64,000 nt of DNA, from the NCBI GenBank assembly GCA_002730035.1, contig PBYU01000068.1, positions 1-64,000 of the forward strand, in the 5' to 3' direction. The notes under the pieces were generated by a model. That model worked only from the letters and a program-made list of their open reading frames with translations, had not been told where the DNA came from and searched no databases. Shown one piece after another: positions 1 to 64,000 of this stretch. The DNA comes from Gammaproteobacteria bacterium. GTDB taxonomy: Bacteria > Pseudomonadota > Gammaproteobacteria > Pseudomonadales > Pseudohongiellaceae. The number at the start of each line of letters is the position of its first letter. Positions within the stretch are counted from its first letter, which is position 1. Made by a program: the position numbers and the translations under genes.

Positions 1-1
1 A

Positions 2-112
2 ACATTTACTTTGGGTAGCCGGGGTGCTCGCGAATGGTTTGAACAATTCACAGAAGAGCGAGGTTTTCCAGAGGATTTAACTCAGGCAATTAGAAACGCT
101 ATTGAGAACTAA
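2..112 (+). CDS. C-terminal fragment of an unidentified protein entering from the left window edge
   Basis: Open frame from the window edge (...GSRGAREWFEQFTEERGFPEDLTQAIRNAIEN*) ending in TAA at 110-112. Confidence 0.4.
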   Translation, partial: TFTLGSRGAREWFEQFTEERGFPEDLTQAIRNAIEN

Positions 113-237
113 GACAACTAACTCTCTTCCCTAATCAGTGCCTGTATCGCCTCCAAATGCAGCGCATTGAGGTCTGTTTGCGGCTTATCAGATGAGTGAT
201 TTCAGTAAAGATCACTTACCCTTAGAAGGTGGAGGAA

Positions 238-256
238 GATCCTGCCTCTTCCGCCA
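238..256 (+). other. Possible tRNA 3'-end remnant / attachment-site core
   Basis: GATCCTGCCTCTTCCGCCA resembles the T-arm/acceptor 3' end of a tRNA including CCA. No complete tRNA upstream; an integrase N-terminus lies about 100 bp downstream. Confidence 0.3.
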
Positions 257-353
257 TATTTCCGGTAAGACTAACAATTTCAGTTAGTTATCTCTTTTCT
301 ACACCGACTGACAGAGCCAAAAATCCACTTTTTGCTACATTCGGTGATACATT

Positions 354-623
354 TTGAACTCAACTCCCTACCTAATTTGCCGTGATGGCATATACTATTT
401 TAGAAAAGTTTGTCCCAAAGACCTGCTGCCTTTCTTAGGCCGCCAAGAAATCACCAAGTCTTTGCGCACAGCATCAATCAACTTGGCCAAACGGCTGGCT
501 CTGACAATGGCAACAGACCTAGAAAACCTATTCGAGCAATTGCGGCGGGGACTTGGGTTATTAAAGCCCAAGCAAGTCGACCTGCTAGCTTGTACCCCGT
601 CAGCACCTATGGAACAGATATAG
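354..623 (+). pseudogene. Truncated tyrosine recombinase N-terminus (DUF6538-like)
   Basis: YLICRDGIYYFRKVCPKDLLPFLGRQEITKSLRTASINLAKRLALTMATDLENLF resembles the N-terminal domain of phage/island integrases; stops at 89 aa without a catalytic domain; TTG start. Confidence 0.55.
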
Positions 624-794
624 CACTGGGCTAGCAGGATTTGAAACAGAGACATCGCGCGCCCCTCACCACTCAGTTCACTTAGTTCAAGTCTTTATCC
701 ATCAGAATAGGCATACTGCCTGTTCAGTCAGTTGCTTGCGTGGTAAATTACGCGGCTCATTTCTGACCGCTATAACTATTCTCAGGATACCAGT

Positions 795-1892
795 ATGACT
801 TCATACAAAATTGCGCTGCTTGACGGTGACGGCATTGGCCCGGAAATCATGGCCGAGGCGGTCAAGGTCTTGAATCTGGTAGCCCAGCGCAATAACCTGG
901 ATCTCGAATTATTGCCGGGCGCCTTCGGTGCCAGCGCCTACTTCAGCCACGGCCATTCTTTTCCCGACGAAACCAAGGCACTCTGCGACACCGCCGATGC
1001 AATTCTGAAAGGTCCTATTGGACTCAGCCACGAAGAATCAAAGAAGATCCCTGTCGACATGCAACCGGAGCGTGGTGCGCTTCTGCCATTGCGCCGCCGC
1101 TATGACACCTTTGCAAACTTTCGCCCCGTCTACTTACCCAAGGCATTAGCCCGTTTCTCACCCCTGAAACCTGAAATCATCGGAGACGGCATCGACTTCA
1201 TTATCATCAGGGAACTGGTGGGGGGGCTTTATTTCGGCAGCAAGGAAGCTGGCGTTAATGAGCAGGGCAAACGCTACGTCAAAGAGACCCTTGAATACGA
1301 TGAAGACCAGATAGCCCGCATTGCCAGAGTCGCTTTCGAAACCGCCCGCAAGCGCAACAAAGTTTTGCACAACATCCACAAGAGCAATGTGCTGAAGTCC
1401 AGCGTACTGTGGAATGAAGTCATGGGTGAAGTCGGTACCGAGTTTCCGGATGTCGAAGTGCGGCATTTCCTAGTAGACGCCGCGGCAACCTATCTGTGTC
1501 TCAATCCGGGTCAATTCGATGTGATGGTGATGGAGAACATGTTTGGCGATATCCTCAGCGACCAGGGTGGCGGCATACTCGGTTCCCTCGGACTGATGCC
1601 GTCTGCCTGCCTCGGTCCGGACAAGGCCTACTATGAACCATCCCACGGCTCGGCTCCCGATATCGCCGGTCAGGGAATCGCCAATCCCTACTCAATGATT
1701 GGCTCGGTCGCCATGATGCTGGAAATGAGTTTTTCTCTGGATCAGGAAGCGAAAAACATCTGGCATGCCATGCAGAGTGTGTTCGCCCAGGGCTATTCGA
1801 CAGCGGACCTGTCAGCACCAGGATCGGATGTACGCATGATCAGTACGGACGGCTTCGGTGACCTGGTTGTCGAAGAACTCAGCAAGCTTTAG
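795..1892 (+). CDS. leuB: 3-isopropylmalate dehydrogenase
   Basis: 365 aa; IALLDGDGIGPEIMAEAVKVL N-terminus, VMVMENMFGDILSDQGGGILGSLGLMPSA and EPSHGSAPDIAGQGIANP motifs. Confidence 0.93.
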   Translation: MTSYKIALLDGDGIGPEIMAEAVKVLNLVAQRNNLDLELLPGAFGASAYFSHGHSFPDETKALCDTADAILKGPIGLSHEESKKIPVDMQPERGALLPLRRRYDTFANFRPVYLPKALARFSPLKPEIIGDGIDFIIIRELVGGLYFGSKEAGVNEQGKRYVKETLEYDEDQIARIARVAFETARKRNKVLHNIHKSNVLKSSVLWNEVMGEVGTEFPDVEVRHFLVDAAATYLCLNPGQFDVMVMENMFGDILSDQGGGILGSLGLMPSACLGPDKAYYEPSHGSAPDIAGQGIANPYSMIGSVAMMLEMSFSLDQEAKNIWHAMQSVFAQGYSTADLSAPGSDVRMISTDGFGDLVVEELSKL

Positions 1893-1898
1893 GGGCTA

Positions 1899-1942
1899 TT
1901 TATAATTGAGGAAGTACATTCCTGTACTTCTTCAATTATAAA
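1899..1942. terminator. Bidirectional terminator-like hairpin between convergent genes
   Basis: TTTATAATTGAGGAAGTACA-ttcc-TGTACTTCTTCAATTATAAA, 20-bp stem with one G-U type mismatch. Confidence 0.7.
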
Positions 1943-3474
1943 GAGTGAAGCATGATATTCAGCATGCGTATGGTTGCCTTAACCGCAGCCATTACCTGAT
2001 TGGCGTCCACTCCGCGAGTCTGAAAACTCTGTTGTTCCGATTTCCAGGTGATAATACACTCAGTCAGTGCATCGGTCTTACCTCCACGTGGAATATGTAC
2101 CTCGTAGTCAGTCAATGTTGGCATGACGAAATTTCGGGTCTGTAAGATATTACCGATCGCATCCATGAAGGCATCGAAGCCGCCGTTGCCTGAGCCAGAT
2201 CCCTGCAGTTCTTTCTCTTCTATTGCAACGCGCACACTGGCGGTGCTATCCACATTGAGACCGGTATTGATATAGCAGTTCAAGAGTCTGATGTGCTGAT
2301 AGCCTTTGCTCTCCATGACATCGGCGATGATAAAGGGCAGATCCTCCGAGGTAATGATGTGTTTGGAGTCTCCCAGCTCGACGACCCGCTGCAATACCTT
2401 GGCCAGGTCTTCTTCTGCCAGAGAGATGCCTAGTTCTTCCAGATTATTAATGATAGATGCCTTGCCGCTCATCTTGCCCAGCGCGTAGGTTCGTTTGCGA
2501 TCGAAACGCTCCGGACTCAGGTTGGTAATATACAGGCCGCCTTTCATATCGCCGTCGGCATGAATACCGGCTGTCTGGGTGAATACGTCGGCACCGACAA
2601 CAGGAGTATTGGCGGCTATCCATTTTCCGGAGAAGTTTTCCACCATGTGACTCAGTAGCGCAATCCGGCTCTCGTCGATGGACAGCTGCATGTTGAGCTT
2701 ATCTTTCAGTGCCACAGCCACCTCGGGGAGTGCGGCATTGCCAGCCCGTTCACCCAGACAATTCATCGTGCAGTGAATATTGCTAATACCTGCGTTGACG
2801 GCGGCCATGACATTGGCAGTAGCCAGGCCGTAATCGTTATGTGGGTGAAAATCGAATTCCTGATCTGGAAAGCGCTGCAACATGTCCGTGAGCGCCTCAG
2901 TCACTTCCAGTGGTGACATCAAGCCTAATGTGTCTGGCAATAAGTAGTGGGCAATACCCAGATGGCTGGTTCCCTGCACCATCCCGAATACATAGTCGCG
3001 GCTATCCCGGTAACCGCTTGACCAGTCCTCCAGGTACATATTTACACTCAAGCCCTGCTCCCTGGCGTAGTCGACCGTGCGGCAGATATCGTCGATATGG
3101 CTCTGAAGATTCTTGCCCAGCTGCTCGCGGCAGTGTTTTTCGCTGCCCTTGGTTAAGAGATTAATCACCTTACCGCCAGCGCTAACAATCCAGTCGACGC
3201 TGCGCCGGTAATCCACGAAGCCGAGCACCTCGACCCGATCTGCCATGTCTTCCGTAGCCGCCCATGCCGTAATCTGTGACACCGCCTCCTTTTCGCCATC
3301 GGAAACGCAGGCGGAAGCCACTTCGATGCGGTCCACCTTTAGTGATTGCAGCAGGGCCCGCGCGATACTGACCTTTTCATTGACTGAAAAGGAGACGCCC
3401 TGGGTCTGCTCACCATCACGCAGTGTGGTGTCCATCAGGTATATATGACGGCCTTGATCTGGGGTACTCATCAC
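1936..3474 (-). CDS. Alpha-isopropylmalate synthase / citramalate synthase family protein
   Basis: 512 aa; HMGL-type motif LMDTTLRDGEQTQGVSFS, HPHNDYGLATAN, and a C-terminal region like the LeuA allosteric domain. Confidence 0.85.
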   Translation of the reverse strand: MMSTPDQGRHIYLMDTTLRDGEQTQGVSFSVNEKVSIARALLQSLKVDRIEVASACVSDGEKEAVSQITAWAATEDMADRVEVLGFVDYRRSVDWIVSAGGKVINLLTKGSEKHCREQLGKNLQSHIDDICRTVDYAREQGLSVNMYLEDWSSGYRDSRDYVFGMVQGTSHLGIAHYLLPDTLGLMSPLEVTEALTDMLQRFPDQEFDFHPHNDYGLATANVMAAVNAGISNIHCTMNCLGERAGNAALPEVAVALKDKLNMQLSIDESRIALLSHMVENFSGKWIAANTPVVGADVFTQTAGIHADGDMKGGLYITNLSPERFDRKRTYALGKMSGKASIINNLEELGISLAEEDLAKVLQRVVELGDSKHIITSEDLPFIIADVMESKGYQHIRLLNCYINTGLNVDSTASVRVAIEEKELQGSGSGNGGFDAFMDAIGNILQTRNFVMPTLTDYEVHIPRGGKTDALTECIITWKSEQQSFQTRGVDANQVMAAVKATIRMLNIMLHSL

Positions 3475-3667
3475 TAATTCCTGAAAATCGGCCCTAAACT
3501 GGGCGATCGATGCTTGCGGGGACGGGATTCTAGCAAAATCTCATGGCAGTCAGAACCCGAAATCTACAGAAATATCCCTCATTTATCCTCGCTCGCCGAG
3601 GTGGGCGCTCCCTATGAGTTGGAAGATATCAATGCGGTTAAGAAGCTGTCGTAGTACCCTTGCCTAA

Positions 3668-4171
3668 TTGACTGCATCCAATCCACACGAATCAGCGGCA
3701 GAACTGCTACAGGACTTCCCTCGCGCCGGTCTATTGCGGCGCTTGGCCGCCCTGCTCTACGATGGCTTCCTGGTAGGCGCCATCTGGATGGTGTTGGGCT
3801 TCGCCCTGCAACTCATCGTTGGCCCCGACACCAATCAACTGGTTGATGGGGTCGTACAGACCGATCCTGTGCTGGACAATATTCTTTTTCTGCTCATGGT
3901 GGCAAGCTGCACAGGCTTCTATGTGTTTTTCTGGACCCGCAGCGGTCAGACGCTGGGCATGATCGCCTGGCGCATCAAACTAGTCTCGTTGGACAATACA
4001 TCGATTACACCGGTGCAGGCCTTATTACGTTTTCTGGCTGCCTGGCCAGCATTTTTCATGTTCGCCCTGGGCTATCTGTGGCTCTACCTGGACCCAAATG
4101 GTGACGCACTGCACGACAAGCTCTCCAGCAGCAAAGTCGTATTGCTGCCGAAGTCGCATCGGTCCTTCTAG
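3668..4171 (+). CDS. RDD family membrane protein
   Basis: RAGLLRRLAALLYDGFLVGAIWMVLGF and SGQTLGMIAWRIKLV, typical RDD-family layout; TTG start. Confidence 0.85.
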   Translation: MTASNPHESAAELLQDFPRAGLLRRLAALLYDGFLVGAIWMVLGFALQLIVGPDTNQLVDGVVQTDPVLDNILFLLMVASCTGFYVFFWTRSGQTLGMIAWRIKLVSLDNTSITPVQALLRFLAAWPAFFMFALGYLWLYLDPNGDALHDKLSSSKVVLLPKSHRSF

Positions 4172-4185
4172 GATTCCTAACTTAG

Positions 4186-5202
4186 TCACGGATCGAGCGA
4201 TGCCAGGTAAGCCCCAATTACAACAAAATCTTCATTGGAGAGATTGGCTACAGCCTCCTGCATGAGGGGCGACCAACGACCCTTCCGCTTTCCCGTTTGA
4301 AAATCATTCAGTTGGCGAACCAGATAGCTGGGTGAGCGGCCCGCCAAAGCTGGTACGGGTCCGAGTCCTCGCAAATCATCGCCATGGCAAACTCCGCAGG
4401 GAGGAGTTTTTCCATCTCCACCTGTGCTTACCAACTGTCTGCCTTTATCAACACTTCCGATTGGCACATAGGCAATAAATCCAGACCGGGAATCACGCAG
4501 CTCCGTGCGCTCAAGATCTTCAGGCATCTCGATGATCCGTTGCCCGATAGGTTCTGATCCGCCTTGCTCTACAGCTACAAACATCCAGCCTTCCACCGAA
4601 GTCTCGGGCACCGTTTCGGTCTCGATTACTCGAATCCACTGCCGGGGAGTAAGCCTGGCAAAATATTCTGCCGCTGCCCTCGCTTCGCTTTCAGTTGCGT
4701 TAAGACCGATGGCAAGCATTGCTGCAGGAGGCACCATTTGCGGTTCAGAGCTCGATCGTAAGCCGGCTCTGTAATCTGCCATCTGCTGAATGATGTACTC
4801 CGCAGTCAGGCCAGTAAGGCTGGCGTTTTCCGGGCGACCCTGACCATTCGGCAGATGACAGTAGGCACAGGCGAAGACTCCGGGATTCCGGCCTTGGGCC
4901 ACGATAGCGGGCATGACAGGGTGGTCGTCCGAATGCCAGTCGGGGGGACTGTACAGGTTTCGGATTTCCGATAGGACAAACTCGCTTTGACTTCCCGGGA
5001 CACGCTTTGGCAAGCCATCATCCGCTGGCCGCTCAGCACGGGGACTGTTCAGGGCATAGGCCCAGGGAAGATCTGTCTGCGGCAGTGGTTGATCCTGAGC
5101 CTGTAAAACGATGCACGTGCTTAGCAGCACTAGTGTGGCAAATCTGACAATTAACTTATTCATAGTTTTCAGTCCTGCCATGGTAGCTGCGTGATTTGTC
5201 AA
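4186..5202 (-). CDS. Di-haem c-type cytochrome, exported
   Basis: Two CxxCH motifs (CAYCH, CGVCH) and an N-terminal hydrophobic signal. Confidence 0.85.
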   Translation of the reverse strand: MTNHAATMAGLKTMNKLIVRFATLVLLSTCIVLQAQDQPLPQTDLPWAYALNSPRAERPADDGLPKRVPGSQSEFVLSEIRNLYSPPDWHSDDHPVMPAIVAQGRNPGVFACAYCHLPNGQGRPENASLTGLTAEYIIQQMADYRAGLRSSSEPQMVPPAAMLAIGLNATESEARAAAEYFARLTPRQWIRVIETETVPETSVEGWMFVAVEQGGSEPIGQRIIEMPEDLERTELRDSRSGFIAYVPIGSVDKGRQLVSTGGDGKTPPCGVCHGDDLRGLGPVPALAGRSPSYLVRQLNDFQTGKRKGRWSPLMQEAVANLSNEDFVVIGAYLASLDP

Positions 5203-5225
5203 AACCTCGAAAAATCAGCAACTGA

Positions 5226-5570
5226 TTATCGACCGAGAAGCCCCTGGAAGCGAATTACAAGGCTTTGATTGCGGTTCATACGCGTGTCAGTCCAGGGATA
5301 ATCTCCCTTATCGTAGCCGGCGCGCCTATATCTTATTTCGGCTATGCCTTCACTATTGGCACAAGTTGACATATTTCTCTGGCCTGACCTGGTTAGCCGT
5401 ATTCGAAAATAGCTGCGTTTACATATTTTGTCGTACACCGCAAGAGCCAAGCTGTTTCCTGATCCATTACTGAGAGACCAATCTACCATGCCGTATTCAG
5501 GCGGTATGCTGGAATTACAACCCCACAGCAATAAACACAACAAAGGAACTGCTAGTTTAGTCAAATTCAT
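5226..5570 (-). CDS. Small putative lipoprotein
   Basis: From internal Met: MNLTKLAVPLLCLLLWGCNSS signal with lipobox (LLWGC). Confidence 0.5.
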   Translation of the reverse strand: MNLTKLAVPLLCLLLWGCNSSIPPEYGMVDWSLSNGSGNSLALAVYDKICKRSYFRIRLTRSGQRNMSTCANSEGIAEIRYRRAGYDKGDYPWTDTRMNRNQSLVIRFQGLLGR

Positions 5571-5649
5571 CTTTCCAGTCTCCAATGCTATGGATCTTGA
5601 GCCAGTGGAACCATAGAACCATAGAGGACACAAATAAATGGATCTGTCC

Positions 5650-7388
5650 CTATTCCACTACTGTAACTCGCACCGTATCGCTGGTGGATTCCTTCGTTCC
5701 GTCGTGGGAAATATCATATTACAAGTCGAAGTTGAAGTCATACGTGCCAACGGGAGAATTGGCGATGGAAAACAGTTCGAATTCAGGCACATCAACTATT
5801 GCACCTGAATAGGTGATTCCTTCCCCTGGCAACCACCCCAAACTGATGGCATCGAAATAGAAGGTAGCGCTCCCAGCCTGCGCTGTAATCAGCATTTCCA
5901 CGGGAATTCCCGTCGTTGACCCGGCCGTAAGCTGCAGTGAGATTGCCAGCGAATCATCTGAGGCGATAGTCACTGCACCATCCATTCCATTGGCCTCAAT
6001 GTCTGGCACCAGTGCTTGCGGGTAACCGTATTCCAGTGCACCGATATCACTGTTTCCCCCGAATGGCCTCGGCGACCCATCAAAATCTTCCTCTGGTGCT
6101 GCAAGTGAACTCCCGGAATCGATGGCAGATGAAAATCTCCAGCTGTGCCGTCTACAAAAAGCGGCGACCCTTCCAGAAAATCACTACCTTTCGTCTCATC
6201 TTCAGTACCCTGAAATCCATCTATGAGGTTGTAATCTATAGTCACCGGACCCACCGCCGAGGAATCAACCGCAATCTGAAAGTAGAGATTATTGCTGACA
6301 ATGTTATTCCGAATCAGAATATTCTCGGCCTGGGGATTTTCCATCAGAATGCCACCACCCCAATCTACCCAGCCATTATTCACAACGGTATTGTTCACAA
6401 TTTCGACATTGCGGATCGGATGGGAGGCGATGCAGCAGTCGTGAACACTGATACCAACCTGGGCTGAATTGTAAGCCAGGTTATTAAAGATGCGGATGTT
6501 CTCCAGCAATCCTCCCTCTTCGGAGCCGATGGAGAATGAGTCTCCATTAATGTTGTGTACACGATTGTTGAAAACGTCGATGTCATGGGTGTGTTTATCC
6601 TATGATTCGATGTAGATTCCTACATAGGGAATGTCATGTACATGATTACCAAAGATAACTCCGTCCGATGACCCGTCCTTGGCGTCGATTCCTTCACCCC
6701 GGATTGTGTTGCCGTGGAGCACATGATTATTGCTCACAATAAAACCAGTGGTCTCACCCAGGGTAATACATTCGTTAAGGCTGTCGGCGCCCAGATTAGA
6801 CGCCAATTCAACTTCATTGTTGTCGATAGTTACATCAGTAGATCCCCAGACGAAAATCCCCGACGAAGCGGTGTTATAAGTCTGGTTCCCTTCAATAACA
6901 ATCTGGCTTGAACCTTCTACCTGAATGCCCGTGCTTGTCCCAAACGGGCCAACGTTAATAACTCTAAGACCCGTGACTCGAATATACTGACGGTCAAAGA
7001 TATGAAAGAGTCCCTCAAATTCCCCAACCTCCAGGCTCGCGCCGTCGATAATGACCTGTTTGTTATTGTATGCAGAATAGAGAATCTCATTATCCTCGCT
7101 ACCAGAATTGATCGGTGTGATACGTTCGGAGTAGGTTCCGGCTCGAATAAACACGCTGTCACCCGCACTGAGGGTGTCTGCTGCATGCTGAATGCTGGCC
7201 CAGGGTTGATCGAATGTACCTGCGTCACTGTCGCTTCCATTGGGTGCAACAAAGAAGTCAGCAGCAGTCAAATAACAGGGATTGGTCAATGTTATGACAA
7301 GCAGGAGCAATGAAGCCCACCGAAATTTTGGATTGCTTCTGCCTGGTGGGAAGAAGGGAGCGGATAAATTCATTGATAGAACTCCCAA
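5650..7388 (-). pseudogene. Secreted right-handed parallel beta-helix (DUF1565/NosD-like) protein, disrupted
   Basis: Signal peptide plus FFVAPNGSDSDAGTFDQPWASIQHAADTLSAGDSVFIRAGTYSE. In-frame TAG at 6600-6602, frameshift near 6115-6130, in-frame TAA at 5719-5721; coding resumes after each lesion up to TAG at 5650-5652. Confidence 0.8.
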
Positions 7389-7528
7389 TTACGATTCCGG
7401 TCAGCTGAATTGTGCGTGAATTAGTCCCTGCCCATATTGATTCATTCGAGACAGTTAGCAACTAGATAGAAAAGGTAATAGGGGACACTTAAGATAATAA
7501 AATAGTGAAAGAGAATGTTTTGCTAAAG

Positions 7529-8479
7529 CTATCGATCAAGCAGGCGTCCCGCACCTCCGAGTTCGTAATACACAACAGGCACAAAATCGACTGCCGTCCA
7601 GCCCGCTTCCTGACCCCATTTCGCATCATATTCTGCGGTAATATTTGCCTCCATTACCTCTTCCAGATGCATCCCGTCTCTGATCATTGCATAGACCTGA
7701 TCACGCACGTCCAGGATCATGTCCAGAAACTCTTGCATTTCCTCGCGACCGACAATACTGAGACCATGACCCGGTATAACTTTTGTGTCCGGGCCAACCA
7801 TATCAATTGCCAGGTCGAGCGCGGCGATGGTGCCTCTTAGGGTGCCTCCGTTATAGAGGTCCACAATCGGATAGCTGGTCGTCCTGAATACATCGCCGAG
7901 ATGTAGTACATCCGACTCGGGAAAGTAGACGAAGGTATCGCCGTCCGTGTGAGCAGGTGGCGCCAGAAATGCCCGAACTTCTTCGCCATTGAGATGAAAA
8001 CCAATCGCATTGTCAAAGGTGATAACAGGGCGCGCTCCCACAGCTTGCTGAGGAGCGAAACTTCCACCCCGTCGGGGATAGTGGGATTTTTCTTCCAGAA
8101 AACGCAGGCGGGTATTGTCGTGAGCGAAGATCAACACGCCCATCTCGGCCAGGTTCTTATTGCCACCGACGTGATCCACGTGAATGTGAGTATTGATCAG
8201 AAATCGAATCTCGCTGTCGGACACTTCTCTCACGGCGGCTACCAGCTTGTCTGATAGTGGTGCGAACAGCGAGTCCACTAGAAGCACGCCATCATCTCCG
8301 ATTTGTACACCGATGTTGCCACCGCCACCGGGTCTCTGCACCATATAGACATTACCGGCAACATGTTCGATGCTGAGTTCGACTCCCTCGAAGTTTCCCT
8401 GTGCGAGTAAGGTGCCTGCTGTAGTCGCAACAAGACTGCTGAAGAAAGTAGCTGCTATAAACCTGGTTAGTTTGTTCAT
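7529..8479 (-). CDS. MBL-fold metallo-hydrolase, exported
   Basis: HIHVDHVGGN metal-binding motif, GDVFRTTSYPIVD, VIPGHG; N-terminal signal peptide. Confidence 0.88.
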   Translation of the reverse strand: MNKLTRFIAATFFSSLVATTAGTLLAQGNFEGVELSIEHVAGNVYMVQRPGGGGNIGVQIGDDGVLLVDSLFAPLSDKLVAAVREVSDSEIRFLINTHIHVDHVGGNKNLAEMGVLIFAHDNTRLRFLEEKSHYPRRGGSFAPQQAVGARPVITFDNAIGFHLNGEEVRAFLAPPAHTDGDTFVYFPESDVLHLGDVFRTTSYPIVDLYNGGTLRGTIAALDLAIDMVGPDTKVIPGHGLSIVGREEMQEFLDMILDVRDQVYAMIRDGMHLEEVMEANITAEYDAKWGQEAGWTAVDFVPVVYYELGGAGRLLDR

Positions 8480-8648
8480 GTTGTTTTCTCTTCTTCCTGA
8501 TGTTGGTGTAACTTAGAAATGATATTGAGAGGAATATTTTCCAGGAACCCTCTGAACAAGTAGTTGGAATTGATTGTTTGGTTTTTAGCACCCACGCTGG
8601 AAGTTGGTTTCAGTTACCAAAAATGGGCGTTCACAAACTATGGTGCTG

Positions 8649-9554
8649 TTACTCAAGACCTGTTAACTGTTCACTAAGTTGCCAAAGTCTCGCGCGAGCG
8701 TCTTCATCGTAGGCCTGTCTATTGGCGCGTACGGATCGCTGCCGGACGAAATAGTTGCCACTGCCGATATCTTCAGTAATTAACTGCATGACGCCGTCTG
8801 CTCCCTCGCCAACCGTGGCGCGCGGTGTCGCACCGGCGTTTCTGACCATCGCTGTGTCCATGTACGTGGCGGGATGAAGGGCATTCACTAAGACCTCGGT
8901 GCCTTCGAGATCTTCTGCCAGGTCAATGGTAAACAATATCTGGGCGAGTTTGCTCTGTGCGTAGGCGCGACCACCACTGAAGCCATTCTCCAACATGACA
9001 TCGTCGAAATCGATTTCTTGCTGTGCTCCAGATGACACGTTGACGATACGCGAAGGTGCATTGTCTTGCAGTAAGGGCAGAAGTTGATGGGTGAGTAAGA
9101 AATGGGATAAATAGTTCACTTGAAAACGTAATTCATGACCATCTTCTGACACGAGACGGCGCGCCGGTGATGAGCCGATGCCGGCATTGTTGACAAGCAC
9201 ATCGAGACGATCGAAATCGTTAACAATATCCTCGCCAAGTTTTCTAACCTGTTGCAGAGATCCGAGATCGGCTGCATAGAAACGCGCACCGCCCAGACCT
9301 GAATCCTCTATCTGTGCAACGACTTCCAGACCTCGTTCTTGATTGCGGCCATGCACGATCACAAAATAGTCCATGGCGCTGAGTCGGAATGCGACCTCGC
9401 GGCCGAGTCCACTGGTGGACCCTGTTATCAGCGCTATTTTCTGACCGGGATTGGGAGTCATCTGTGCGGACGCGATGGCAGAAATAAAAGAGCTTATCAG
9501 GATAATCGCGATGCAAAACGATCGCTTAACTGTGGCGCTGGTGAACATGGTCAC
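8649..9554 (-). CDS. Short-chain dehydrogenase/reductase with N-terminal signal-like segment
   Basis: ALITGSTSGLGRE Rossmann motif, LVNNAGIG, YAQSK catalytic motif; preceded by CIAIILISSFISAIASAQ. Confidence 0.88.
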   Translation of the reverse strand: MTMFTSATVKRSFCIAIILISSFISAIASAQMTPNPGQKIALITGSTSGLGREVAFRLSAMDYFVIVHGRNQERGLEVVAQIEDSGLGGARFYAADLGSLQQVRKLGEDIVNDFDRLDVLVNNAGIGSSPARRLVSEDGHELRFQVNYLSHFLLTHQLLPLLQDNAPSRIVNVSSGAQQEIDFDDVMLENGFSGGRAYAQSKLAQILFTIDLAEDLEGTEVLVNALHPATYMDTAMVRNAGATPRATVGEGADGVMQLITEDIGSGNYFVRQRSVRANRQAYDEDARARLWQLSEQLTGLE

Positions 9555-9642
9555 CCTCCTGTTATCTAATGATTCAGGATAGACCTCCTTAACCAGCGAG
9601 TCTAGGAAGGAGAGCGGCCCTTAGACGACGCTGCATCGCTGG

Positions 9643-10224
9643 TCAGTAGGGGTAACCCTCGAGTCTGGGCTGCCCGGGAAACCAATCCGGTACCTGTGCC
9701 CAATTTTCACGATTTGGCATCTCAATCTTCGGCAGACTCTCTTCATCGAGCACCATCAAGTCATCCTCGATGACATCGTTTAAGTACAGCAGATAGGCCG
9801 TTATTGAGTAGACCTCATCGGCGCTGAGCGTACCTTCGGCATTGAGAGGCATGGCGCGATTAATGAAATCCCATACCGTGGTCGCATAGGGCGCGCGGAT
9901 CGGCAGTATTCGTCCATAATTCCAGGGATCTTCGAGTACGCCTACGTCGCGTTTTACCAGCCTGGGGGCCAGGCCCCCTGCCCCAGTAGTCCCATGGCAT
10001 CCGGCGCAGCCTTTCTCCAGATAGAGCTGCGAGCCCTGGTCGGCTGTTCCGCTTCCTTCGGGTAGTTCCTCTCCGGTTGGGCTGATGGCGATATCCCAGG
10101 CGCGGATTTCTTCGGCGGTGGGTGTCCTTCCCACACCATAGGTTGGGGACTGCGCCTGCGCGGAGACCCCCAGAAGCATTATTAAGGGAAGAAGTTTAAG
10201 CAATCGCATTGTGAACACTACCAT
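9643..10224 (-). CDS. c-type cytochrome subunit partnered with the sulfite-oxidase-family protein
   Basis: Single CAGCH motif, N-terminal signal; overlaps the upstream SoxC-like ORF by 29 bp. Confidence 0.82.
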   Translation of the reverse strand: MVVFTMRLLKLLPLIMLLGVSAQAQSPTYGVGRTPTAEEIRAWDIAISPTGEELPEGSGTADQGSQLYLEKGCAGCHGTTGAGGLAPRLVKRDVGVLEDPWNYGRILPIRAPYATTVWDFINRAMPLNAEGTLSADEVYSITAYLLYLNDVIEDDLMVLDEESLPKIEMPNRENWAQVPDWFPGQPRLEGYPY

Positions 10225-11440
10225 CGCTCTCGATCCTCCACGGCTGAATTGAATTGTCCTGACCTCTCACCCTGGGCTGACTTCCGGATTGGTTGAAGAA
10301 CTCGCCAGCCTGGGCTCGGCTGGGTTGAAGCTGACCAATTTCGTCCGTGCAGCGTGATTGGAGCTCGCACTCAGATCCGTCCCACTCCCAGTTAAAGCTG
10401 AACCGGGTATGGGCCATGCGCTGTGCCGTGCCACGAATATCGGCGTCCATCCAGGTCTGGCCACCATCGGTGGAGACTTCCACTCTGCTTACGGCGCCGC
10501 CACCGGACCAGGCTAGGCCGCTGACCTCGTAAAATCCAGGGCCGGGCAATTGTTGCCCGCCGGAGGGACAGGTGATGACTGATTTCGGCCCGATCTGGTA
10601 ACCCAGTGCAGCATTAACGGGATCCTGAGTAAGATGTCCGAAGTCGTTGTAGGTCATGTAGTACTGATCCACCACCTTGATACGCCGCACCCACTTGGTG
10701 TTAAAGATTCCTTCGAAGCCGGGGGCCACCAGTCGTAGTGGGAAGCCTTGCTGGGGACGCACTGCTTCACCGTTCATGCCATAGCACAAAAGACAGTCAT
10801 CCATTGCCTTGGTCATAGGGATACTGGACGCCCCCTTCACTTCTTCGACCCCTTCCACCACCAACCAATCTCCTCCTTCCTGCACACCCGCTTCCTCGAG
10901 CAGTGTGGACAGGAGCACGCCGGTCCATTCGGCGCAACTGGTCATGCCGTGAGTTTCCTGCACTGTCGTGTGGCGGCGATTCGCACGATTCCCCGCACAT
11001 TCAATGAAATGCAGCCGAGTCACGGAAGGGAGTCGCTTCAATTCTTCCATGGTGAAGACCAACGGGCGATCCACCATGCCATGAATCATGAGACGATGCT
11101 TGTCGGGATCGATATCCGGAACGTAGGCACCGCGTGTGGTCCCTATGTAATGGAGCGAAGAGGGTGTGATCACCCCCACAGAATCCTGCAGCGGAGCCGC
11201 AATATGAAAATCGAGCCCAAACGTATCGGGAGAGGGCCTGCCACCGTGGGCTATACGTTCCGACGTTACGAAGCGGGAGCGTTTGCCATAGCCGACCAGT
11301 TCATCGGTGCCCTGAATGAATGCTTCAGGCCCTTCCAACTGCCCAGTAGCGGAGTTTGTTGCCGCTCCCAGGGTCATACCACCGGCCAATGCGGCCCCTT
11401 GTTTCAGGAATTCCCTTCGATCAGATTTTTTAGAACCCAT
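10196..11440 (-). CDS. SoxC-like sulfite dehydrogenase, molybdopterin subunit
   Basis: Tat-type signal (DRREFLKQGAALAGG), LHFIECAGNRANRR Moco-ligand region, C-terminal dimerisation domain. Confidence 0.85.
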   Translation of the reverse strand: MGSKKSDRREFLKQGAALAGGMTLGAATNSATGQLEGPEAFIQGTDELVGYGKRSRFVTSERIAHGGRPSPDTFGLDFHIAAPLQDSVGVITPSSLHYIGTTRGAYVPDIDPDKHRLMIHGMVDRPLVFTMEELKRLPSVTRLHFIECAGNRANRRHTTVQETHGMTSCAEWTGVLLSTLLEEAGVQEGGDWLVVEGVEEVKGASSIPMTKAMDDCLLCYGMNGEAVRPQQGFPLRLVAPGFEGIFNTKWVRRIKVVDQYYMTYNDFGHLTQDPVNAALGYQIGPKSVITCPSGGQQLPGPGFYEVSGLAWSGGGAVSRVEVSTDGGQTWMDADIRGTAQRMAHTRFSFNWEWDGSECELQSRCTDEIGQLQPSRAQAGEFFNQSGSQPRVRGQDNSIQPWRIESDGSVHNAIA

Positions 11441-11597
11441 GGTTCTCTCCTTCTTAGATGAGGTTATCTGAATATCGCTTCCAGTCCGCCCGCAGTATAT
11501 GCCAACAAATTTTAAACCAAAAGCCCTCTGGTGAGTCGGCGCAATGCTTGCCTGCGGCTGCGCGAAGCAATTGCATAACCAAGATGAATAATCCCCA

Positions 11598-12145
11598 CTA
11601 GCTGGATACTACGTCACCTTTTTCTTGTTGCGAATCAATTCCAAAAAAGTAAGGTAAGACTGCGGTGATATCGGGTCTTGCTTCGTTCTCGGAGCGATGT
11701 TTATCCATCATTTCAGTTAGCGTTCGAGATAAAACAACCTTGTATTGATTCCACCAAACCGAACCACCTGGCGCTCTTATCAACATTGAGTAGTAATTTA
11801 ACCAGGGCGCAAGTTGGCTATACTGGATATTGGCATGTTGATGTTGTTGGATCATATTTTCGATAAAGAGAGCGTATTGGTTCATTACGAAGTTGAAAAG
11901 TCGCTGCTCATTCAAACTTAAGTTATCAAAATCTTTTAACTCTTCAGCGAAGACTGAAATATTCTCTGGATGTTCAATAAAAGAGTTTCTTTCAAGCTGC
12001 CGCCACTCAGCAAGGATTGCATCGAATGTGGCGGTAATTGTCGCCCTAGCGTTTTGCCTTATTTGTAAGCCGAGAAAAAGAAGGGTAGCAATAACTCCTA
12101 ACGCCCGGCAATTTCCCCAATAGCCCCTATAGCATCCCAATTCAT
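11598..12145 (-). pseudogene. Hypothetical membrane-anchored protein with apparent 1-nt frameshift near the N-terminus
   Basis: ATG at 12143-12145 reads MNWDAIGAIGEIAG, then stops; one added nucleotide near 12103-12108 joins it to ALGVIATLLFLGLQIRQN in the long ORF. Confidence 0.6.
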
Positions 12146-12262
12146 TATAAATCTCTTCGGTTGTGTACCCGCATTCGGGCAATAGCACTCACTCAACAAT
12201 GCTGCAATATTTGGGGAGAGATCGTTGTCAGTTTCTTATTTTGTTCGTATCCCTGCATTTAC

Positions 12263-12823
12263 TCATTGCTGACCCGTAAATGCTTTAGGGATTTGCAAAA
12301 GCCACAGAACCACCAGGGCAAGAGTGGGTATTGACAAGGTAACCAATAAGGTTTCATTCATGGACAGACCAAACCACATATCCGGTGATTGTCCGCAGAA
12401 GCCATCCGCTCTAAACAATAGGGGAATCCATTCATCCAGCGGCATGAACTCAGGAAACCCTGCCCCCATCGTGCAACTCGAAATTATCATGCCATTCTCT
12501 ACTCCCCAGGAATACCAACTGGTATAAAGCGCACCTGCAAGGAAAGCGGTAGTCATCGTCAATCCAACCCAGCGCCACCAGAAATTCCTGGATACAAACG
12601 AGCCGATAACAGCAAAGAAGAGGGCGCCATAGACCCAGGCTCTTATCTGCACACACAGGGCGCAAGGATAGGTTTCAAGCGCGTATTGCCAAAAAAGCGC
12701 GATGGCCTCCATTAGAAGCAAATAAGCTGCGCCAGTTAACCAGAAGTATCGATTCTGGCTGATCTTGTAGAATTTATTTAACACTTCGAATAGACCCTGG
12801 GGAAAATTACATAACATAGACAT
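12263..12823 (-). CDS. dsbB: Disulfide bond formation protein DsbB
   Basis: YPCALCVQIR redox CxxC, second Cys pair region (ISSCTMGAGFP ... FCGQSP), four TM-like segments. Confidence 0.85.
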   Translation of the reverse strand: MSMLCNFPQGLFEVLNKFYKISQNRYFWLTGAAYLLLMEAIALFWQYALETYPCALCVQIRAWVYGALFFAVIGSFVSRNFWWRWVGLTMTTAFLAGALYTSWYSWGVENGMIISSCTMGAGFPEFMPLDEWIPLLFRADGFCGQSPDMWFGLSMNETLLVTLSIPTLALVVLWLLQIPKAFTGQQ

Positions 12824-12910
12824 GTTAGCAAAGAATCAAGAGGAACAGGGTCAAATAATTGCCCCATCGATGAACAAAGGGAGCTGAATAATCTATTGAT
12901 CCTGCCTTAA

Positions 12911-13303
12911 TCAATTTGCAGCTTCCGGCATCCTCCACAGATAGATACTCACACCCATGCCGATGAGAAATAACATCGTGCAGAGTAATACTTGGGCAAC
13001 AATCGAGCAAGAGATGCCCATGCTAATCCACACGACTGTAATGGCCCTAATCTTTACCCGCCTGGGTATACCCTGGCCTGCCTCGAAATTACGCACAATT
13101 GCACCGAAGTGACGATTGCTGAGCAGCCATCTATGCAAACGCTCCGAAGACCGGGCGAAACAGAATGCTGCCAACAGTACTAACGGTACCGTCGGTAGTA
13201 GTGGCAAAAATGCACCCACAACTCCCAAGGCCAATGAGATTATGCCAGCGATTATAAGCAACCAGTGTTTGATCGGTGTCAGCATAAAGAGACTAATCGT
13301 CAT
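12911..13303 (-). CDS. YbaN/DUF454 family inner-membrane protein
   Basis: LGVVGAFLPLLPTVPLVLLAAFCFARSSERLHRWLL is typical of DUF454; start chosen at an internal Met. Confidence 0.8.
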   Translation of the reverse strand: MTISLFMLTPIKHWLLIIAGIISLALGVVGAFLPLLPTVPLVLLAAFCFARSSERLHRWLLSNRHFGAIVRNFEAGQGIPRRVKIRAITVVWISMGISCSIVAQVLLCTMLFLIGMGVSIYLWRMPEAAN

Positions 13304-13361
13304 ATGGCCTGAAAACTGAATCGGGTGAAGTCCGAGCCATTTTGGCCTTACTACATTCTTC

Positions 13362-14060
13362 TTATTGTATGGGAAATCCCTCAAATCCTTCTTCGAACTG
13401 GACACCGAGACTATTCAGGTACATCGCCACCATGTTGTATTGCCCAACTGTAAACACTGTCTCCATCAACTGGCGTCGGTCGTAGCGTTGCGCCAGGGCA
13501 TTCCAGGTAGCATCTGAGACCAGCGCATTGGCATGTAGCTCATCCGCGGTACGTAGCAGGGTGGCATCCCAATCACTCCAGCCAGACGCATCGGGGCCTT
13601 CCAGAATGCGCTCTAGCTCAGTGTCTGATATGCCAACGCTGCGCGCCAGGCCGGTATGAGCCGCCCACTCATAGGCACCACCGTTTAACCAGCCGATACG
13701 CAGGATGAGCAGTTCCCGATCCCGAATCGGTAGCGAAGTCTCCTGCAACAGATAGTCAGTAAAAACCAGCCAGGCATTACACAGTTCAGTTGCCTGCGCA
13801 CAGGTAGACCAGACTCCGAGCACCCGTCCATTGCGCTCTCGCGGTGCGAGAATTTCCCGCTGTGCGTCGGTCCAGGGTTTCTCAACGCGGGGAATGCGCG
13901 GCGCATCCAGTGGTGGACCTGAGCTCCCGCTATCCTGAGCCAGCAATGGAGTCGATCCCAGCAATACAATAAGAATGGGTCCAAACAGACGAATCAACGA
14001 CTTCGATGTAATCATAGCGATGTCTCCCGCCCGGGGGCAATAATGGCTTGGTAACTTCAT
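13362..14060 (-). CDS. Carboxymuconolactone decarboxylase family protein, exported
   Basis: LPIRDRELLILRIGWLNGGAYEWAAHTGLARSVG; likely start at internal Met ahead of a signal peptide. Confidence 0.82.
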   Translation of the reverse strand: MKLPSHYCPRAGDIAMITSKSLIRLFGPILIVLLGSTPLLAQDSGSSGPPLDAPRIPRVEKPWTDAQREILAPRERNGRVLGVWSTCAQATELCNAWLVFTDYLLQETSLPIRDRELLILRIGWLNGGAYEWAAHTGLARSVGISDTELERILEGPDASGWSDWDATLLRTADELHANALVSDATWNALAQRYDRRQLMETVFTVGQYNMVAMYLNSLGVQFEEGFEGFPIQ

Positions 14061-14132
14061 GATGTAAGTGTGTACTCGCTCTATGGTTGCACAATGGGTG
14101 ATTCAGTTACAGACGCAGCTCATCGCCTTTCG

Positions 14133-15209
14133 CTATCTGACTCGCCGCATAAAGTAAAACCCGAATCCAGCACATAATAGAATCGGCGCCAATATGGCCA
14201 GCAAGGGGCTGAAGCCATACAGCAGGCTGGCCGGTTCCATCATGCGCTGCAGTATCGTGAATAACAGGCCGATGCCGAGAGCAACGAAGACTCTGAATCC
14301 CATGGTGGACTCTCGCAACGGGCCAAACACGAAGGAGATCGCCAGGATGACCAGGGCCAGGGTCGATATCGGCTGTAATAGCTTTTTCCAGAAAGCCAGG
14401 TAGTAAGTGGCGCTATCCAGGCCTTCGGATTCGAAAAATTGCGCGAAGCGATACAGGCCAGTAATGGATTGGTTATCTGGATCCACCAGTAGCACGCTGA
14501 GCAATTCCGGCGACAGTTCTACCTGCCAGTCTTCCTGCAGATAATTCTGTGTGGTGACCGAACCTGTGCCGAATAGACTTTCGCGAATATTGTTAAGTTG
14601 CCAGTATGCCGATTCACCCTCTTCAATATAACTAGCGGATTCGGCAAAGCTGCTGGAGATCAGCCGACGTTGCTCGTTTATCTGATAGCGGCTTATTCCA
14701 AACAACCGGGTTCCACCGGGCGCAATCGCGTTGATATGGATAAACTCATCACCCATCCGCTGCCAGGTCCCCTGCTCTGGATTGATGGAGGCGGTGCCGC
14801 TCTTCTGAATTGCCTTGTTACTCTGGGCAAGTTGTTCCAGGGGTGGAGATACGTATTCGCCAAGAATCAGACTGAGAATCATTACCGCAAAGGTCGGTTT
14901 CAACACCGCCAGCACGATGCGCCATACACGCACACCAGCCGACTGCATGACCACCAGCTCATTATTCGACGCCAGAATGCCCAATCCAAACAGGGCGCCA
15001 CCCAGTGCCGTGTAAGGCAGCAACTCGTAGATGCTGGTGGGCGTTCTAAACAGAACAAGAGTCAGTGCGTTGACCATCGAGTAGTTCTCATCCGTATCTG
15101 CCAGCTGATCCAACAGGCTGAAGATCAAATCCAGCGTGGCGATGATAGTGATAACTACCGTCATGGAAAGCAGCACGGTGTTGCGAATATGTCGGTCCAA
15201 TTGGATCAC
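14133..15209 (-). CDS. lptG: LPS export permease LptG
   Basis: 358 aa YjgP/YjgQ family; adjacent to and overlapping lptF; divergent from pepA as in many gammaproteobacteria. Confidence 0.92.
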   Translation of the reverse strand: MIQLDRHIRNTVLLSMTVVITIIATLDLIFSLLDQLADTDENYSMVNALTLVLFRTPTSIYELLPYTALGGALFGLGILASNNELVVMQSAGVRVWRIVLAVLKPTFAVMILSLILGEYVSPPLEQLAQSNKAIQKSGTASINPEQGTWQRMGDEFIHINAIAPGGTRLFGISRYQINEQRRLISSSFAESASYIEEGESAYWQLNNIRESLFGTGSVTTQNYLQEDWQVELSPELLSVLLVDPDNQSITGLYRFAQFFESEGLDSATYYLAFWKKLLQPISTLALVILAISFVFGPLRESTMGFRVFVALGIGLLFTILQRMMEPASLLYGFSPLLAILAPILLCAGFGFYFMRRVR

Positions 15210-16327
15210 TGTGATTCCCGTATCCTACCAAGTGAAAAAAAGCGTCCCAATTCTGGAAAGCGAAACAACAGCAAGCCGATACCCACAAACAAACCATGTA
15301 CCCACCAGACCCCGATTGCAGCACTGAGTTCGCCCTCTGCCACCTGGTCTCTGGAGTACTGCAATAACAGAAAATAGGCCGCATATATCAGCGCGGCAGG
15401 TATCAGTTTGCTGTAACGGCCCTGGCGTGGATCCACTTTGCTCATGGGAACCGCAAGCAGCGTAATCACCGGAATCAGCAGGATGATGGACAGGCGCCAT
15501 TGCAATTCGGCCTGGTGCTCCGGCATTGCTGAACCAAACAGTTCGCGTGTAGGCAGCGTGGCTTCTTCCAGAATCTCTTCGAACTCGGTGGCATCGGGCA
15601 ACAGGATCAGCTGCGCGTCAAATTGGGCGACACTGAAATCCGCAGCGCCCGGCGCGCCATCATACTGCAGCACGTTCTCCATCCGCATGAAGCGAGCGCC
15701 AGACTCGGGATCGATCTCGGGGCGGGCGGTCTCTGCCAGAATAATCCGGGGAGTTTGCAGGCCTGCCTCGTCTTCGGTATTGGTCAGGGCGATGAACACG
15801 TTCTGCAATTGCCGCCCCAGAGAAGGAAGGTTTTCAGTGCGTTCGGCATAGGTGACCCGTTCGCCGTCACTGAAAGTTTGGAACTGTCCTGCGACAATCA
15901 GGTCAATCTCGGTTAGTTGTTGCTGATTCAGTTTCAGCTGTTCGGTGTTGCGCTCGCCCCAGGGGGCCAGAGACAGACTCACCACGGCCATAAACAGCAA
16001 CACGACCACGGAGGTACCCAGGGTCAGCATGAGCAGCCGCAGCTGACTGGTGCCGGAACCGAGCAGCACCACCATCTCGTTCTCGGCATACATGCGCCCG
16101 TAGGCGAGCAGGATTCCCTGAAAGAATGCCAGCGGAATGATGACCAGCAGAAAATCCGGCATGCGATAGAACATCAGCAGCAGTAACACATCCGAGGCCA
16201 ATTCTCCGGCGACCGCCTGACCCAGATACTGGATAAATCGGCTGGTGACTCCGACTACCAACAGAATGAGCGTACCCGCAGCCATGATCTGCAGTATTTG
16301 TTTGCTGAGATAACGAAATATGATCAA
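15206..16327 (-). CDS. lptF: LPS export permease LptF
   Basis: 373 aa YjgP/YjgQ family; MIIFRYLSKQILQIMAAGTLILLVV; 4-bp overlap with lptG. Confidence 0.92.
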   Translation of the reverse strand: MIIFRYLSKQILQIMAAGTLILLVVGVTSRFIQYLGQAVAGELASDVLLLLMFYRMPDFLLVIIPLAFFQGILLAYGRMYAENEMVVLLGSGTSQLRLLMLTLGTSVVVLLFMAVVSLSLAPWGERNTEQLKLNQQQLTEIDLIVAGQFQTFSDGERVTYAERTENLPSLGRQLQNVFIALTNTEDEAGLQTPRIILAETARPEIDPESGARFMRMENVLQYDGAPGAADFSVAQFDAQLILLPDATEFEEILEEATLPTRELFGSAMPEHQAELQWRLSIILLIPVITLLAVPMSKVDPRQGRYSKLIPAALIYAAYFLLLQYSRDQVAEGELSAAIGVWWVHGLFVGIGLLLFRFPELGRFFSLGRIRESQ

Positions 16328-16415
16328 ACCCTAGGGTCCCTACGTCCAATTCCCAGGCTAGACCGCAGTTTACTCGAAGCTTGCCTGGTCAGCTAATTCT
16401 GGCGAATCGGCGTTC

Positions 16416-16859
16416 TCAGGCGGCGTGGGATTCCGGCTGGCCTAACAGAGCCTTGAAGGCCGGTGGGACCTGGGCAATCTTATGCCTGTCGAAATCGAAG
16501 AACACCACACCCATCTTGGCAATACAGACCAACGCTTCAAGTGCGCTGTTAGTGACCTGCATACCGATGTCGAATCCGTAGCGATTGAATTTGCTGACAC
16601 CGACATCGACGATTAGCCGATCGTTGGCAAAGGACTCGGAGCGATAATCCACAGCAAGGTCGGTCACAACCATACCCAGACCATAGATATTCGATTCAGT
16701 AAATCCCAGGCTGGCAAGAAATTGCAGTCTGGCTTCGTGGAGGATGTTAACCATGGCCACGCTGTCGAGGTGCTTCGCGTAGTTGACATCGCTAATGCCT
16801 ACACTGCGTTCCATGCTGAATAAAAATTGGTCTGGTGAGGATACTTTTATGCGGGGCAT
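16416..16859 (-). CDS. Acyl-CoA thioesterase, hotdog (4HBT) family
   Basis: SDVNYAKHLDSVAMVNILHEARLQFL. Confidence 0.8.
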   Translation of the reverse strand: MPRIKVSSPDQFLFSMERSVGISDVNYAKHLDSVAMVNILHEARLQFLASLGFTESNIYGLGMVVTDLAVDYRSESFANDRLIVDVGVSKFNRYGFDIGMQVTNSALEALVCIAKMGVVFFDFDRHKIAQVPPAFKALLGQPESHAA

Positions 16860-17123
16860 AACTAGTCCTTGATTTTAAAATACGACATCGATCACCTCGT
16901 GTGACTACGTCATTCACCTCTGTGTGACAGCGAATAAATCGATAGGTTCAATGCAGATCGATGTTGAATTTCGGCGCATCTTAGCAGGTTTGTTTGGTAA
17001 TTTCACAAGCCAGATTGGTTAAAAAATGAGCAGTATTGCTTAACTATCTGAATAACTTTAGGATTATCGCTCAATAAAAATTTGCGTAGCCGCGAGCCGC
17101 CAACAAGGAGTAAAAAGTCGTTC

Positions 17124-18611
17124 ATGAAGTATTCAATCAAAGCAGGATCGCCCGAAAAAATCAGCACGGATTGCGTTGCAGTGGTGGTCTGGACTAAGGG
17201 TGCGCTATCAGATGAGGCCAGCATAATAGACTCAGCCGGTAGCAAATGCATAAGTAAAATCACCCGAGCTGGCGATCTCACCGGAAAACTTGGCGAGACT
17301 CAAATCATCCATAATCCAGCCGGTGTGCAAGCCCGGCGCGTGCTGTTGGTCGGTGGTGGGGAGAGGAAGAAGCTTACGGCAAAAAATGCCGCCAAGCTGT
17401 TGCAGAGCAGCCTGAAAGCCGCTGGCAAGTTACAGGCGGCGAAGCTGCATTTCGCTCTCGGCAGCCTGGCTGTTACCGACCGCGATGCCAACTGGCTGGT
17501 TGCGCGGCTGGCCCAGGAAACCGAAACTTGCAGTTATCGATACGATACCACCAAGAGTAAGAAGCCTAAGCCTGTCGCAACCAAAACCGTAAGTCTCGCC
17601 CCGGCTGCCGGTGCCCGCCGTAATAGTCTGCAGGCTGCATTGAAAGCGGGCCAGGTCGTCGGTAAGGCAATAAACCGGGCCAGACAACTGGGTAACCTCC
17701 CTGGCAATATTTGCACCCCCACTTTCCTTGCAAAGCAAGCCAGTACCCTGGCTGAACGGCACCGCTCGATTACCACTAAGCTGTTGAGTGAGACGCAGAT
17801 GGCGCGGTTGGGGATGGGTTCACTGCTGTCGGTGTCGGCAGGCTCTGCCGAACCCGCCAAGCTTATAGTCATACAGCACAAGGGAGCGAAAGCCGACAGC
17901 AGACCCCATGTCCTGGTTGGCAAAGGCATTACCTTCGATACCGGGGGCATCAGCCTCAAACCGGGCGGCGCTATGGATGAGATGAAATTCGACATGTGCG
18001 GAGCTGCCAGTGTGATCGCCACCATGGGATGTGTCGCCGAATTAAAACTGCCCATCAACATAGTTGGCGTGGTAGCAACGGCGGAAAACATGCCCGGTAG
18101 CCGTGCCACCAAACCCGGTGACATCGTCACCAGCATGTCGGGTAAGACCATCGAGATTCTAAATACTGATGCCGAAGGCCGCCTGGTACTATGCGATGCC
18201 CTCAGCTACGCCGAACGATTCAAGCCCCGCAGCCTGATCGATATCGCCACGCTCACCGGCGCTGCGGTTGCCACCTTCGGTAGTCACGCGAACGCACTGC
18301 TCAGCAACGATGACAAGTTTGCTGCTGCACTGCTGGACTGTGGGGAACAGAGCCTGGACCGGGCCTGGCAGCTGCCGCTGTGGGAAGAATATCAGAGCCT
18401 GTTGAACAGCAACTTCGCCGACATCGCCAATATTGGCGGGCCACGAGCCGGCACCATAACAGCCGCCTGTTTCCTGTCACGCTTTACCGAGAAGCAGAAG
18501 TGGGCACACCTGGATATTGCCGGCAGTGCCTGGCACTCCGGAGCCCAGAAAGGGGCTACGGGCAGGCCCGTGGGCTTGTTGGTTGAATACCTGAGCAGAC
18601 AGAAGGCCTAG
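17124..18611 (+). CDS. pepA: Leucyl aminopeptidase
   Basis: VGKGITFDTGGISLKPG, NTDAEGRLVLCDAL signature; ORF extends to 17082 but ATG at 17124 is favoured. Confidence 0.93.
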   Translation: MKYSIKAGSPEKISTDCVAVVVWTKGALSDEASIIDSAGSKCISKITRAGDLTGKLGETQIIHNPAGVQARRVLLVGGGERKKLTAKNAAKLLQSSLKAAGKLQAAKLHFALGSLAVTDRDANWLVARLAQETETCSYRYDTTKSKKPKPVATKTVSLAPAAGARRNSLQAALKAGQVVGKAINRARQLGNLPGNICTPTFLAKQASTLAERHRSITTKLLSETQMARLGMGSLLSVSAGSAEPAKLIVIQHKGAKADSRPHVLVGKGITFDTGGISLKPGGAMDEMKFDMCGAASVIATMGCVAELKLPINIVGVVATAENMPGSRATKPGDIVTSMSGKTIEILNTDAEGRLVLCDALSYAERFKPRSLIDIATLTGAAVATFGSHANALLSNDDKFAAALLDCGEQSLDRAWQLPLWEEYQSLLNSNFADIANIGGPRAGTITAACFLSRFTEKQKWAHLDIAGSAWHSGAQKGATGRPVGLLVEYLSRQKA

Positions 18612-18646
18612 CGGTGCAACGCGCCGACTATGCCATGGGATAAGCG

Positions 18647-18997
18647 ATGACCCAGGTGAGTTTTTATACACTGAGCAGCAGCGATGAACCCAGCCGCCTG
18701 CTGCTCGCCTGTCGGCTCACGGAGAAGGCACGCTCGCTGGGGCATCGCATCTTTATTTGGGCTGAATCGACCGAGCAGGCGCAGCAGCTGGATGCTCTGC
18801 TGTGGCAATTCAAGGCAGGCAGCTTTCTACCCCATTCGGTGCTCGAGACAGAGCATCCTGATGGGGAGGCGATAGCCATTGGCACGGCAAGGCAACTGGA
18901 GTACCACAGCGATGTCTTGATCAACCTCAGCGAAGCAGCCTGTCATGGTCACCGACAATTCTCGCGAATTAGTGAAATAGTTGACGCCGACAAATAG
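18647..18997 (+). CDS. holC: DNA polymerase III subunit chi
   Basis: Between pepA and valS, the usual position; VSFYTLSSSDEPSRLLLACRLTEKA. Confidence 0.88.
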   Translation: MTQVSFYTLSSSDEPSRLLLACRLTEKARSLGHRIFIWAESTEQAQQLDALLWQFKAGSFLPHSVLETEHPDGEAIAIGTARQLEYHSDVLINLSEAACHGHRQFSRISEIVDADK

Positions 18998-19184
18998 AGC
19001 CTGAAGACTGGTCGTGGGCGCTATCGTTACTACCAGAGTGAGGGTTATTCACCGGAGACTCGCAAGTTGTAATCAGCCGATCCAGAATGCCGTCCCGGCT
19101 GATTTAACGAGTCTAGTAATTCCGGAAAAGCCACCGACCTTCAGGTATACTTGCGCCTTTTTAACAGGCGCGCAATTTCGATCG

Positions 19185-21968
19185 ATGGACAAGACATACC
19201 AACCACAGCAGCTGGAAGATCACTGGTACAAAACCTGGGAAGCACGAGGCTATTTCGCGCCCCAGGGCGATGGTGCGCCCTATTGTATTGTGATCCCGCC
19301 ACCGAATGTGACTGGTCGGTTGCACATGGGCCATGGATTTCAGCACGCCATCATGGATGCGCTGATTCGTTATCACCGTATGCTGGGCCATGCCTCACTG
19401 TGGCAGGTGGGCACCGATCATGCCGGCATCGCTACACAGATGGTGGTGGAAAGGCAGTTGAACGCAGCCGGCACCAACCGCCAGGCAGTGGGCCGGGAAG
19501 CCTTCGTCGAGAAGGTATGGAATTGGCGTGAAGAATCCGGTGGCATAATCACGCAGCAGTTGCGCCGCATGGGTTCTTCGCTGGACTGGACCAGGGAACG
19601 CTTCACCATGGACGCGCAATTGTCGGCGGTGGTGGAAAAAGCCTTTATCGACCTGTACGACGAGGGTTTGATCTACCGGGGTAATCGACTGGTTAACTGG
19701 GATCCTCAGCTACACACGGCAATCTCCGACCTCGAAGTCATCTCCGAAGAAGAGAACGGTTCACTGTGGCATTTCCGCTATCCATTGGCTGACGGCGCTA
19801 CCACAGCCACTGGAGAGAACACCATTACGATTGCCACCACCCGCCCTGAAACCATGTTGGGGGATACTGCGGTCGCGGTTCATCCAGAAGACGAGCGTTA
19901 TAAAGAGCTGCTTGGCAAGTTTGTCGATCTGCCGCTGTGTGATCGCAGGATTCAAATCATCGCCGACGACTACGTGGATCCAGAATTCGGCACTGGCTGC
20001 GTCAAAATCACTCCGGCACACGATTTCAATGACTATGAAATTGGCAAGCGCCACGATTTGGAAGTGATAAATGTGCTTACCGATGACGCGCACATCAATG
20101 ACGATGCGCCCGCCAGCTACCGTGGCATGGATCGCTTCGATGCGCGCACACAGATTGTCGAGGACCTGGACAAGCTTGGACTACTCGAGAAGATAGAAGC
20201 CCACAAGCTGAAAGTTCCCCGCGGCGACCGCAGCGGTGTCGTCATAGAGCCTTACCTGACTCACCAATGGTATGCGGCCGTACGGTCCCTAGCCGAACCA
20301 GCCATCAAGGCAGTGGAAGACGGTGAGATTGAATTCGTACCAAAGAACTGGGAGAACACCTATTTCGCCTGGATGCGCAATATCCAGGACTGGTGCATCA
20401 GCCGGCAACTGTGGTGGGGCCATCGTATCCCGGCCTGGTATGACGAAGAGGGGAATGTCTACGTGGGGGCCAGAGAAGACGAAGTCCGCAGTAAGTACCA
20501 GCTGGCCGAGAATCTGCTATTACGACAGGATGTAGATGTATTGGACACCTGGTTCTCCGCCGGGCTCTGGACCTTCTCTACGCTGGGATGGCCAGATGAT
20601 CGTGAATATTTCGACCGTTTTCATCCCACCGATGTATTGGTAACCGGATTCGACATAATCTTCTTCTGGGTAGCACGCATGATCATGATGACCCTGAAGT
20701 TTACCGGCGAGATTCCCTTCAAAAAGGTTTACATCACAGGGCTGGTTCGTGACGAGCATGGCCAGAAGATGTCCAAGTCGAAAGGCAACGTGCTTGATCC
20801 AATCGATCTGATCGATGGCATCTCTCTGCAAGAGCTGATTACCAAGCGCACTGCCGACATGATGCAACCGCAACTACAAGAAATGATCGAACAACACACC
20901 CGCGAGTCTTTCCCGGATGGCATCACCGGATATGGCACCGATGCGTTGCGCTTTACATTCTACTCTCTGGCATCTACCGGTCGTGACATCAAGTTTGACC
21001 TGGGCCGCACCGAAGGCTTTCGTAATTTCTGTAACAAGATATGGAACGCTGCGCGTTACGTCCTGATGAACAGCGAAGACAAAGTTATTCCGAGCAAACT
21101 CAATCCCCTGCAATGCTCAGTGGCGGATCGATGGATAATCAGCCGTTTCGAACAGACGGCTAACGCTATCGAGGCAGCGATGGCGAACTATCGCTTCGAC
21201 CTCGCCTCCCAGGCGCTGCATGAATTTATCTGGAACGAATACTGTGACTGGTATGTAGAACTCTCCAAGCCGATTCTCTGGGACGAGGAAGCCAACCCGG
21301 ACCAGTCCCAGGCCACGCGCCGGGTGTTACTCACAGTTCTGGAAAAGAGCCTGCGCCTGCTACACCCCTTCATGCCCTTTCTTACCGAAGAAGTCTGGCA
21401 GCGAGTGGCGCCGCTGTTAAGCATAGAGGGAGACAGCATCATGCTGCAGCCCTATCCGGTATACGATGTCGCTAATGTCGACCAGGAAGCAGAAGCCAAT
21501 ATCGATTGGTTGAAGGGCGTCATCATTGCAATTCGCAATATCCGGGGCGAGATGAATATTTCGCCTGCCAGGTCTATTCCTGTGCTACTGCGGAGCAGCT
21601 CTGAATCCGACCGGCAACGTCTTGAGGGCTATCGCCCTTACCTGCAGAAACTGGCCAGACTGGACAGCATCGAATATCTGGCTTCCAGTGCTGAAGCGCC
21701 TGCCGCCGCCACGCAGTTGCATGGTGATCTGGAGATACTGGTGCCACTGGCCGGCCTTATCGACGTGGAAGCAGAATGCGCCCGGCTTAACAAAGAAATC
21801 AGCAAGCTCGAGGGCGGCCTCAAGGCGGTTAGCGGCAAACTGGGTAACACGAAGTTTGTCGACAACGCACCCCAAGCGGTGGTGGCCAGGGAGAGGGAAA
21901 AAGAACAGCAGATGTCCGGTGCGTTGAAGGCGCTACGGGAAAAGCTGGAACAACTTCAAGTTCTCTAG
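19185..21968 (+). CDS. valS: Valyl-tRNA synthetase
   Basis: [19 protein letters not shown] start; [13 protein letters not shown] (HIGH) and [12 protein letters not shown] (KMSKS). Confidence 0.96.
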
Positions 21969-21970
21969 AC

Positions 21971-22957
21971 TTACAATTCTCTCAGGTCTTTCGGCATACT
22001 GAAAACGATATTCTCTTCAACCCCCTGCAGTTCTTCAGGCTCCCGGTGACCTATCTCTTGCAATTTCTGCACGACCTGTTGCAACAGTATTTCCGGCGCC
22101 GACGCCCCGGCACTTATGCCAAATCGTGACTTGTTCTCGAACCAGTGCAGATCGATATCATCGACGCTGTCAATCAGGTAGGAAGCGCAGCCCAACCGTT
22201 CGGCCAGTTCCTTGAGGCGGTTTGAGTTTGAACTATTGGGTGAACCAACCACTAATAGCAGATCGCATTCCAGGGCGAGCTGTTTTACCGCATCCTGCCG
22301 ATTCTGCGTGGCATAGCAGATGTCTTCCTTGCGCGGCCCCTGGATTGCCGGGAACCGCTTACGCAAGGCATCGATCACCTTCGCCGTGTCGTCCATCGAC
22401 AAGGTAGTCTGAGTGACGTAAGAGAGCTTGTCAGGATCATTCACCTCAAGCAGTTGCACATCTTCTACCGATTCAACCAGATAAATCTGTCCACCATTAT
22501 CACTTTCGTACTGGCCCATGGTGCCTTCGACTTCCGGGTGAAACTGATGGCCGATGAGCACACACTCTCTGCGTGCCTGGCTGAACCTGATCACTTCCAG
22601 ATGTACTTTCGTCACAAGGGGGCAAGTGGCATCAAATACCTTATAGCCTTTCTCTCTCGCTTCTTCCTTAACCGCCTGGGAAACTCCATGAGCGCTGAAA
22701 ATAACGATGGACGGTCTGCCTTGCTCATCAATTAGTGGAATATCGGACAACTCATCGACGAAGATGGCACCGCGTTCCCGTAGCTGGCGTACAACGAATT
22801 TGTTATGCACCACTTCGTGACGCACATAAATCGGGGCACCGTAGATGTCCAAGGCACGATTAACGATATCAATGGCACGATCCACGCCAGCACAGAAACC
22901 CCGTGGATTCGCGAGCCGAATCGAAGTAGCCGATTCTGTTGTTGCCTGAAGATTCAT
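21971..22957 (-). CDS. ispH: 4-hydroxy-3-methylbut-2-enyl diphosphate reductase
   Basis: [39 protein letters not shown]. Confidence 0.95.
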
Positions 22958-22970
22958 ACTGAGGGCCGCA

Positions 22971-23462
22971 CTAAAGTTTCACTTCCACCGCCGCGACGCT
23001 GACGGGAATGACGGATATGATTCTGGCCTTGAAGAGGATCGGTTTGCCAGCCAGGGGATGATTAAAATCCACACTGATTGAGTCTTCCACAATAGCCGTT
23101 ATGACTCCCGGCAAATCGAATCCAGCGGCATCCTTGAAGGATACTACGCTGCCTACTTCGGTCGGGATCAACTCATCTTCCAGCAAATGTCTGAACTTGG
23201 CAATGGCAATTCGATGTCGATTGTCCGGATTGACCGGCCCGAAGGCCTGTTCCGCTTGCAGCAAATGCTCGATCTCTTCGCCCGTCTTCAAACCGATAAG
23301 CAATGCCTCGAAGCCAGGTAACATATTCCCATCGCCCAGTCGAAAACTAGTGGGATTCCCAGAAAAATTGGAGTCTATGATCTCTCCATTACTGAGTGCC
23401 AGGGAGAAATGCAGGCAAATCAGCGCGCCGTTCTCGATGACAGGTTCTGGTCTCTGCTGCAT
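22971..23462 (-). CDS. fkpB: FKBP-type peptidyl-prolyl cis-trans isomerase (SlpA/FkpB-like)
   Basis: [38 protein letters not shown]; located between ileS and ispH as expected. Confidence 0.9.
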
Positions 23463-23480
23463 CCCGAATTCGAATAAAGC

Positions 23481-26309
23481 TCAGGCGAAACGACGCAGCT
23501 CGCCGTCACCTTCGATGTTATCGACACAGCGGTGACAGAGGGTAGGATGCTCGGCGACTTCTCCCACATCCTCGCGATGATGCCAGCAGCGCTCACACTT
23601 GTTGTGAGTCGAGGCGGTGACAGTGAGTTTAAGCCCATCGAGATTGGTCTCGACTGCTCCATCTTGCGCGTTCTCCAGAGTATCGATCGAAGCTCTAGAA
23701 ACAATCAACACGAAGCGCAGCTCCTCTTCAAGCCGACCCAACAGTTCTGCTAATGGCGGATCGCAGTATAGATCGACTTCGGCACTCAATCCGGAGCCTA
23801 GCAGTTTTTCGGCGCGCTTGATTTCAAGCTCCTTGTTTATCGCCGTCTTAACAGCCATGAGCTGGCGCCAGAACTGATCCGAAAAATTTTCCGCTTCATC
23901 GAGCTCAGCCACACTGTCGTCGAAGTCTGAAAGCAGCACCGAGGCTGCACGCTCGCCGGGAATATTCTGCCAGATCTCGTCGGCGGTAAAACTGAGTATC
24001 GGCGCGATCATGCGGCTTAACATCTCCAATATATGGAACATGGCAGTTTGCGTCGAGCGGCGCGCTGGGCTATCGGTCTTCATCGTATACTGTCTATCCT
24101 TGATCACATCGAGGTAGAAGCCACTCAGCTCGATCGCACAGAAGTTGTGAATCTTCTGATACACGTTCAGGAAATTGCATTCATGGTAGTGCTCGATGAT
24201 GTCTTTCTGTAGTAACTGACACTGGCGAACTATCCAGTAATCCAGCGTCAGCAACTCACCTACCTCAACTGAGTCTGAAACCGGGTCGAAGCCATTCAGA
24301 TTGGCGAGCAAGAATCGCCCTGTATTGCGAATTCGTCGGTAAGCATCGGCGACCCGTTTGAAAATTTCCTCGGAAACTGTCATCTCGCCGCGGTAGTCAG
24401 TGGCAGCTACCCACAGCCTCAGAATATCGGCACCGTGCTGCTTAAATATCTTCTCCGGCGCGACCGTATTACCGAGTGACTTGGACATCTTCTTGCCTTC
24501 GGCATCGACGAAGAATCCATGGGTGAGTGCGGCTTTGTAAGGCGCGCTGCCGTGCATGGCGATGGCGGTCTTTAACGAGGACTGAAACCAGCCGCGATGT
24601 TGATCTGACCCTTCCAGATACAGGTCGGCCGGGTACTGCAATTCTTCCCGTTGCTTAAGCACGGAAAAATGCGTGACTCCCGAGTCGAACCACACATCCA
24701 GAGTATCGGAGACCTTCTCGTAGTCAGCCGCTTCGGCACCCAGTAATTCTTCTGCTTCCAGCTCGAACCAGGCCTCGATACCCGCCTGTTCGATTCGCTC
24801 GGCAACCTGTTCAAATAATTCCTCGGTGCGTGGATGCAGTTGCTGGGTTTGCTTGTTAACGAACAGCGTTATTGGCACACCCCAGGTACGTTGGCGTGAA
24901 ATACACCAGTCCGGACTCGCCCTCAACATGAGTTCCATGCGTGCCTTACCCCAGTCGGGAATCCATTGGATTGCCTCTACCGCCTCAAGGGCTGAGTCCA
25001 GCAATCCCTTTTCGCTCATGCTGATAAACCATTGGGGAGTAGCTCGGTAAATCAGCGGCGTCTTGGTGCGCCAGCAGTGCGCGTAGCTATGGGTGATTAT
25101 CTCTTCGGCCACCAGCGCATTGGTCTTGCGCAGTGTGTCAAGAATTTGCTCGTCGACTTTATAGACATGTGCTCCGGCAAACTCACCGGCTCCGGCGGTA
25201 AACACACCGTTCTCGTCGACAAGATTCAGCGTACCGAGACCATAACGCTGGCCCACATTGAAATCGTCCACACCGTGATCTGGAGCGGTGTGCACTGCCC
25301 CGGTACCGGTTTCCGTGGTTACATGCTCGCCCAGAACTAGAGGTACCTGTCGGTCTACAAACGGGTGTTGCACTAATAACTTTTCAAGATTCTGACCACC
25401 GGTCTCAGCGAGTCTTTCGAAATTCTCGCAACCGTATCTGGCCATCACTGAGTCCACCATGTCGCTGGCCAGTAACATCAATTCTGAGCCATTGCCAAGA
25501 TCGCAGCGCACCAGCGTATAGGCGAGCTCGGCATGCAGACACACGGCCTGATTCGATGGCAGCGTCCAGGGAGTAGTTGTCCAGATGACGACGGATATGG
25601 ATTCGACATTACTCTCCAGCTCAGCCGCATTGAACACCGCAAGAAATTGCTCCCTGTCAACCACGGGAAATCGCACGTCGATCGCGAAAGAAGTCTTATC
25701 CTGGTATTCGACCTCGGCCTCCGCCAGCGCCGAAGCACCGACGACGCTCCAATAAACAGGTTTGTATCCTTTCACCAGATAGCCGTTGGCAACTATCTTA
25801 CCCAGTGCCCTGACGATATTCGCCTCGGTCTCAAAGTTCATGGTCAGATAGGGTTTATCCCAATCGCCCAGCACACCCAGACGAATAAAACCCTGCCGCT
25901 GAATGTCCACCTGTTTTTCCGCATAGTCACGACAGGCCTGACGGAACTCGGCAAAGCTGACCTTCTGCCCCGCCTTGCCTTTCTTCTTCTCAACGTTGTG
26001 TTCGATCGGCAGGCCATGACAATCCCAACCCGGAATATACGGCGCATCATAGCCGCTGAGCTGCCTGGATTTGACGACGATGTCCTTGAGCGTCTTGTTG
26101 ATGGCATGGCCCAGGTGCAATTCACCGTTTGCGTAAGGGGGACCGTCATGCAGGATAAATTTGGGGCGACCGGCGTTCTTGGCGCAGATCTGGCGATACA
26201 GATCGAGTTTCTGCCATTTCGCCAGCATGGCCGGTTCCCGTTGCGCCAGGTTGGCTTTCATCGGAAACTCGGTGTGAGGCAGGTTGAGTGTGTCTTTGTA
26301 GTCAGTCAT
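23481..26309 (-). CDS. ileS: Isoleucyl-tRNA synthetase
   Basis: [27 protein letters not shown]-terminal zinc finger [12 protein letters not shown]...CHRC. Confidence 0.96.
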
Positions 26310-26331
26310 TGCTATCCCGAATCTTCACCGC

Positions 26332-27270
26332 TTACAGTGCCGCGCCGAAGACTTCACGCACCTGCTGAACATCGGCACTGATTTGTTGCTTCAATGCATC
26401 CAATCCATCGAATTTCAATTCTTCCCTGAGCTTGAGCCTGAAAATAATCTCTATGTTTTTACCGTATAAGACCTCATCGAAATCCAGGATATGCGCTTCG
26501 AGCAGAGCATCACCATCTTCAGTTACCGTGGGCCGATACCCAATGTTAACCGCTGCCGGATGAAAACGGTCACCTAACCTTACCTGACATGCAAACACTC
26601 CGTGTAGCGGGATATTCAGTCGATGAGGGTTGATATTGCAGGTTGGAAATCCGAGCTCAGAACCCAAATGCTGACCGCTTACCACCTCACCTGTCATCGA
26701 GAATGGTCTGCCCAGTAATTGTTCTACCAATTCGAAATTCGACTCGGCGAGTTGCTCACGAATGAAGGAACTGCTGATACGCTGTCCATTGCGTTCGTAA
26801 GCCGCTGTTTCGATTACTTCAAATCCAAATTCTTCACCGGATTTTTGCAGCAATGAAAAATCACCCCTACGATTATGCCCGAACCGAAAATCATGTCCGA
26901 CAATGAAGCAGGCTATACCCAGGCCATCAACAAGAATTTCCTGAATGTATCTTGCCGCGCTAAGCTCACTGATGGCTTTGTTGAAACTGAGCTGAAATAC
27001 ATAGTCGATTCCGAAACTCTCCAGTAGATCAAATTTTTCCTTGAGCGATGTCAGACGGGTTGGGCACTCGCCGTCGGGACCGGCAAAAAACTCCTCCGGG
27101 TGAGGTTCGATCAGAATCACCAGTGAGGGCAAATTCAGTTGCTCGGCCTTCTGCTTGAGCTGATCCAGAATCAACTGGTGACCCAGGTGAACCCCATCGA
27201 ATTTACCGATGGTGGCGACACAGCTCTGCTGTAGCTGGGAAAAGTGATTTGTGTCTTCAGATATGATCAT
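26332..27270 (-). CDS. ribF: Bifunctional riboflavin kinase / FAD synthetase
   Basis: ATIGKFDGVHLGHQ, VGHDFRFGHNRRGD, adjacent to ileS. Confidence 0.94.
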   Translation of the reverse strand: MIISEDTNHFSQLQQSCVATIGKFDGVHLGHQLILDQLKQKAEQLNLPSLVILIEPHPEEFFAGPDGECPTRLTSLKEKFDLLESFGIDYVFQLSFNKAISELSAARYIQEILVDGLGIACFIVGHDFRFGHNRRGDFSLLQKSGEEFGFEVIETAAYERNGQRISSSFIREQLAESNFELVEQLLGRPFSMTGEVVSGQHLGSELGFPTCNINPHRLNIPLHGVFACQVRLGDRFHPAAVNIGYRPTVTEDGDALLEAHILDFDEVLYGKNIEIIFRLKLREELKFDGLDALKQQISADVQQVREVFGAAL

Positions 27271-27400
27271 GGGGGGCTGGGTGCCGCTAAAAGCGCAGGA
27301 TTATACCCCTTTCTCCCTGAGCTGTGCAGGATTCCTGCTGCCAAATGACGGCTTTCTGCCAGTCAGGCAATGAGAGCGGGAATGCAGCCTGGTCTGAGAT

Positions 27401-27628
27401 TTATCCGGCGTCTCGCTGGGCTCGCAGTCTCTTCAATCCCTTTCGAAACAGGATGTTTGCCAGCGCAATCAGACAGATGATGACCAGGCCCTGGCCAATC
27501 ATGGCATTAACGACTGAAATTGTTTCAGGTCGACTCGAAAGGAGCACTAAATTGACAAGCGTGGCCGCAGCCACGATTCCTATCAACGTAGCGGCACCGA
27601 GCTGCAATATCGCGACAAGCTTGTCCAT
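27401..27628 (-). CDS. Small two-TM hypothetical membrane protein
   Basis: Two hydrophobic segments; start set to internal Met (MDKLVAILQLGAATLIGIV). Confidence 0.5.
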   Translation of the reverse strand: MDKLVAILQLGAATLIGIVAAATLVNLVLLSSRPETISVVNAMIGQGLVIICLIALANILFRKGLKRLRAQRDAG

Positions 27629-27678
27629 CACCGGATTATAGCAAGTCAAGGGACGCTCTGAACAAATAGTTGGCGTCC

Positions 27679-29424
27679 CTAGGCAGACTCTTGCCGTTTA
27701 TGGAATGACAGGAATTGTTTCAGCCCTTCGGCTCCGAGAAAACGGTTCAGCGTCTTGACGTCAGTCTTCCTGGCATCGACGATGATTAACCCCTCCAGCG
27801 AGTCATTGAATTTGGAGTGAATATTGAAACACACCAGCCTGCCATTCAAAGACAGGTAATGGCGCAATAGCACCGGCACTGCCTTACCGGGATCACAACG
27901 CCCTATTAACTTGCCCAATATCTTGACATTAGCCAGTTCCGACAGTATTTCCCCACTCCACACTCGGTTTCGCACCCGGTGAGGAGTCAGTGGTTGGGCC
28001 AGCTCGGCAAACTCCTGTGCCTTGAAATTTGTAAGCAGGGTATCCGCAATAAGAGATCGCGCCAGATCGCTATACTCTCTGGAAATACTCACCGAACCGA
28101 ATAAAGTGTGATACCTGGGTCTCTGCACGAGTATTTGGCCAATACCTCTCCACAGCAAATTCAGGGAAGTCGGCTGGCGTTGATAATCTGGATGAATGAA
28201 AGACCGACCCATCTCGATCGCCGAGCCCAGCCGCCTGGTAAAGGCCTCATCGTACTTATACAGGGAACGTGAATAGAGCCCGGCGACACCATGTGCTGCG
28301 ACGATTTCATCCACCAGTCCGACACGATAAGCCCCGGCAATGCGTTTTTCTGATTTATCCCAGAGAAACAGATGCAGGTAGTGAGGGTCGAATTGATCGG
28401 AGTCCCTGGATAGTCCGGTACCCTCTCCCACCGCACGGAACGATACCTCTCGAGCGATAGCTATCTGTTCCATAATCGCACCCAGGCTTTTAAAAGGTGC
28501 GCAATAGACATCCAGCACCTCATGCTCAACCAGCTTGAATTCCTGCAGCCCCGCGATGGCGAGATCAATCTCCGTGGCGTTTATCTGCAGATCGAACTCA
28601 TCGATGTTCTGGGTGGGTATGACACGGCTCTTGTCAGGTTGCTGTGCGAGCGCATCGGTGCTCACCCGCAGATATTCGGTGACCGCGCGGGGGTTTTGCA
28701 GGAGTCGCAATTCCTGTGCAGGAATAGGCCGGCCAAAAGTGAGCGGTAGGGTGTAACCCTTTTTATTGGCGAGTTGGCGTGGTAGCAGGACCGTACGCAG
28801 GCGAGGATGCAGCATGCCTGCGGCATAGAAGTAGGAGCTGTTACGCCCGCCGACATAAACCGGCACGCTGGTGCATTGGTATTTCTTAACCAGCTGCCCC
28901 ACCAGTCGATTCCAGCAACGGTCCAGGATGCGCCCCTGGCCTAGCTTATAGGCTGCCACCATGCCCGCCGGAAAGATGAGTACGGCGCCATCTTTCAGTA
29001 GATGTTTGTGTACCTGCTTGATGCCGCCGACATTGCCAGCCGCAGCATTACTGGACAGTACATCCACGCCAATAAACAGATCTGCCACTTCAGGGATGCG
29101 GCGCAGCAATTCATTGGTGAGTACCCGTAAGTCCGGCCTAAGCTCGGCAACTACCTTGGCAATGGCCATGCCTTCCAGTCCACCCAGCGGGTGATTGGCA
29201 ACAATCAGCAACGGACCTTCACGCGGAATATCATCGAGATTCAGACTATTCTTGATCTCAATAGTGATCCCTAAAGCATCGAGAGAATAGCTCAGAAATT
29301 CGTAAGATGTTGTCTGTTTTGGACGCTCATCATAAATCTTCGCTAGCGGGCTCAGGGCCAATACCCGCTCCACTAGAGCGGCGACGAATCTAGGCTTGAT
29401 TGGCAGTCGGCAAGGATTAGTCAT
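27679..29424 (-). CDS. Two-domain acyltransferase: PlsC-like lysophospholipid acyltransferase plus OlsB-like GNAT (OlsF-type architecture)
   Basis: N-terminal LLIVANHPLGGLEGMAIAKVV and FPAGMV; C-terminal AYRVGLVDEIVAAHGVAGLYSRSLYKYDEAFTRRLGSAIEMGRSFIHPDYQR. Confidence 0.8.
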   Translation of the reverse strand: MTNPCRLPIKPRFVAALVERVLALSPLAKIYDERPKQTTSYEFLSYSLDALGITIEIKNSLNLDDIPREGPLLIVANHPLGGLEGMAIAKVVAELRPDLRVLTNELLRRIPEVADLFIGVDVLSSNAAAGNVGGIKQVHKHLLKDGAVLIFPAGMVAAYKLGQGRILDRCWNRLVGQLVKKYQCTSVPVYVGGRNSSYFYAAGMLHPRLRTVLLPRQLANKKGYTLPLTFGRPIPAQELRLLQNPRAVTEYLRVSTDALAQQPDKSRVIPTQNIDEFDLQINATEIDLAIAGLQEFKLVEHEVLDVYCAPFKSLGAIMEQIAIAREVSFRAVGEGTGLSRDSDQFDPHYLHLFLWDKSEKRIAGAYRVGLVDEIVAAHGVAGLYSRSLYKYDEAFTRRLGSAIEMGRSFIHPDYQRQPTSLNLLWRGIGQILVQRPRYHTLFGSVSISREYSDLARSLIADTLLTNFKAQEFAELAQPLTPHRVRNRVWSGEILSELANVKILGKLIGRCDPGKAVPVLLRHYLSLNGRLVCFNIHSKFNDSLEGLIIVDARKTDVKTLNRFLGAEGLKQFLSFHKRQESA

Positions 29425-30559
29425 TTTGTGGATACTGCTTTACCAGTTTGCTTTCGTGTCGCCAGGCCTTGTAAAGTGCCAGCAATCCAGGTGTGGTATA
29501 CCCCTGATTTCGGTTAGCGTGCCCCAGTTTAAACTGCGTTCTGTACTGCCGCAATAGCGTCGTTATCGCATCCCACAAGCCGGCATTGCGATCCCAGATA
29601 TTTATGGACTCGGCACTGCCGCCGTTTATCTCAATGATTTCGAAATCCTGCCCCAGTTGCAGGCTTTCAATATCCTTGAACTTCACGTCGAGGCGGCCGT
29701 AATTAATGTTAGGGATATCATCGAATATTCGATCCAGCGATTTTAGCAGTTGCTCATTGATCAGGTGGTTGGCATCTCGGAATACCGCTCCACGACTATG
29801 ACTGGCAGCAAAGATCAACCTGAATATCTCTCCTTCCGGAACTGGCTCGTGCCATTTGTCGTTGTGTCGGTTGCGGTACAAATGTAGCAATTCACCCGCT
29901 CTAGGATCCTGCGCCACCAGTTCTGCCAATGTGCTCACGCCATCGCCTACGACATATGGCATGTACTTCAATGCAATCGATGTAATCTCACCGCCATCCT
30001 GGCCCGGATGCCTAACATAGAACACACCTGCTTCGGCATGCCAGTCACTGAGCCGCTGAAACTGTATTCCTCCCCCGCTTGGAAAACTCTTCAGGTAATC
30101 CTGTAGTTCGCTCTCACTCTTTAGCAGTTTTACGCCAACACCTCGACAACCGAGCTCTGGTTTGCCGACAATCGGCAAATCGAAACCAGATGATCTGAGA
30201 GCGACCAACACGTCAGTAGTCTGCGTGTCCACATCGGCGTCACTCACTTCATATGTCATCCAGGGTAATATCCATTTTCGAGCTTCATCACCAGCCACCT
30301 CGAATATCTCTGACTTCGACGTGCCCACCATACCTGACAGCGAAATTGCCGGATTCGCAATGAGTGGCAGACTGAGGCTTCGGTAGCGAATGGCCAGCAA
30401 AACCCATTGCAGGACAACGGGAATATACATCAGCCACATCGGCCAGAACTCGAAGAACGATGTGGTACGGCCACTCAAGTCAAGCGGTGGCATACCAGGT
30501 TGAGCACGATGGGAAGTTTCCTGTGGCGGAGTATTCAAGACAGTATTGGCGAATTGCAT
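29417..30559 (-). CDS. ATP-grasp family protein (often annotated D-Ala-D-Ala ligase-like), membrane anchored
   Basis: PIVGKPELGCRGVGVKLLKSESEL and FEIIEINGG; hydrophobic N-terminal segment; 8-bp overlap with the downstream acyltransferase. Confidence 0.7.
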   Translation of the reverse strand: MQFANTVLNTPPQETSHRAQPGMPPLDLSGRTTSFFEFWPMWLMYIPVVLQWVLLAIRYRSLSLPLIANPAISLSGMVGTSKSEIFEVAGDEARKWILPWMTYEVSDADVDTQTTDVLVALRSSGFDLPIVGKPELGCRGVGVKLLKSESELQDYLKSFPSGGGIQFQRLSDWHAEAGVFYVRHPGQDGGEITSIALKYMPYVVGDGVSTLAELVAQDPRAGELLHLYRNRHNDKWHEPVPEGEIFRLIFAASHSRGAVFRDANHLINEQLLKSLDRIFDDIPNINYGRLDVKFKDIESLQLGQDFEIIEINGGSAESINIWDRNAGLWDAITTLLRQYRTQFKLGHANRNQGYTTPGLLALYKAWRHESKLVKQYPQND

Positions 30560-30685
30560 CGCTCACTAGACCGATAGAAGCCACTCATTATTGCACCCCC
30601 GGATGAGTGTCTCAATTGGTGGAGCAGATGACTATGCTATTATCTGCCAAAATTCATCACCGGATTTAAAAGATTTAGCCTACTT

Positions 30686-31126
30686 ATGCTGGGAAAAATT
30701 CTTCTCACCCTGGCGGTTATTGGCATCGCGTATTTCATCTTGCGAAAACGCCAAATTGCGGAAAGCGGAAACCAGCAGCCTCCAGCCCGCAAATCGCCGA
30801 CCGCTGACAAGAGCGCTGCAGCAGGAAAAACGGCCTCCGCCGTTGATCAGAAGGAGGCAGATGGCAGCCTGGCGGCAGATTTGCGCATTGGAGCCTATAT
30901 GTTCCTGGTCTTGATGGTGGGCCTGGGAGCTGCACTCTATTATTTCCGCTGGCAGGACGACCACAGGATACTCACCGTCAACCTGCATAGAGATAGTCAG
31001 GCCACACCGGTTACCTATGAGGTCTACAAGTACCAGCTGGACCAACGCAGCTTTGTCACCGTCGACGGAACGACTGTCAACGTTGCCGGAGATGAACGCA
31101 TGGAGGTCATTGGACTTCAGGACTAA
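30686..31126 (+). CDS. Hypothetical membrane protein with two TM segments
   Basis: 146 aa; MLGKILLTLAVIGIAYFILRKRQ and YMFLVLMVGLGAALYYFRW. Confidence 0.65.
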   Translation: MLGKILLTLAVIGIAYFILRKRQIAESGNQQPPARKSPTADKSAAAGKTASAVDQKEADGSLAADLRIGAYMFLVLMVGLGAALYYFRWQDDHRILTVNLHRDSQATPVTYEVYKYQLDQRSFVTVDGTTVNVAGDERMEVIGLQD

Positions 31127-31340
31127 GCAATACAGCTATCGCGCGCTTGCTCAAATCCACTAAAGCATCTTCGTCGAGCGCTGCGTAGTCGGCTATTTTA
31201 GCGCGCATCGAGGCCGCCCAGAAGCGTCTCATATGATCGGCGACCCGTGCAGCATCCTGCTCCTCGCTGTCCCCCCGTGCCAGGTTGGCAGAGATTTGAT
31301 TGAGCATTTTTATCAGGTGTTTTAGTTCAGCATCGGTCAT
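31107..31340 (-). CDS. fdsD: Formate dehydrogenase delta subunit
   Basis: 77 aa; LIKMLNQISANLARGDSEEQDAARVADHMRRFWAASMR, last gene of the fds operon. Confidence 0.88.
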   Translation of the reverse strand: MTDAELKHLIKMLNQISANLARGDSEEQDAARVADHMRRFWAASMRAKIADYAALDEDALVDLSKRAIAVLLSPEVQ

Positions 31341-31342
31341 CG

Positions 31343-32233
31343 TTACACCTGTGTAAGTCGCTGTGAATTAGTATAAACAACATGCCGGCCAGCGCTGGAA
31401 AACCCAACCAGGCTGATGTTTGCCTGTTGGGCTACCTCCAGTGCCATGGTGGTTGGTGCGGAGACCGCCACTACCACGGGCATTCCCGCCATGGCAGCCT
31501 TCTGCACAACCTCGTAACTGGCGCGACTGGAAATCAACAGAAATCCAGCAGCGGCAGACAAGCCTTCCTGACACATCCTGCCTACCAGTTTATCGAGCGC
31601 ATTGTGCCGGCCCACATCTTCACAGAGTTGCAAGATAGTACCATCGGGATCGCACCAGGCTGCACCATGTACGGCACCGGTTACCGACTGGATTGGTTGA
31701 TTGTCGGCCAACGCCTGGGTCGCATGCTGGATTGCTGCATGGGAAATTACGCAATCGCCTGTTACCGGTTTCACGGGAAGGCGAATCTGCTGCAGGGATT
31801 CCGCACCACAGATGCCACAGCCAGTACGCCCGGTGAGGCTGCGACGCCTGTCTTTCAACCCTGCAAAACATTGATTGGAAACGGATATCTTGACCTCGAT
31901 TCCAACCGCACCATGTATCAGCTGCAAGTCGTAAATATCGTTACTGCTTTCGATGATGCCTTCGGTAAGGCTGAAACCAATGGCAAAGGCTTCCAGGTCC
32001 GTGGGACTGACCATCATTACGGCGTGGGACAGGTCGTTGTAAACCAGCGCTACCGCTGTTTCCTCGGCAATCTTGTCGGTAATGGTCTGCACGTCAAGCT
32101 GACTGTCCGCAGCGGAATGCTGATGGGCTGTCCATACATCGACCGAGGCCTCAACAATACCCGGCTCGGAAGTTGATTGTTCGTCTTCAGCCGTTACTGC
32201 AGCGTCATTCTCCAGGCTCTGTCTCTTGTCCAT
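31343..32233 (-). CDS. fdhD: Formate dehydrogenase accessory sulfurtransferase FdhD
   Basis: TGRTGCGICGAESL, CEDVGRHNALDKLVG; start at MDKRQSLEN favoured. Confidence 0.92.
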   Translation of the reverse strand: MDKRQSLENDAAVTAEDEQSTSEPGIVEASVDVWTAHQHSAADSQLDVQTITDKIAEETAVALVYNDLSHAVMMVSPTDLEAFAIGFSLTEGIIESSNDIYDLQLIHGAVGIEVKISVSNQCFAGLKDRRRSLTGRTGCGICGAESLQQIRLPVKPVTGDCVISHAAIQHATQALADNQPIQSVTGAVHGAAWCDPDGTILQLCEDVGRHNALDKLVGRMCQEGLSAAAGFLLISSRASYEVVQKAAMAGMPVVVAVSAPTTMALEVAQQANISLVGFSSAGRHVVYTNSQRLTQV

Positions 32234-32243
32234 GTTCCCCACG

Positions 32244-35123
32244 TCAGGATTTGGCCCGATCCAGCAAGCCCAGTTGCTGTTCTGAGAAGGCTTCATACTT
32301 GGCCTGCCAATCGGAGAGGCCCGAGACTTTGCTCACCTGTACTGCCGTCACCTTGTACTCAGGGCAATTTGTGGCCCAGTCGGAGTTATCCGTTGTGATG
32401 ACATTGGCACCGCTTTCCGGATGATGAAAGGTCGTATACACAACGCCGGGTTGTACGCGGTCGGTGATGTCAGCCTTGAGTACAGTATCCCCCACACGAC
32501 TGCGCAGTTGAACTGAATCACCCCGGTTGATGCCTCTCTCTTCGGCATCGTGTGGATGAATTTCCAACACATCCGCAGCGTGCCAACTCATGTTTTCCGT
32601 GCGTCGTGTCTGGGCGCCAACATTGTATTGTGACAGGATGCGCCCGGTGGTTAGTAACAGGGGAAAGCGCCGGTTTACTTTCTCATCGGTGGCGACAAAT
32701 TCGGTGATGGCGAAATAGCCCTGCCCCCTGACAAACTCATTCACATGCATGATGGGTGTCCCGCAAGGCGCAGCGTCATTGCACGGCCATTGAATCGAGC
32801 CTTGCTGCTCCAGCCGATCGTAACTCACTCCCTGAAAGGTCGGTGTCAGGGCGGCGATCTCATTCATGATTTCGGAAGGATGGCGGTAGTCCATGGGATA
32901 ACCCAAAGCATTCGACAGGGCCATCGTGGCTTCCCAATCGGCTTTGCCACTGATTGGCGCCATTACTCTTCGTACCCGCGAGATGCGACGCTCGGCATTG
33001 GTGAAAGTGCCGTCTTTTTCGAGGAATGAGGCTCCCGGCAGAAACACATGGGCAAATTTTGCAGTCTCGTTAAGAAAGATGTCCTGAATGATCAGGCAAT
33101 CCAGGTTCCGCAGTGCCGCTTCCACATGTTGAGTGTTAGGATCTGATTGGGCAATGTCTTCACCCTGACAATACAGGCCCTTGAAGTGACCCGCTACTGC
33201 GGCATCGAGCATATTGGGAATACGCATGCCAGGTTCACTATCGATCTGTACGCCCCAGCATTCTTCGAAAGGCTGGCGCACGCTGTCGATAGAGACATGT
33301 CGATAGCCAGGGAGCTCATGGGGAAACGAACCCATGTCGCAGGAACCCTGCACGTTGTTCTGCCCTCTCAGCGGATTCACACCGACCCCTTCCCGCCCGA
33401 TATTACCGGTGAGCATGGCCAGGTTGGCGATGCCCATCACCATGGTGGAGCCCTGACTGTGTTCCGTGACGCCCAATCCATAATAAATGGCGGCATTCTT
33501 GGCGCTGGCATACAGCCTGGCCGCGGCAATAATCTTCTGCGCGTCGATGCCGGTGACTTTTGACATGGCCAGAGGTGAATTTCCGGGTTCGCTGATAAAG
33601 CGTTTCCACAGCTCGAACACCTCAGACTCGCAGCGTGCTTCGATAAAATCTGTCGCCTCGAGGCCTTCGGTGACAATGACATGGGCCATGGCATTGATCA
33701 GAGCTACGTTGGTACCCGGTAACAGGTTCAGGTGGTGGGCGCTGCTTACATGTGGGCTACGTACCAGGTCGATGCGGCGCGGGTCGGCGACTATGAGCTG
33801 CGCTCCCTGCCTAAGGCGTTGCTTCATGCGCGAAGCGAAAACCGGGTGCGCATCGGTTGGATTGGCACCGATCACCATGATCACATCGGCTTTTCCCACC
33901 GAATCGAAGTTCTGGGTACCTGCCGACTCCCCGAGGGTAGTCTTTAATCCGTAACCGGTCGGCGAATGACAGACTCGGGCACAGTTGTCGACGTTGTTAT
34001 TGCCAAAGGCGGCGCGGACCAGTTTCTGTACCAGGTAGGTTTCTTCGTTGGTGCAGCGCGATGAGGTAATACCACCCACCGAGTCTTGCCCATTCTCGTG
34101 TTGGATGTGCCTTATGCGCTGCGCCGCAAAGTTGACCGCCTCATCCCAGGAAACCTGTCGCCAGGGCTCATCGATACTGTCACGAATCATCGGTTCAGTA
34201 ACACGATCCCGGTGTGTCGCATAACCCCAGGCGAAACGACCTTTTACACAGGAGTGGCCCCGATTCGCCTGGCCTCCCTTGTACGGCACCATGCGCACTA
34301 GCTGGTCGCCCTTCATTTCTGCCTTGAATGCACAACCCACACCACAATAGGCACAAGTGGTCAGCACACTATGTTCTGGTACGCCGGCTTCGACCACCGA
34401 CTTTTCTATAAGGGTCGCCGTCGGGCAGGCTTGCACACAGGCGCCACATGCCACACATTCAGAGTCCATGAAGTCTCCGTTCTGCCCTGCCACCACCTTG
34501 GACTCGAAGCCACGCCCATCGATGGTCAGTGCGTAGCTACCCTGCACCTCTTCACAGGCTCGCACGCAGCGGGAACAGACGATGCATTTACTGGAATCAA
34601 AATTGAAATAAGCCTGACTGGAGTCAAGGGGCGCATCCAGATGATTCTTGCCGGCATAGCCATAACGCACTTCTCGCAGCCCAACCTCGCCGGCAGCATC
34701 CTGCAACTCACAATCGCCATTGGCGGCACAGGTCAGGCAATCCAGCGGGTGGTCTGAGATGTACAACTCCATCACGTTGCGCCTGAGTTTCGCCAGCGCT
34801 GCGGTCTGCGTTCGCACAACCAGACCGTCTTCGGCCGGGGCAGTACAGGAGGAAGGGAATCCCTTGCGCCCTGCGATCTCCACCAGACAGAGCCGACAGG
34901 AACCGAAAGCCTGCAAGGAATCGCTAGCACAGAGTCTGGGCAGGTTGATGTCGAGCTGTGCGGCGGCACGCATGAGTGAAGTACCACGCGGCACATTCAC
35001 TTGCTGACCATCGATAGTCAGCTCGATCCTCTCGCTTGAATTATCAACAGCAATGGCGGGCGTACCATAGTCCTTGTCGGCATCGAGGGTCTGCTGAGAA
35101 TTCGGGTCAAAAAATTGCAACAT
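32244..35123 (-). CDS. fdsA: Formate dehydrogenase alpha subunit (Mo/W-bisMGD, NAD-linked type)
   Basis: 959 aa; N-terminal 2Fe-2S and ferredoxin Cys clusters, TTCAYCGVGC, NCARVCHSPTGYGLKTTLGESAGTQNF. Confidence 0.94.
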   Translation of the reverse strand: MLQFFDPNSQQTLDADKDYGTPAIAVDNSSERIELTIDGQQVNVPRGTSLMRAAAQLDINLPRLCASDSLQAFGSCRLCLVEIAGRKGFPSSCTAPAEDGLVVRTQTAALAKLRRNVMELYISDHPLDCLTCAANGDCELQDAAGEVGLREVRYGYAGKNHLDAPLDSSQAYFNFDSSKCIVCSRCVRACEEVQGSYALTIDGRGFESKVVAGQNGDFMDSECVACGACVQACPTATLIEKSVVEAGVPEHSVLTTCAYCGVGCAFKAEMKGDQLVRMVPYKGGQANRGHSCVKGRFAWGYATHRDRVTEPMIRDSIDEPWRQVSWDEAVNFAAQRIRHIQHENGQDSVGGITSSRCTNEETYLVQKLVRAAFGNNNVDNCARVCHSPTGYGLKTTLGESAGTQNFDSVGKADVIMVIGANPTDAHPVFASRMKQRLRQGAQLIVADPRRIDLVRSPHVSSAHHLNLLPGTNVALINAMAHVIVTEGLEATDFIEARCESEVFELWKRFISEPGNSPLAMSKVTGIDAQKIIAAARLYASAKNAAIYYGLGVTEHSQGSTMVMGIANLAMLTGNIGREGVGVNPLRGQNNVQGSCDMGSFPHELPGYRHVSIDSVRQPFEECWGVQIDSEPGMRIPNMLDAAVAGHFKGLYCQGEDIAQSDPNTQHVEAALRNLDCLIIQDIFLNETAKFAHVFLPGASFLEKDGTFTNAERRISRVRRVMAPISGKADWEATMALSNALGYPMDYRHPSEIMNEIAALTPTFQGVSYDRLEQQGSIQWPCNDAAPCGTPIMHVNEFVRGQGYFAITEFVATDEKVNRRFPLLLTTGRILSQYNVGAQTRRTENMSWHAADVLEIHPHDAEERGINRGDSVQLRSRVGDTVLKADITDRVQPGVVYTTFHHPESGANVITTDNSDWATNCPEYKVTAVQVSKVSGLSDWQAKYEAFSEQQLGLLDRAKS

Positions 35124-35152
35124 AAGTCTCTTTCTGGTTCAGCTGTATGGCC

Positions 35153-36700
35153 TCAGGATATTTTGAAATCATCGGCGAAATGCTGCAGTGCACTTCTGAC
35201 GGGGAATGGCGTCATGCCTCCCATCGCGCACAATGATCCAGCTACCATCGTATCGCAGAGTTCTTCCAGTAAAGCCACTGCTTGTTCTCGTGCAGGCTCA
35301 TTTTCCGCCTCGCCCTGGATTGAGTCGATAACTTCTACGCCTCTTACTGAGCCGATGCGGCAGGGTGTACATTTGCCACAGGATTCAATCCTGCAAAATT
35401 CCATGGCAAATCGGGCCTGCTCGCGCATGTTGACCGACTCATTGAACACCACCACTCCGCCGTGCCCCAGCATGGCATCTATCGCCAGGAACGCTTCGTA
35501 GTCCAGGGTTGTATCCCACTGACTCTCGGGCAGGTAAGCGCCGAGTGGCCCACCAACCTGTACGGCGCGCATCGCCCGTCCCGTGCGGGTGCCGCCCCCG
35601 AACTCTTCCAGCAGCGCGCGCAGTGTCGCCCCGAAAGCTAATTCAACCAGGCCTGCCTGCTTGATATTACCGGCTAATTGAAAAGGCAGGGTTCCGCGTG
35701 ACTTGCCAACGCCGTAGCCTTCATAGCTTGCGGCCCCTCCTGCCAGAATGGTCGGTACCGATGCGAGTGACACTACGTTATTGATTACCGAGGGCTTGCC
35801 GAAGAGTCCTTCGATTGCCGGTAGCGGCGGCTTGGGTCTTACCTGGCCACGTTTTCCTTCCAGGCTTTCCAGCATGGAAGTCTCTTCTCCACAGATATAG
35901 GCGCCGGCCCCCAGCCTTACTTCAATCTCAAATTTCTTGTCACTGCCGGCTATGTTGTTACCCAGATATCCCCCATGTCTGGCCAATTCGATCGCATCAC
36001 GCAGGACAGTGTGGGCGAGCGGGTACTCCTCCCGCAAATAGAGGTAGCCCTGTTCGGCGCCCACGGCCAATCCGGCGATGACCATGCCTTCGATCAGACT
36101 GAACGGATCACTCTCCATGAGCATGCGATCTGCATAGCAGCCCGAATCCCCTTCATCGGCATTGCAGACGATGTATTTCATATCCGAGGGCGTGTCCAGC
36201 ACGGTCTGCCATTTAACGCCGGTCGGAAAGGCCGCACCACCACGCCCGCGCAGACCTGATTGGGTGATGCAGCTTACAATGTCCTGCGCTGACATAGAGA
36301 GCGCCGCATTCAAGCCCTCGAAGCCCTGCCGAGCACAGTAGTCTTTTAGCGACAGGGGATCGATGATTCCCACTCGGGAAAATGTCACCCGTTGCTGATT
36401 CTTCAGGAAGGGAATTTCTTCTGTCAGGCCGAGCGCCAAACGATGTTCTGTCGCTCCCTCCCAGAATCGATCTGCCATTAGTTGTCTGACATCTGCCTCG
36501 CCGACTGGACCGAAAGCGATGCGACCCCTGTCGGTATCGACCTCTACCATCGGTTCGAGCCAATACAGGCCACGTGAGCCATTGCGCAGAACTTCCATGT
36601 TGAGGCCCGCATCGGCTATTGCGGTGGCAAACCTGCCGGCAACCTGGTCGGCTCCGAGCGAGCAGGCGGTGGTGTCTCGAGGTACGTAAATTCGGATCAT
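35153..36700 (-). CDS. fdsB: Formate dehydrogenase beta subunit (NuoF-like)
   Basis: GLRGRGGAAFPTGVKW, CNADEGDSGCYADR, ESCGKCTPCRIGSVRG. Confidence 0.94.
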   Translation of the reverse strand: MIRIYVPRDTTACSLGADQVAGRFATAIADAGLNMEVLRNGSRGLYWLEPMVEVDTDRGRIAFGPVGEADVRQLMADRFWEGATEHRLALGLTEEIPFLKNQQRVTFSRVGIIDPLSLKDYCARQGFEGLNAALSMSAQDIVSCITQSGLRGRGGAAFPTGVKWQTVLDTPSDMKYIVCNADEGDSGCYADRMLMESDPFSLIEGMVIAGLAVGAEQGYLYLREEYPLAHTVLRDAIELARHGGYLGNNIAGSDKKFEIEVRLGAGAYICGEETSMLESLEGKRGQVRPKPPLPAIEGLFGKPSVINNVVSLASVPTILAGGAASYEGYGVGKSRGTLPFQLAGNIKQAGLVELAFGATLRALLEEFGGGTRTGRAMRAVQVGGPLGAYLPESQWDTTLDYEAFLAIDAMLGHGGVVVFNESVNMREQARFAMEFCRIESCGKCTPCRIGSVRGVEVIDSIQGEAENEPAREQAVALLEELCDTMVAGSLCAMGGMTPFPVRSALQHFADDFKIS

Positions 36701-36708
36701 AGCGGCCT

Positions 36709-37206
36709 CTATTTGACCTCCACCGCGGTGTTACCGAGTTGCTTAACAATCTCATCGAAGCGCTCGGCATCGACGTGACTGAATACCCTGTCAGCCACCC
36801 GTACGGAAGGGGAACAGGCGCAATTACCGAGACAGTACACAGGCAGCAGGGTGATTTCCCCATCACCGGTAGTCTGATGAAAGTCGACGTTGAGCGAGCG
36901 CCTGGCGTGTTCTTCCAGTGCGCGACTCCCCATCGCCTGACAGGCTTCGGCTCGACAGATCTGAATCGTGTGTCTTCCGGGTGGGCTGGAACGGAAGTAG
37001 TGATAGAAAGTGACGACGCCATGCACTTCGGCACGGGAAAGGTTTAGACCGGAGGCAATAATGGGCAGCGTATCGCCTGGCACATAACCGATGGCATCCT
37101 GTAGAGCGTGCAGGATCGGCAGCAGGGCACCAGGCTGATCCTGGTGGGCCGCTATGATGTCCGACACTAAATCGGCATGATCAGCTTGGCTACTCGCTTC
37201 ACTCAT
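36709..37206 (-). CDS. fdsG: Formate dehydrogenase gamma subunit (NuoE-like)
   Basis: VHGVVTFYHYFRSSPPGRHTIQICRAEACQAMGS, YCLGNCACSPSV. Confidence 0.93.
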   Translation of the reverse strand: MSEASSQADHADLVSDIIAAHQDQPGALLPILHALQDAIGYVPGDTLPIIASGLNLSRAEVHGVVTFYHYFRSSPPGRHTIQICRAEACQAMGSRALEEHARRSLNVDFHQTTGDGEITLLPVYCLGNCACSPSVRVADRVFSHVDAERFDEIVKQLGNTAVEVK

Positions 37207-37256
37207 GAGTTCGATTTACTAAGAGGCTCTACTGCTGTTAGGCTAATTTTCAACGA

Positions 37257-38273
37257 CTATTCAATGGCAAAGCGGGCGATCCGATCACCCCCGGCAATAC
37301 CACCTACCCAAATCTCACTACCGACCTGGATAGCAACAGTTCCCAGAATCAATAGCTCATTGGAAGGGTAATCGACTATCTGCTGCGCGCCGAGTGTGTC
37401 CGGGTTTACCCTTGTTACGCGGGACGTCACCTCATCGCACTGCCCCTGACCGAGACAGGCAAAAACCGAATCGGGGGTCGGCCCGACATGACCCGCCGCG
37501 AGCAGGGAACCATCTGCTGCCCAGCGTACATTATCGATGTGATGACTGACGTTCACCGTATCAACCTGCACCGGTGTCTGACCTCGGGAAAGTCGAATCA
37601 GGCTGCGATTGGCCCAGCCGCCTATGTAGAACCAACGGCCGTCGGTTGACACTTCGATGCCATTTGGGCCGGCAGTTTCACTACCCGGAACCTGGCTCCA
37701 GCCCCGCCCGGAGTGCCATTCCCGCACTGAGCCATCGGGCATCTGAAAATGGGTCGCGGCAATGCCACCTTCTGGCAAAGCCACTACCGAGTTAAATACC
37801 ACTGCCTCAGGTGCCAACACGCAACCAATCCAGGTCAATGACGGCGTGGCTCCGGTCATGTCGATGTCAAATACTTCGATGGATTCTCGGGCACCGTGGC
37901 GCACGACATACAAGCGGTGCGCTCCATCGGCACCAGTCGTCAGATTGATTCCGTGTGGCCGGAAAGCGGACATGTTGGGACCCGGACAGTCGCCATAGCT
38001 CACCGTATCGTGTCGGGGTTGCGCCGATGGAAGCGGGTAAAGCACCGCAGAGCTGTAGTCTCGGGTATCGACCAGATACAGATAGCCATCATCTTCCATG
38101 CCAGAGGCTATCAGCCACGGAGATTCGGGTACTATCGCAAGGTCTTCCGGGCTAACCGGTCCACAGACGAACTGTACGGCACCATCGGCTTCGCAGGCAG
38201 CCGCCGCAGTGGAAGGCGCAGTCATCAAGCAGCTAAGCGTGAAACAGGACAACAATAGTAGACGTAGTCTCAT
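37257..38273 (-). CDS. Exported beta-propeller-like (SMP-30/gluconolactonase-like) protein
   Basis: Signal peptide; GPNGIEVSTDGRWFYIGGWANRSLIRLSRG blade-like repeats. Confidence 0.65.
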   Translation of the reverse strand: MRLRLLLLSCFTLSCLMTAPSTAAAACEADGAVQFVCGPVSPEDLAIVPESPWLIASGMEDDGYLYLVDTRDYSSAVLYPLPSAQPRHDTVSYGDCPGPNMSAFRPHGINLTTGADGAHRLYVVRHGARESIEVFDIDMTGATPSLTWIGCVLAPEAVVFNSVVALPEGGIAATHFQMPDGSVREWHSGRGWSQVPGSETAGPNGIEVSTDGRWFYIGGWANRSLIRLSRGQTPVQVDTVNVSHHIDNVRWAADGSLLAAGHVGPTPDSVFACLGQGQCDEVTSRVTRVNPDTLGAQQIVDYPSNELLILGTVAIQVGSEIWVGGIAGGDRIARFAIE

Positions 38274-38282
38274 GGAATCTCC

Positions 38283-38322
38283 ATTTACCTCTATTTACCT
38301 TTATTTACCTCTACTTACCCCT
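38283..38322. repeat. Four-unit 10-bp tandem repeat
   Basis: atttacctct / atttaccttt / atttacctct / acttacccct; on the minus strand it is a repeated AGAGGTAAAT just upstream of the start codon at 38273. Confidence 0.85.
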
Positions 38323-38402
38323 ATTGATAAGCTATTGAAGAATAAAAGCTATCCCGCATGAAGTCCATCGCCCCTTCACGGCCCCTGGGTACTTCGGGCA
38401 TC

Positions 38403-38434
38403 AAAAAAGCCCCTACCCGATGGGGTAGAGGCTT
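38403..38434 (-). terminator. Rho-independent terminator after the DUF4252 genes
   Basis: AAGCCTCTACCC-CATC-GGGTAGGGGCTTTTTT on the minus strand. Confidence 0.85.
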
Positions 38435-38526
38435 CTTATCGATCAGAGTTTGAACTTGAGCCAACAGGACAAGCTGTGCGAGGTCGCTGCTGTTAGCTCT
38501 GGCTGAATCCGGTCTGAGTCAAATCC

Positions 38527-39075
38527 TTATCCGGAAGTATAGACTCCCCGGTGACCTTTGGCATGCGAAACGGCGTACTCCAGCATATCAGTAAAATCAC
38601 CATCCATATTGATTAACACCAGTTCGTCCTGCTCCCGCACGAATACCGAAACGGCCTCCAGACGGTTCTGGTTGATGTTCAAGCCGACATAAACCCACAC
38701 CTGCTCGCCTTCCTCCTTAACCTTGACGATACGTTCCCAAAGCAGGTTGTCGTTCTTGGCACGCAGCGATTCGGCAAAAGTGTCATCTGTGAAGTTGAAA
38801 TTGCCACCGCGGGGATGGATTTGATAGACCGCGACTTGCAGATGATCGACGTCAGATAAATCTGCCTCATTGAGAGTAACCACATCCAGGAAGTTGAATA
38901 TTCCACCTCCCATTGCTATGCCTACTTCTTTCTGCAGAGATATTTCCGGCATCTGTTGTGTGATCGAATCACGCACCGGTCTAAACGGCCGGTCGGTGAA
39001 AGACATACAACTGCTAAGTACAAGTAGTGCAACGCCGGCAACGATTGTCTTCGTTTTTATTATTGATATTTTCAT
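38527..39075 (-). CDS. DUF4252-like exported protein / lipoprotein
   Basis: LVLSSCMSF lipobox-like N-terminus; small secreted protein resembling the upstream paralogue. Confidence 0.65.
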   Translation of the reverse strand: MKISIIKTKTIVAGVALLVLSSCMSFTDRPFRPVRDSITQQMPEISLQKEVGIAMGGGIFNFLDVVTLNEADLSDVDHLQVAVYQIHPRGGNFNFTDDTFAESLRAKNDNLLWERIVKVKEEGEQVWVYVGLNINQNRLEAVSVFVREQDELVLINMDGDFTDMLEYAVSHAKGHRGVYTSG

Positions 39076-39087
39076 TCTCAGGTCCGC

Positions 39088-39657
39088 TCAGTTAACGTCC
39101 AAATCCACCAGTTCGTCGATATTGAATCGTTGTCCGAGGGCACTGATGTCATCGGTGCTGATATCGCCTACGATGTTCACCAGAACCGTATCGCCTGGCT
39201 CTGCCACCATGATGGCAATCCCATAAATTACATCGGCGTCATCAGACAATCTGAAGTAGATGTCCACATGTTCCGAGTCTTCCCGGATGCGAACCACACG
39301 TTCCCAACCCTGTTGATCCAGATCATCAGCAATGACATTCATCGAACTGGAAATTTCATCGACATCAATGGCATCGCTCTCGAACACATTGACGGTGACC
39401 TGCAGGAGTTTGGATATGAAGTTAGCGGCTTCTTCATCCTCACTACGTATCAAATTGGTGACCATGTTCAGTAGTGGTGCCTTCAGGCTCACCTCAACAT
39501 TGGGTTCAATATTGGCGATGGTGGTCAGGACCGAGAAATCAACATAACCCGGATGATCTGCCACACGGTTGTCGGCGGCCATGGCAATTGGAATCATGCC
39601 GATGCACACCAGTGGTAGTAATAGTCGTCTTAACATTTTCATACACTTACCTCGCAA
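39088..39657 (-). CDS. DUF4252-like exported protein
   Basis: Signal peptide; second copy next to the 38527 ORF, in an ECF sigma / anti-sigma operon. Confidence 0.65.
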   Translation of the reverse strand: MRGKCMKMLRRLLLPLVCIGMIPIAMAADNRVADHPGYVDFSVLTTIANIEPNVEVSLKAPLLNMVTNLIRSEDEEAANFISKLLQVTVNVFESDAIDVDEISSSMNVIADDLDQQGWERVVRIREDSEHVDIYFRLSDDADVIYGIAIMVAEPGDTVLVNIVGDISTDDISALGQRFNIDELVDLDVN

Positions 39658-39695
39658 GAAAAACTTAATTAGATTCTGGCGTGAGCCTTGTCTGG

Positions 39696-40337
39696 CTAAA
39701 TTGGGCCATTCTGTAGCGGTTCCTGGCTCCTGTTGCTGGCTCTCTCGAAAGAAGCATTCAGAGAGTCTTGTAGGGGAGTTACTAGGAACCGGTCGCCAAT
39801 CATTACCTCAGTTCGTTGACTGACCTGATTCAAATAATCGATGGCCAGGTTTAGATCCTGTAAAGCCTGGCTAATATCTTGTGGAGAATACTCTTCGGTT
39901 TGTTCACTATTGGTTGGGGTGGTTTGCTCTGCCACCATTGGCATGCCCTGCTGTTGATTCGTCAGTGTCGGCATAATGACGATTGCGATAATCGCAACCG
40001 CAGCAACCGGCATGGCGTAGCGGAAAAATACCGGTGTCGCTGTAATCACATCACTCAACTGAGACCAGAATGATGGTCGTGCCGGTTGTTCTGTAATTGG
40101 GTGCCCATCGGCCAGCCGGTAAATCGGTTCCAGTACGTGATCATCACAATCAATCTGTGGTAAATCCAGGATGGTATCCTGCACAGCCTGTGCATAATGG
40201 AATTCCCTGGCACAGGCGTCACACTGATGAACATGTGAGTTGAACTCTTCCTGCTGAGGAGTGCTAAGGTCGCCATCCAGATAGCTGTCTATCTGAAGTT
40301 GTACGAAATAGCACTGTGAGTCGCTATTACTTGGCAT
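39696..40337 (-). CDS. Anti-sigma factor with zinc-finger-like (ZAS) domain
   Basis: HVHQCDACAREF (HxxxCxxC) and a single central TM segment. Confidence 0.82.
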   Translation of the reverse strand: MPSNSDSQCYFVQLQIDSYLDGDLSTPQQEEFNSHVHQCDACAREFHYAQAVQDTILDLPQIDCDDHVLEPIYRLADGHPITEQPARPSFWSQLSDVITATPVFFRYAMPVAAVAIIAIVIMPTLTNQQQGMPMVAEQTTPTNSEQTEEYSPQDISQALQDLNLAIDYLNQVSQRTEVMIGDRFLVTPLQDSLNASFERASNRSQEPLQNGPI

Positions 40338-40378
40338 CTGTCTCTGTCTCCAATTCTTGGTAGCTTTGATTTCTCAAT

Positions 40379-41011
40379 CTATTCACTGCCTGCCTGTTGT
40401 ACATCGGACGGAGTTTTCGATTTATTGTTACTGTTAACACCGTTGTAGTTATCAAAAATTTGCCGTAGCACGCTATTTTCTCTTAACTTGCGCCTGCTTC
40501 GGTGCAGATACACTTTCACCTGCCTCTCACTCATATCCAGAGATTGCTGAATTTCAGCATAACTCATGCCCTGAATGTCGCGCATAATGACAATGCTTCG
40601 AAACGGTTCATCGAGAGACTTAATAGCCTCGAGCAGCGGTTGTCTGAAACCCTGCTCATCGATGTGCGCAACCTGATCTTCATAGCTTGCCTGCTCTGAA
40701 ACATCTGCGTATTCATCTATCTTATTTTGTGCCGTTTTGCGCTTGCGCACATGATCAATCACCGCATTGCGCGCCACGCGCATTAGCCAGGCACCCAGCT
40801 TGTTGTGATCGATCTTTTGCCAGTGCTGCCACAGCTTGATGAATACTTCCTGGGTGACGTCCTCAGCATCTTCCCTGGCGCGCAGGCTATAGTGGGCAAA
40901 GGAAAATAGCCATTGCCTGTGCTGGTCTACGGCCTGCCGGTATTGAGGTAGCATTTGATAATAAAGACGGGAATAGTGGGAAAAGGTTACAGGATTGCAC
41001 CGGCTTGGCAT
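40379..41011 (-). CDS. ECF-type RNA polymerase sigma factor
   Basis: AREDAEDVTQEVFIKLWQHW, GAWLMRVARNAVIDHVRKRK, GMSYAEIQQSLDMSERQVKVYLHRSRRKL. Confidence 0.92.
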   Translation of the reverse strand: MPSRCNPVTFSHYSRLYYQMLPQYRQAVDQHRQWLFSFAHYSLRAREDAEDVTQEVFIKLWQHWQKIDHNKLGAWLMRVARNAVIDHVRKRKTAQNKIDEYADVSEQASYEDQVAHIDEQGFRQPLLEAIKSLDEPFRSIVIMRDIQGMSYAEIQQSLDMSERQVKVYLHRSRRKLRENSVLRQIFDNYNGVNSNNKSKTPSDVQQAGSE

Positions 41012-41137
41012 AGAAACGCCTTTCTTTCCAGGAAATCAACGGGTTAAAGTGGTATTTTGTCGCATTGCCGTGCGCCAATTCGGCCTGTATTGCTATACTG
41101 GCTGGCAATAATAAAATCTAGAGCTATTTCGTTGCCC

Positions 41138-41818
41138 ATGGCAAAATTCAAGCTCCTATTGCTAGTAGGTTTATTGGTTCTCGCACCCACCTGGCTGCGT
41201 GCGGCAGAAGAGAGTGTGGTTCTGGCGGATGGCACTACTATCGAGGTATTGTTCTTCCTGCCCCAGCAAGCTGATAAACCCCCTCTGGCCGTGCTGCTGG
41301 CTGGAGGCTCCAACAATCAATTCATGGCCCGGGCGCAATTCTGGCTGGGAAAGGAGATGGTGGAGCGCGGCTGGGCAGTGGCTGTGCCAATCTCAGCTGA
41401 GGGGAGAATGTATTTCATTGACAACCCCGACCTGTTCCTTGGAATCATCGAAGATCTTCACAACAGGCATGAACTACAGCCGGGCAAGACGCTTCTGGCG
41501 GGAATCTCCAGCGGTGGAAGTGCGGCTCTGGCAATAGCTGCCGAGAGACCCCAACGGTACCTGGGTGTCGTGGCTACACCGGGACGTCTGCTGGACGAAC
41601 AGAGATTTCAGACCTTACAAGGTCTACCGGTCTACCTGCGCATTGGAGAAAAAGACAATTTTCGCTGGAACAATCGCCTCGGCACGATGGTGGATTTACT
41701 ACAGGTCGCCGGTGCCAACGTCGACGCGGCGATAGTTCCTGGCGCCAAGCATATCTTCCCCCTGGACTGGGAGAATCTGCAAACCTGGCTGGAAAAAATC
41801 CAGCAGCGACCTCTCTAA
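41138..41818 (+). CDS. Exported alpha/beta-hydrolase-like protein
   Basis: Signal peptide MAKFKLLLLVGLLVLAPTWLRA; LLAGISSGGSAALAIA nucleophile-elbow-like motif. Confidence 0.7.
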   Translation: MAKFKLLLLVGLLVLAPTWLRAAEESVVLADGTTIEVLFFLPQQADKPPLAVLLAGGSNNQFMARAQFWLGKEMVERGWAVAVPISAEGRMYFIDNPDLFLGIIEDLHNRHELQPGKTLLAGISSGGSAALAIAAERPQRYLGVVATPGRLLDEQRFQTLQGLPVYLRIGEKDNFRWNNRLGTMVDLLQVAGANVDAAIVPGAKHIFPLDWENLQTWLEKIQQRPL

Positions 41819-41839
41819 AAGAGGCAGCTGCTGTTTATT

Positions 41840-42199
41840 TTAGAAACGGTCTTCTTCGATCCAGTAATTGGTGACGACGTCATCGGTGAATTCGATGGAC
41901 AGTGTCTCGGTGCGTTCTTCTTCTACATCAACCGAGAAAATCAGGAACAAGCCCACTTCGGTGTCCTTTTCCGAGCGGTTGCGGTACTTCCATATCTCAG
42001 AGCCATCGGCATAACTCAGCTTGGTAACTGGATCGCCAAACGATATACGTACCCAATCCTGATTGCTGATACCCACTTGCAGACGCGAAACATCGCCTTC
42101 GTTCCATACCGTTTGCAATGACCGAGAATCAGAATCGACTGTTACCAGACAGCCGGCTAAGCTTACGCACATTGCTACGAACAGTAATTTCTTGATCAT
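41840..42199 (-). CDS. DUF3192-like lipoprotein
   Basis: MIKKLLFVAMCVSLAGCLVTVDSDS lipobox; WNEGDVSRLQVGISNQDWVRISFGDP. Confidence 0.75.
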   Translation of the reverse strand: MIKKLLFVAMCVSLAGCLVTVDSDSRSLQTVWNEGDVSRLQVGISNQDWVRISFGDPVTKLSYADGSEIWKYRNRSEKDTEVGLFLIFSVDVEEERTETLSIEFTDDVVTNYWIEEDRF

Positions 42200-42502
42200 T
42201 TAGTTTTCCCCGCGGTTAAATAATTTCATTGATTGCAAGATGGTTAATACCCAGACGATACGCCGTCAATCCTGATATACGACGCATTGGATGTAAATAG
42301 GTTACAGCTCGACTATAGAATATTAGCCACAGAGCCTGAATCGAAGCTGAACGCAGCTGTTGATTACTTCAATTAGCGGCAGAATTGCCTGAATCATCAC
42401 GGTTGGCGATCACACAGTGGTTTTCTGATTAAAGGAATTGACCCTTCTGTTCGATTGATAGTGCAGAATACCGCAGTCGCCCTAATGAGAATCTGATCTG
42501 AC

Positions 42503-43453
42503 ATGAACAAATTTAATGAGCTGTTCCCTTTATGGGCCGTGCTGCTCTCGATAGCTGCCTTCATCTTCAACGAATTTTTCGCCGGCCTGGAACAGGCAAT
42601 TGTTCCCTTGCTAGCTCTGGTAATGTTCATGATGGGGCTAACGCTCAGCGGTGCGGATTTCCTGCGAATCTCCCGCGATCCTCGGCCGGTATTTGTCGGT
42701 GTGGTGCTGCAATTTGTACTGATGCCAGCCTTGGCGCTTACCCTTGCCAGCATGCTGCAAATGTCCAACCAACTCACAGCAGGGATGGTGCTGGTCGGTA
42801 GCTGCGCTGGCGGCACTGCTTCCAATGTAATCTGTTATCTGGCAAAGGGAGATGTGGCGTTGTCGATCTCCATGACGATGACCTCCACTCTAATCGGCGT
42901 TGTGGCAACACCTTTTCTTTGTTCTTTTTATCTCTCTGAAACGGTCAGTGTCGATACATTCGGTATGCTGTTGAGTATCTTGCAGATAGTGCTGGTTCCT
43001 GTCGCACTGGGAGTACTGTTAAAGCATTATGCCGGGAACATTGTAATGCGTGTCGAGGCATTGCTTCCCAGTTTATCCATTATGATTATTCTGCTGATCA
43101 TCGCAATCATCGTAGCGCTGAATTCCGGACAGCTGCTGGAGGTAGGCCTGCTTACTCTCCTGGCAGTGATGTTGCACAACCTGCTGGGACTGAGCGGGGG
43201 ATTCTATATCAGCCGCCTGTTTGGTTTCGACCTGAAACAGAGCCATACGATCGCTATCGAAGTGGGTATGCAGAACTCTGGATTAGGCGTAGCGCTGGCC
43301 CTGCAATTCTTCTCAGCGACCGCCGCACTGCCGGGCGCTCTGTTCAGCGTATGGCACAACATCAGTGGATCCATACTGGCCTCACACTGGGGACGGAAAC
43401 GCACTTCATTGGTATATCTGATTAAAGATCAGGAACACATCAAACCCAAGTAA
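42503..43453 (+). CDS. Bile acid:sodium symporter (BASS) family transporter
   Basis: MFMMGLTLSGADFLR, LVGSCAGGTASNVICYLAKGDVALS, AIEVGMQNSGLGVALA. Confidence 0.9.
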   Translation: MNKFNELFPLWAVLLSIAAFIFNEFFAGLEQAIVPLLALVMFMMGLTLSGADFLRISRDPRPVFVGVVLQFVLMPALALTLASMLQMSNQLTAGMVLVGSCAGGTASNVICYLAKGDVALSISMTMTSTLIGVVATPFLCSFYLSETVSVDTFGMLLSILQIVLVPVALGVLLKHYAGNIVMRVEALLPSLSIMIILLIIAIIVALNSGQLLEVGLLTLLAVMLHNLLGLSGGFYISRLFGFDLKQSHTIAIEVGMQNSGLGVALALQFFSATAALPGALFSVWHNISGSILASHWGRKRTSLVYLIKDQEHIKPK

Positions 43454-43552
43454 TCTAAGCAATTATCCCTCGCCAAACGAAGCCTGAATTGTTGTCCAAT
43501 TTGCCAAATCGAATGCGGAGTGACCCCCATCACAAATAATTGGTCCAAAATG

Positions 43553-43580
43553 TTGACTTCAAAATTAATAGGCATACAAT
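43553..43580 (+). promoter_or_regulatory. Sigma70-like promoter
   Basis: TTGACT (43553-43558), 16-bp spacer, TACAAT (43575-43580). Confidence 0.6.
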
Positions 43581-43612
43581 CCGCGCATCCAAAATTTTAT
43601 TGTGCGGGGAAA

Positions 43613-43717
43613 ATGAACACTTACAGCTTTCTAACAATCATGCCGACGACTATGTCCTTTCTAGGTCATCAGTTTTGCGTACGCGTGATTAATAATTGGG
43701 AGACCTACTTGGAGTGA
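43613..43717 (+). CDS. Candidate 34-aa small protein or leader peptide
   Basis: MNTYSFLTIMPTTMSFLGHQFCVRVINNWETYLE* lies between a promoter-like sequence and a strong terminator. Confidence 0.35.
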   Translation: MNTYSFLTIMPTTMSFLGHQFCVRVINNWETYLE

Positions 43718-43753
43718 TTTCTGAACCCTAAACGATTAGTAACCGTTTTAAAG

Positions 43754-43794
43754 AAAAGACCTCTAAGTCGCAACGCCTAGAGGTCTTTTTTTTT
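43754..43794 (+). terminator. Rho-independent terminator
   Basis: AAAAGACCTCTA ... TAGAGGTCTTTTTTTTT. Confidence 0.9.
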
Positions 43795-43847
43795 GCTCCT
43801 AATTTAATGTAATACCCGCATAAGTATGTGGGTACTGGGGGACTATT

Positions 43848-45055
43848 GTGCTTAAAAAAAATAAATTGCACAGAAACATAACCGTAATCTATGGCCTGGC
43901 ATTCTTTCACTGCTTCATGGTTATCGTACCGGTCATCGTGCCTTTCTTTATGTCGAAGGGACTGAGCCTTGCGGAATTTTTTACCTGCAGGCGGTCTTCG
44001 CGACCACTATAGTGTTACTCGAGGCACCTTCCGGTTATTTTGCAGATATTTTCGGTCGCCGATTCGCTCTCATTATTAGTAGCGTATTTCTTGGCTTCGC
44101 CTACTTCTTGCTGAATTTTGCAAACGACATGGCCAGCCTGATGGTGTTTGAAATAACCGCCGGTGTCGCCATTAGCCTTATTTCCGGAGCGGACATTGCG
44201 CTCTTGTATGACACACAGAAAGCGCTGCAAGAAGATACCCACTCCGAATCCGCAAAGGGTATCGCCCAGCTTGGCTTTATAAAGAGCCTGGCCGAAGCGC
44301 TCGGCGCCCTTGTCGGTGGTGTGCTGGCACTGTGGTCGTTCGATTTAATGGTCTTGATCCAGTCCGCTGTGGCATGGGTTTGCCTGCTGCTGGCCTTGTT
44401 GGTAGTCGAACCTCCCTACAAGAAAGCAGGAGCAGCGGAATCGCGTCTGCAAATCACCGAGATTCTCAAGCATCTGTTGGTACGAGATCCGGTACTCAGA
44501 CGAGTGGTGCTGGCAATTCCATTGTACAGCCTGGCCACCTTCCATGTTGCCTGGCTGGTGCAGCCCTATTGGGAATCACAAGGGCTATCCCTGGCGGTGT
44601 TCGGAATTCTCTGGTGTGCCCAGAGTCTGACTGTCGCACTGGCTAATAAGTTCGGTTTCGAAATCGAGCGACGCTTCGGTGCCAGTACGTTGCTGGTCTT
44701 GATCGGCACCTTACCGATCCTGGGCCATTTCGGTATGGCCTGGTTCCAGGGCTGGACCGGCATCGTTATCGGGCTCTTATTGTTCGTCTGCCGGGGGCTG
44801 AACCAGGTAATCCTGGTCAATGCCCTGAACAGACGAGTTCCGAGTGAGTTTCGGGCAACTGCTAACTCATTCACCAGCTTCCTGTTTCGGCTGGCATTTA
44901 TCACAACCGGGCCGCTGGTTGGATACGTGGCCCAGACACAGGGTCTGGTTACTGCATTGAATCTATTGGGTATCTCATCCATCACCTTATTCGTGGTGGT
45001 GATGATTCCACTGATTCAATCCGTGAAGGCAATTCAGCGACATGTGGTCGCATAA
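43848..45055 (+). pseudogene. MFS transporter with apparent 1-nt frameshift in a T6 tract
   Basis: GTG start at 43848 (VLKKNKLHRNITVIYGLAFFHCFMVIVPVIVPFFMSKGLSLAEFF); one extra T in the tract at 43977-43982 would continue as YLQAVFATTIVLLEAPSGYFADIFGRR into ORF 44012-45055. Confidence 0.75.
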
Positions 45056-45072
45056 TCCTCCCTCCCCCGCTC

Positions 45073-45127
45073 GGGGATAGGCACTCACTTACCTCCCTCC
45101 CTGTGAGTGCTTATCCCCATTTTTTTC
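45073..45127 (+). terminator. Strong rho-independent terminator after the MFS gene
   Basis: GGGGATAGGCACTCAC ... GTGAGTGCTTATCCCC followed by a T run. Confidence 0.9.
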
Positions 45128-45420
45128 AACTCCCACCATCGGAAGATGCACCGGGATTGAGCATTGTTCGTGCGCCGAATACCCATAATCGGCCTCTGCT
45201 GCACCATAGAGAAACAACATGGAAAATAGACAGCCTCATTACCTGGTGATAATTGGTGCTTTCAGCCTCCCCATGTTAAAGTTTTCTAGTCTTTTTAGTG
45301 GCGTTTCGCCGTATTGAGTCGCTTGCTTTTCGCCGACCTTGGTATCGTTCACGTATTGCACGATAAAAGTACCCAAACTGTGCATACGGCTTTTCCGCTG
45401 ACAAAAACGACCCAAAATAA

Positions 45421-45774
<354 letters not shown>

Positions 45775-45789
45775 GGGAACGCAAAAGAA

Positions 45790-47091
45790 ATGAATATAAC
45801 AGCAAGAACAAAACTACTCTTAGCCTGTCTACTACTCTTCGCCCCTTCACTCGCATCGGCACAGGAGCTGAATGGCGCTAACACCAGTTGGATTCTAACT
45901 TCCACTGCACTGGTTCTGTTTATGACTCTGCCGGGTCTGTCATTATTCTACGGCGGTCTGGTAAGAACCAAGAACGTGCTATCGGTACTGATGCAGTGTT
46001 TTGCCATCGCCGTCGCTATCTCCATTCTGTGGCTGGTAGTGGGCTACAGCATCACCTTCGGCCCCTCTGAGTCAGCCTATTGGGGTGGTCTGAGCAGGAT
46101 GCTGTTTAATGGGATCACAATCGACTCCATGTCGGGAGACATTCCCGAGACGGTGTTCGCCTCTTTCCAGATGACATTCGCGATCATCACTCCGGCGCTC
46201 GTGGTCGGAGCCTTTGTCGAACGCATCAAATTCTCCTCGATGCTGATCTTCAGCGTACTATGGACGCTGGTCGTCTATTTCCCCGTCGCGAATTGGGTCT
46301 GGGGTGGCGGTTGGCTCGGCCAGATGGGTCTGATCGATTTCGCCGGTGGTACGGTGGTGCATATCACAGCAGGTGTGGCCGCCCTGGTTACGGCATTGGT
46401 AATCGGTAAGCGCAAAGATTTTCTCTCGGCAGCTACCCTGCCCCATAATCTCACCATGAGTTTTACCGGCGCTGCCATGCTCTGGGTGGGCTGGTTCGGC
46501 TTTAATGCCGGCAGCGCGCTTGCCGCAGACGGTGCCGCCGGAATGGCACTGTTTGTCACGCATATCTCCGCGGCAACCGGAGCCCTAACCTGGATTATTA
46601 TCGAATGGATCAAGTTCGGAAAACCCAGCGGCTTGGGTGCGATCACAGGCATGGTGGCTGGTCTTGCTACGATTACACCTGCATCGGGTTCAGTCGGACC
46701 GGCAGGAGCCCTGTTAGTGGGCCTGTCTGGCGGCGTAATCTGTTATTTCGCCACGACTTACCTGAAGCAGACCGTCAAGATCGATGATTCACTGGATGTA
46801 TTCCCGGTGCATGGCGTGGGAGGTATGGTCGGTACTTTCCTGGCAGGTATCCTGGTTTCTGCCAACCTCGGCGTATTCAGCGGTAACGGCCTGGCAGAAG
46901 GCATGACCGTTGGCTCACAGGTAGGGGTGCAGGTTATCGGCATACTGGCGACAGCCATCTATACCGCGATTATGACGTTTATACTCCTGAAATTGGTAGG
47001 CGTACTGACCTCAGGAATCCGCGTTAGCGAAGAACAGGAGCAGCAGGGTCTGGATATCACAGATCACGATGAAAAGGGTTACTCCATGTAA
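45790..47091 (+). CDS. amtB: Ammonium transporter
   Basis: Signal peptide, LPGLSLFYGGLVRTKNVLSVLMQC, DFAGGTVVHITAGVAALV. Confidence 0.95.
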   Translation: MNITARTKLLLACLLLFAPSLASAQELNGANTSWILTSTALVLFMTLPGLSLFYGGLVRTKNVLSVLMQCFAIAVAISILWLVVGYSITFGPSESAYWGGLSRMLFNGITIDSMSGDIPETVFASFQMTFAIITPALVVGAFVERIKFSSMLIFSVLWTLVVYFPVANWVWGGGWLGQMGLIDFAGGTVVHITAGVAALVTALVIGKRKDFLSAATLPHNLTMSFTGAAMLWVGWFGFNAGSALAADGAAGMALFVTHISAATGALTWIIIEWIKFGKPSGLGAITGMVAGLATITPASGSVGPAGALLVGLSGGVICYFATTYLKQTVKIDDSLDVFPVHGVGGMVGTFLAGILVSANLGVFSGNGLAEGMTVGSQVGVQVIGILATAIYTAIMTFILLKLVGVLTSGIRVSEEQEQQGLDITDHDEKGYSM

Positions 47092-47106
47092 TTGCATTGC
47101 GTGCAC

Positions 47107-47144
47107 AAAAAAGCCGGCATCTCCTGTGAGTTGCCGGCTTTTTT
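47107..47144. terminator. Bidirectional rho-independent terminator
   Basis: AAAAAAGCCGGC ... GCCGGCTTTTTT. Confidence 0.9.
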
Positions 47145-47156
47145 AGTGGTCAGGCG

Positions 47157-47579
47157 TTACTGTTTACGCATGGTGGTAATGGCATACACCAGCTTGTTGC
47201 CTTTAAGGTCTGTGAAATGGGTCGCTATCATGCAGGTAGTTCTACCGTCATTTATAGCCTCACCCCTGAGCAGAAAACGCGGCCCGACGACCGGGGCAAA
47301 ATAATCTATACGCATGTTCACTGTCGCAGCCCACCGGAACTCATCGGCATCGGCGAACAGGGAGCGTGCCGTGTAGATTGATATCATATCCACATAGGTG
47401 CCCGTGAATCCCCCGAATAGCTGTTTTCTTGGATTCAACAGGTGTTTGGGCAGGTGGGCATCGATCTCCACCAGCCCGGGTTCTTCCCGCAGTATCTTCC
47501 ATTTATAGGATTCCACCAGATCACCGGCATTGTGCCCCGGTTTCAAGAAGATCGGCTGCTTCTGTGCTGCCTCGGTCAT
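47157..47579 (-). CDS. PaaI/DUF4442-like hotdog thioesterase
   Basis: LFGGFTGTYVDMISIYTARSLF and hotdog-like length (140 aa). Confidence 0.65.
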   Translation of the reverse strand: MTEAAQKQPIFLKPGHNAGDLVESYKWKILREEPGLVEIDAHLPKHLLNPRKQLFGGFTGTYVDMISIYTARSLFADADEFRWAATVNMRIDYFAPVVGPRFLLRGEAINDGRTTCMIATHFTDLKGNKLVYAITTMRKQ

Positions 47580-47783
47580 GCTAGTTCCCGTGTTAGTGCC
47601 GGATTTGTGGCATCGCTGAAAAGTCGCAGAGAATGAAGCAATTCAGCCCTCTGGTCAAATCACGCCCTGCCGGACACCTTCACGCGTACGATCGTGTCTC
47701 ACCCCTGCTGGTCAAATCTCTCGCCGCTCCTTTATACTCTGCCTTCTACTCTCTCCTACGGGATAACAACAAAGGAGCAAAGC

Positions 47784-49103
47784 ATGCTTTACGCCCTCCC
47801 CAAAATTCTGCGCAATTCAGCCAGACAGCTGCTGCTAAGCCTCGGTTTGATAAGCCTGGCTTCCATGTCGATGGCCGATGGCCTTCCCACTGACACACCA
47901 GAAAATGTGGGTGTTTCATCGCAGCGGCTGGAACGCCTGTCCGGTGCCATGCAGCGCTATATAGACACCAATATGCTGGCAGGTACTGTTTCCCTGATTT
48001 CCCGAAACGGCAAGGTAATACATCTGCAGTCCCAGGGCTGGAAAGACAAGGAGTCAGATCAAGCAATGGCAGATGATTCGATATTCTTCATCATGTCCAT
48101 GACCAAGCCGATCATCACCACCGCGCTGATGATGCTCTACGAAGAAGGACACTTCCTGCTAACCGACCCAATTACTGATTGGATTCCTGAACTCGAGGGT
48201 AAGCAGGTTATTGTGCAGGACGAGTTCGGCACCCATCGCGTACCGTCGGCACGACCCATTAATTTTCGGCACGTCTTATCCCATACCGCTGGCCTGGATC
48301 CGAGCCGTGCTGCTCTGAGCGAGGAAGAACGGCGCTTGCTGGGCAGGACCGATACACTCGAACAGGCATTGTTACAACGGGCGTCGCTACCGCTGGCGTT
48401 CCATCCCGGTGACAGCTGGCAATATGGCAGTGCTACCGACTATGTGGCGCTACTGGTGGAGCGCATTGCCGGTGAGCCATTGAAAGACTATCTACAGCGA
48501 AAAATCTTCGACCCACTGCAGATGGAAGATACGTTTTACGTGGTACCCCAGGACAAACAACACCGCGTCGCCAATGTATACAGTCCATCCGGACCTGGCC
48601 AGACCATCGAATTGTCACGCACTCCGGAATATAGCAACCAGCCGTTTTTCGGTTCTGCCTACTACGGCGGTGTGGCGGGTCTGTTTTCCACTGCGGGGGA
48701 CTACTGGCGCTTCAGCCAGATGTTACTCAACGGTGGTGAACTCGATGGCGTGCGATTACTGAGTCCGAAGACGGTGAATTTAATGATTTCCAATCATAGC
48801 GGTGATCACGATGTGTATATTCGAGGTCCCGGCTACACGTTCGGGCTCGGCTTCGGCATCGTAAACGACGCCGGCAAGGCAAGGGATCCACTGACTCCGG
48901 GAACGTTCAGCTGGGGTGGTGCCTGGGGAACCATTTTCTGGGTCGATCCAGTGGAAAACATGATCGGCATCATGATGACCCAGATTACCTCCTACAGTCA
49001 TCTGACGGTTCGACAGGAACTTGGTGTTACTGCAATGCAGTCGATCATCGACAGCTATTCTAATAAGCCCTTTGCAGTTCGCGGCTATCCAGTTCTAGAC
49101 TGA
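47784..49103 (+). CDS. Serine hydrolase, class C beta-lactamase family, exported
   Basis: FFIMSMTKPIITTALMMLYEEG (SxxK), YGSATDYVALLVERIAG; signal peptide. Confidence 0.9.
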   Translation: MLYALPKILRNSARQLLLSLGLISLASMSMADGLPTDTPENVGVSSQRLERLSGAMQRYIDTNMLAGTVSLISRNGKVIHLQSQGWKDKESDQAMADDSIFFIMSMTKPIITTALMMLYEEGHFLLTDPITDWIPELEGKQVIVQDEFGTHRVPSARPINFRHVLSHTAGLDPSRAALSEEERRLLGRTDTLEQALLQRASLPLAFHPGDSWQYGSATDYVALLVERIAGEPLKDYLQRKIFDPLQMEDTFYVVPQDKQHRVANVYSPSGPGQTIELSRTPEYSNQPFFGSAYYGGVAGLFSTAGDYWRFSQMLLNGGELDGVRLLSPKTVNLMISNHSGDHDVYIRGPGYTFGLGFGIVNDAGKARDPLTPGTFSWGGAWGTIFWVDPVENMIGIMMTQITSYSHLTVRQELGVTAMQSIIDSYSNKPFAVRGYPVLD

Positions 49104-49113
49104 GGACCCTCTG

Positions 49114-49143
49114 AAAAAAGGGGCCAAGTGGCCCCTTTTTTAT
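49114..49143 (+). terminator. Rho-independent terminator
   Basis: AAAAAAGGGGCC-aagt-GGCCCCTTTTTT. Confidence 0.9.
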
Positions 49144-49157
49144 TACTGGTAAGTGGA

Positions 49158-50228
49158 TTATCGTTCATCCAGTAGTTGATATATTCTGCGGATCGCCCTG
49201 GGATCGATGCCCGGACCACGAATCTGCGCGTAGTTGTCAGCGTGATTACTCATGTCGATCTCTCTAGACGCCTGTTCCCAGTCCGCACCACGGCTATGCA
49301 TCACCGCAGTCTTGTCCCACAGATCACGCAGATAGGCCTGGAAATTTTCGATCGGTTGTTTGCTGCGCATTATTGGCCCGTGCCCCGGTAGCCAGGCGTC
49401 GAAATCGAGGGCCTTCAAGCCTTCCAATGAAACGGGCCACTCATCGACATGGCCGTCGCCCATATAGGCCAGTCCAGGTAGCATCATATCGCCGGTAAAA
49501 GCGACTTTTTCCTGAGGCAGGTAAATCACCACGTCACCGCCCGTGTGGGCACGACCGAAATGCAGCAATTGTATCTCCCGACTACCATCTGCCACGACCT
49601 GAAACAGCGTCATCTTCTCCTGCAGGGTTATGTTGGGTGGCGTCGGTACGACTTCCTGGATGGCGTTCATGTAGTCTTCCTGCACAGCATGCGCCCGCTC
49701 CAGTTCTGCCTTCCTTCTTGGATCGGTTTCTGACGCCGCTTGGCGCTGCAGGTTGGCTACGGTCGCCGGGACCGGGTCGGAAAAACTCTTGAAGGTAGTT
49801 TCTTCCAGCACATTGCCGATCTCGCCACTTAATTTGGCGCGAGTGAATTCGTGTCCGATGATTTCTACGTCTTCAGGAAAGGATTGATTTCCATGGGCAT
49901 GATCGAAATGGTAGTGACTGTTTACCAGATAGCGCACAGGCTTGTCGGTAACCGCTGGGATAGAATCCAGCAGCGCTCGGGACGCAGCCGGAGTCACATG
50001 GGAGTCCACCACCAGCGTATCGAACTCACCTACCAATACCATGGCGTTACTCATGGTGAAGACGGCACCCGAACCGGTGACGAACCAGACTCCTTCTGCA
50101 ACCTCTACAAATCGATGAGTATCCGTTTCGACAACATCGCCTTCCTGGGCTAGGGTCAGTGCTGGAATCCATAACAATAAGCAGATTAGTACTGATGGTA
50201 TGGAAAAGATTTTTAGTTTTGCTTTCAT
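49158..50228 (-). CDS. MBL-fold metallo-hydrolase, exported
   Basis: NSHYHFDHAHGN metal-binding motif, FTGDMMLPGLAY, WLPGHGP; signal peptide from Met at 50228. Confidence 0.88.
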   Translation of the reverse strand: MKAKLKIFSIPSVLICLLLWIPALTLAQEGDVVETDTHRFVEVAEGVWFVTGSGAVFTMSNAMVLVGEFDTLVVDSHVTPAASRALLDSIPAVTDKPVRYLVNSHYHFDHAHGNQSFPEDVEIIGHEFTRAKLSGEIGNVLEETTFKSFSDPVPATVANLQRQAASETDPRRKAELERAHAVQEDYMNAIQEVVPTPPNITLQEKMTLFQVVADGSREIQLLHFGRAHTGGDVVIYLPQEKVAFTGDMMLPGLAYMGDGHVDEWPVSLEGLKALDFDAWLPGHGPIMRSKQPIENFQAYLRDLWDKTAVMHSRGADWEQASREIDMSNHADNYAQIRGPGIDPRAIRRIYQLLDER

Positions 50229-50551
50229 TTGATTAATCTCGATATTTTTTATGGCTATGACAGGCCTTCTTAGTCTCAGTAAACCCTCTCTCGCAAGAGC
50301 GCGACCAGAAACTTCAGGGCAATACTCTTTAAAGTAACCGAATTCCACTATTGAACGTCTTATTAGTCAATACAGAAGCACAACCAGTGGGGCTACTGCC
50401 GGAACAGCACATTAGCGTACCGCCCAAAGAGTGTAAAGCAAGCTAGCAGTTGATGATTTTCGCCAGGGAATGTGGTCAGAATTACTAGATTCGGTAGCAG
50501 AAAATCATGGAAAATATTGGTAAGTCATTGTTTTTATTATTTTTTAAAAAT

Positions 50552-50567
50552 TGGCAAGCTTATTGCG
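50552..50567 (+). promoter_or_regulatory. Candidate sigma54 (-24/-12) promoter
   Basis: TGGCAAGCTTATTGCG matches TGGCACG-N4-TTGCW with exact GG/GC spacing. Confidence 0.5.
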
Positions 50568-50688
50568 CCAACATAGACAGTATAGATAGTAGAGATAGTT
50601 AAGTTAGATGAGTCAGATTCGATAACTTCGCGATCACTCAACGAACCAGAACACAGCCCGCCGGGAAAGCGGGCAAGAGGAACAACCA

Positions 50689-51360
50689 ATGAAAGCAATT
50701 AATCATAAAATCAGCTTGAGCACTGCTATGGCACTGGCCATGATCCTGGGTAGCTATCTTTACTCGGCATCGGCCGACGCCGCTGATGTGAGTGACATCA
50801 GCAAGATCAACGGCGGCATCACTGTCGAGTCGGAAGATCGTGTCGGGGATGTTTCTACCATTAATGGCGGTATTCGCCTCTACCACGGCGCCAATGCACA
50901 GGAAGTAGCCACGGTAAACGGCAGCATCGAACTGGAAGACGGGGTAGTCGTGGTATTGGCCGAGTCAGTAAACGGGGGAATCCGAGTCGGTGAGAACATC
51001 ACCGTCAACGGTTCGCTGGAAACCGTCAACGGCGGAATCCACACCGAAGCAGGTACCGTGGTCGAAGATCGGATTGTGACTGTAAATGGTAGAGTGCGAC
51101 TGCATAATACTCAGGTTGGCAGAGACGTACAGCCGTCCAACGGGGACATCGAAATTCGTGAAGGCAGCACCATTGAAGGGGATATTGTCATCAAGGGACA
51201 ACGCCGCTGGTGGGATAGGCTGTTTGGATTCAACCGCCGACCACCTGAGATCACCATCGATTCCTCCTCAACTGTAAGAGGCGATATTCATCTGTATCGC
51301 CAGACTGACCTTAATATCGCCGATGGTGCAGAAGTGGGAGAAATCATCGAGCACTACTAG
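50689..51360 (+). CDS. Exported repeat protein with VNGGI-type repeats (possible beta-solenoid)
   Basis: Signal peptide; about seven repeats around [IV]NG[GSRD][IV]. Confidence 0.75.
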   Translation: MKAINHKISLSTAMALAMILGSYLYSASADAADVSDISKINGGITVESEDRVGDVSTINGGIRLYHGANAQEVATVNGSIELEDGVVVVLAESVNGGIRVGENITVNGSLETVNGGIHTEAGTVVEDRIVTVNGRVRLHNTQVGRDVQPSNGDIEIREGSTIEGDIVIKGQRRWWDRLFGFNRRPPEITIDSSSTVRGDIHLYRQTDLNIADGAEVGEIIEHY

Positions 51361-51384
51361 GTTATGGAGAATTTAGACGCACAT

Positions 51385-51418
51385 AAAAAATGCGGGCATA
51401 GGCCCGCATTTTTTTTGC
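51385..51418. terminator. Bidirectional rho-independent terminator
   Basis: AAAAAATGCGGGC-ata-GGCCCGCATTTTTTTT. Confidence 0.9.
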
Positions 51419-51436
51419 GCCTAACAAAAGAATACG

Positions 51437-52015
51437 CTATTCCTTACGCTCGTAATGGCCCATTAGCATACCCGTCGCCAGCACGTGGCCATCGATCGCT
51501 TCGAGCAAGGACGCCTTATTCAGCCCAGACTCGAGACCGAGGTCAGCATCCAGCGCATAGACACGGAAGTGATAGGAATGCAGCTGACCATTGACGGGTG
51601 GGCGAGGCCCGAAATAGCCGGGACGAGAAGTACCATTCAAGCCGTTGATAGCGCCCGCAAGGCCAGACACACCTGCTATTTCCGCATCGGAAGGCAGGCC
51701 TGCCGGCAGACCAGCGGCCGCGGCGGGAATGTTGTACATAACCCAATGCACAAAGGGTTCAGGCATCATGCCGATCTCGACGACCTTGGGGTCATCACAA
51801 ATCAGAGCCAACTGTACCGTACCGGAGGGCAGGTTCGACCAGGCCAGATCGATAGAGGTGTTATCCCCATAGGCAGAATTAACTTCTGGCACAGTGCCAT
51901 GGTGATCAAAGATTGAGCTGGTGACGGTTATTGTCTCAGGGATATCCTGGGCAAAACCTTGGACAGCAAGCAATAGAGCTGCCGCTGCGCTTAGGGTGGT
52001 AATCAACTTCTTCAT
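51437..52015 (-). CDS. YbhB/YbcL (PEBP/Raf kinase inhibitor-like) family protein, exported
   Basis: GDNTSIDLAWSNLPSGTVQLALICDDP, FVHWVMYNIPA; signal peptide from Met at 52015. Confidence 0.88.
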   Translation of the reverse strand: MKKLITTLSAAAALLLAVQGFAQDIPETITVTSSIFDHHGTVPEVNSAYGDNTSIDLAWSNLPSGTVQLALICDDPKVVEIGMMPEPFVHWVMYNIPAAAAGLPAGLPSDAEIAGVSGLAGAINGLNGTSRPGYFGPRPPVNGQLHSYHFRVYALDADLGLESGLNKASLLEAIDGHVLATGMLMGHYERKE

Positions 52016-52047
52016 GGTATCTCCTCGTAGTTTATTATTGTCGCGTC

Positions 52048-53703
52048 TCATTTACTCACTGCGTATTCGACATTTTCCGCCTTTTCACGCAGTAGATATT
52101 TCTGAACCTTACCTGTAGATGTTTTATCGATGGGACCGAATGCTACTTTCTTGGGTATCTTGAAGCCAGCTAATTCTTCCCGGCAATAGCTTATGAGTTC
52201 ATCTGCTGACATTTCCTCGCCAGATTTGAGGCAAACGAAGGCACAGGGCACTTCGCCCCATTTCTCATCGGAACTCGCCACCACGGCAGCTTCCAATATT
52301 TTAGGGTGCTTGAACAGCACCGATTCGACTTCCAGCGACGAGATGTTTTCACCGCCAGATATAATGATGTCCTTCGAGCGGTCCTTGATCTGGCAATAGC
52401 CATCTTCATGCCAGACTGCCAGATCACCGGAGTGAAACCAACCCCCTGCAAACGAGGCTTCTGTAGTCTTCGGATTCTTCAGATAACCCCGCATCGTCAG
52501 ATTGCCGCGCATGAAAATCTCACCCATGGTCTTGCCATCCTTCGGGACGGGCTGCAGCGTCTCCGGATCCGCCACCATTAGCTCATCTTGCAGGGATGTA
52601 CGCACACCCTGGCGTGCCTGCACCTCAGCCCGATCGTCGATACTCAGGTCGGCCCATGCATCCTGGGTTGCACACACCACGCAAGGACCATAGGTTTCTG
52701 TTAATCCGTACACATGGGTCACATTGAAGCCCATTTTTCCCATGCCCGCAATTACCGCGGCAGGAGGCGCAGCGCCCGCTGTCATGCAATTGATTTCCTG
52801 TTCGATGCCCTGCTTCAGCGAGTCCTCGGCATTCAGCAGCGTATTCAGTACCACTGGTGCTCCACAGAAATGGGAGACTCGATGTTCCTTAATGGCATCG
52901 AAAATTGCCTTGTCTCTGACATGTCGAAGACACACGCTGGTGCCGGTAACTGTGGCAAGGCTCCAGGGAAAACACCAACCATTGCAATGGAACATCGGCA
53001 AGGTCCACAAATACACCGGATGGGACGTCATGTTCCAACTCACGACATTGGATAGCGCGGCCAGGTACGCACCACGATGGTGAAAGACTACGCCCTTGGG
53101 ATCGCCGGTGGTGCCCGATGTATAGTTTAGAGATATCGCCTGCCATTCGTCTTCCACCTGAAAACAGCGATATTGTTCTGAGCCGGTGTTAAGAAACTCA
53201 TCGTAGGTGGTTTCACCCAGCAGCTCTCCCCCTTCAAAATAGGGATCGTCTATGTCGATCACGGTAGGTTTGCGTGCAAGCAGTGCAAGGGCGGCCTTAA
53301 CGGTCTCGCTGTATTCCCGGTCGGTGAACAGCACTTTGGTTTCCGCGTGTTCCAGGATAAACGCTATGGCCTTCGCGTCCAGTCTCACATTCAGCGCATT
53401 CAATATTGCGCCGGTCATCGGTACACCGAAGTGTGCCTCGAAGGTTTCGGGTGTATTCGCTCCCATAAAGGAAACGGTGTCACCCTTTCCTATGCCTAAT
53501 CTCTGCAACGCCGAAGCCAGTAAACAACAGCGTCGATAAGTCTGCGCCCATGTATAACGCGTATCACCGTGAATGATCGACAATTTGTCAGGATAGACAC
53601 TGGCAGATCTTTCGATAAAGCTCAGTGGTGTGAGGTGGGCATAGTTAGCCTGGTTCTGATCCAGGTGCTGTTCGTAGATATTAGTGGCGCTCATGGGCTG
53701 CAA
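52048..53703 (-). CDS. Acyl-CoA synthetase (AMP-forming), medium/long-chain type
   Basis: ISLNYTSGTTGDPKGVVFHHRGAYL, GWFHSGDLAVWHEDGYCQIKDRSKDIIISGGENIS. Confidence 0.92.
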   Translation of the reverse strand: MQPMSATNIYEQHLDQNQANYAHLTPLSFIERSASVYPDKLSIIHGDTRYTWAQTYRRCCLLASALQRLGIGKGDTVSFMGANTPETFEAHFGVPMTGAILNALNVRLDAKAIAFILEHAETKVLFTDREYSETVKAALALLARKPTVIDIDDPYFEGGELLGETTYDEFLNTGSEQYRCFQVEDEWQAISLNYTSGTTGDPKGVVFHHRGAYLAALSNVVSWNMTSHPVYLWTLPMFHCNGWCFPWSLATVTGTSVCLRHVRDKAIFDAIKEHRVSHFCGAPVVLNTLLNAEDSLKQGIEQEINCMTAGAAPPAAVIAGMGKMGFNVTHVYGLTETYGPCVVCATQDAWADLSIDDRAEVQARQGVRTSLQDELMVADPETLQPVPKDGKTMGEIFMRGNLTMRGYLKNPKTTEASFAGGWFHSGDLAVWHEDGYCQIKDRSKDIIISGGENISSLEVESVLFKHPKILEAAVVASSDEKWGEVPCAFVCLKSGEEMSADELISYCREELAGFKIPKKVAFGPIDKTSTGKVQKYLLREKAENVEYAVSK

Positions 53704-53753
53704 AACTTCCTATAACTGGTAGTACTTTGTGTTCTTCTAAGCATCTCGCTCAA

Positions 53754-55550
53754 CTAGATGAAATCCATGTCTCCGGCAGTAAGCCACCAGGCACCGTAGA
53801 GAGTCTCGGAGCTGGGTCCTGGATTCCAACTATTACAGGGTATCTCAATCCCCAATTCATTCACAATCGCCCCTTCAAGCTCGACCGAACTCAGCCAGGA
53901 TTTAGTTATCCACATTTTCAGACCAGCAACATCACCATCTTCTGCAACTATCTGATTTAATTGAGTTATTGCTCTCTTTATCGACGACAGTGGACAAATC
54001 AGATCCATCAGTAGGTGGCGATCATTATCGCGTTTCAACACAGCGATTGCCCATGCCTCGTGCGCATCGCCTTGTCGTAATACCAGACATTGATATTGCC
54101 CACCAATACCAAAGGGATGATCAAAGTAGCGATATTTCATGTATTGCCAGTGGCGCATACCGATAATGCCCTCTGCAAAATCCGGTTTCATCCGCTGCCA
54201 CAAGTTGTCCAGTTCCTGTTGTTGAACGGGATCTTCAATGTCGAGTACAGTGTGATGCCCCTCATCCAGGTTCGGATTTTCTTTCGGTGGCGAATAAATA
54301 ACCTCAACATAGGCATCGGTCTTTTCATAAAGCCCTAATCGAAGCGCAACATTCATCGTGGGCTGATTTGGAAATCCGAATCCTAACAGGTGATTTACGG
54401 TATTGCCGATCTCGCGCTCCAAAAAAGTTGCCGCAGTCTTGAAGAAAAGGCTGCTCTTTCCATAATGCCTGCGGATCTCTGGTAGTACCATCACATCGCC
54501 GGGTTGAATCGCCATGGATGGGCTACCAAAATAGACTATCTCTCTAGGCGCACCACCGTAATGGGAAACTATTTCGCCACCCCGATGCTGCCTGGCAATT
54601 ACACACTTCCCATCACCCAATTCATACTTCCAACGCCACAGAGCTGGATCAAACTCTTTACCGAAACTCTTTTTGAACAGATCTGCAATTTCATGTGGCT
54701 GAAAGGAATGAATATCACTGTATTCCGCATTGACGTATTCACCGGTAGGATTGGCCACCTTGTTCAGACGAAACAGACGAAAACACCTACGCCCGCTGTT
54801 GAACTCATGATTGACCTCCTCAAGTTGTTTCTCCAGCGCTGCGATTTCCTTTTCAGTGGCGGCCTTCTGGCCCACCAACGTGCTTGCATGGTGTAGCAGC
54901 AGGGAAATAAATCCAGCCAGAGAGGATTGTGCTGCCAGCGTCAATTCCTGATCGGAAACCAGATCGTAGCCGAGTCGATCGGAGAGTTGTTTAAACGAAC
55001 TGAGATTAGGCAGAGTCGATCGTTCGATTGAAGAATCATCATCGAGATACTCACCGAAAACAATCAGGCTACCGTCGCCTCGAATTAATTCACGGCATTT
55101 GTTCAGAATCAGCAGTTGATCCAGATAATGATAGGATCCTTCAACCACTATTACATCGAAATCCACACCTGGATTTGATGCCAGTAAATCAGATTTCTGC
55201 AGATTCAGATTGTTGCCGATTTCAGTAGCCCCACTGAATTTGCCGGCGCTGCTTAACCAGGTCGTTTGCAGGCCCTGTCGAGCACATTTTACCGCCAGCT
55301 CTCCCAGGCTATGCCCTGCCAGCAAGACTCGGCCGTTATGCGGAATTTCGGAGGATATTTCTTGCCAGAGACACTCGACGAAGCGCCGCTGCATCTCGAG
55401 TACGGATTCTGAATCAGCCCTGTCACCCAGCGCAGGGCGGTCTCCACCCAGGCCGAAGTTCAAAAAACGGCACTCACCGAATTCCAACTCGAATACTCTT
55501 GCGTAGAGTCGCTGTCCAGGAAGAAGCAGATCTGCGTTAATTGCTACCAA
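53754..55550 (-). CDS. Putative fusion: SAM-methyltransferase-like N-terminus plus GNAT-like C-terminus
   Basis: N-terminal GRVLLAGHSLGELAVKCARQG ... FDVIVVEGSYHYLDQL ... GSLIVFGEYL; C-terminal VMVLPEIRRHYGKSSLFFKTAATFLERE (acetyl-CoA-loop-like). Confidence 0.6.
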   Translation of the reverse strand: MVAINADLLLPGQRLYARVFELEFGECRFLNFGLGGDRPALGDRADSESVLEMQRRFVECLWQEISSEIPHNGRVLLAGHSLGELAVKCARQGLQTTWLSSAGKFSGATEIGNNLNLQKSDLLASNPGVDFDVIVVEGSYHYLDQLLILNKCRELIRGDGSLIVFGEYLDDDSSIERSTLPNLSSFKQLSDRLGYDLVSDQELTLAAQSSLAGFISLLLHHASTLVGQKAATEKEIAALEKQLEEVNHEFNSGRRCFRLFRLNKVANPTGEYVNAEYSDIHSFQPHEIADLFKKSFGKEFDPALWRWKYELGDGKCVIARQHRGGEIVSHYGGAPREIVYFGSPSMAIQPGDVMVLPEIRRHYGKSSLFFKTAATFLEREIGNTVNHLLGFGFPNQPTMNVALRLGLYEKTDAYVEVIYSPPKENPNLDEGHHTVLDIEDPVQQQELDNLWQRMKPDFAEGIIGMRHWQYMKYRYFDHPFGIGGQYQCLVLRQGDAHEAWAIAVLKRDNDRHLLMDLICPLSSIKRAITQLNQIVAEDGDVAGLKMWITKSWLSSVELEGAIVNELGIEIPCNSWNPGPSSETLYGAWWLTAGDMDFI

Positions 55551-55737
55551 TGCTTAAGTGCCGCTCGCGAATTACTATCAGGGCGTTGCAATATAACTCG
55601 GAGACATTGCTTTGCCTAGTGTGTTGGAGCGGGGATTCCGGTTACAGTGCTGTTGTGAATTTCCACAGGACGTCCCGCAGCATTGCCCTTTACACTGACC
55701 GACGCCGCTCTTCTTTGCTTTGAGGTAGAATAAGGCC

Positions 55738-57075
55738 ATGGATCATACCAACAGACTATCGGAGCTGTTCGATATTGTACTCCCAGGCCGTGGCCAGAGT
55801 AGTGGCTCAGCCAGACAGGGATTACAGATTCTGCTGTTATTGCGCAGTTTTGTCACACTCCTAAGCGCACTCGGCCTGTTGCTCTTCCAGTCCAGGACAA
55901 GGCTGGAGGTGCCACTAGTTTTCATTCTATGGCTGATTGGCGCTGTGATGATCTCAGTATTACTCGGCTATTGGCGCTTAAAGTCATCGAGGGTAGTTAG
56001 TAATCTGGAACTGTTTTGCCACCTGCAGGTCGATGTGGTGTTTCTCATCATCCTGTTGTTAAACACAGGTGGTGCGAGCAATCCCCTGATCTCGTATTTG
56101 TTGGTGCTGCTCGCCGTCACCGCGACGCTGCTACCTCGTGTCTATGTGAATTCTTTCGCCGTGGGGGGAATCCTCATCTATACATCATTTCTACTCATAG
56201 ACCTGCAAGCCGAACAAGACATTGGCGTAGGAACGATAAATCAAGAGACCACGTTTCAACTTCACCTTGTGGGGATGTGGGTAATCTTCCTGGTAAGTGC
56301 TATTTTGATCAGCGTGCTTATTTCCCGCATGGTAAGTACGATACAAGATAGAGAAATCATTCTTGCCAAGTCACGAGAAAATGAAATGCGTAGTGAACAA
56401 TTAGTGGCAATTGGCACCTTGGCAGCAGGTACGGCCCATGCCCTGGGGACACCGCTTTCTACAATGGCAGTATTGCTAACCGATCTTGACAAACTCGACG
56501 CCAATGAACTTGGCAGTGCTGAGATAAAAGGCGATATCTCTGTGTTGAAACAACAGGTTACTCGCTGCAAACATTCGCTGACTCAATTAGCCCGTTACTA
56601 CAATAAGGACAATCCTGACCAGGAAGAAAACCTTACCCTGGCAGATTTCGTTAATGACATCCAGGACTACATTGTCAATGTTCATCCCGCAGCACCTGTT
56701 ACCTTCACTCTGCGGGGAAGCGAAGACTCGCAAGTGACCTCCAATCTCAGCGTAAAGCATGCGGTTATCAATATCATTGAGAATGGCATTAAGGCAGCAA
56801 AAAGCCACGTGGAAGTCACCTTCAAGATCGTTAGTGAAGATCCATCCCATTTTGAGATCTCGATCAAGGATGACGGTCCGGGTATTCCCTCGGAAGTAAT
56901 GGAGCAGCTCGGAGAACCATTTATTTCGATGCGCAGGGAAAGCATGGGACTCGGCATATTTCTGGCCAATGCTACTATCCAGAGACTCGGGGGCACTATC
57001 GAGATGTTTAATCTGAAACTGGGCGGCGCTCTCACCCTGATCAAGCTACCGCTTCCAAGCTACCAACAGGCTTAA
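55738..57075 (+). CDS. RegB/PrrB-type redox sensor histidine kinase
   Basis: NTGGASNPLISYLLVLL, AAGTAHALGTPLSTMAVLLTDL, QQVTRCKHSL, HATPase DDGPGIPSEV. Confidence 0.88.
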   Translation: MDHTNRLSELFDIVLPGRGQSSGSARQGLQILLLLRSFVTLLSALGLLLFQSRTRLEVPLVFILWLIGAVMISVLLGYWRLKSSRVVSNLELFCHLQVDVVFLIILLLNTGGASNPLISYLLVLLAVTATLLPRVYVNSFAVGGILIYTSFLLIDLQAEQDIGVGTINQETTFQLHLVGMWVIFLVSAILISVLISRMVSTIQDREIILAKSRENEMRSEQLVAIGTLAAGTAHALGTPLSTMAVLLTDLDKLDANELGSAEIKGDISVLKQQVTRCKHSLTQLARYYNKDNPDQEENLTLADFVNDIQDYIVNVHPAAPVTFTLRGSEDSQVTSNLSVKHAVINIIENGIKAAKSHVEVTFKIVSEDPSHFEISIKDDGPGIPSEVMEQLGEPFISMRRESMGLGIFLANATIQRLGGTIEMFNLKLGGALTLIKLPLPSYQQA

Positions 57076-57082
57076 TCGAAAC

Positions 57083-57628
57083 ATGGAAAATTCACATATC
57101 CTCCTGGTAGAAGATGATGAAGTTTTTGCAGAGGTAATCAGCCGTGCGCTTTCCAACCGTGGATATGAAGTTGCCCATGCTCAGGACAACGAGCAAGCCA
57201 AGCAACTAATCGGTAGCTGTAGTTATAACTACGCCATTCTGGATCTCAATCTGGGCGGCGAAACCTCCCTGGAGCTGATACCCCGGCTCAAACAGAGCGC
57301 TGTCGCCATACGCATCCTGATGCTTACCGGCTATGCCAGTATTGCCACAGCCGTGGAAGCGATAAAACTGGGGGCTGATAATTATCTGTCAAAACCCGCC
57401 GACGCTGACGAAATCCTCGGCGCACTGCTCAGCGAAGATCAGTTGCATCTCAAAATTGATTCGCAGCAGTCCCCGATGGAACACATGTCAGTGAGACGCC
57501 TGGAATGGGAGCATATTCAAAAGGTATTGCAGGAGAACGGTGGCAATATCTCCGCAACTGCAAGGCAACTTAAGATGCACCGCCGCACCCTACAGCGAAA
57601 ACTCCAGAAACACCCCGTTGCGAAGTAA
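57083..57628 (+). CDS. RegA/PrrA-type response regulator
   Basis: Receiver ILLVEDDEVFAEV ... YAILDLNLGG ... MLTGYASIATAVEAIKLGA; C-terminal Fis-type HTH GGNISATARQLKMHRRTLQRKL. Confidence 0.92.
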   Translation: MENSHILLVEDDEVFAEVISRALSNRGYEVAHAQDNEQAKQLIGSCSYNYAILDLNLGGETSLELIPRLKQSAVAIRILMLTGYASIATAVEAIKLGADNYLSKPADADEILGALLSEDQLHLKIDSQQSPMEHMSVRRLEWEHIQKVLQENGGNISATARQLKMHRRTLQRKLQKHPVAK

Positions 57629-57689
57629 GCGGCACTGATTTTCAGAAAAATTTCGCATTTACTGTGGCAGCTACTACTCTTAAGCAATA

Positions 57690-57779
57690 CAGGGATGTAT
57701 TGCCATTTGCCGAAGGCAAATGCGAGCTGTAAAAGTCCAGGGATGGACCTTTTACAGCAACAAATAAGAGGCAGGGATG
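57690..57779. repeat. Hairpin-rich intergenic repeat with three CAGGGATG motifs
   Basis: CAGGGATG at 57690, 57738 and 57772; hairpin CATTTGCC-GAA-GGCAAATG; hairpin GCTGTAAAAGTCCA-GGGA-TGGACCTTTTACAGC. Confidence 0.7.
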
Positions 57780-57808
57780 GATTTTGTCAGTTAACGATTA
57801 GTGACTGA

Positions 57809-58600
57809 TTATCTCCTGGAAAGCGGTGCCATACTCAGGTGCCGACCGCCATCAACAATCATAGTTTCTCCGGTCACGACCTGTGGCCCACTAATGAAAT
57901 AGAGTATGGCATCGGCGACTGTCTCTGCCGTCGCCGTAACCCCTAGCGGCGCATTCTTGCGATTAAAATCCAGCAGGGCCTGATAGCGCTCTTCTCCAAA
58001 GCCATCTTTTAACCAGTCGCCCTCGATGAAGCCAGGGCACACGGCATTGATGCGCAATTTCGGAGCCAAGGCGCGTGCCAGCGAAAGTGTCATTGTCACC
58101 ATGGCCCCCTTGGATGCGGCATAGGCGACGCAGCTTCCGAAACCTGTCACTGCAGCGATCGACGCAACGTTGACTACAACGCCGCCTTCCTCCTGATCCT
58201 GCATCTGCCCATTGACTGCGCGAACCATCTGGTAGGCACCAATCACGTTTACCCCATAGATGTGTTGAAAATCGTCTTTATCAAGACCGTCGAGATTGGC
58301 GTGATCGACAAATTTGGTAGTCCCAGCATTGTTTAGCAACACATCGATACGGCCCCATTTATCGATGGCCGCCGTTGCCATGGTGATGCAATCGCTGTCC
58401 TCCGCCACATTTCCACGCAGTACCAGTGTCTCGACTCCATGGGCTTCGCAGTCCCCCGCAACAGCATTGGCCCCCTCTTCATTGGAGTTGTAGTTGATAA
58501 GGACATGACATCCTTCAGATGCAAGCAATCGTGCCGTTGCCGCTCCAACCCCACTGCTTGATCCAGTCACTATGGCGACTCTGTCTGCTAAGTCTTTCAC
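57809..58600 (-). CDS. SDR family oxidoreductase
   Basis: VAIVTGSSSGVGAATARLLA, LLNNAGTT, YAASKGAMVTMT. Confidence 0.92.
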   Translation of the reverse strand: MKDLADRVAIVTGSSSGVGAATARLLASEGCHVLINYNSNEEGANAVAGDCEAHGVETLVLRGNVAEDSDCITMATAAIDKWGRIDVLLNNAGTTKFVDHANLDGLDKDDFQHIYGVNVIGAYQMVRAVNGQMQDQEEGGVVVNVASIAAVTGFGSCVAYAASKGAMVTMTLSLARALAPKLRINAVCPGFIEGDWLKDGFGEERYQALLDFNRKNAPLGVTATAETVADAILYFISGPQVVTGETMIVDGGRHLSMAPLSRR

Positions 58601-59000
58601 GCTTGTCTATCTCCGTTTCGATCAGGGATTGAGCGGTCAAAACTAGCACAATTCCAATGAAATTCCTGCATTCCTCGGATTCAGCCGAAACGCCCGAATT
58701 TTCTGATAATCCGAGTAAAAAGGCGTTGCATTTATGAGCAAGATCGTTACAATACGTAACACTTCAGTAGTGAAGAATTATCAGGCACTTACCGTAAATA
58801 CTGCGGAATGCCTGACAGCAAAATTCCCGCAGAACCGGGAAGCTCTAACAACAAGGACGTACCACCCATGTATAATAAAAATAATCTGATTTGCATTCGG
58901 AGAGCCAGAGTTTTTGCCTCTTCAAAGCAGATGCTTGGTCGTATGTGCAACATAAGAAATTAAGAGCTAGTTTAGTAAACGTGGCACTTTGGAGGCAGCA

Positions 59001-60113
59001 GTGAAAAAGCAGCAGTTGGTAGCAGCAGCAATCTTCGGATTGGTTGTGTTGTGGATGGTTGTTCCTCACAACGCAGAGACGCTTATAGAAAAACCCTCGG
59101 AAACTCCCAAGGTGGTCGTCGCAATTCCCGAAGGCGAACCTGCTTCGGAAAATGCCGATACTATTACTGTCCGTGCGGAACGAATCGGCCCCCAGACTTA
59201 CGTAGCACGAATCAGAGTTAGAGGTCGCACTCAGGCTTATCGCCATGTCGAAGTGCGAGCCGAACAGGCGGGTCGCCTGGTTAGCAATCCTGTTGCCCGC
59301 GGTGCCCGCGTTAGTGAGGGTGATATATTATGTGAGATTGCCATAGACAATCGGGCCGCCGACCTGCAAGAAGCAACCAGCCGCCGGGAACAGGCTCAAT
59401 TTGAATATGCTGCCGCACTGGACCTGCAGGAACGCGGTCTACAATCAGACGTCGCGGTATCTCAACTGAAATCAGCACTGGATTCTTCCGAGGCGCAAGT
59501 AAGTCGTGCGGAATTAGCGCTGCAGAAAACTAAAATCGTCGCTCCCTTCGACGGCATCGTTGAAACTCGCAGCGTAGAGATGGGTGATCTTCTGAATGCA
59601 GGGACTGTATGTGCATCGATTCTCGATGACAGCCCTATGCTGCTGGTTGGTCTGGTACCCGAACAGGACGTAAGCGCACTGGCCCAAGGTGCAAGCGTGT
59701 CTGGTCGTTTACTGAGTGGCGAACTAGTCTCTGGCACGGTGAGCTACATTGCACGCGCGGCCGATCCGATGTCCCGCAGCTACCGCATAGAAATCGAAGT
59801 CGACGCAAAGCATGAAAACCTGCGTGAAGGAATAACAGTTGAGCTACTGGTTGATGCGAATGAGGTTGCCGCCCATCTGATCCCGTCTTCTGCCCTGACA
59901 CTCGATGACAATGGCAGTGTCGGAGTCAAAATTATCGACTCCAGCGGCAGCGTGTTGTTTCGACATGTTGAGATCGTGGGTGATAACACCAATCAACTGA
60001 ATCCAGGTATCTGGGTGACAGGACTTCAGGGCAGCGTAACCTTAGTCACACTCGGGCAGGAGATAGTCTTCCCCGGTCAGACTGTAGTAGCCAATTTCGA
60101 TTGGGATAAGTAG
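59001..60113 (+). CDS. RND efflux periplasmic adaptor (MFP) subunit
   Basis: VRGRTQAYRHVEVRAEQAGRLVSNPVARGARVSEGDILCEIAID and KTKIVAPFDGIVETRSVEMGD. Confidence 0.9.
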   Translation: MKKQQLVAAAIFGLVVLWMVVPHNAETLIEKPSETPKVVVAIPEGEPASENADTITVRAERIGPQTYVARIRVRGRTQAYRHVEVRAEQAGRLVSNPVARGARVSEGDILCEIAIDNRAADLQEATSRREQAQFEYAAALDLQERGLQSDVAVSQLKSALDSSEAQVSRAELALQKTKIVAPFDGIVETRSVEMGDLLNAGTVCASILDDSPMLLVGLVPEQDVSALAQGASVSGRLLSGELVSGTVSYIARAADPMSRSYRIEIEVDAKHENLREGITVELLVDANEVAAHLIPSSALTLDDNGSVGVKIIDSSGSVLFRHVEIVGDNTNQLNPGIWVTGLQGSVTLVTLGQEIVFPGQTVVANFDWDK

Positions 60114-60141
60114 ACGCAGTAGTAAACCAAGAGCTCCTTTC

Positions 60142-63100
60142 ATGAAATCTTATATAGACGCGGCAATTTCCAGGTCTCGCACCACACTGAGCATTTTCGT
60201 GGTCACCATGCTCGCTGGCCTGGCAGCCTACCTGTCGATTCCGGTAGAGATGTTTCCCGATATTCAGGTGCCCTATGTAGTAACTACTATTATTCATGAA
60301 GGCATCTCACCGGAAGACGCCGAACGCCTGCTTGCCAAGCCTGCCGAACTGGAACTCAAGACACTCGATGGCATAACAGAAATCAGCTCCTTCTCCAGCG
60401 AGGGCGCCGCCACCATCATGACCGAGTTCGATATCAGTTTCGAATCATCGACAGCGCTGGCTGAAGTGCGGGAAGCGGTTAATCGTGCCAAGGCGCGCTT
60501 TCCGCAGTCCACTGAAGAACCCATCATCCAGGAGGTGTCTGCAGTGCAGATGCCCATCGTGCAGATCGCTATCGGCGGCCAGGGCGTGCCCGAGCGGGTA
60601 TTGTTGAGAATCGCTGAAGACCTGCAGAGAGAAATTGAAATCCTGCCCCAGGTGCTCGAGGCACCCATGGTAGGTAATCGTGAAGAACTACTTGAAGCTG
60701 TCATCGATCCCTCCAAGCTGGAGACCTACGGCATTCCCAATAGCGCCATCGTGCAGACCGTAAGCAGCAACAACCGACTCATCGCAGCGGGCCAGATCGA
60801 CACCGGTCAGGGCAGTTTCTCTGTAAAGGTTCCTGGTCTGATCGAAAACGCCGATGACCTGTTCAATTTACCGCTGGCTTCCACAGATTTAGGCGTTATT
60901 ACTATCTCTGACATTGCCGATGTGAGGAGAACGTTTAAAGACGCGACTCGCTATTCATATGCCAATGGCACCCAGACGATTGCGTTGAATGTAATGAAGC
61001 GCAAGGGCGCGAATCTTGTTGGGGCCATGGAAGAGATCGATGCACTGGTGGAACAGGTGCGTCCCAGCCTGCCGCCCGCTGTCACTCTTTCCTATATCAA
61101 TAACAGCGTGCCGATGGTGCTGGAACAGAACTCCGGATTGTCCGGCAATATGGCAACCGCTATGGTGCTGGTACTTATTGTCGTGATCGCATCGGTAGGA
61201 GTGCGATCCGGACTGCTGGTCACGCTGGCCGTGCCCTTCTCCTTCTTCTTCGCATTCATAGTTATCAGCCTGCTGGATTTCACCTATAACTTCATGGTGA
61301 TCTTCGGCTTATTGCTGGGTCTCGGAATGCTGATCGACGGCGCGATTGTGATGGTTGAGTACGCCGATCGGAAAATGGCTGAAGGCCTGGATAGCAAGGA
61401 AGCCTATAAGGCCTCAGTGCAGCGCATGTTCTGGCCAATCACAGCATCCACCGCTACTACGCTGGCAGCTTTCCTGCCGATCATGTTCTGGCCGGGTGTA
61501 TCTGGTCAATTCATGAGTTACCTACCGATAACCGTATTCGCAGTCCTTACTGGCTCACTATTCTATGCCCTGTTATTCACGCCTGCCATCGGTGCCTTAA
61601 TCGGTAAGTCCAGCGACGCAGACAGGGTATACCTGAAGAATCTCGAAGATGGTGATCCTGAGAAAGCAATCGGTGTGACTGGTCTCTATGCGCGAGTACT
61701 GGAATTTGCGGTACGAATTCCAATAACGGTTTTCACCCTCAGCATCGTATCGTTGGTAACAATCGTGTTCGCCTATGACCGCTGGGGATCCGGTATCGAG
61801 TTCTTCGTGTCATCGGAGCCTTTGCAGACTCAGGTACAGGTTTTTGCCAGGGGAAATCTGTCACCGGCTGAGCTCCGGGACATCATGCTGGATGCCGAAG
61901 CACGAATTGAGGAGATTGGTTTCTACTCCGGCATCATGACCCAATCCGGTGCTGGGCAACAGATGGGCGGCTCACAGCAATCTGCGCCCGACCTGATAGG
62001 CACCATCTTCATCGAATTGACCGATCGCCGCGAGCGGGAACTGGATGGCTTTCAGATTGAGAACATGTATCGAGAGGCCATCTCGCAGCTACCCGGCGTC
62101 AGAGCTGAAATAGTCTCAATCGAACAAGGACCCCCTGTCGGCAAGGAAATTCAGATCGAATTGTCTGGCGAAGACCTGGACCTACTCTTCGCTGAGGCCG
62201 ACCGAATTCGATACTTCATGGAAAACGAAATGACCGGCCTCATCGATATCGATGACACGGCACCTATTCCAGGTATCGAATGGCAAATCGACGTGGACCG
62301 AGCCCAAGCGGCTATGCTGGGTGCCAACATGACTGAAATCGGCACCGCCATTCAGTTACTCACCAATGGCATCTATATGGGCGACTACCGTCCCGATGAC
62401 AGCGAAACGGAAGTCGATATTCGTGTGCGTTACCCCATGGAATATCGCGGCATCGATCAACTCGACTCGATACGTATCAGCACCAGCAACGGCCCGGTGC
62501 CGATCAGCAGCTTCGTAACACGGCAGGCCAGGCAAAAAGTCAGCTCAATTCAACGCGTAGACGGCAATCGTGTAGTCTATATACGAGCCAATCCTGCGCC
62601 CGGTGTATTCGCCGATAGCAAACTGCAGGAACTTGAGAACTACATGAGCGACAACCCGCCCCTCAATGGTGTGTTTTTCCAGTTCCGTGGCGCCAATGAA
62701 GAACAGGAAGAATCCGCCGCATTTCTGGTGCTGGCATTTGCCCTTTCCATGGCGCTGATGGCCATGCTGCTGGTTACGCAGTTCAACAGTTACTACCAGG
62801 CACTGCTCATTCTTTCTTCAGTACTACTATCCACAACCGGTGTACTGCTGGGATTGCTCACAACCGGTCAGCCCTTCAGTGTTATGCTCACCGGCATCGG
62901 TATCGTTGCCCTGGCGGGTATTATCGTAAACAACAATATCGTGTTGATAGACACGTTCAATGTGCTCAAGGCGGAAAATCCCAATTGGAGCCTGAAAGAA
63001 GTCATCGTGCACACCGGTGTACAACGTCTTCGCCCGGTGTTTCTCACTACGTTTACCACGGGTTTTGGTCTGTTACCGCTGGCAATGAACATGTCCGTTG

Positions 63101-63303
63101 ATCTGGTTGGGGCCGAGATAGAAATCGGTGGCCCGATCGCTTCCCAGTGGGCAGGTCTCGCCTCTACCATAGTGTTCGGGCTGTCATTCGCCACCATACT
63201 TACCCTGATAGTAACTCCGGCCATGCTAGCGTTACCGGCTCGGTTGAGTACGATGTTTAACAGACAAGCAGCACCGATCGCTCGAGTAGAACCGAGTTTT
63301 TAA
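60142..63303 (+). CDS. RND family efflux permease
   Basis: 1053 aa; PDIQVPYVVTTIIHEGISPEDAERLLAKPAE, GLLLGLGMLIDGAIVMVEYADR, GIGIVALAGIIVNNNIVLID. Confidence 0.94.
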   Translation: MKSYIDAAISRSRTTLSIFVVTMLAGLAAYLSIPVEMFPDIQVPYVVTTIIHEGISPEDAERLLAKPAELELKTLDGITEISSFSSEGAATIMTEFDISFESSTALAEVREAVNRAKARFPQSTEEPIIQEVSAVQMPIVQIAIGGQGVPERVLLRIAEDLQREIEILPQVLEAPMVGNREELLEAVIDPSKLETYGIPNSAIVQTVSSNNRLIAAGQIDTGQGSFSVKVPGLIENADDLFNLPLASTDLGVITISDIADVRRTFKDATRYSYANGTQTIALNVMKRKGANLVGAMEEIDALVEQVRPSLPPAVTLSYINNSVPMVLEQNSGLSGNMATAMVLVLIVVIASVGVRSGLLVTLAVPFSFFFAFIVISLLDFTYNFMVIFGLLLGLGMLIDGAIVMVEYADRKMAEGLDSKEAYKASVQRMFWPITASTATTLAAFLPIMFWPGVSGQFMSYLPITVFAVLTGSLFYALLFTPAIGALIGKSSDADRVYLKNLEDGDPEKAIGVTGLYARVLEFAVRIPITVFTLSIVSLVTIVFAYDRWGSGIEFFVSSEPLQTQVQVFARGNLSPAELRDIMLDAEARIEEIGFYSGIMTQSGAGQQMGGSQQSAPDLIGTIFIELTDRRERELDGFQIENMYREAISQLPGVRAEIVSIEQGPPVGKEIQIELSGEDLDLLFAEADRIRYFMENEMTGLIDIDDTAPIPGIEWQIDVDRAQAAMLGANMTEIGTAIQLLTNGIYMGDYRPDDSETEVDIRVRYPMEYRGIDQLDSIRISTSNGPVPISSFVTRQARQKVSSIQRVDGNRVVYIRANPAPGVFADSKLQELENYMSDNPPLNGVFFQFRGANEEQEESAAFLVLAFALSMALMAMLLVTQFNSYYQALLILSSVLLSTTGVLLGLLTTGQPFSVMLTGIGIVALAGIIVNNNIVLIDTFNVLKAENPNWSLKEVIVHTGVQRLRPVFLTTFTTGFGLLPLAMNMSVDLVGAEIEIGGPIASQWAGLASTIVFGLSFATILTLIVTPAMLALPARLSTMFNRQAAPIARVEPSF

Positions 63304-63337
63304 ACGAAACTACTCAGAAAATTTGGAATCCTCAGGG

Positions 63338-64000
63338 CTATTGAGTATCGACAGCGATAGCCATCCAGCCGATAAACATTTCTTCCCAGGACTGCCCACC
63401 CCAACCGACATCGATATCCGAATTCGGGTTACCCGGATTCGCCGAGGAATTATCGAACACACCGTCGGTGACGATGGTGGTTCCCGCCGGTAGAAACTTG
63501 GGCTCCTTCAACCAGTAATCCATCTGCCACTGGAATTGGAAGTTAGGCACGGATAGCAGCTGCTCACTGTTACCATCCGGATACACTGCCGTGTATTTCA
63601 TGCTCTTACCTCGGTAGCGCATATGGGGCGACATCGCATACAGATAGGAATCGTCATTTAAGACAATGCTGGCACTGGCCTGGTAGTTGTGTGCACCTGC
63701 AGGAATATAGATATCCTCGTTCACGGTAATAGGGTTCATCAGGGTTTGTTGTGGCGCTTGCTCGGCATAATGCAGACCCAGACGGGTTTGATCCGTCGTG
63801 GCCAGTCCATTGGTAGTGTAATGTATCTGCATGACGAGCCTGTCATTACTGGAAAATTTTTGTGCGATTCCTTCTGGATAGGAAATGCTTGCCTTGCCTG
63901 GCGCATAGGCGGCCATATCCAGCAACGCTTGCTCACCGCTGTAGGACTTATCCTGAGTGAATATTCGGGCATGGTGCACCACAGCCGGATCACCGAGATC
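63338..64000 (-). CDS. C-terminal part of a copper type II monooxygenase-like (PHM-fold) protein, truncated by window edge
   Basis: Frame stays open to 64000 (DLGDPAVVHHARIF...); RLVMQIHYTT, MSPHMRYRGKSMKYTAVYPDG. Confidence 0.55.
   Translation of the reverse strand, partial: DLGDPAVVHHARIFTQDKSYSGEQALLDMAAYAPGKASISYPEGIAQKFSSNDRLVMQIHYTTNGLATTDQTRLGLHYAEQAPQQTLMNPITVNEDIYIPAGAHNYQASASIVLNDDSYLYAMSPHMRYRGKSMKYTAVYPDGNSEQLLSVPNFQFQWQMDYWLKEPKFLPAGTTIVTDGVFDNSSANPGNPNSDIDVGWGGQSWEEMFIGWMAIAVDTQ

Follow-up and report, generated by a model that had tools for sequence, protein, structure and literature searches.

The window, a stretch of 64,000 nucleotides from contig PBYU01000068.1 of a gammaproteobacterium, carries a short transcription element between two transporter genes, in the order SBF/PanS-like transporter, element, MFS transporter, glnK and amtB. 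A preliminary description of the sequence had proposed that the element consists of a sigma70-like promoter, a 34-aa ORF and a strong terminator, and all three were borne out. The promoter is formed by TTGACT (43553–43558) and TACAAT (43575–43580) separated by a 16 bp spacer, the ORF runs exactly as described from ATG at 43613 to TGA at 43717, and the terminator consists of an inverted repeat (43750–43765 with 43778–43793, 94% complementary) with a T9 run at 43786–43794. The element and the gene that follows it comprise the following features:

43553–43580, + strand: sigma70-type promoter, assigned from sequence and conserved in 38 copies, for the leader and, via read-through, the MFS gene
43587, + strand: approximate transcription start, estimated from the spacing to the –10 box
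43613–43717, + strand: leader peptide ORF of 34 codons, with a C-terminus conserved within the genus
43649–43673, + strand: hairpin within the ORF (core 43653–43657 with 43664–43668)
43707–43722, + strand: predicted antiterminator 5' arm, made up of the last codons, the stop codon and the first post-stop bases
43752–43768, + strand: predicted antiterminator 3' arm, overlapping the 5' arm of the terminator
43750–43794, + strand: intrinsic terminator with a loop of 12 nt and the T9 run
43814–43833, + strand: small hairpin (ACCCGC...GTGGGT) immediately ahead of the MFS start region, which contains GGGGG
43848–45055, + strand: MFS transporter gene with a GTG start and a one-base deletion near 43975–43982 relative to homologues

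The promoter match by itself is close to what chance would give, with 3 promoter-like sites in the window alone against 3.2 expected, and a simple terminator scan missed the hairpin because the loop exceeds the 8 nt allowed. The element is lifted above chance by its conservation across congeneric copies. A single copy is present in its own genome, and blastn located copies in about 38 congeneric genomes. Among 38 aligned copies TTGAC is 97–100% conserved, positions 1, 2, 4, 5 and 6 of the –10 box are 92–100% conserved and most positions of the terminator stem reach 95–100%, while conservation upstream of the promoter is mostly 35–55%. Both structure and reading frame, the two properties on whose conservation in relatives the preliminary description had staked the unit, are clearly retained. 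The leader RNA gave a folding z-score of –2.9, and relatives carry short inverted repeats similar to the 43814–43833 hairpin. A promoter scan found no promoter-like site on the + strand between the terminator and the MFS start. No Rfam family was matched at the gathering score, and a permissive threshold returned sub-threshold hairpin matches only.

The leader ORF is open in 35 of the 38 copies, and its lengths among the open copies differ by multiples of three. A longer ORF of 65 aa from GTG 43520 was rejected because the start codon of aligned copies, ATG or GTG, lies at 43613 and the preceding sequence is variable. Parsimony assigned 121 synonymous, 219 non-synonymous and 8 stop-affecting changes to the ORF, compared with 94, 241 and 14 expected from random placement; 121 synonymous changes were reached in none of 300 replicates, and the synonymous share was lower in the other five frames. 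This pattern of substitution indicates that the leader ORF is selected as a reading frame. The C-terminal half of the peptide (GHQFCxRVVKNWETCLE) is more conserved and the N-terminal half is variable, the peptide is barely recognisable from genus to genus, and a Pfam search with the ORF returned no family. The contrast between the three codon positions is weak (0.80, 0.79 and 0.76), and RNA constraints therefore probably act on the ORF as well. Threonine accounts for 15% of residues in leaders of the genus versus 6.8% in nucleotide shuffles, and is 2.1-fold enriched in the leaders of more distant relatives described below. Cysteine is present in 35 of 35 genus leaders and 23 of 24 distant ones. 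The threonine codons are scattered, and no run of regulatory codons was found in the leaders.

A conserved hairpin also lies within the ORF at 43649–43673 (TGACC...GGTCA), with a compensatory change in one copy (L064). Its core has a mean pair probability of 0.65–0.8 with weak covariation, and it may be a polymerase pause signal, a role that is a guess.

Ensemble folding of all copies gave two alternative structures for the terminator 5' arm. When the 3' arm of the terminator is left out, 43761–43768 is predicted to pair with 43707–43714 at a mean probability of 0.55–0.75, and an extension of this antiterminator (43718–43722 with 43752–43756) at 0.51–0.59. Once the 3' arm is present the terminator prevails, with core pairs near 1. 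Across an alignment that included other genera, and with kinship ignored, 94.7% of antiterminator cells were paired with two-sided changes at 3 pairs, and sliding the partners against one another lowered pairing to 72% or less. In the same alignment terminator cells were 98.8% paired, with two-sided changes at 2 pairs. In 7 copies the antiterminator contains a C-A mismatch, which arose through replacement of TTG by the synonymous codon CTG. Covariation within the genus alone was uninformative because the stem is nearly invariant, and it was the other genera that helped; the near-invariance of the terminator arm may itself reflect a need to match two partners. As judged from folding and alignment, the antiterminator and the terminator are mutually exclusive, conserved pairings. 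A conserved protector hairpin over the antiterminator arm was not found.

The preliminary description regarded the unit as an orphan unrelated to either neighbour, which proved wrong for the downstream gene. An orthologous MFS gene, defined by about 60% identity or more and counted whole or in pieces, is present in 31 of 84 congeneric genomes, and the element is present in all 31, directly upstream of the MFS gene at every locus read. It was undetectable by blastn in 46 of the 53 congeneric genomes without an orthologous MFS gene; in the other seven, four loci no longer have the MFS gene, two retain remnants of it and one is at a contig end. A covariance model, which is more sensitive, added degenerate leaders adjoining MFS remnants in two genomes (G128 and G130). 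Weak matches of the model at G126:C3, G087:C27 and G109:C101 were discounted, being located away from MFS genes and resembling ordinary terminators. Some of the 84 genomes additionally carry paralogues of the MFS protein, at an identity of about 30%.

The MFS gene seems to have been lost repeatedly in the genus, being broken or lost at 13 congeneric loci besides the one-base deletion in the window. Loci at which the orthologous gene is broken or partly deleted are L103, L104, L105, L106, L107, L108, L109, L115 and L117. Decay of the leader was scored as deviations at positions with 85% or greater conservation among intact loci, comparing loci where the MFS gene is broken or lost with intact ones and ignoring kinship. 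The leader deviates more where the MFS gene is broken or lost, in the promoter (p = 0.0006), the ORF (p = 0.0018) and the terminator (p = 0.0015); neither the post-stop stretch (p = 0.12) nor the linker (p = 0.056) differed significantly. The adjoining SBF protein showed no excess deviation at these loci (p = 0.58), and general divergence is therefore not the cause of leader decay. One genome scored as intact (G090) carries a stop codon and may be broken, in which case the test would be conservative. The three leader ORFs that are broken (L064, L069 and L071) all belong to loci where the MFS gene is broken or lost. Decay of the leader together with the MFS gene supports an action in cis on that gene and argues against a free-standing sRNA or small protein.

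Within the window the leader is intact, and the deletion divides the MFS gene into 43848–44012 and 44012–45055; at 43973–43985 the gene has GGAATTTTTTACC, and relatives have GGAAATTTTTTA(T/C)C. The frameshift may represent a pseudogene or an assembly error. Comparison of the MFS protein with NCBIfam gave only weak matches, to the HP1165 and Tet efflux families, that fell far short of the cut-offs, and a sequence search of solved structures gave no match. The leader, MFS gene, glnK and amtB are also present on a contig titled Klebsiella pneumoniae (L035) that resembles environmental MAGs, and the record appears to be misnamed.

Promoter, short ORF and intrinsic terminator, in the same orientation and upstream of the gene to be controlled, are the parts expected of an attenuator, and the element is very probably a leader-peptide transcription attenuator of the MFS transporter gene. 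An attenuator-like leader was the third option given in the preliminary description and is strongly supported. For its other two options there was no sign of a trans-acting sRNA or of a free-standing small protein, the ORF being real as a leader peptide. From sequence comparison and folding we infer that the leader is transcribed, translated and switched in the cell.

In attenuators of the trp/thr type, the terminator is favoured when the ribosome has reached the stop codon of the leader and the antiterminator when it has stalled, and the same ribosome-position logic is proposed for the leader here. Polymerase would start near 43587 and make the leader. Translation of the ORF to its end would place the ribosome footprint (codon 29 to stop) over 43707–43722 and block the antiterminator, whereupon the 43750–43794 hairpin would form and transcription would end, releasing an RNA of about 205 nt. 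If a ribosome stalled at codons 1–27, owing to a translation inhibitor, an arrest-inducing ligand or a missing charged tRNA, or if translation did not initiate, 43707–43722 would be available to pair with 43752–43768. The antiterminator so formed would pre-empt the terminator, and polymerase would continue into the transporter gene. Folding masked with an assumed ribosome footprint left the antiterminator free with the P-site at codons 1–27 (0.67–0.87) and with no ribosome (0.77), and abolished it from codon 29 to the stop, the position of this switch point being set by the footprint assumed. The inducer is plausibly, if with considerable doubt, a ribosome-slowing or ribosome-stalling compound that the transporter handles.

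The main alternative to such a compound as the signal is limitation for an amino acid, threonine and perhaps cysteine, as in the thr operon. The leaders are rich in threonine, nearly all contain cysteine, and ribosomes stalling at threonine codons would free the antiterminator. Nevertheless this signal is unlikely, given that starvation attenuators are marked by consecutive codons for the amino acid that regulates them, which the leaders lack, and that the controlled gene is an MFS transporter weakly similar to efflux families rather than a biosynthetic operon.

Other explanations would separate the element from control of the MFS gene. The strong promoter and terminator, the near-invariant stem, the compact size and the persistence of the element at four loci without an MFS gene would suit a trans-acting sRNA of about 205 nt, its ORF incidental or dual-function and its place before the MFS gene a product of chance or history. 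This is improbable, since apart from those four loci and one contig end the element is found only before MFS genes or their remnants, decays upon MFS loss, contains an ORF under frame selection and belongs to no Rfam family, and the invariance of the stem could be accounted for by its two alternative partners. A small-protein gene that stands alone, ends in a terminator of its own and has no connection to the MFS gene would agree with selection on the frame and with the C-terminus conserved within the genus, but is highly improbable in view of the variable N-terminal half, a peptide that hardly carries over between genera, decay alongside the MFS gene, overlap of the stop codon by the antiterminator and the lack of a Pfam family. 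That the hairpin is merely the terminator of the upstream SBF gene, which lies on the same strand, combined with an unrelated promoter, is scarcely credible: the leader is retained where SBF is degraded or absent (L048/G124), other genera have it behind a different upstream gene, and the promoter and ORF between SBF and the terminator are conserved.

Leaders built on the same plan from different sequences also stand ahead of diverged MFS homologues in other genera and families of the order. Each of the 32 distant leaders examined, a set that omits two loci with no readable leader (L086 and L090), has a strong hairpin with a T run behind it, and about half of the 32 contain the strict TTGA-N-TA promoter pattern. 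Nearly all have an ORF of about 30–80 codons whose end coincides with, or lies close to, the segment of highest complementarity to the terminator arm, an overlap that is descriptive only because the ORFs were picked near that segment. Complementarity exceeded that of shuffled sequences (combined p = 6e-9 with kinship ignored; 8 of 32 individually below 0.05), with the best complementary segment of L089 and L093 lying elsewhere. Some leaders make the same pairing from unrelated sequence, for example AGGAGGCU with AGCCUCCU at L034. A class-wide search with a distant MFS protein matched only the gene of the window itself at E ≤ 1e-45.

Four leaders of one family (L091, L092, L100 and L101) have GAGAACC in the region of the terminator loop and, just past the terminator, a complementary GGTTCTC-like motif; the two could pair, perhaps acting on translation of the MFS gene. 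An attenuator-like leader with a small ORF and a CTCTAAG-type terminator arm also precedes a different gene at L147:344-429, a weak match to the model (E 1.7e-4).

For transporter and resistance genes, leader-peptide attenuators have been described chiefly in Gram-positive bacteria and in a few enterobacterial or Pseudomonas cases; mdtJI of E. coli, compared below, encodes an SMR-type exporter. The leader here differs from the trp/thr type in having no regulatory codon run, in that no conserved protector hairpin over the antiterminator arm was found and in controlling a transporter gene. A literature search, with most subscription journals outside its scope, found no earlier description of the leader. 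In PA5471.1-armZ of Pseudomonas aeruginosa, complete translation leads to the terminator and deletion of the leader raises ArmZ (PMC13041342). The two systems share a leader peptide, terminator and antiterminator segments and a link to efflux, and the model proposed here would share termination after complete translation and expression upon stalling or loss of the leader. The PA5471.1 leader controls an anti-repressor of MexXY (PMC13041342), whereas the leader here directly precedes the MFS gene. The 34-codon peptide is unrelated in sequence, and in place of the Q3 F4 leader followed by armZ that characterizes that family, the window has a leader starting MNTY followed by an MFS gene.

Similar in layout is mef(E)L-mef(E)/mel of streptococci, in which a leader ORF, an intrinsic terminator and an anti-attenuator stand directly before an MFS efflux gene (PMC4335068). 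It differs in belonging to Gram-positive mobile elements, in its 8-residue peptide and macrolide inducer, and in the position of the anti-attenuator arm, which lies just past the leader ORF and becomes available once another stem has been opened by a stalled ribosome (PMC4335068). The mdtU-mdtJI system, also gammaproteobacterial, likewise places an exporter under the control of a conserved uORF whose C-terminus is conserved, but uses Rho-dependent termination and a spermidine signal (PMC7815308).

The case shows that a short terminator-bounded unit adjoining a gene deserves a test for leader function before the label sRNA is applied. The leader recurs in many environmental genomes of one order, linked to a single transporter family. 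Tentatively, it may belong to an old, undescribed attenuator family that acts through the nascent peptide, accompanies one MFS family across the order and senses a ribosome-arresting compound handled by the transporter. The peptides of such a family would have become almost unrecognisable, its design, with the antiterminator arm at the ORF end opposite the terminator arm, being kept. Because inducer and substrate are often linked in such systems, identifying what stalls the leader ribosome would indicate the cargo of the transporter.
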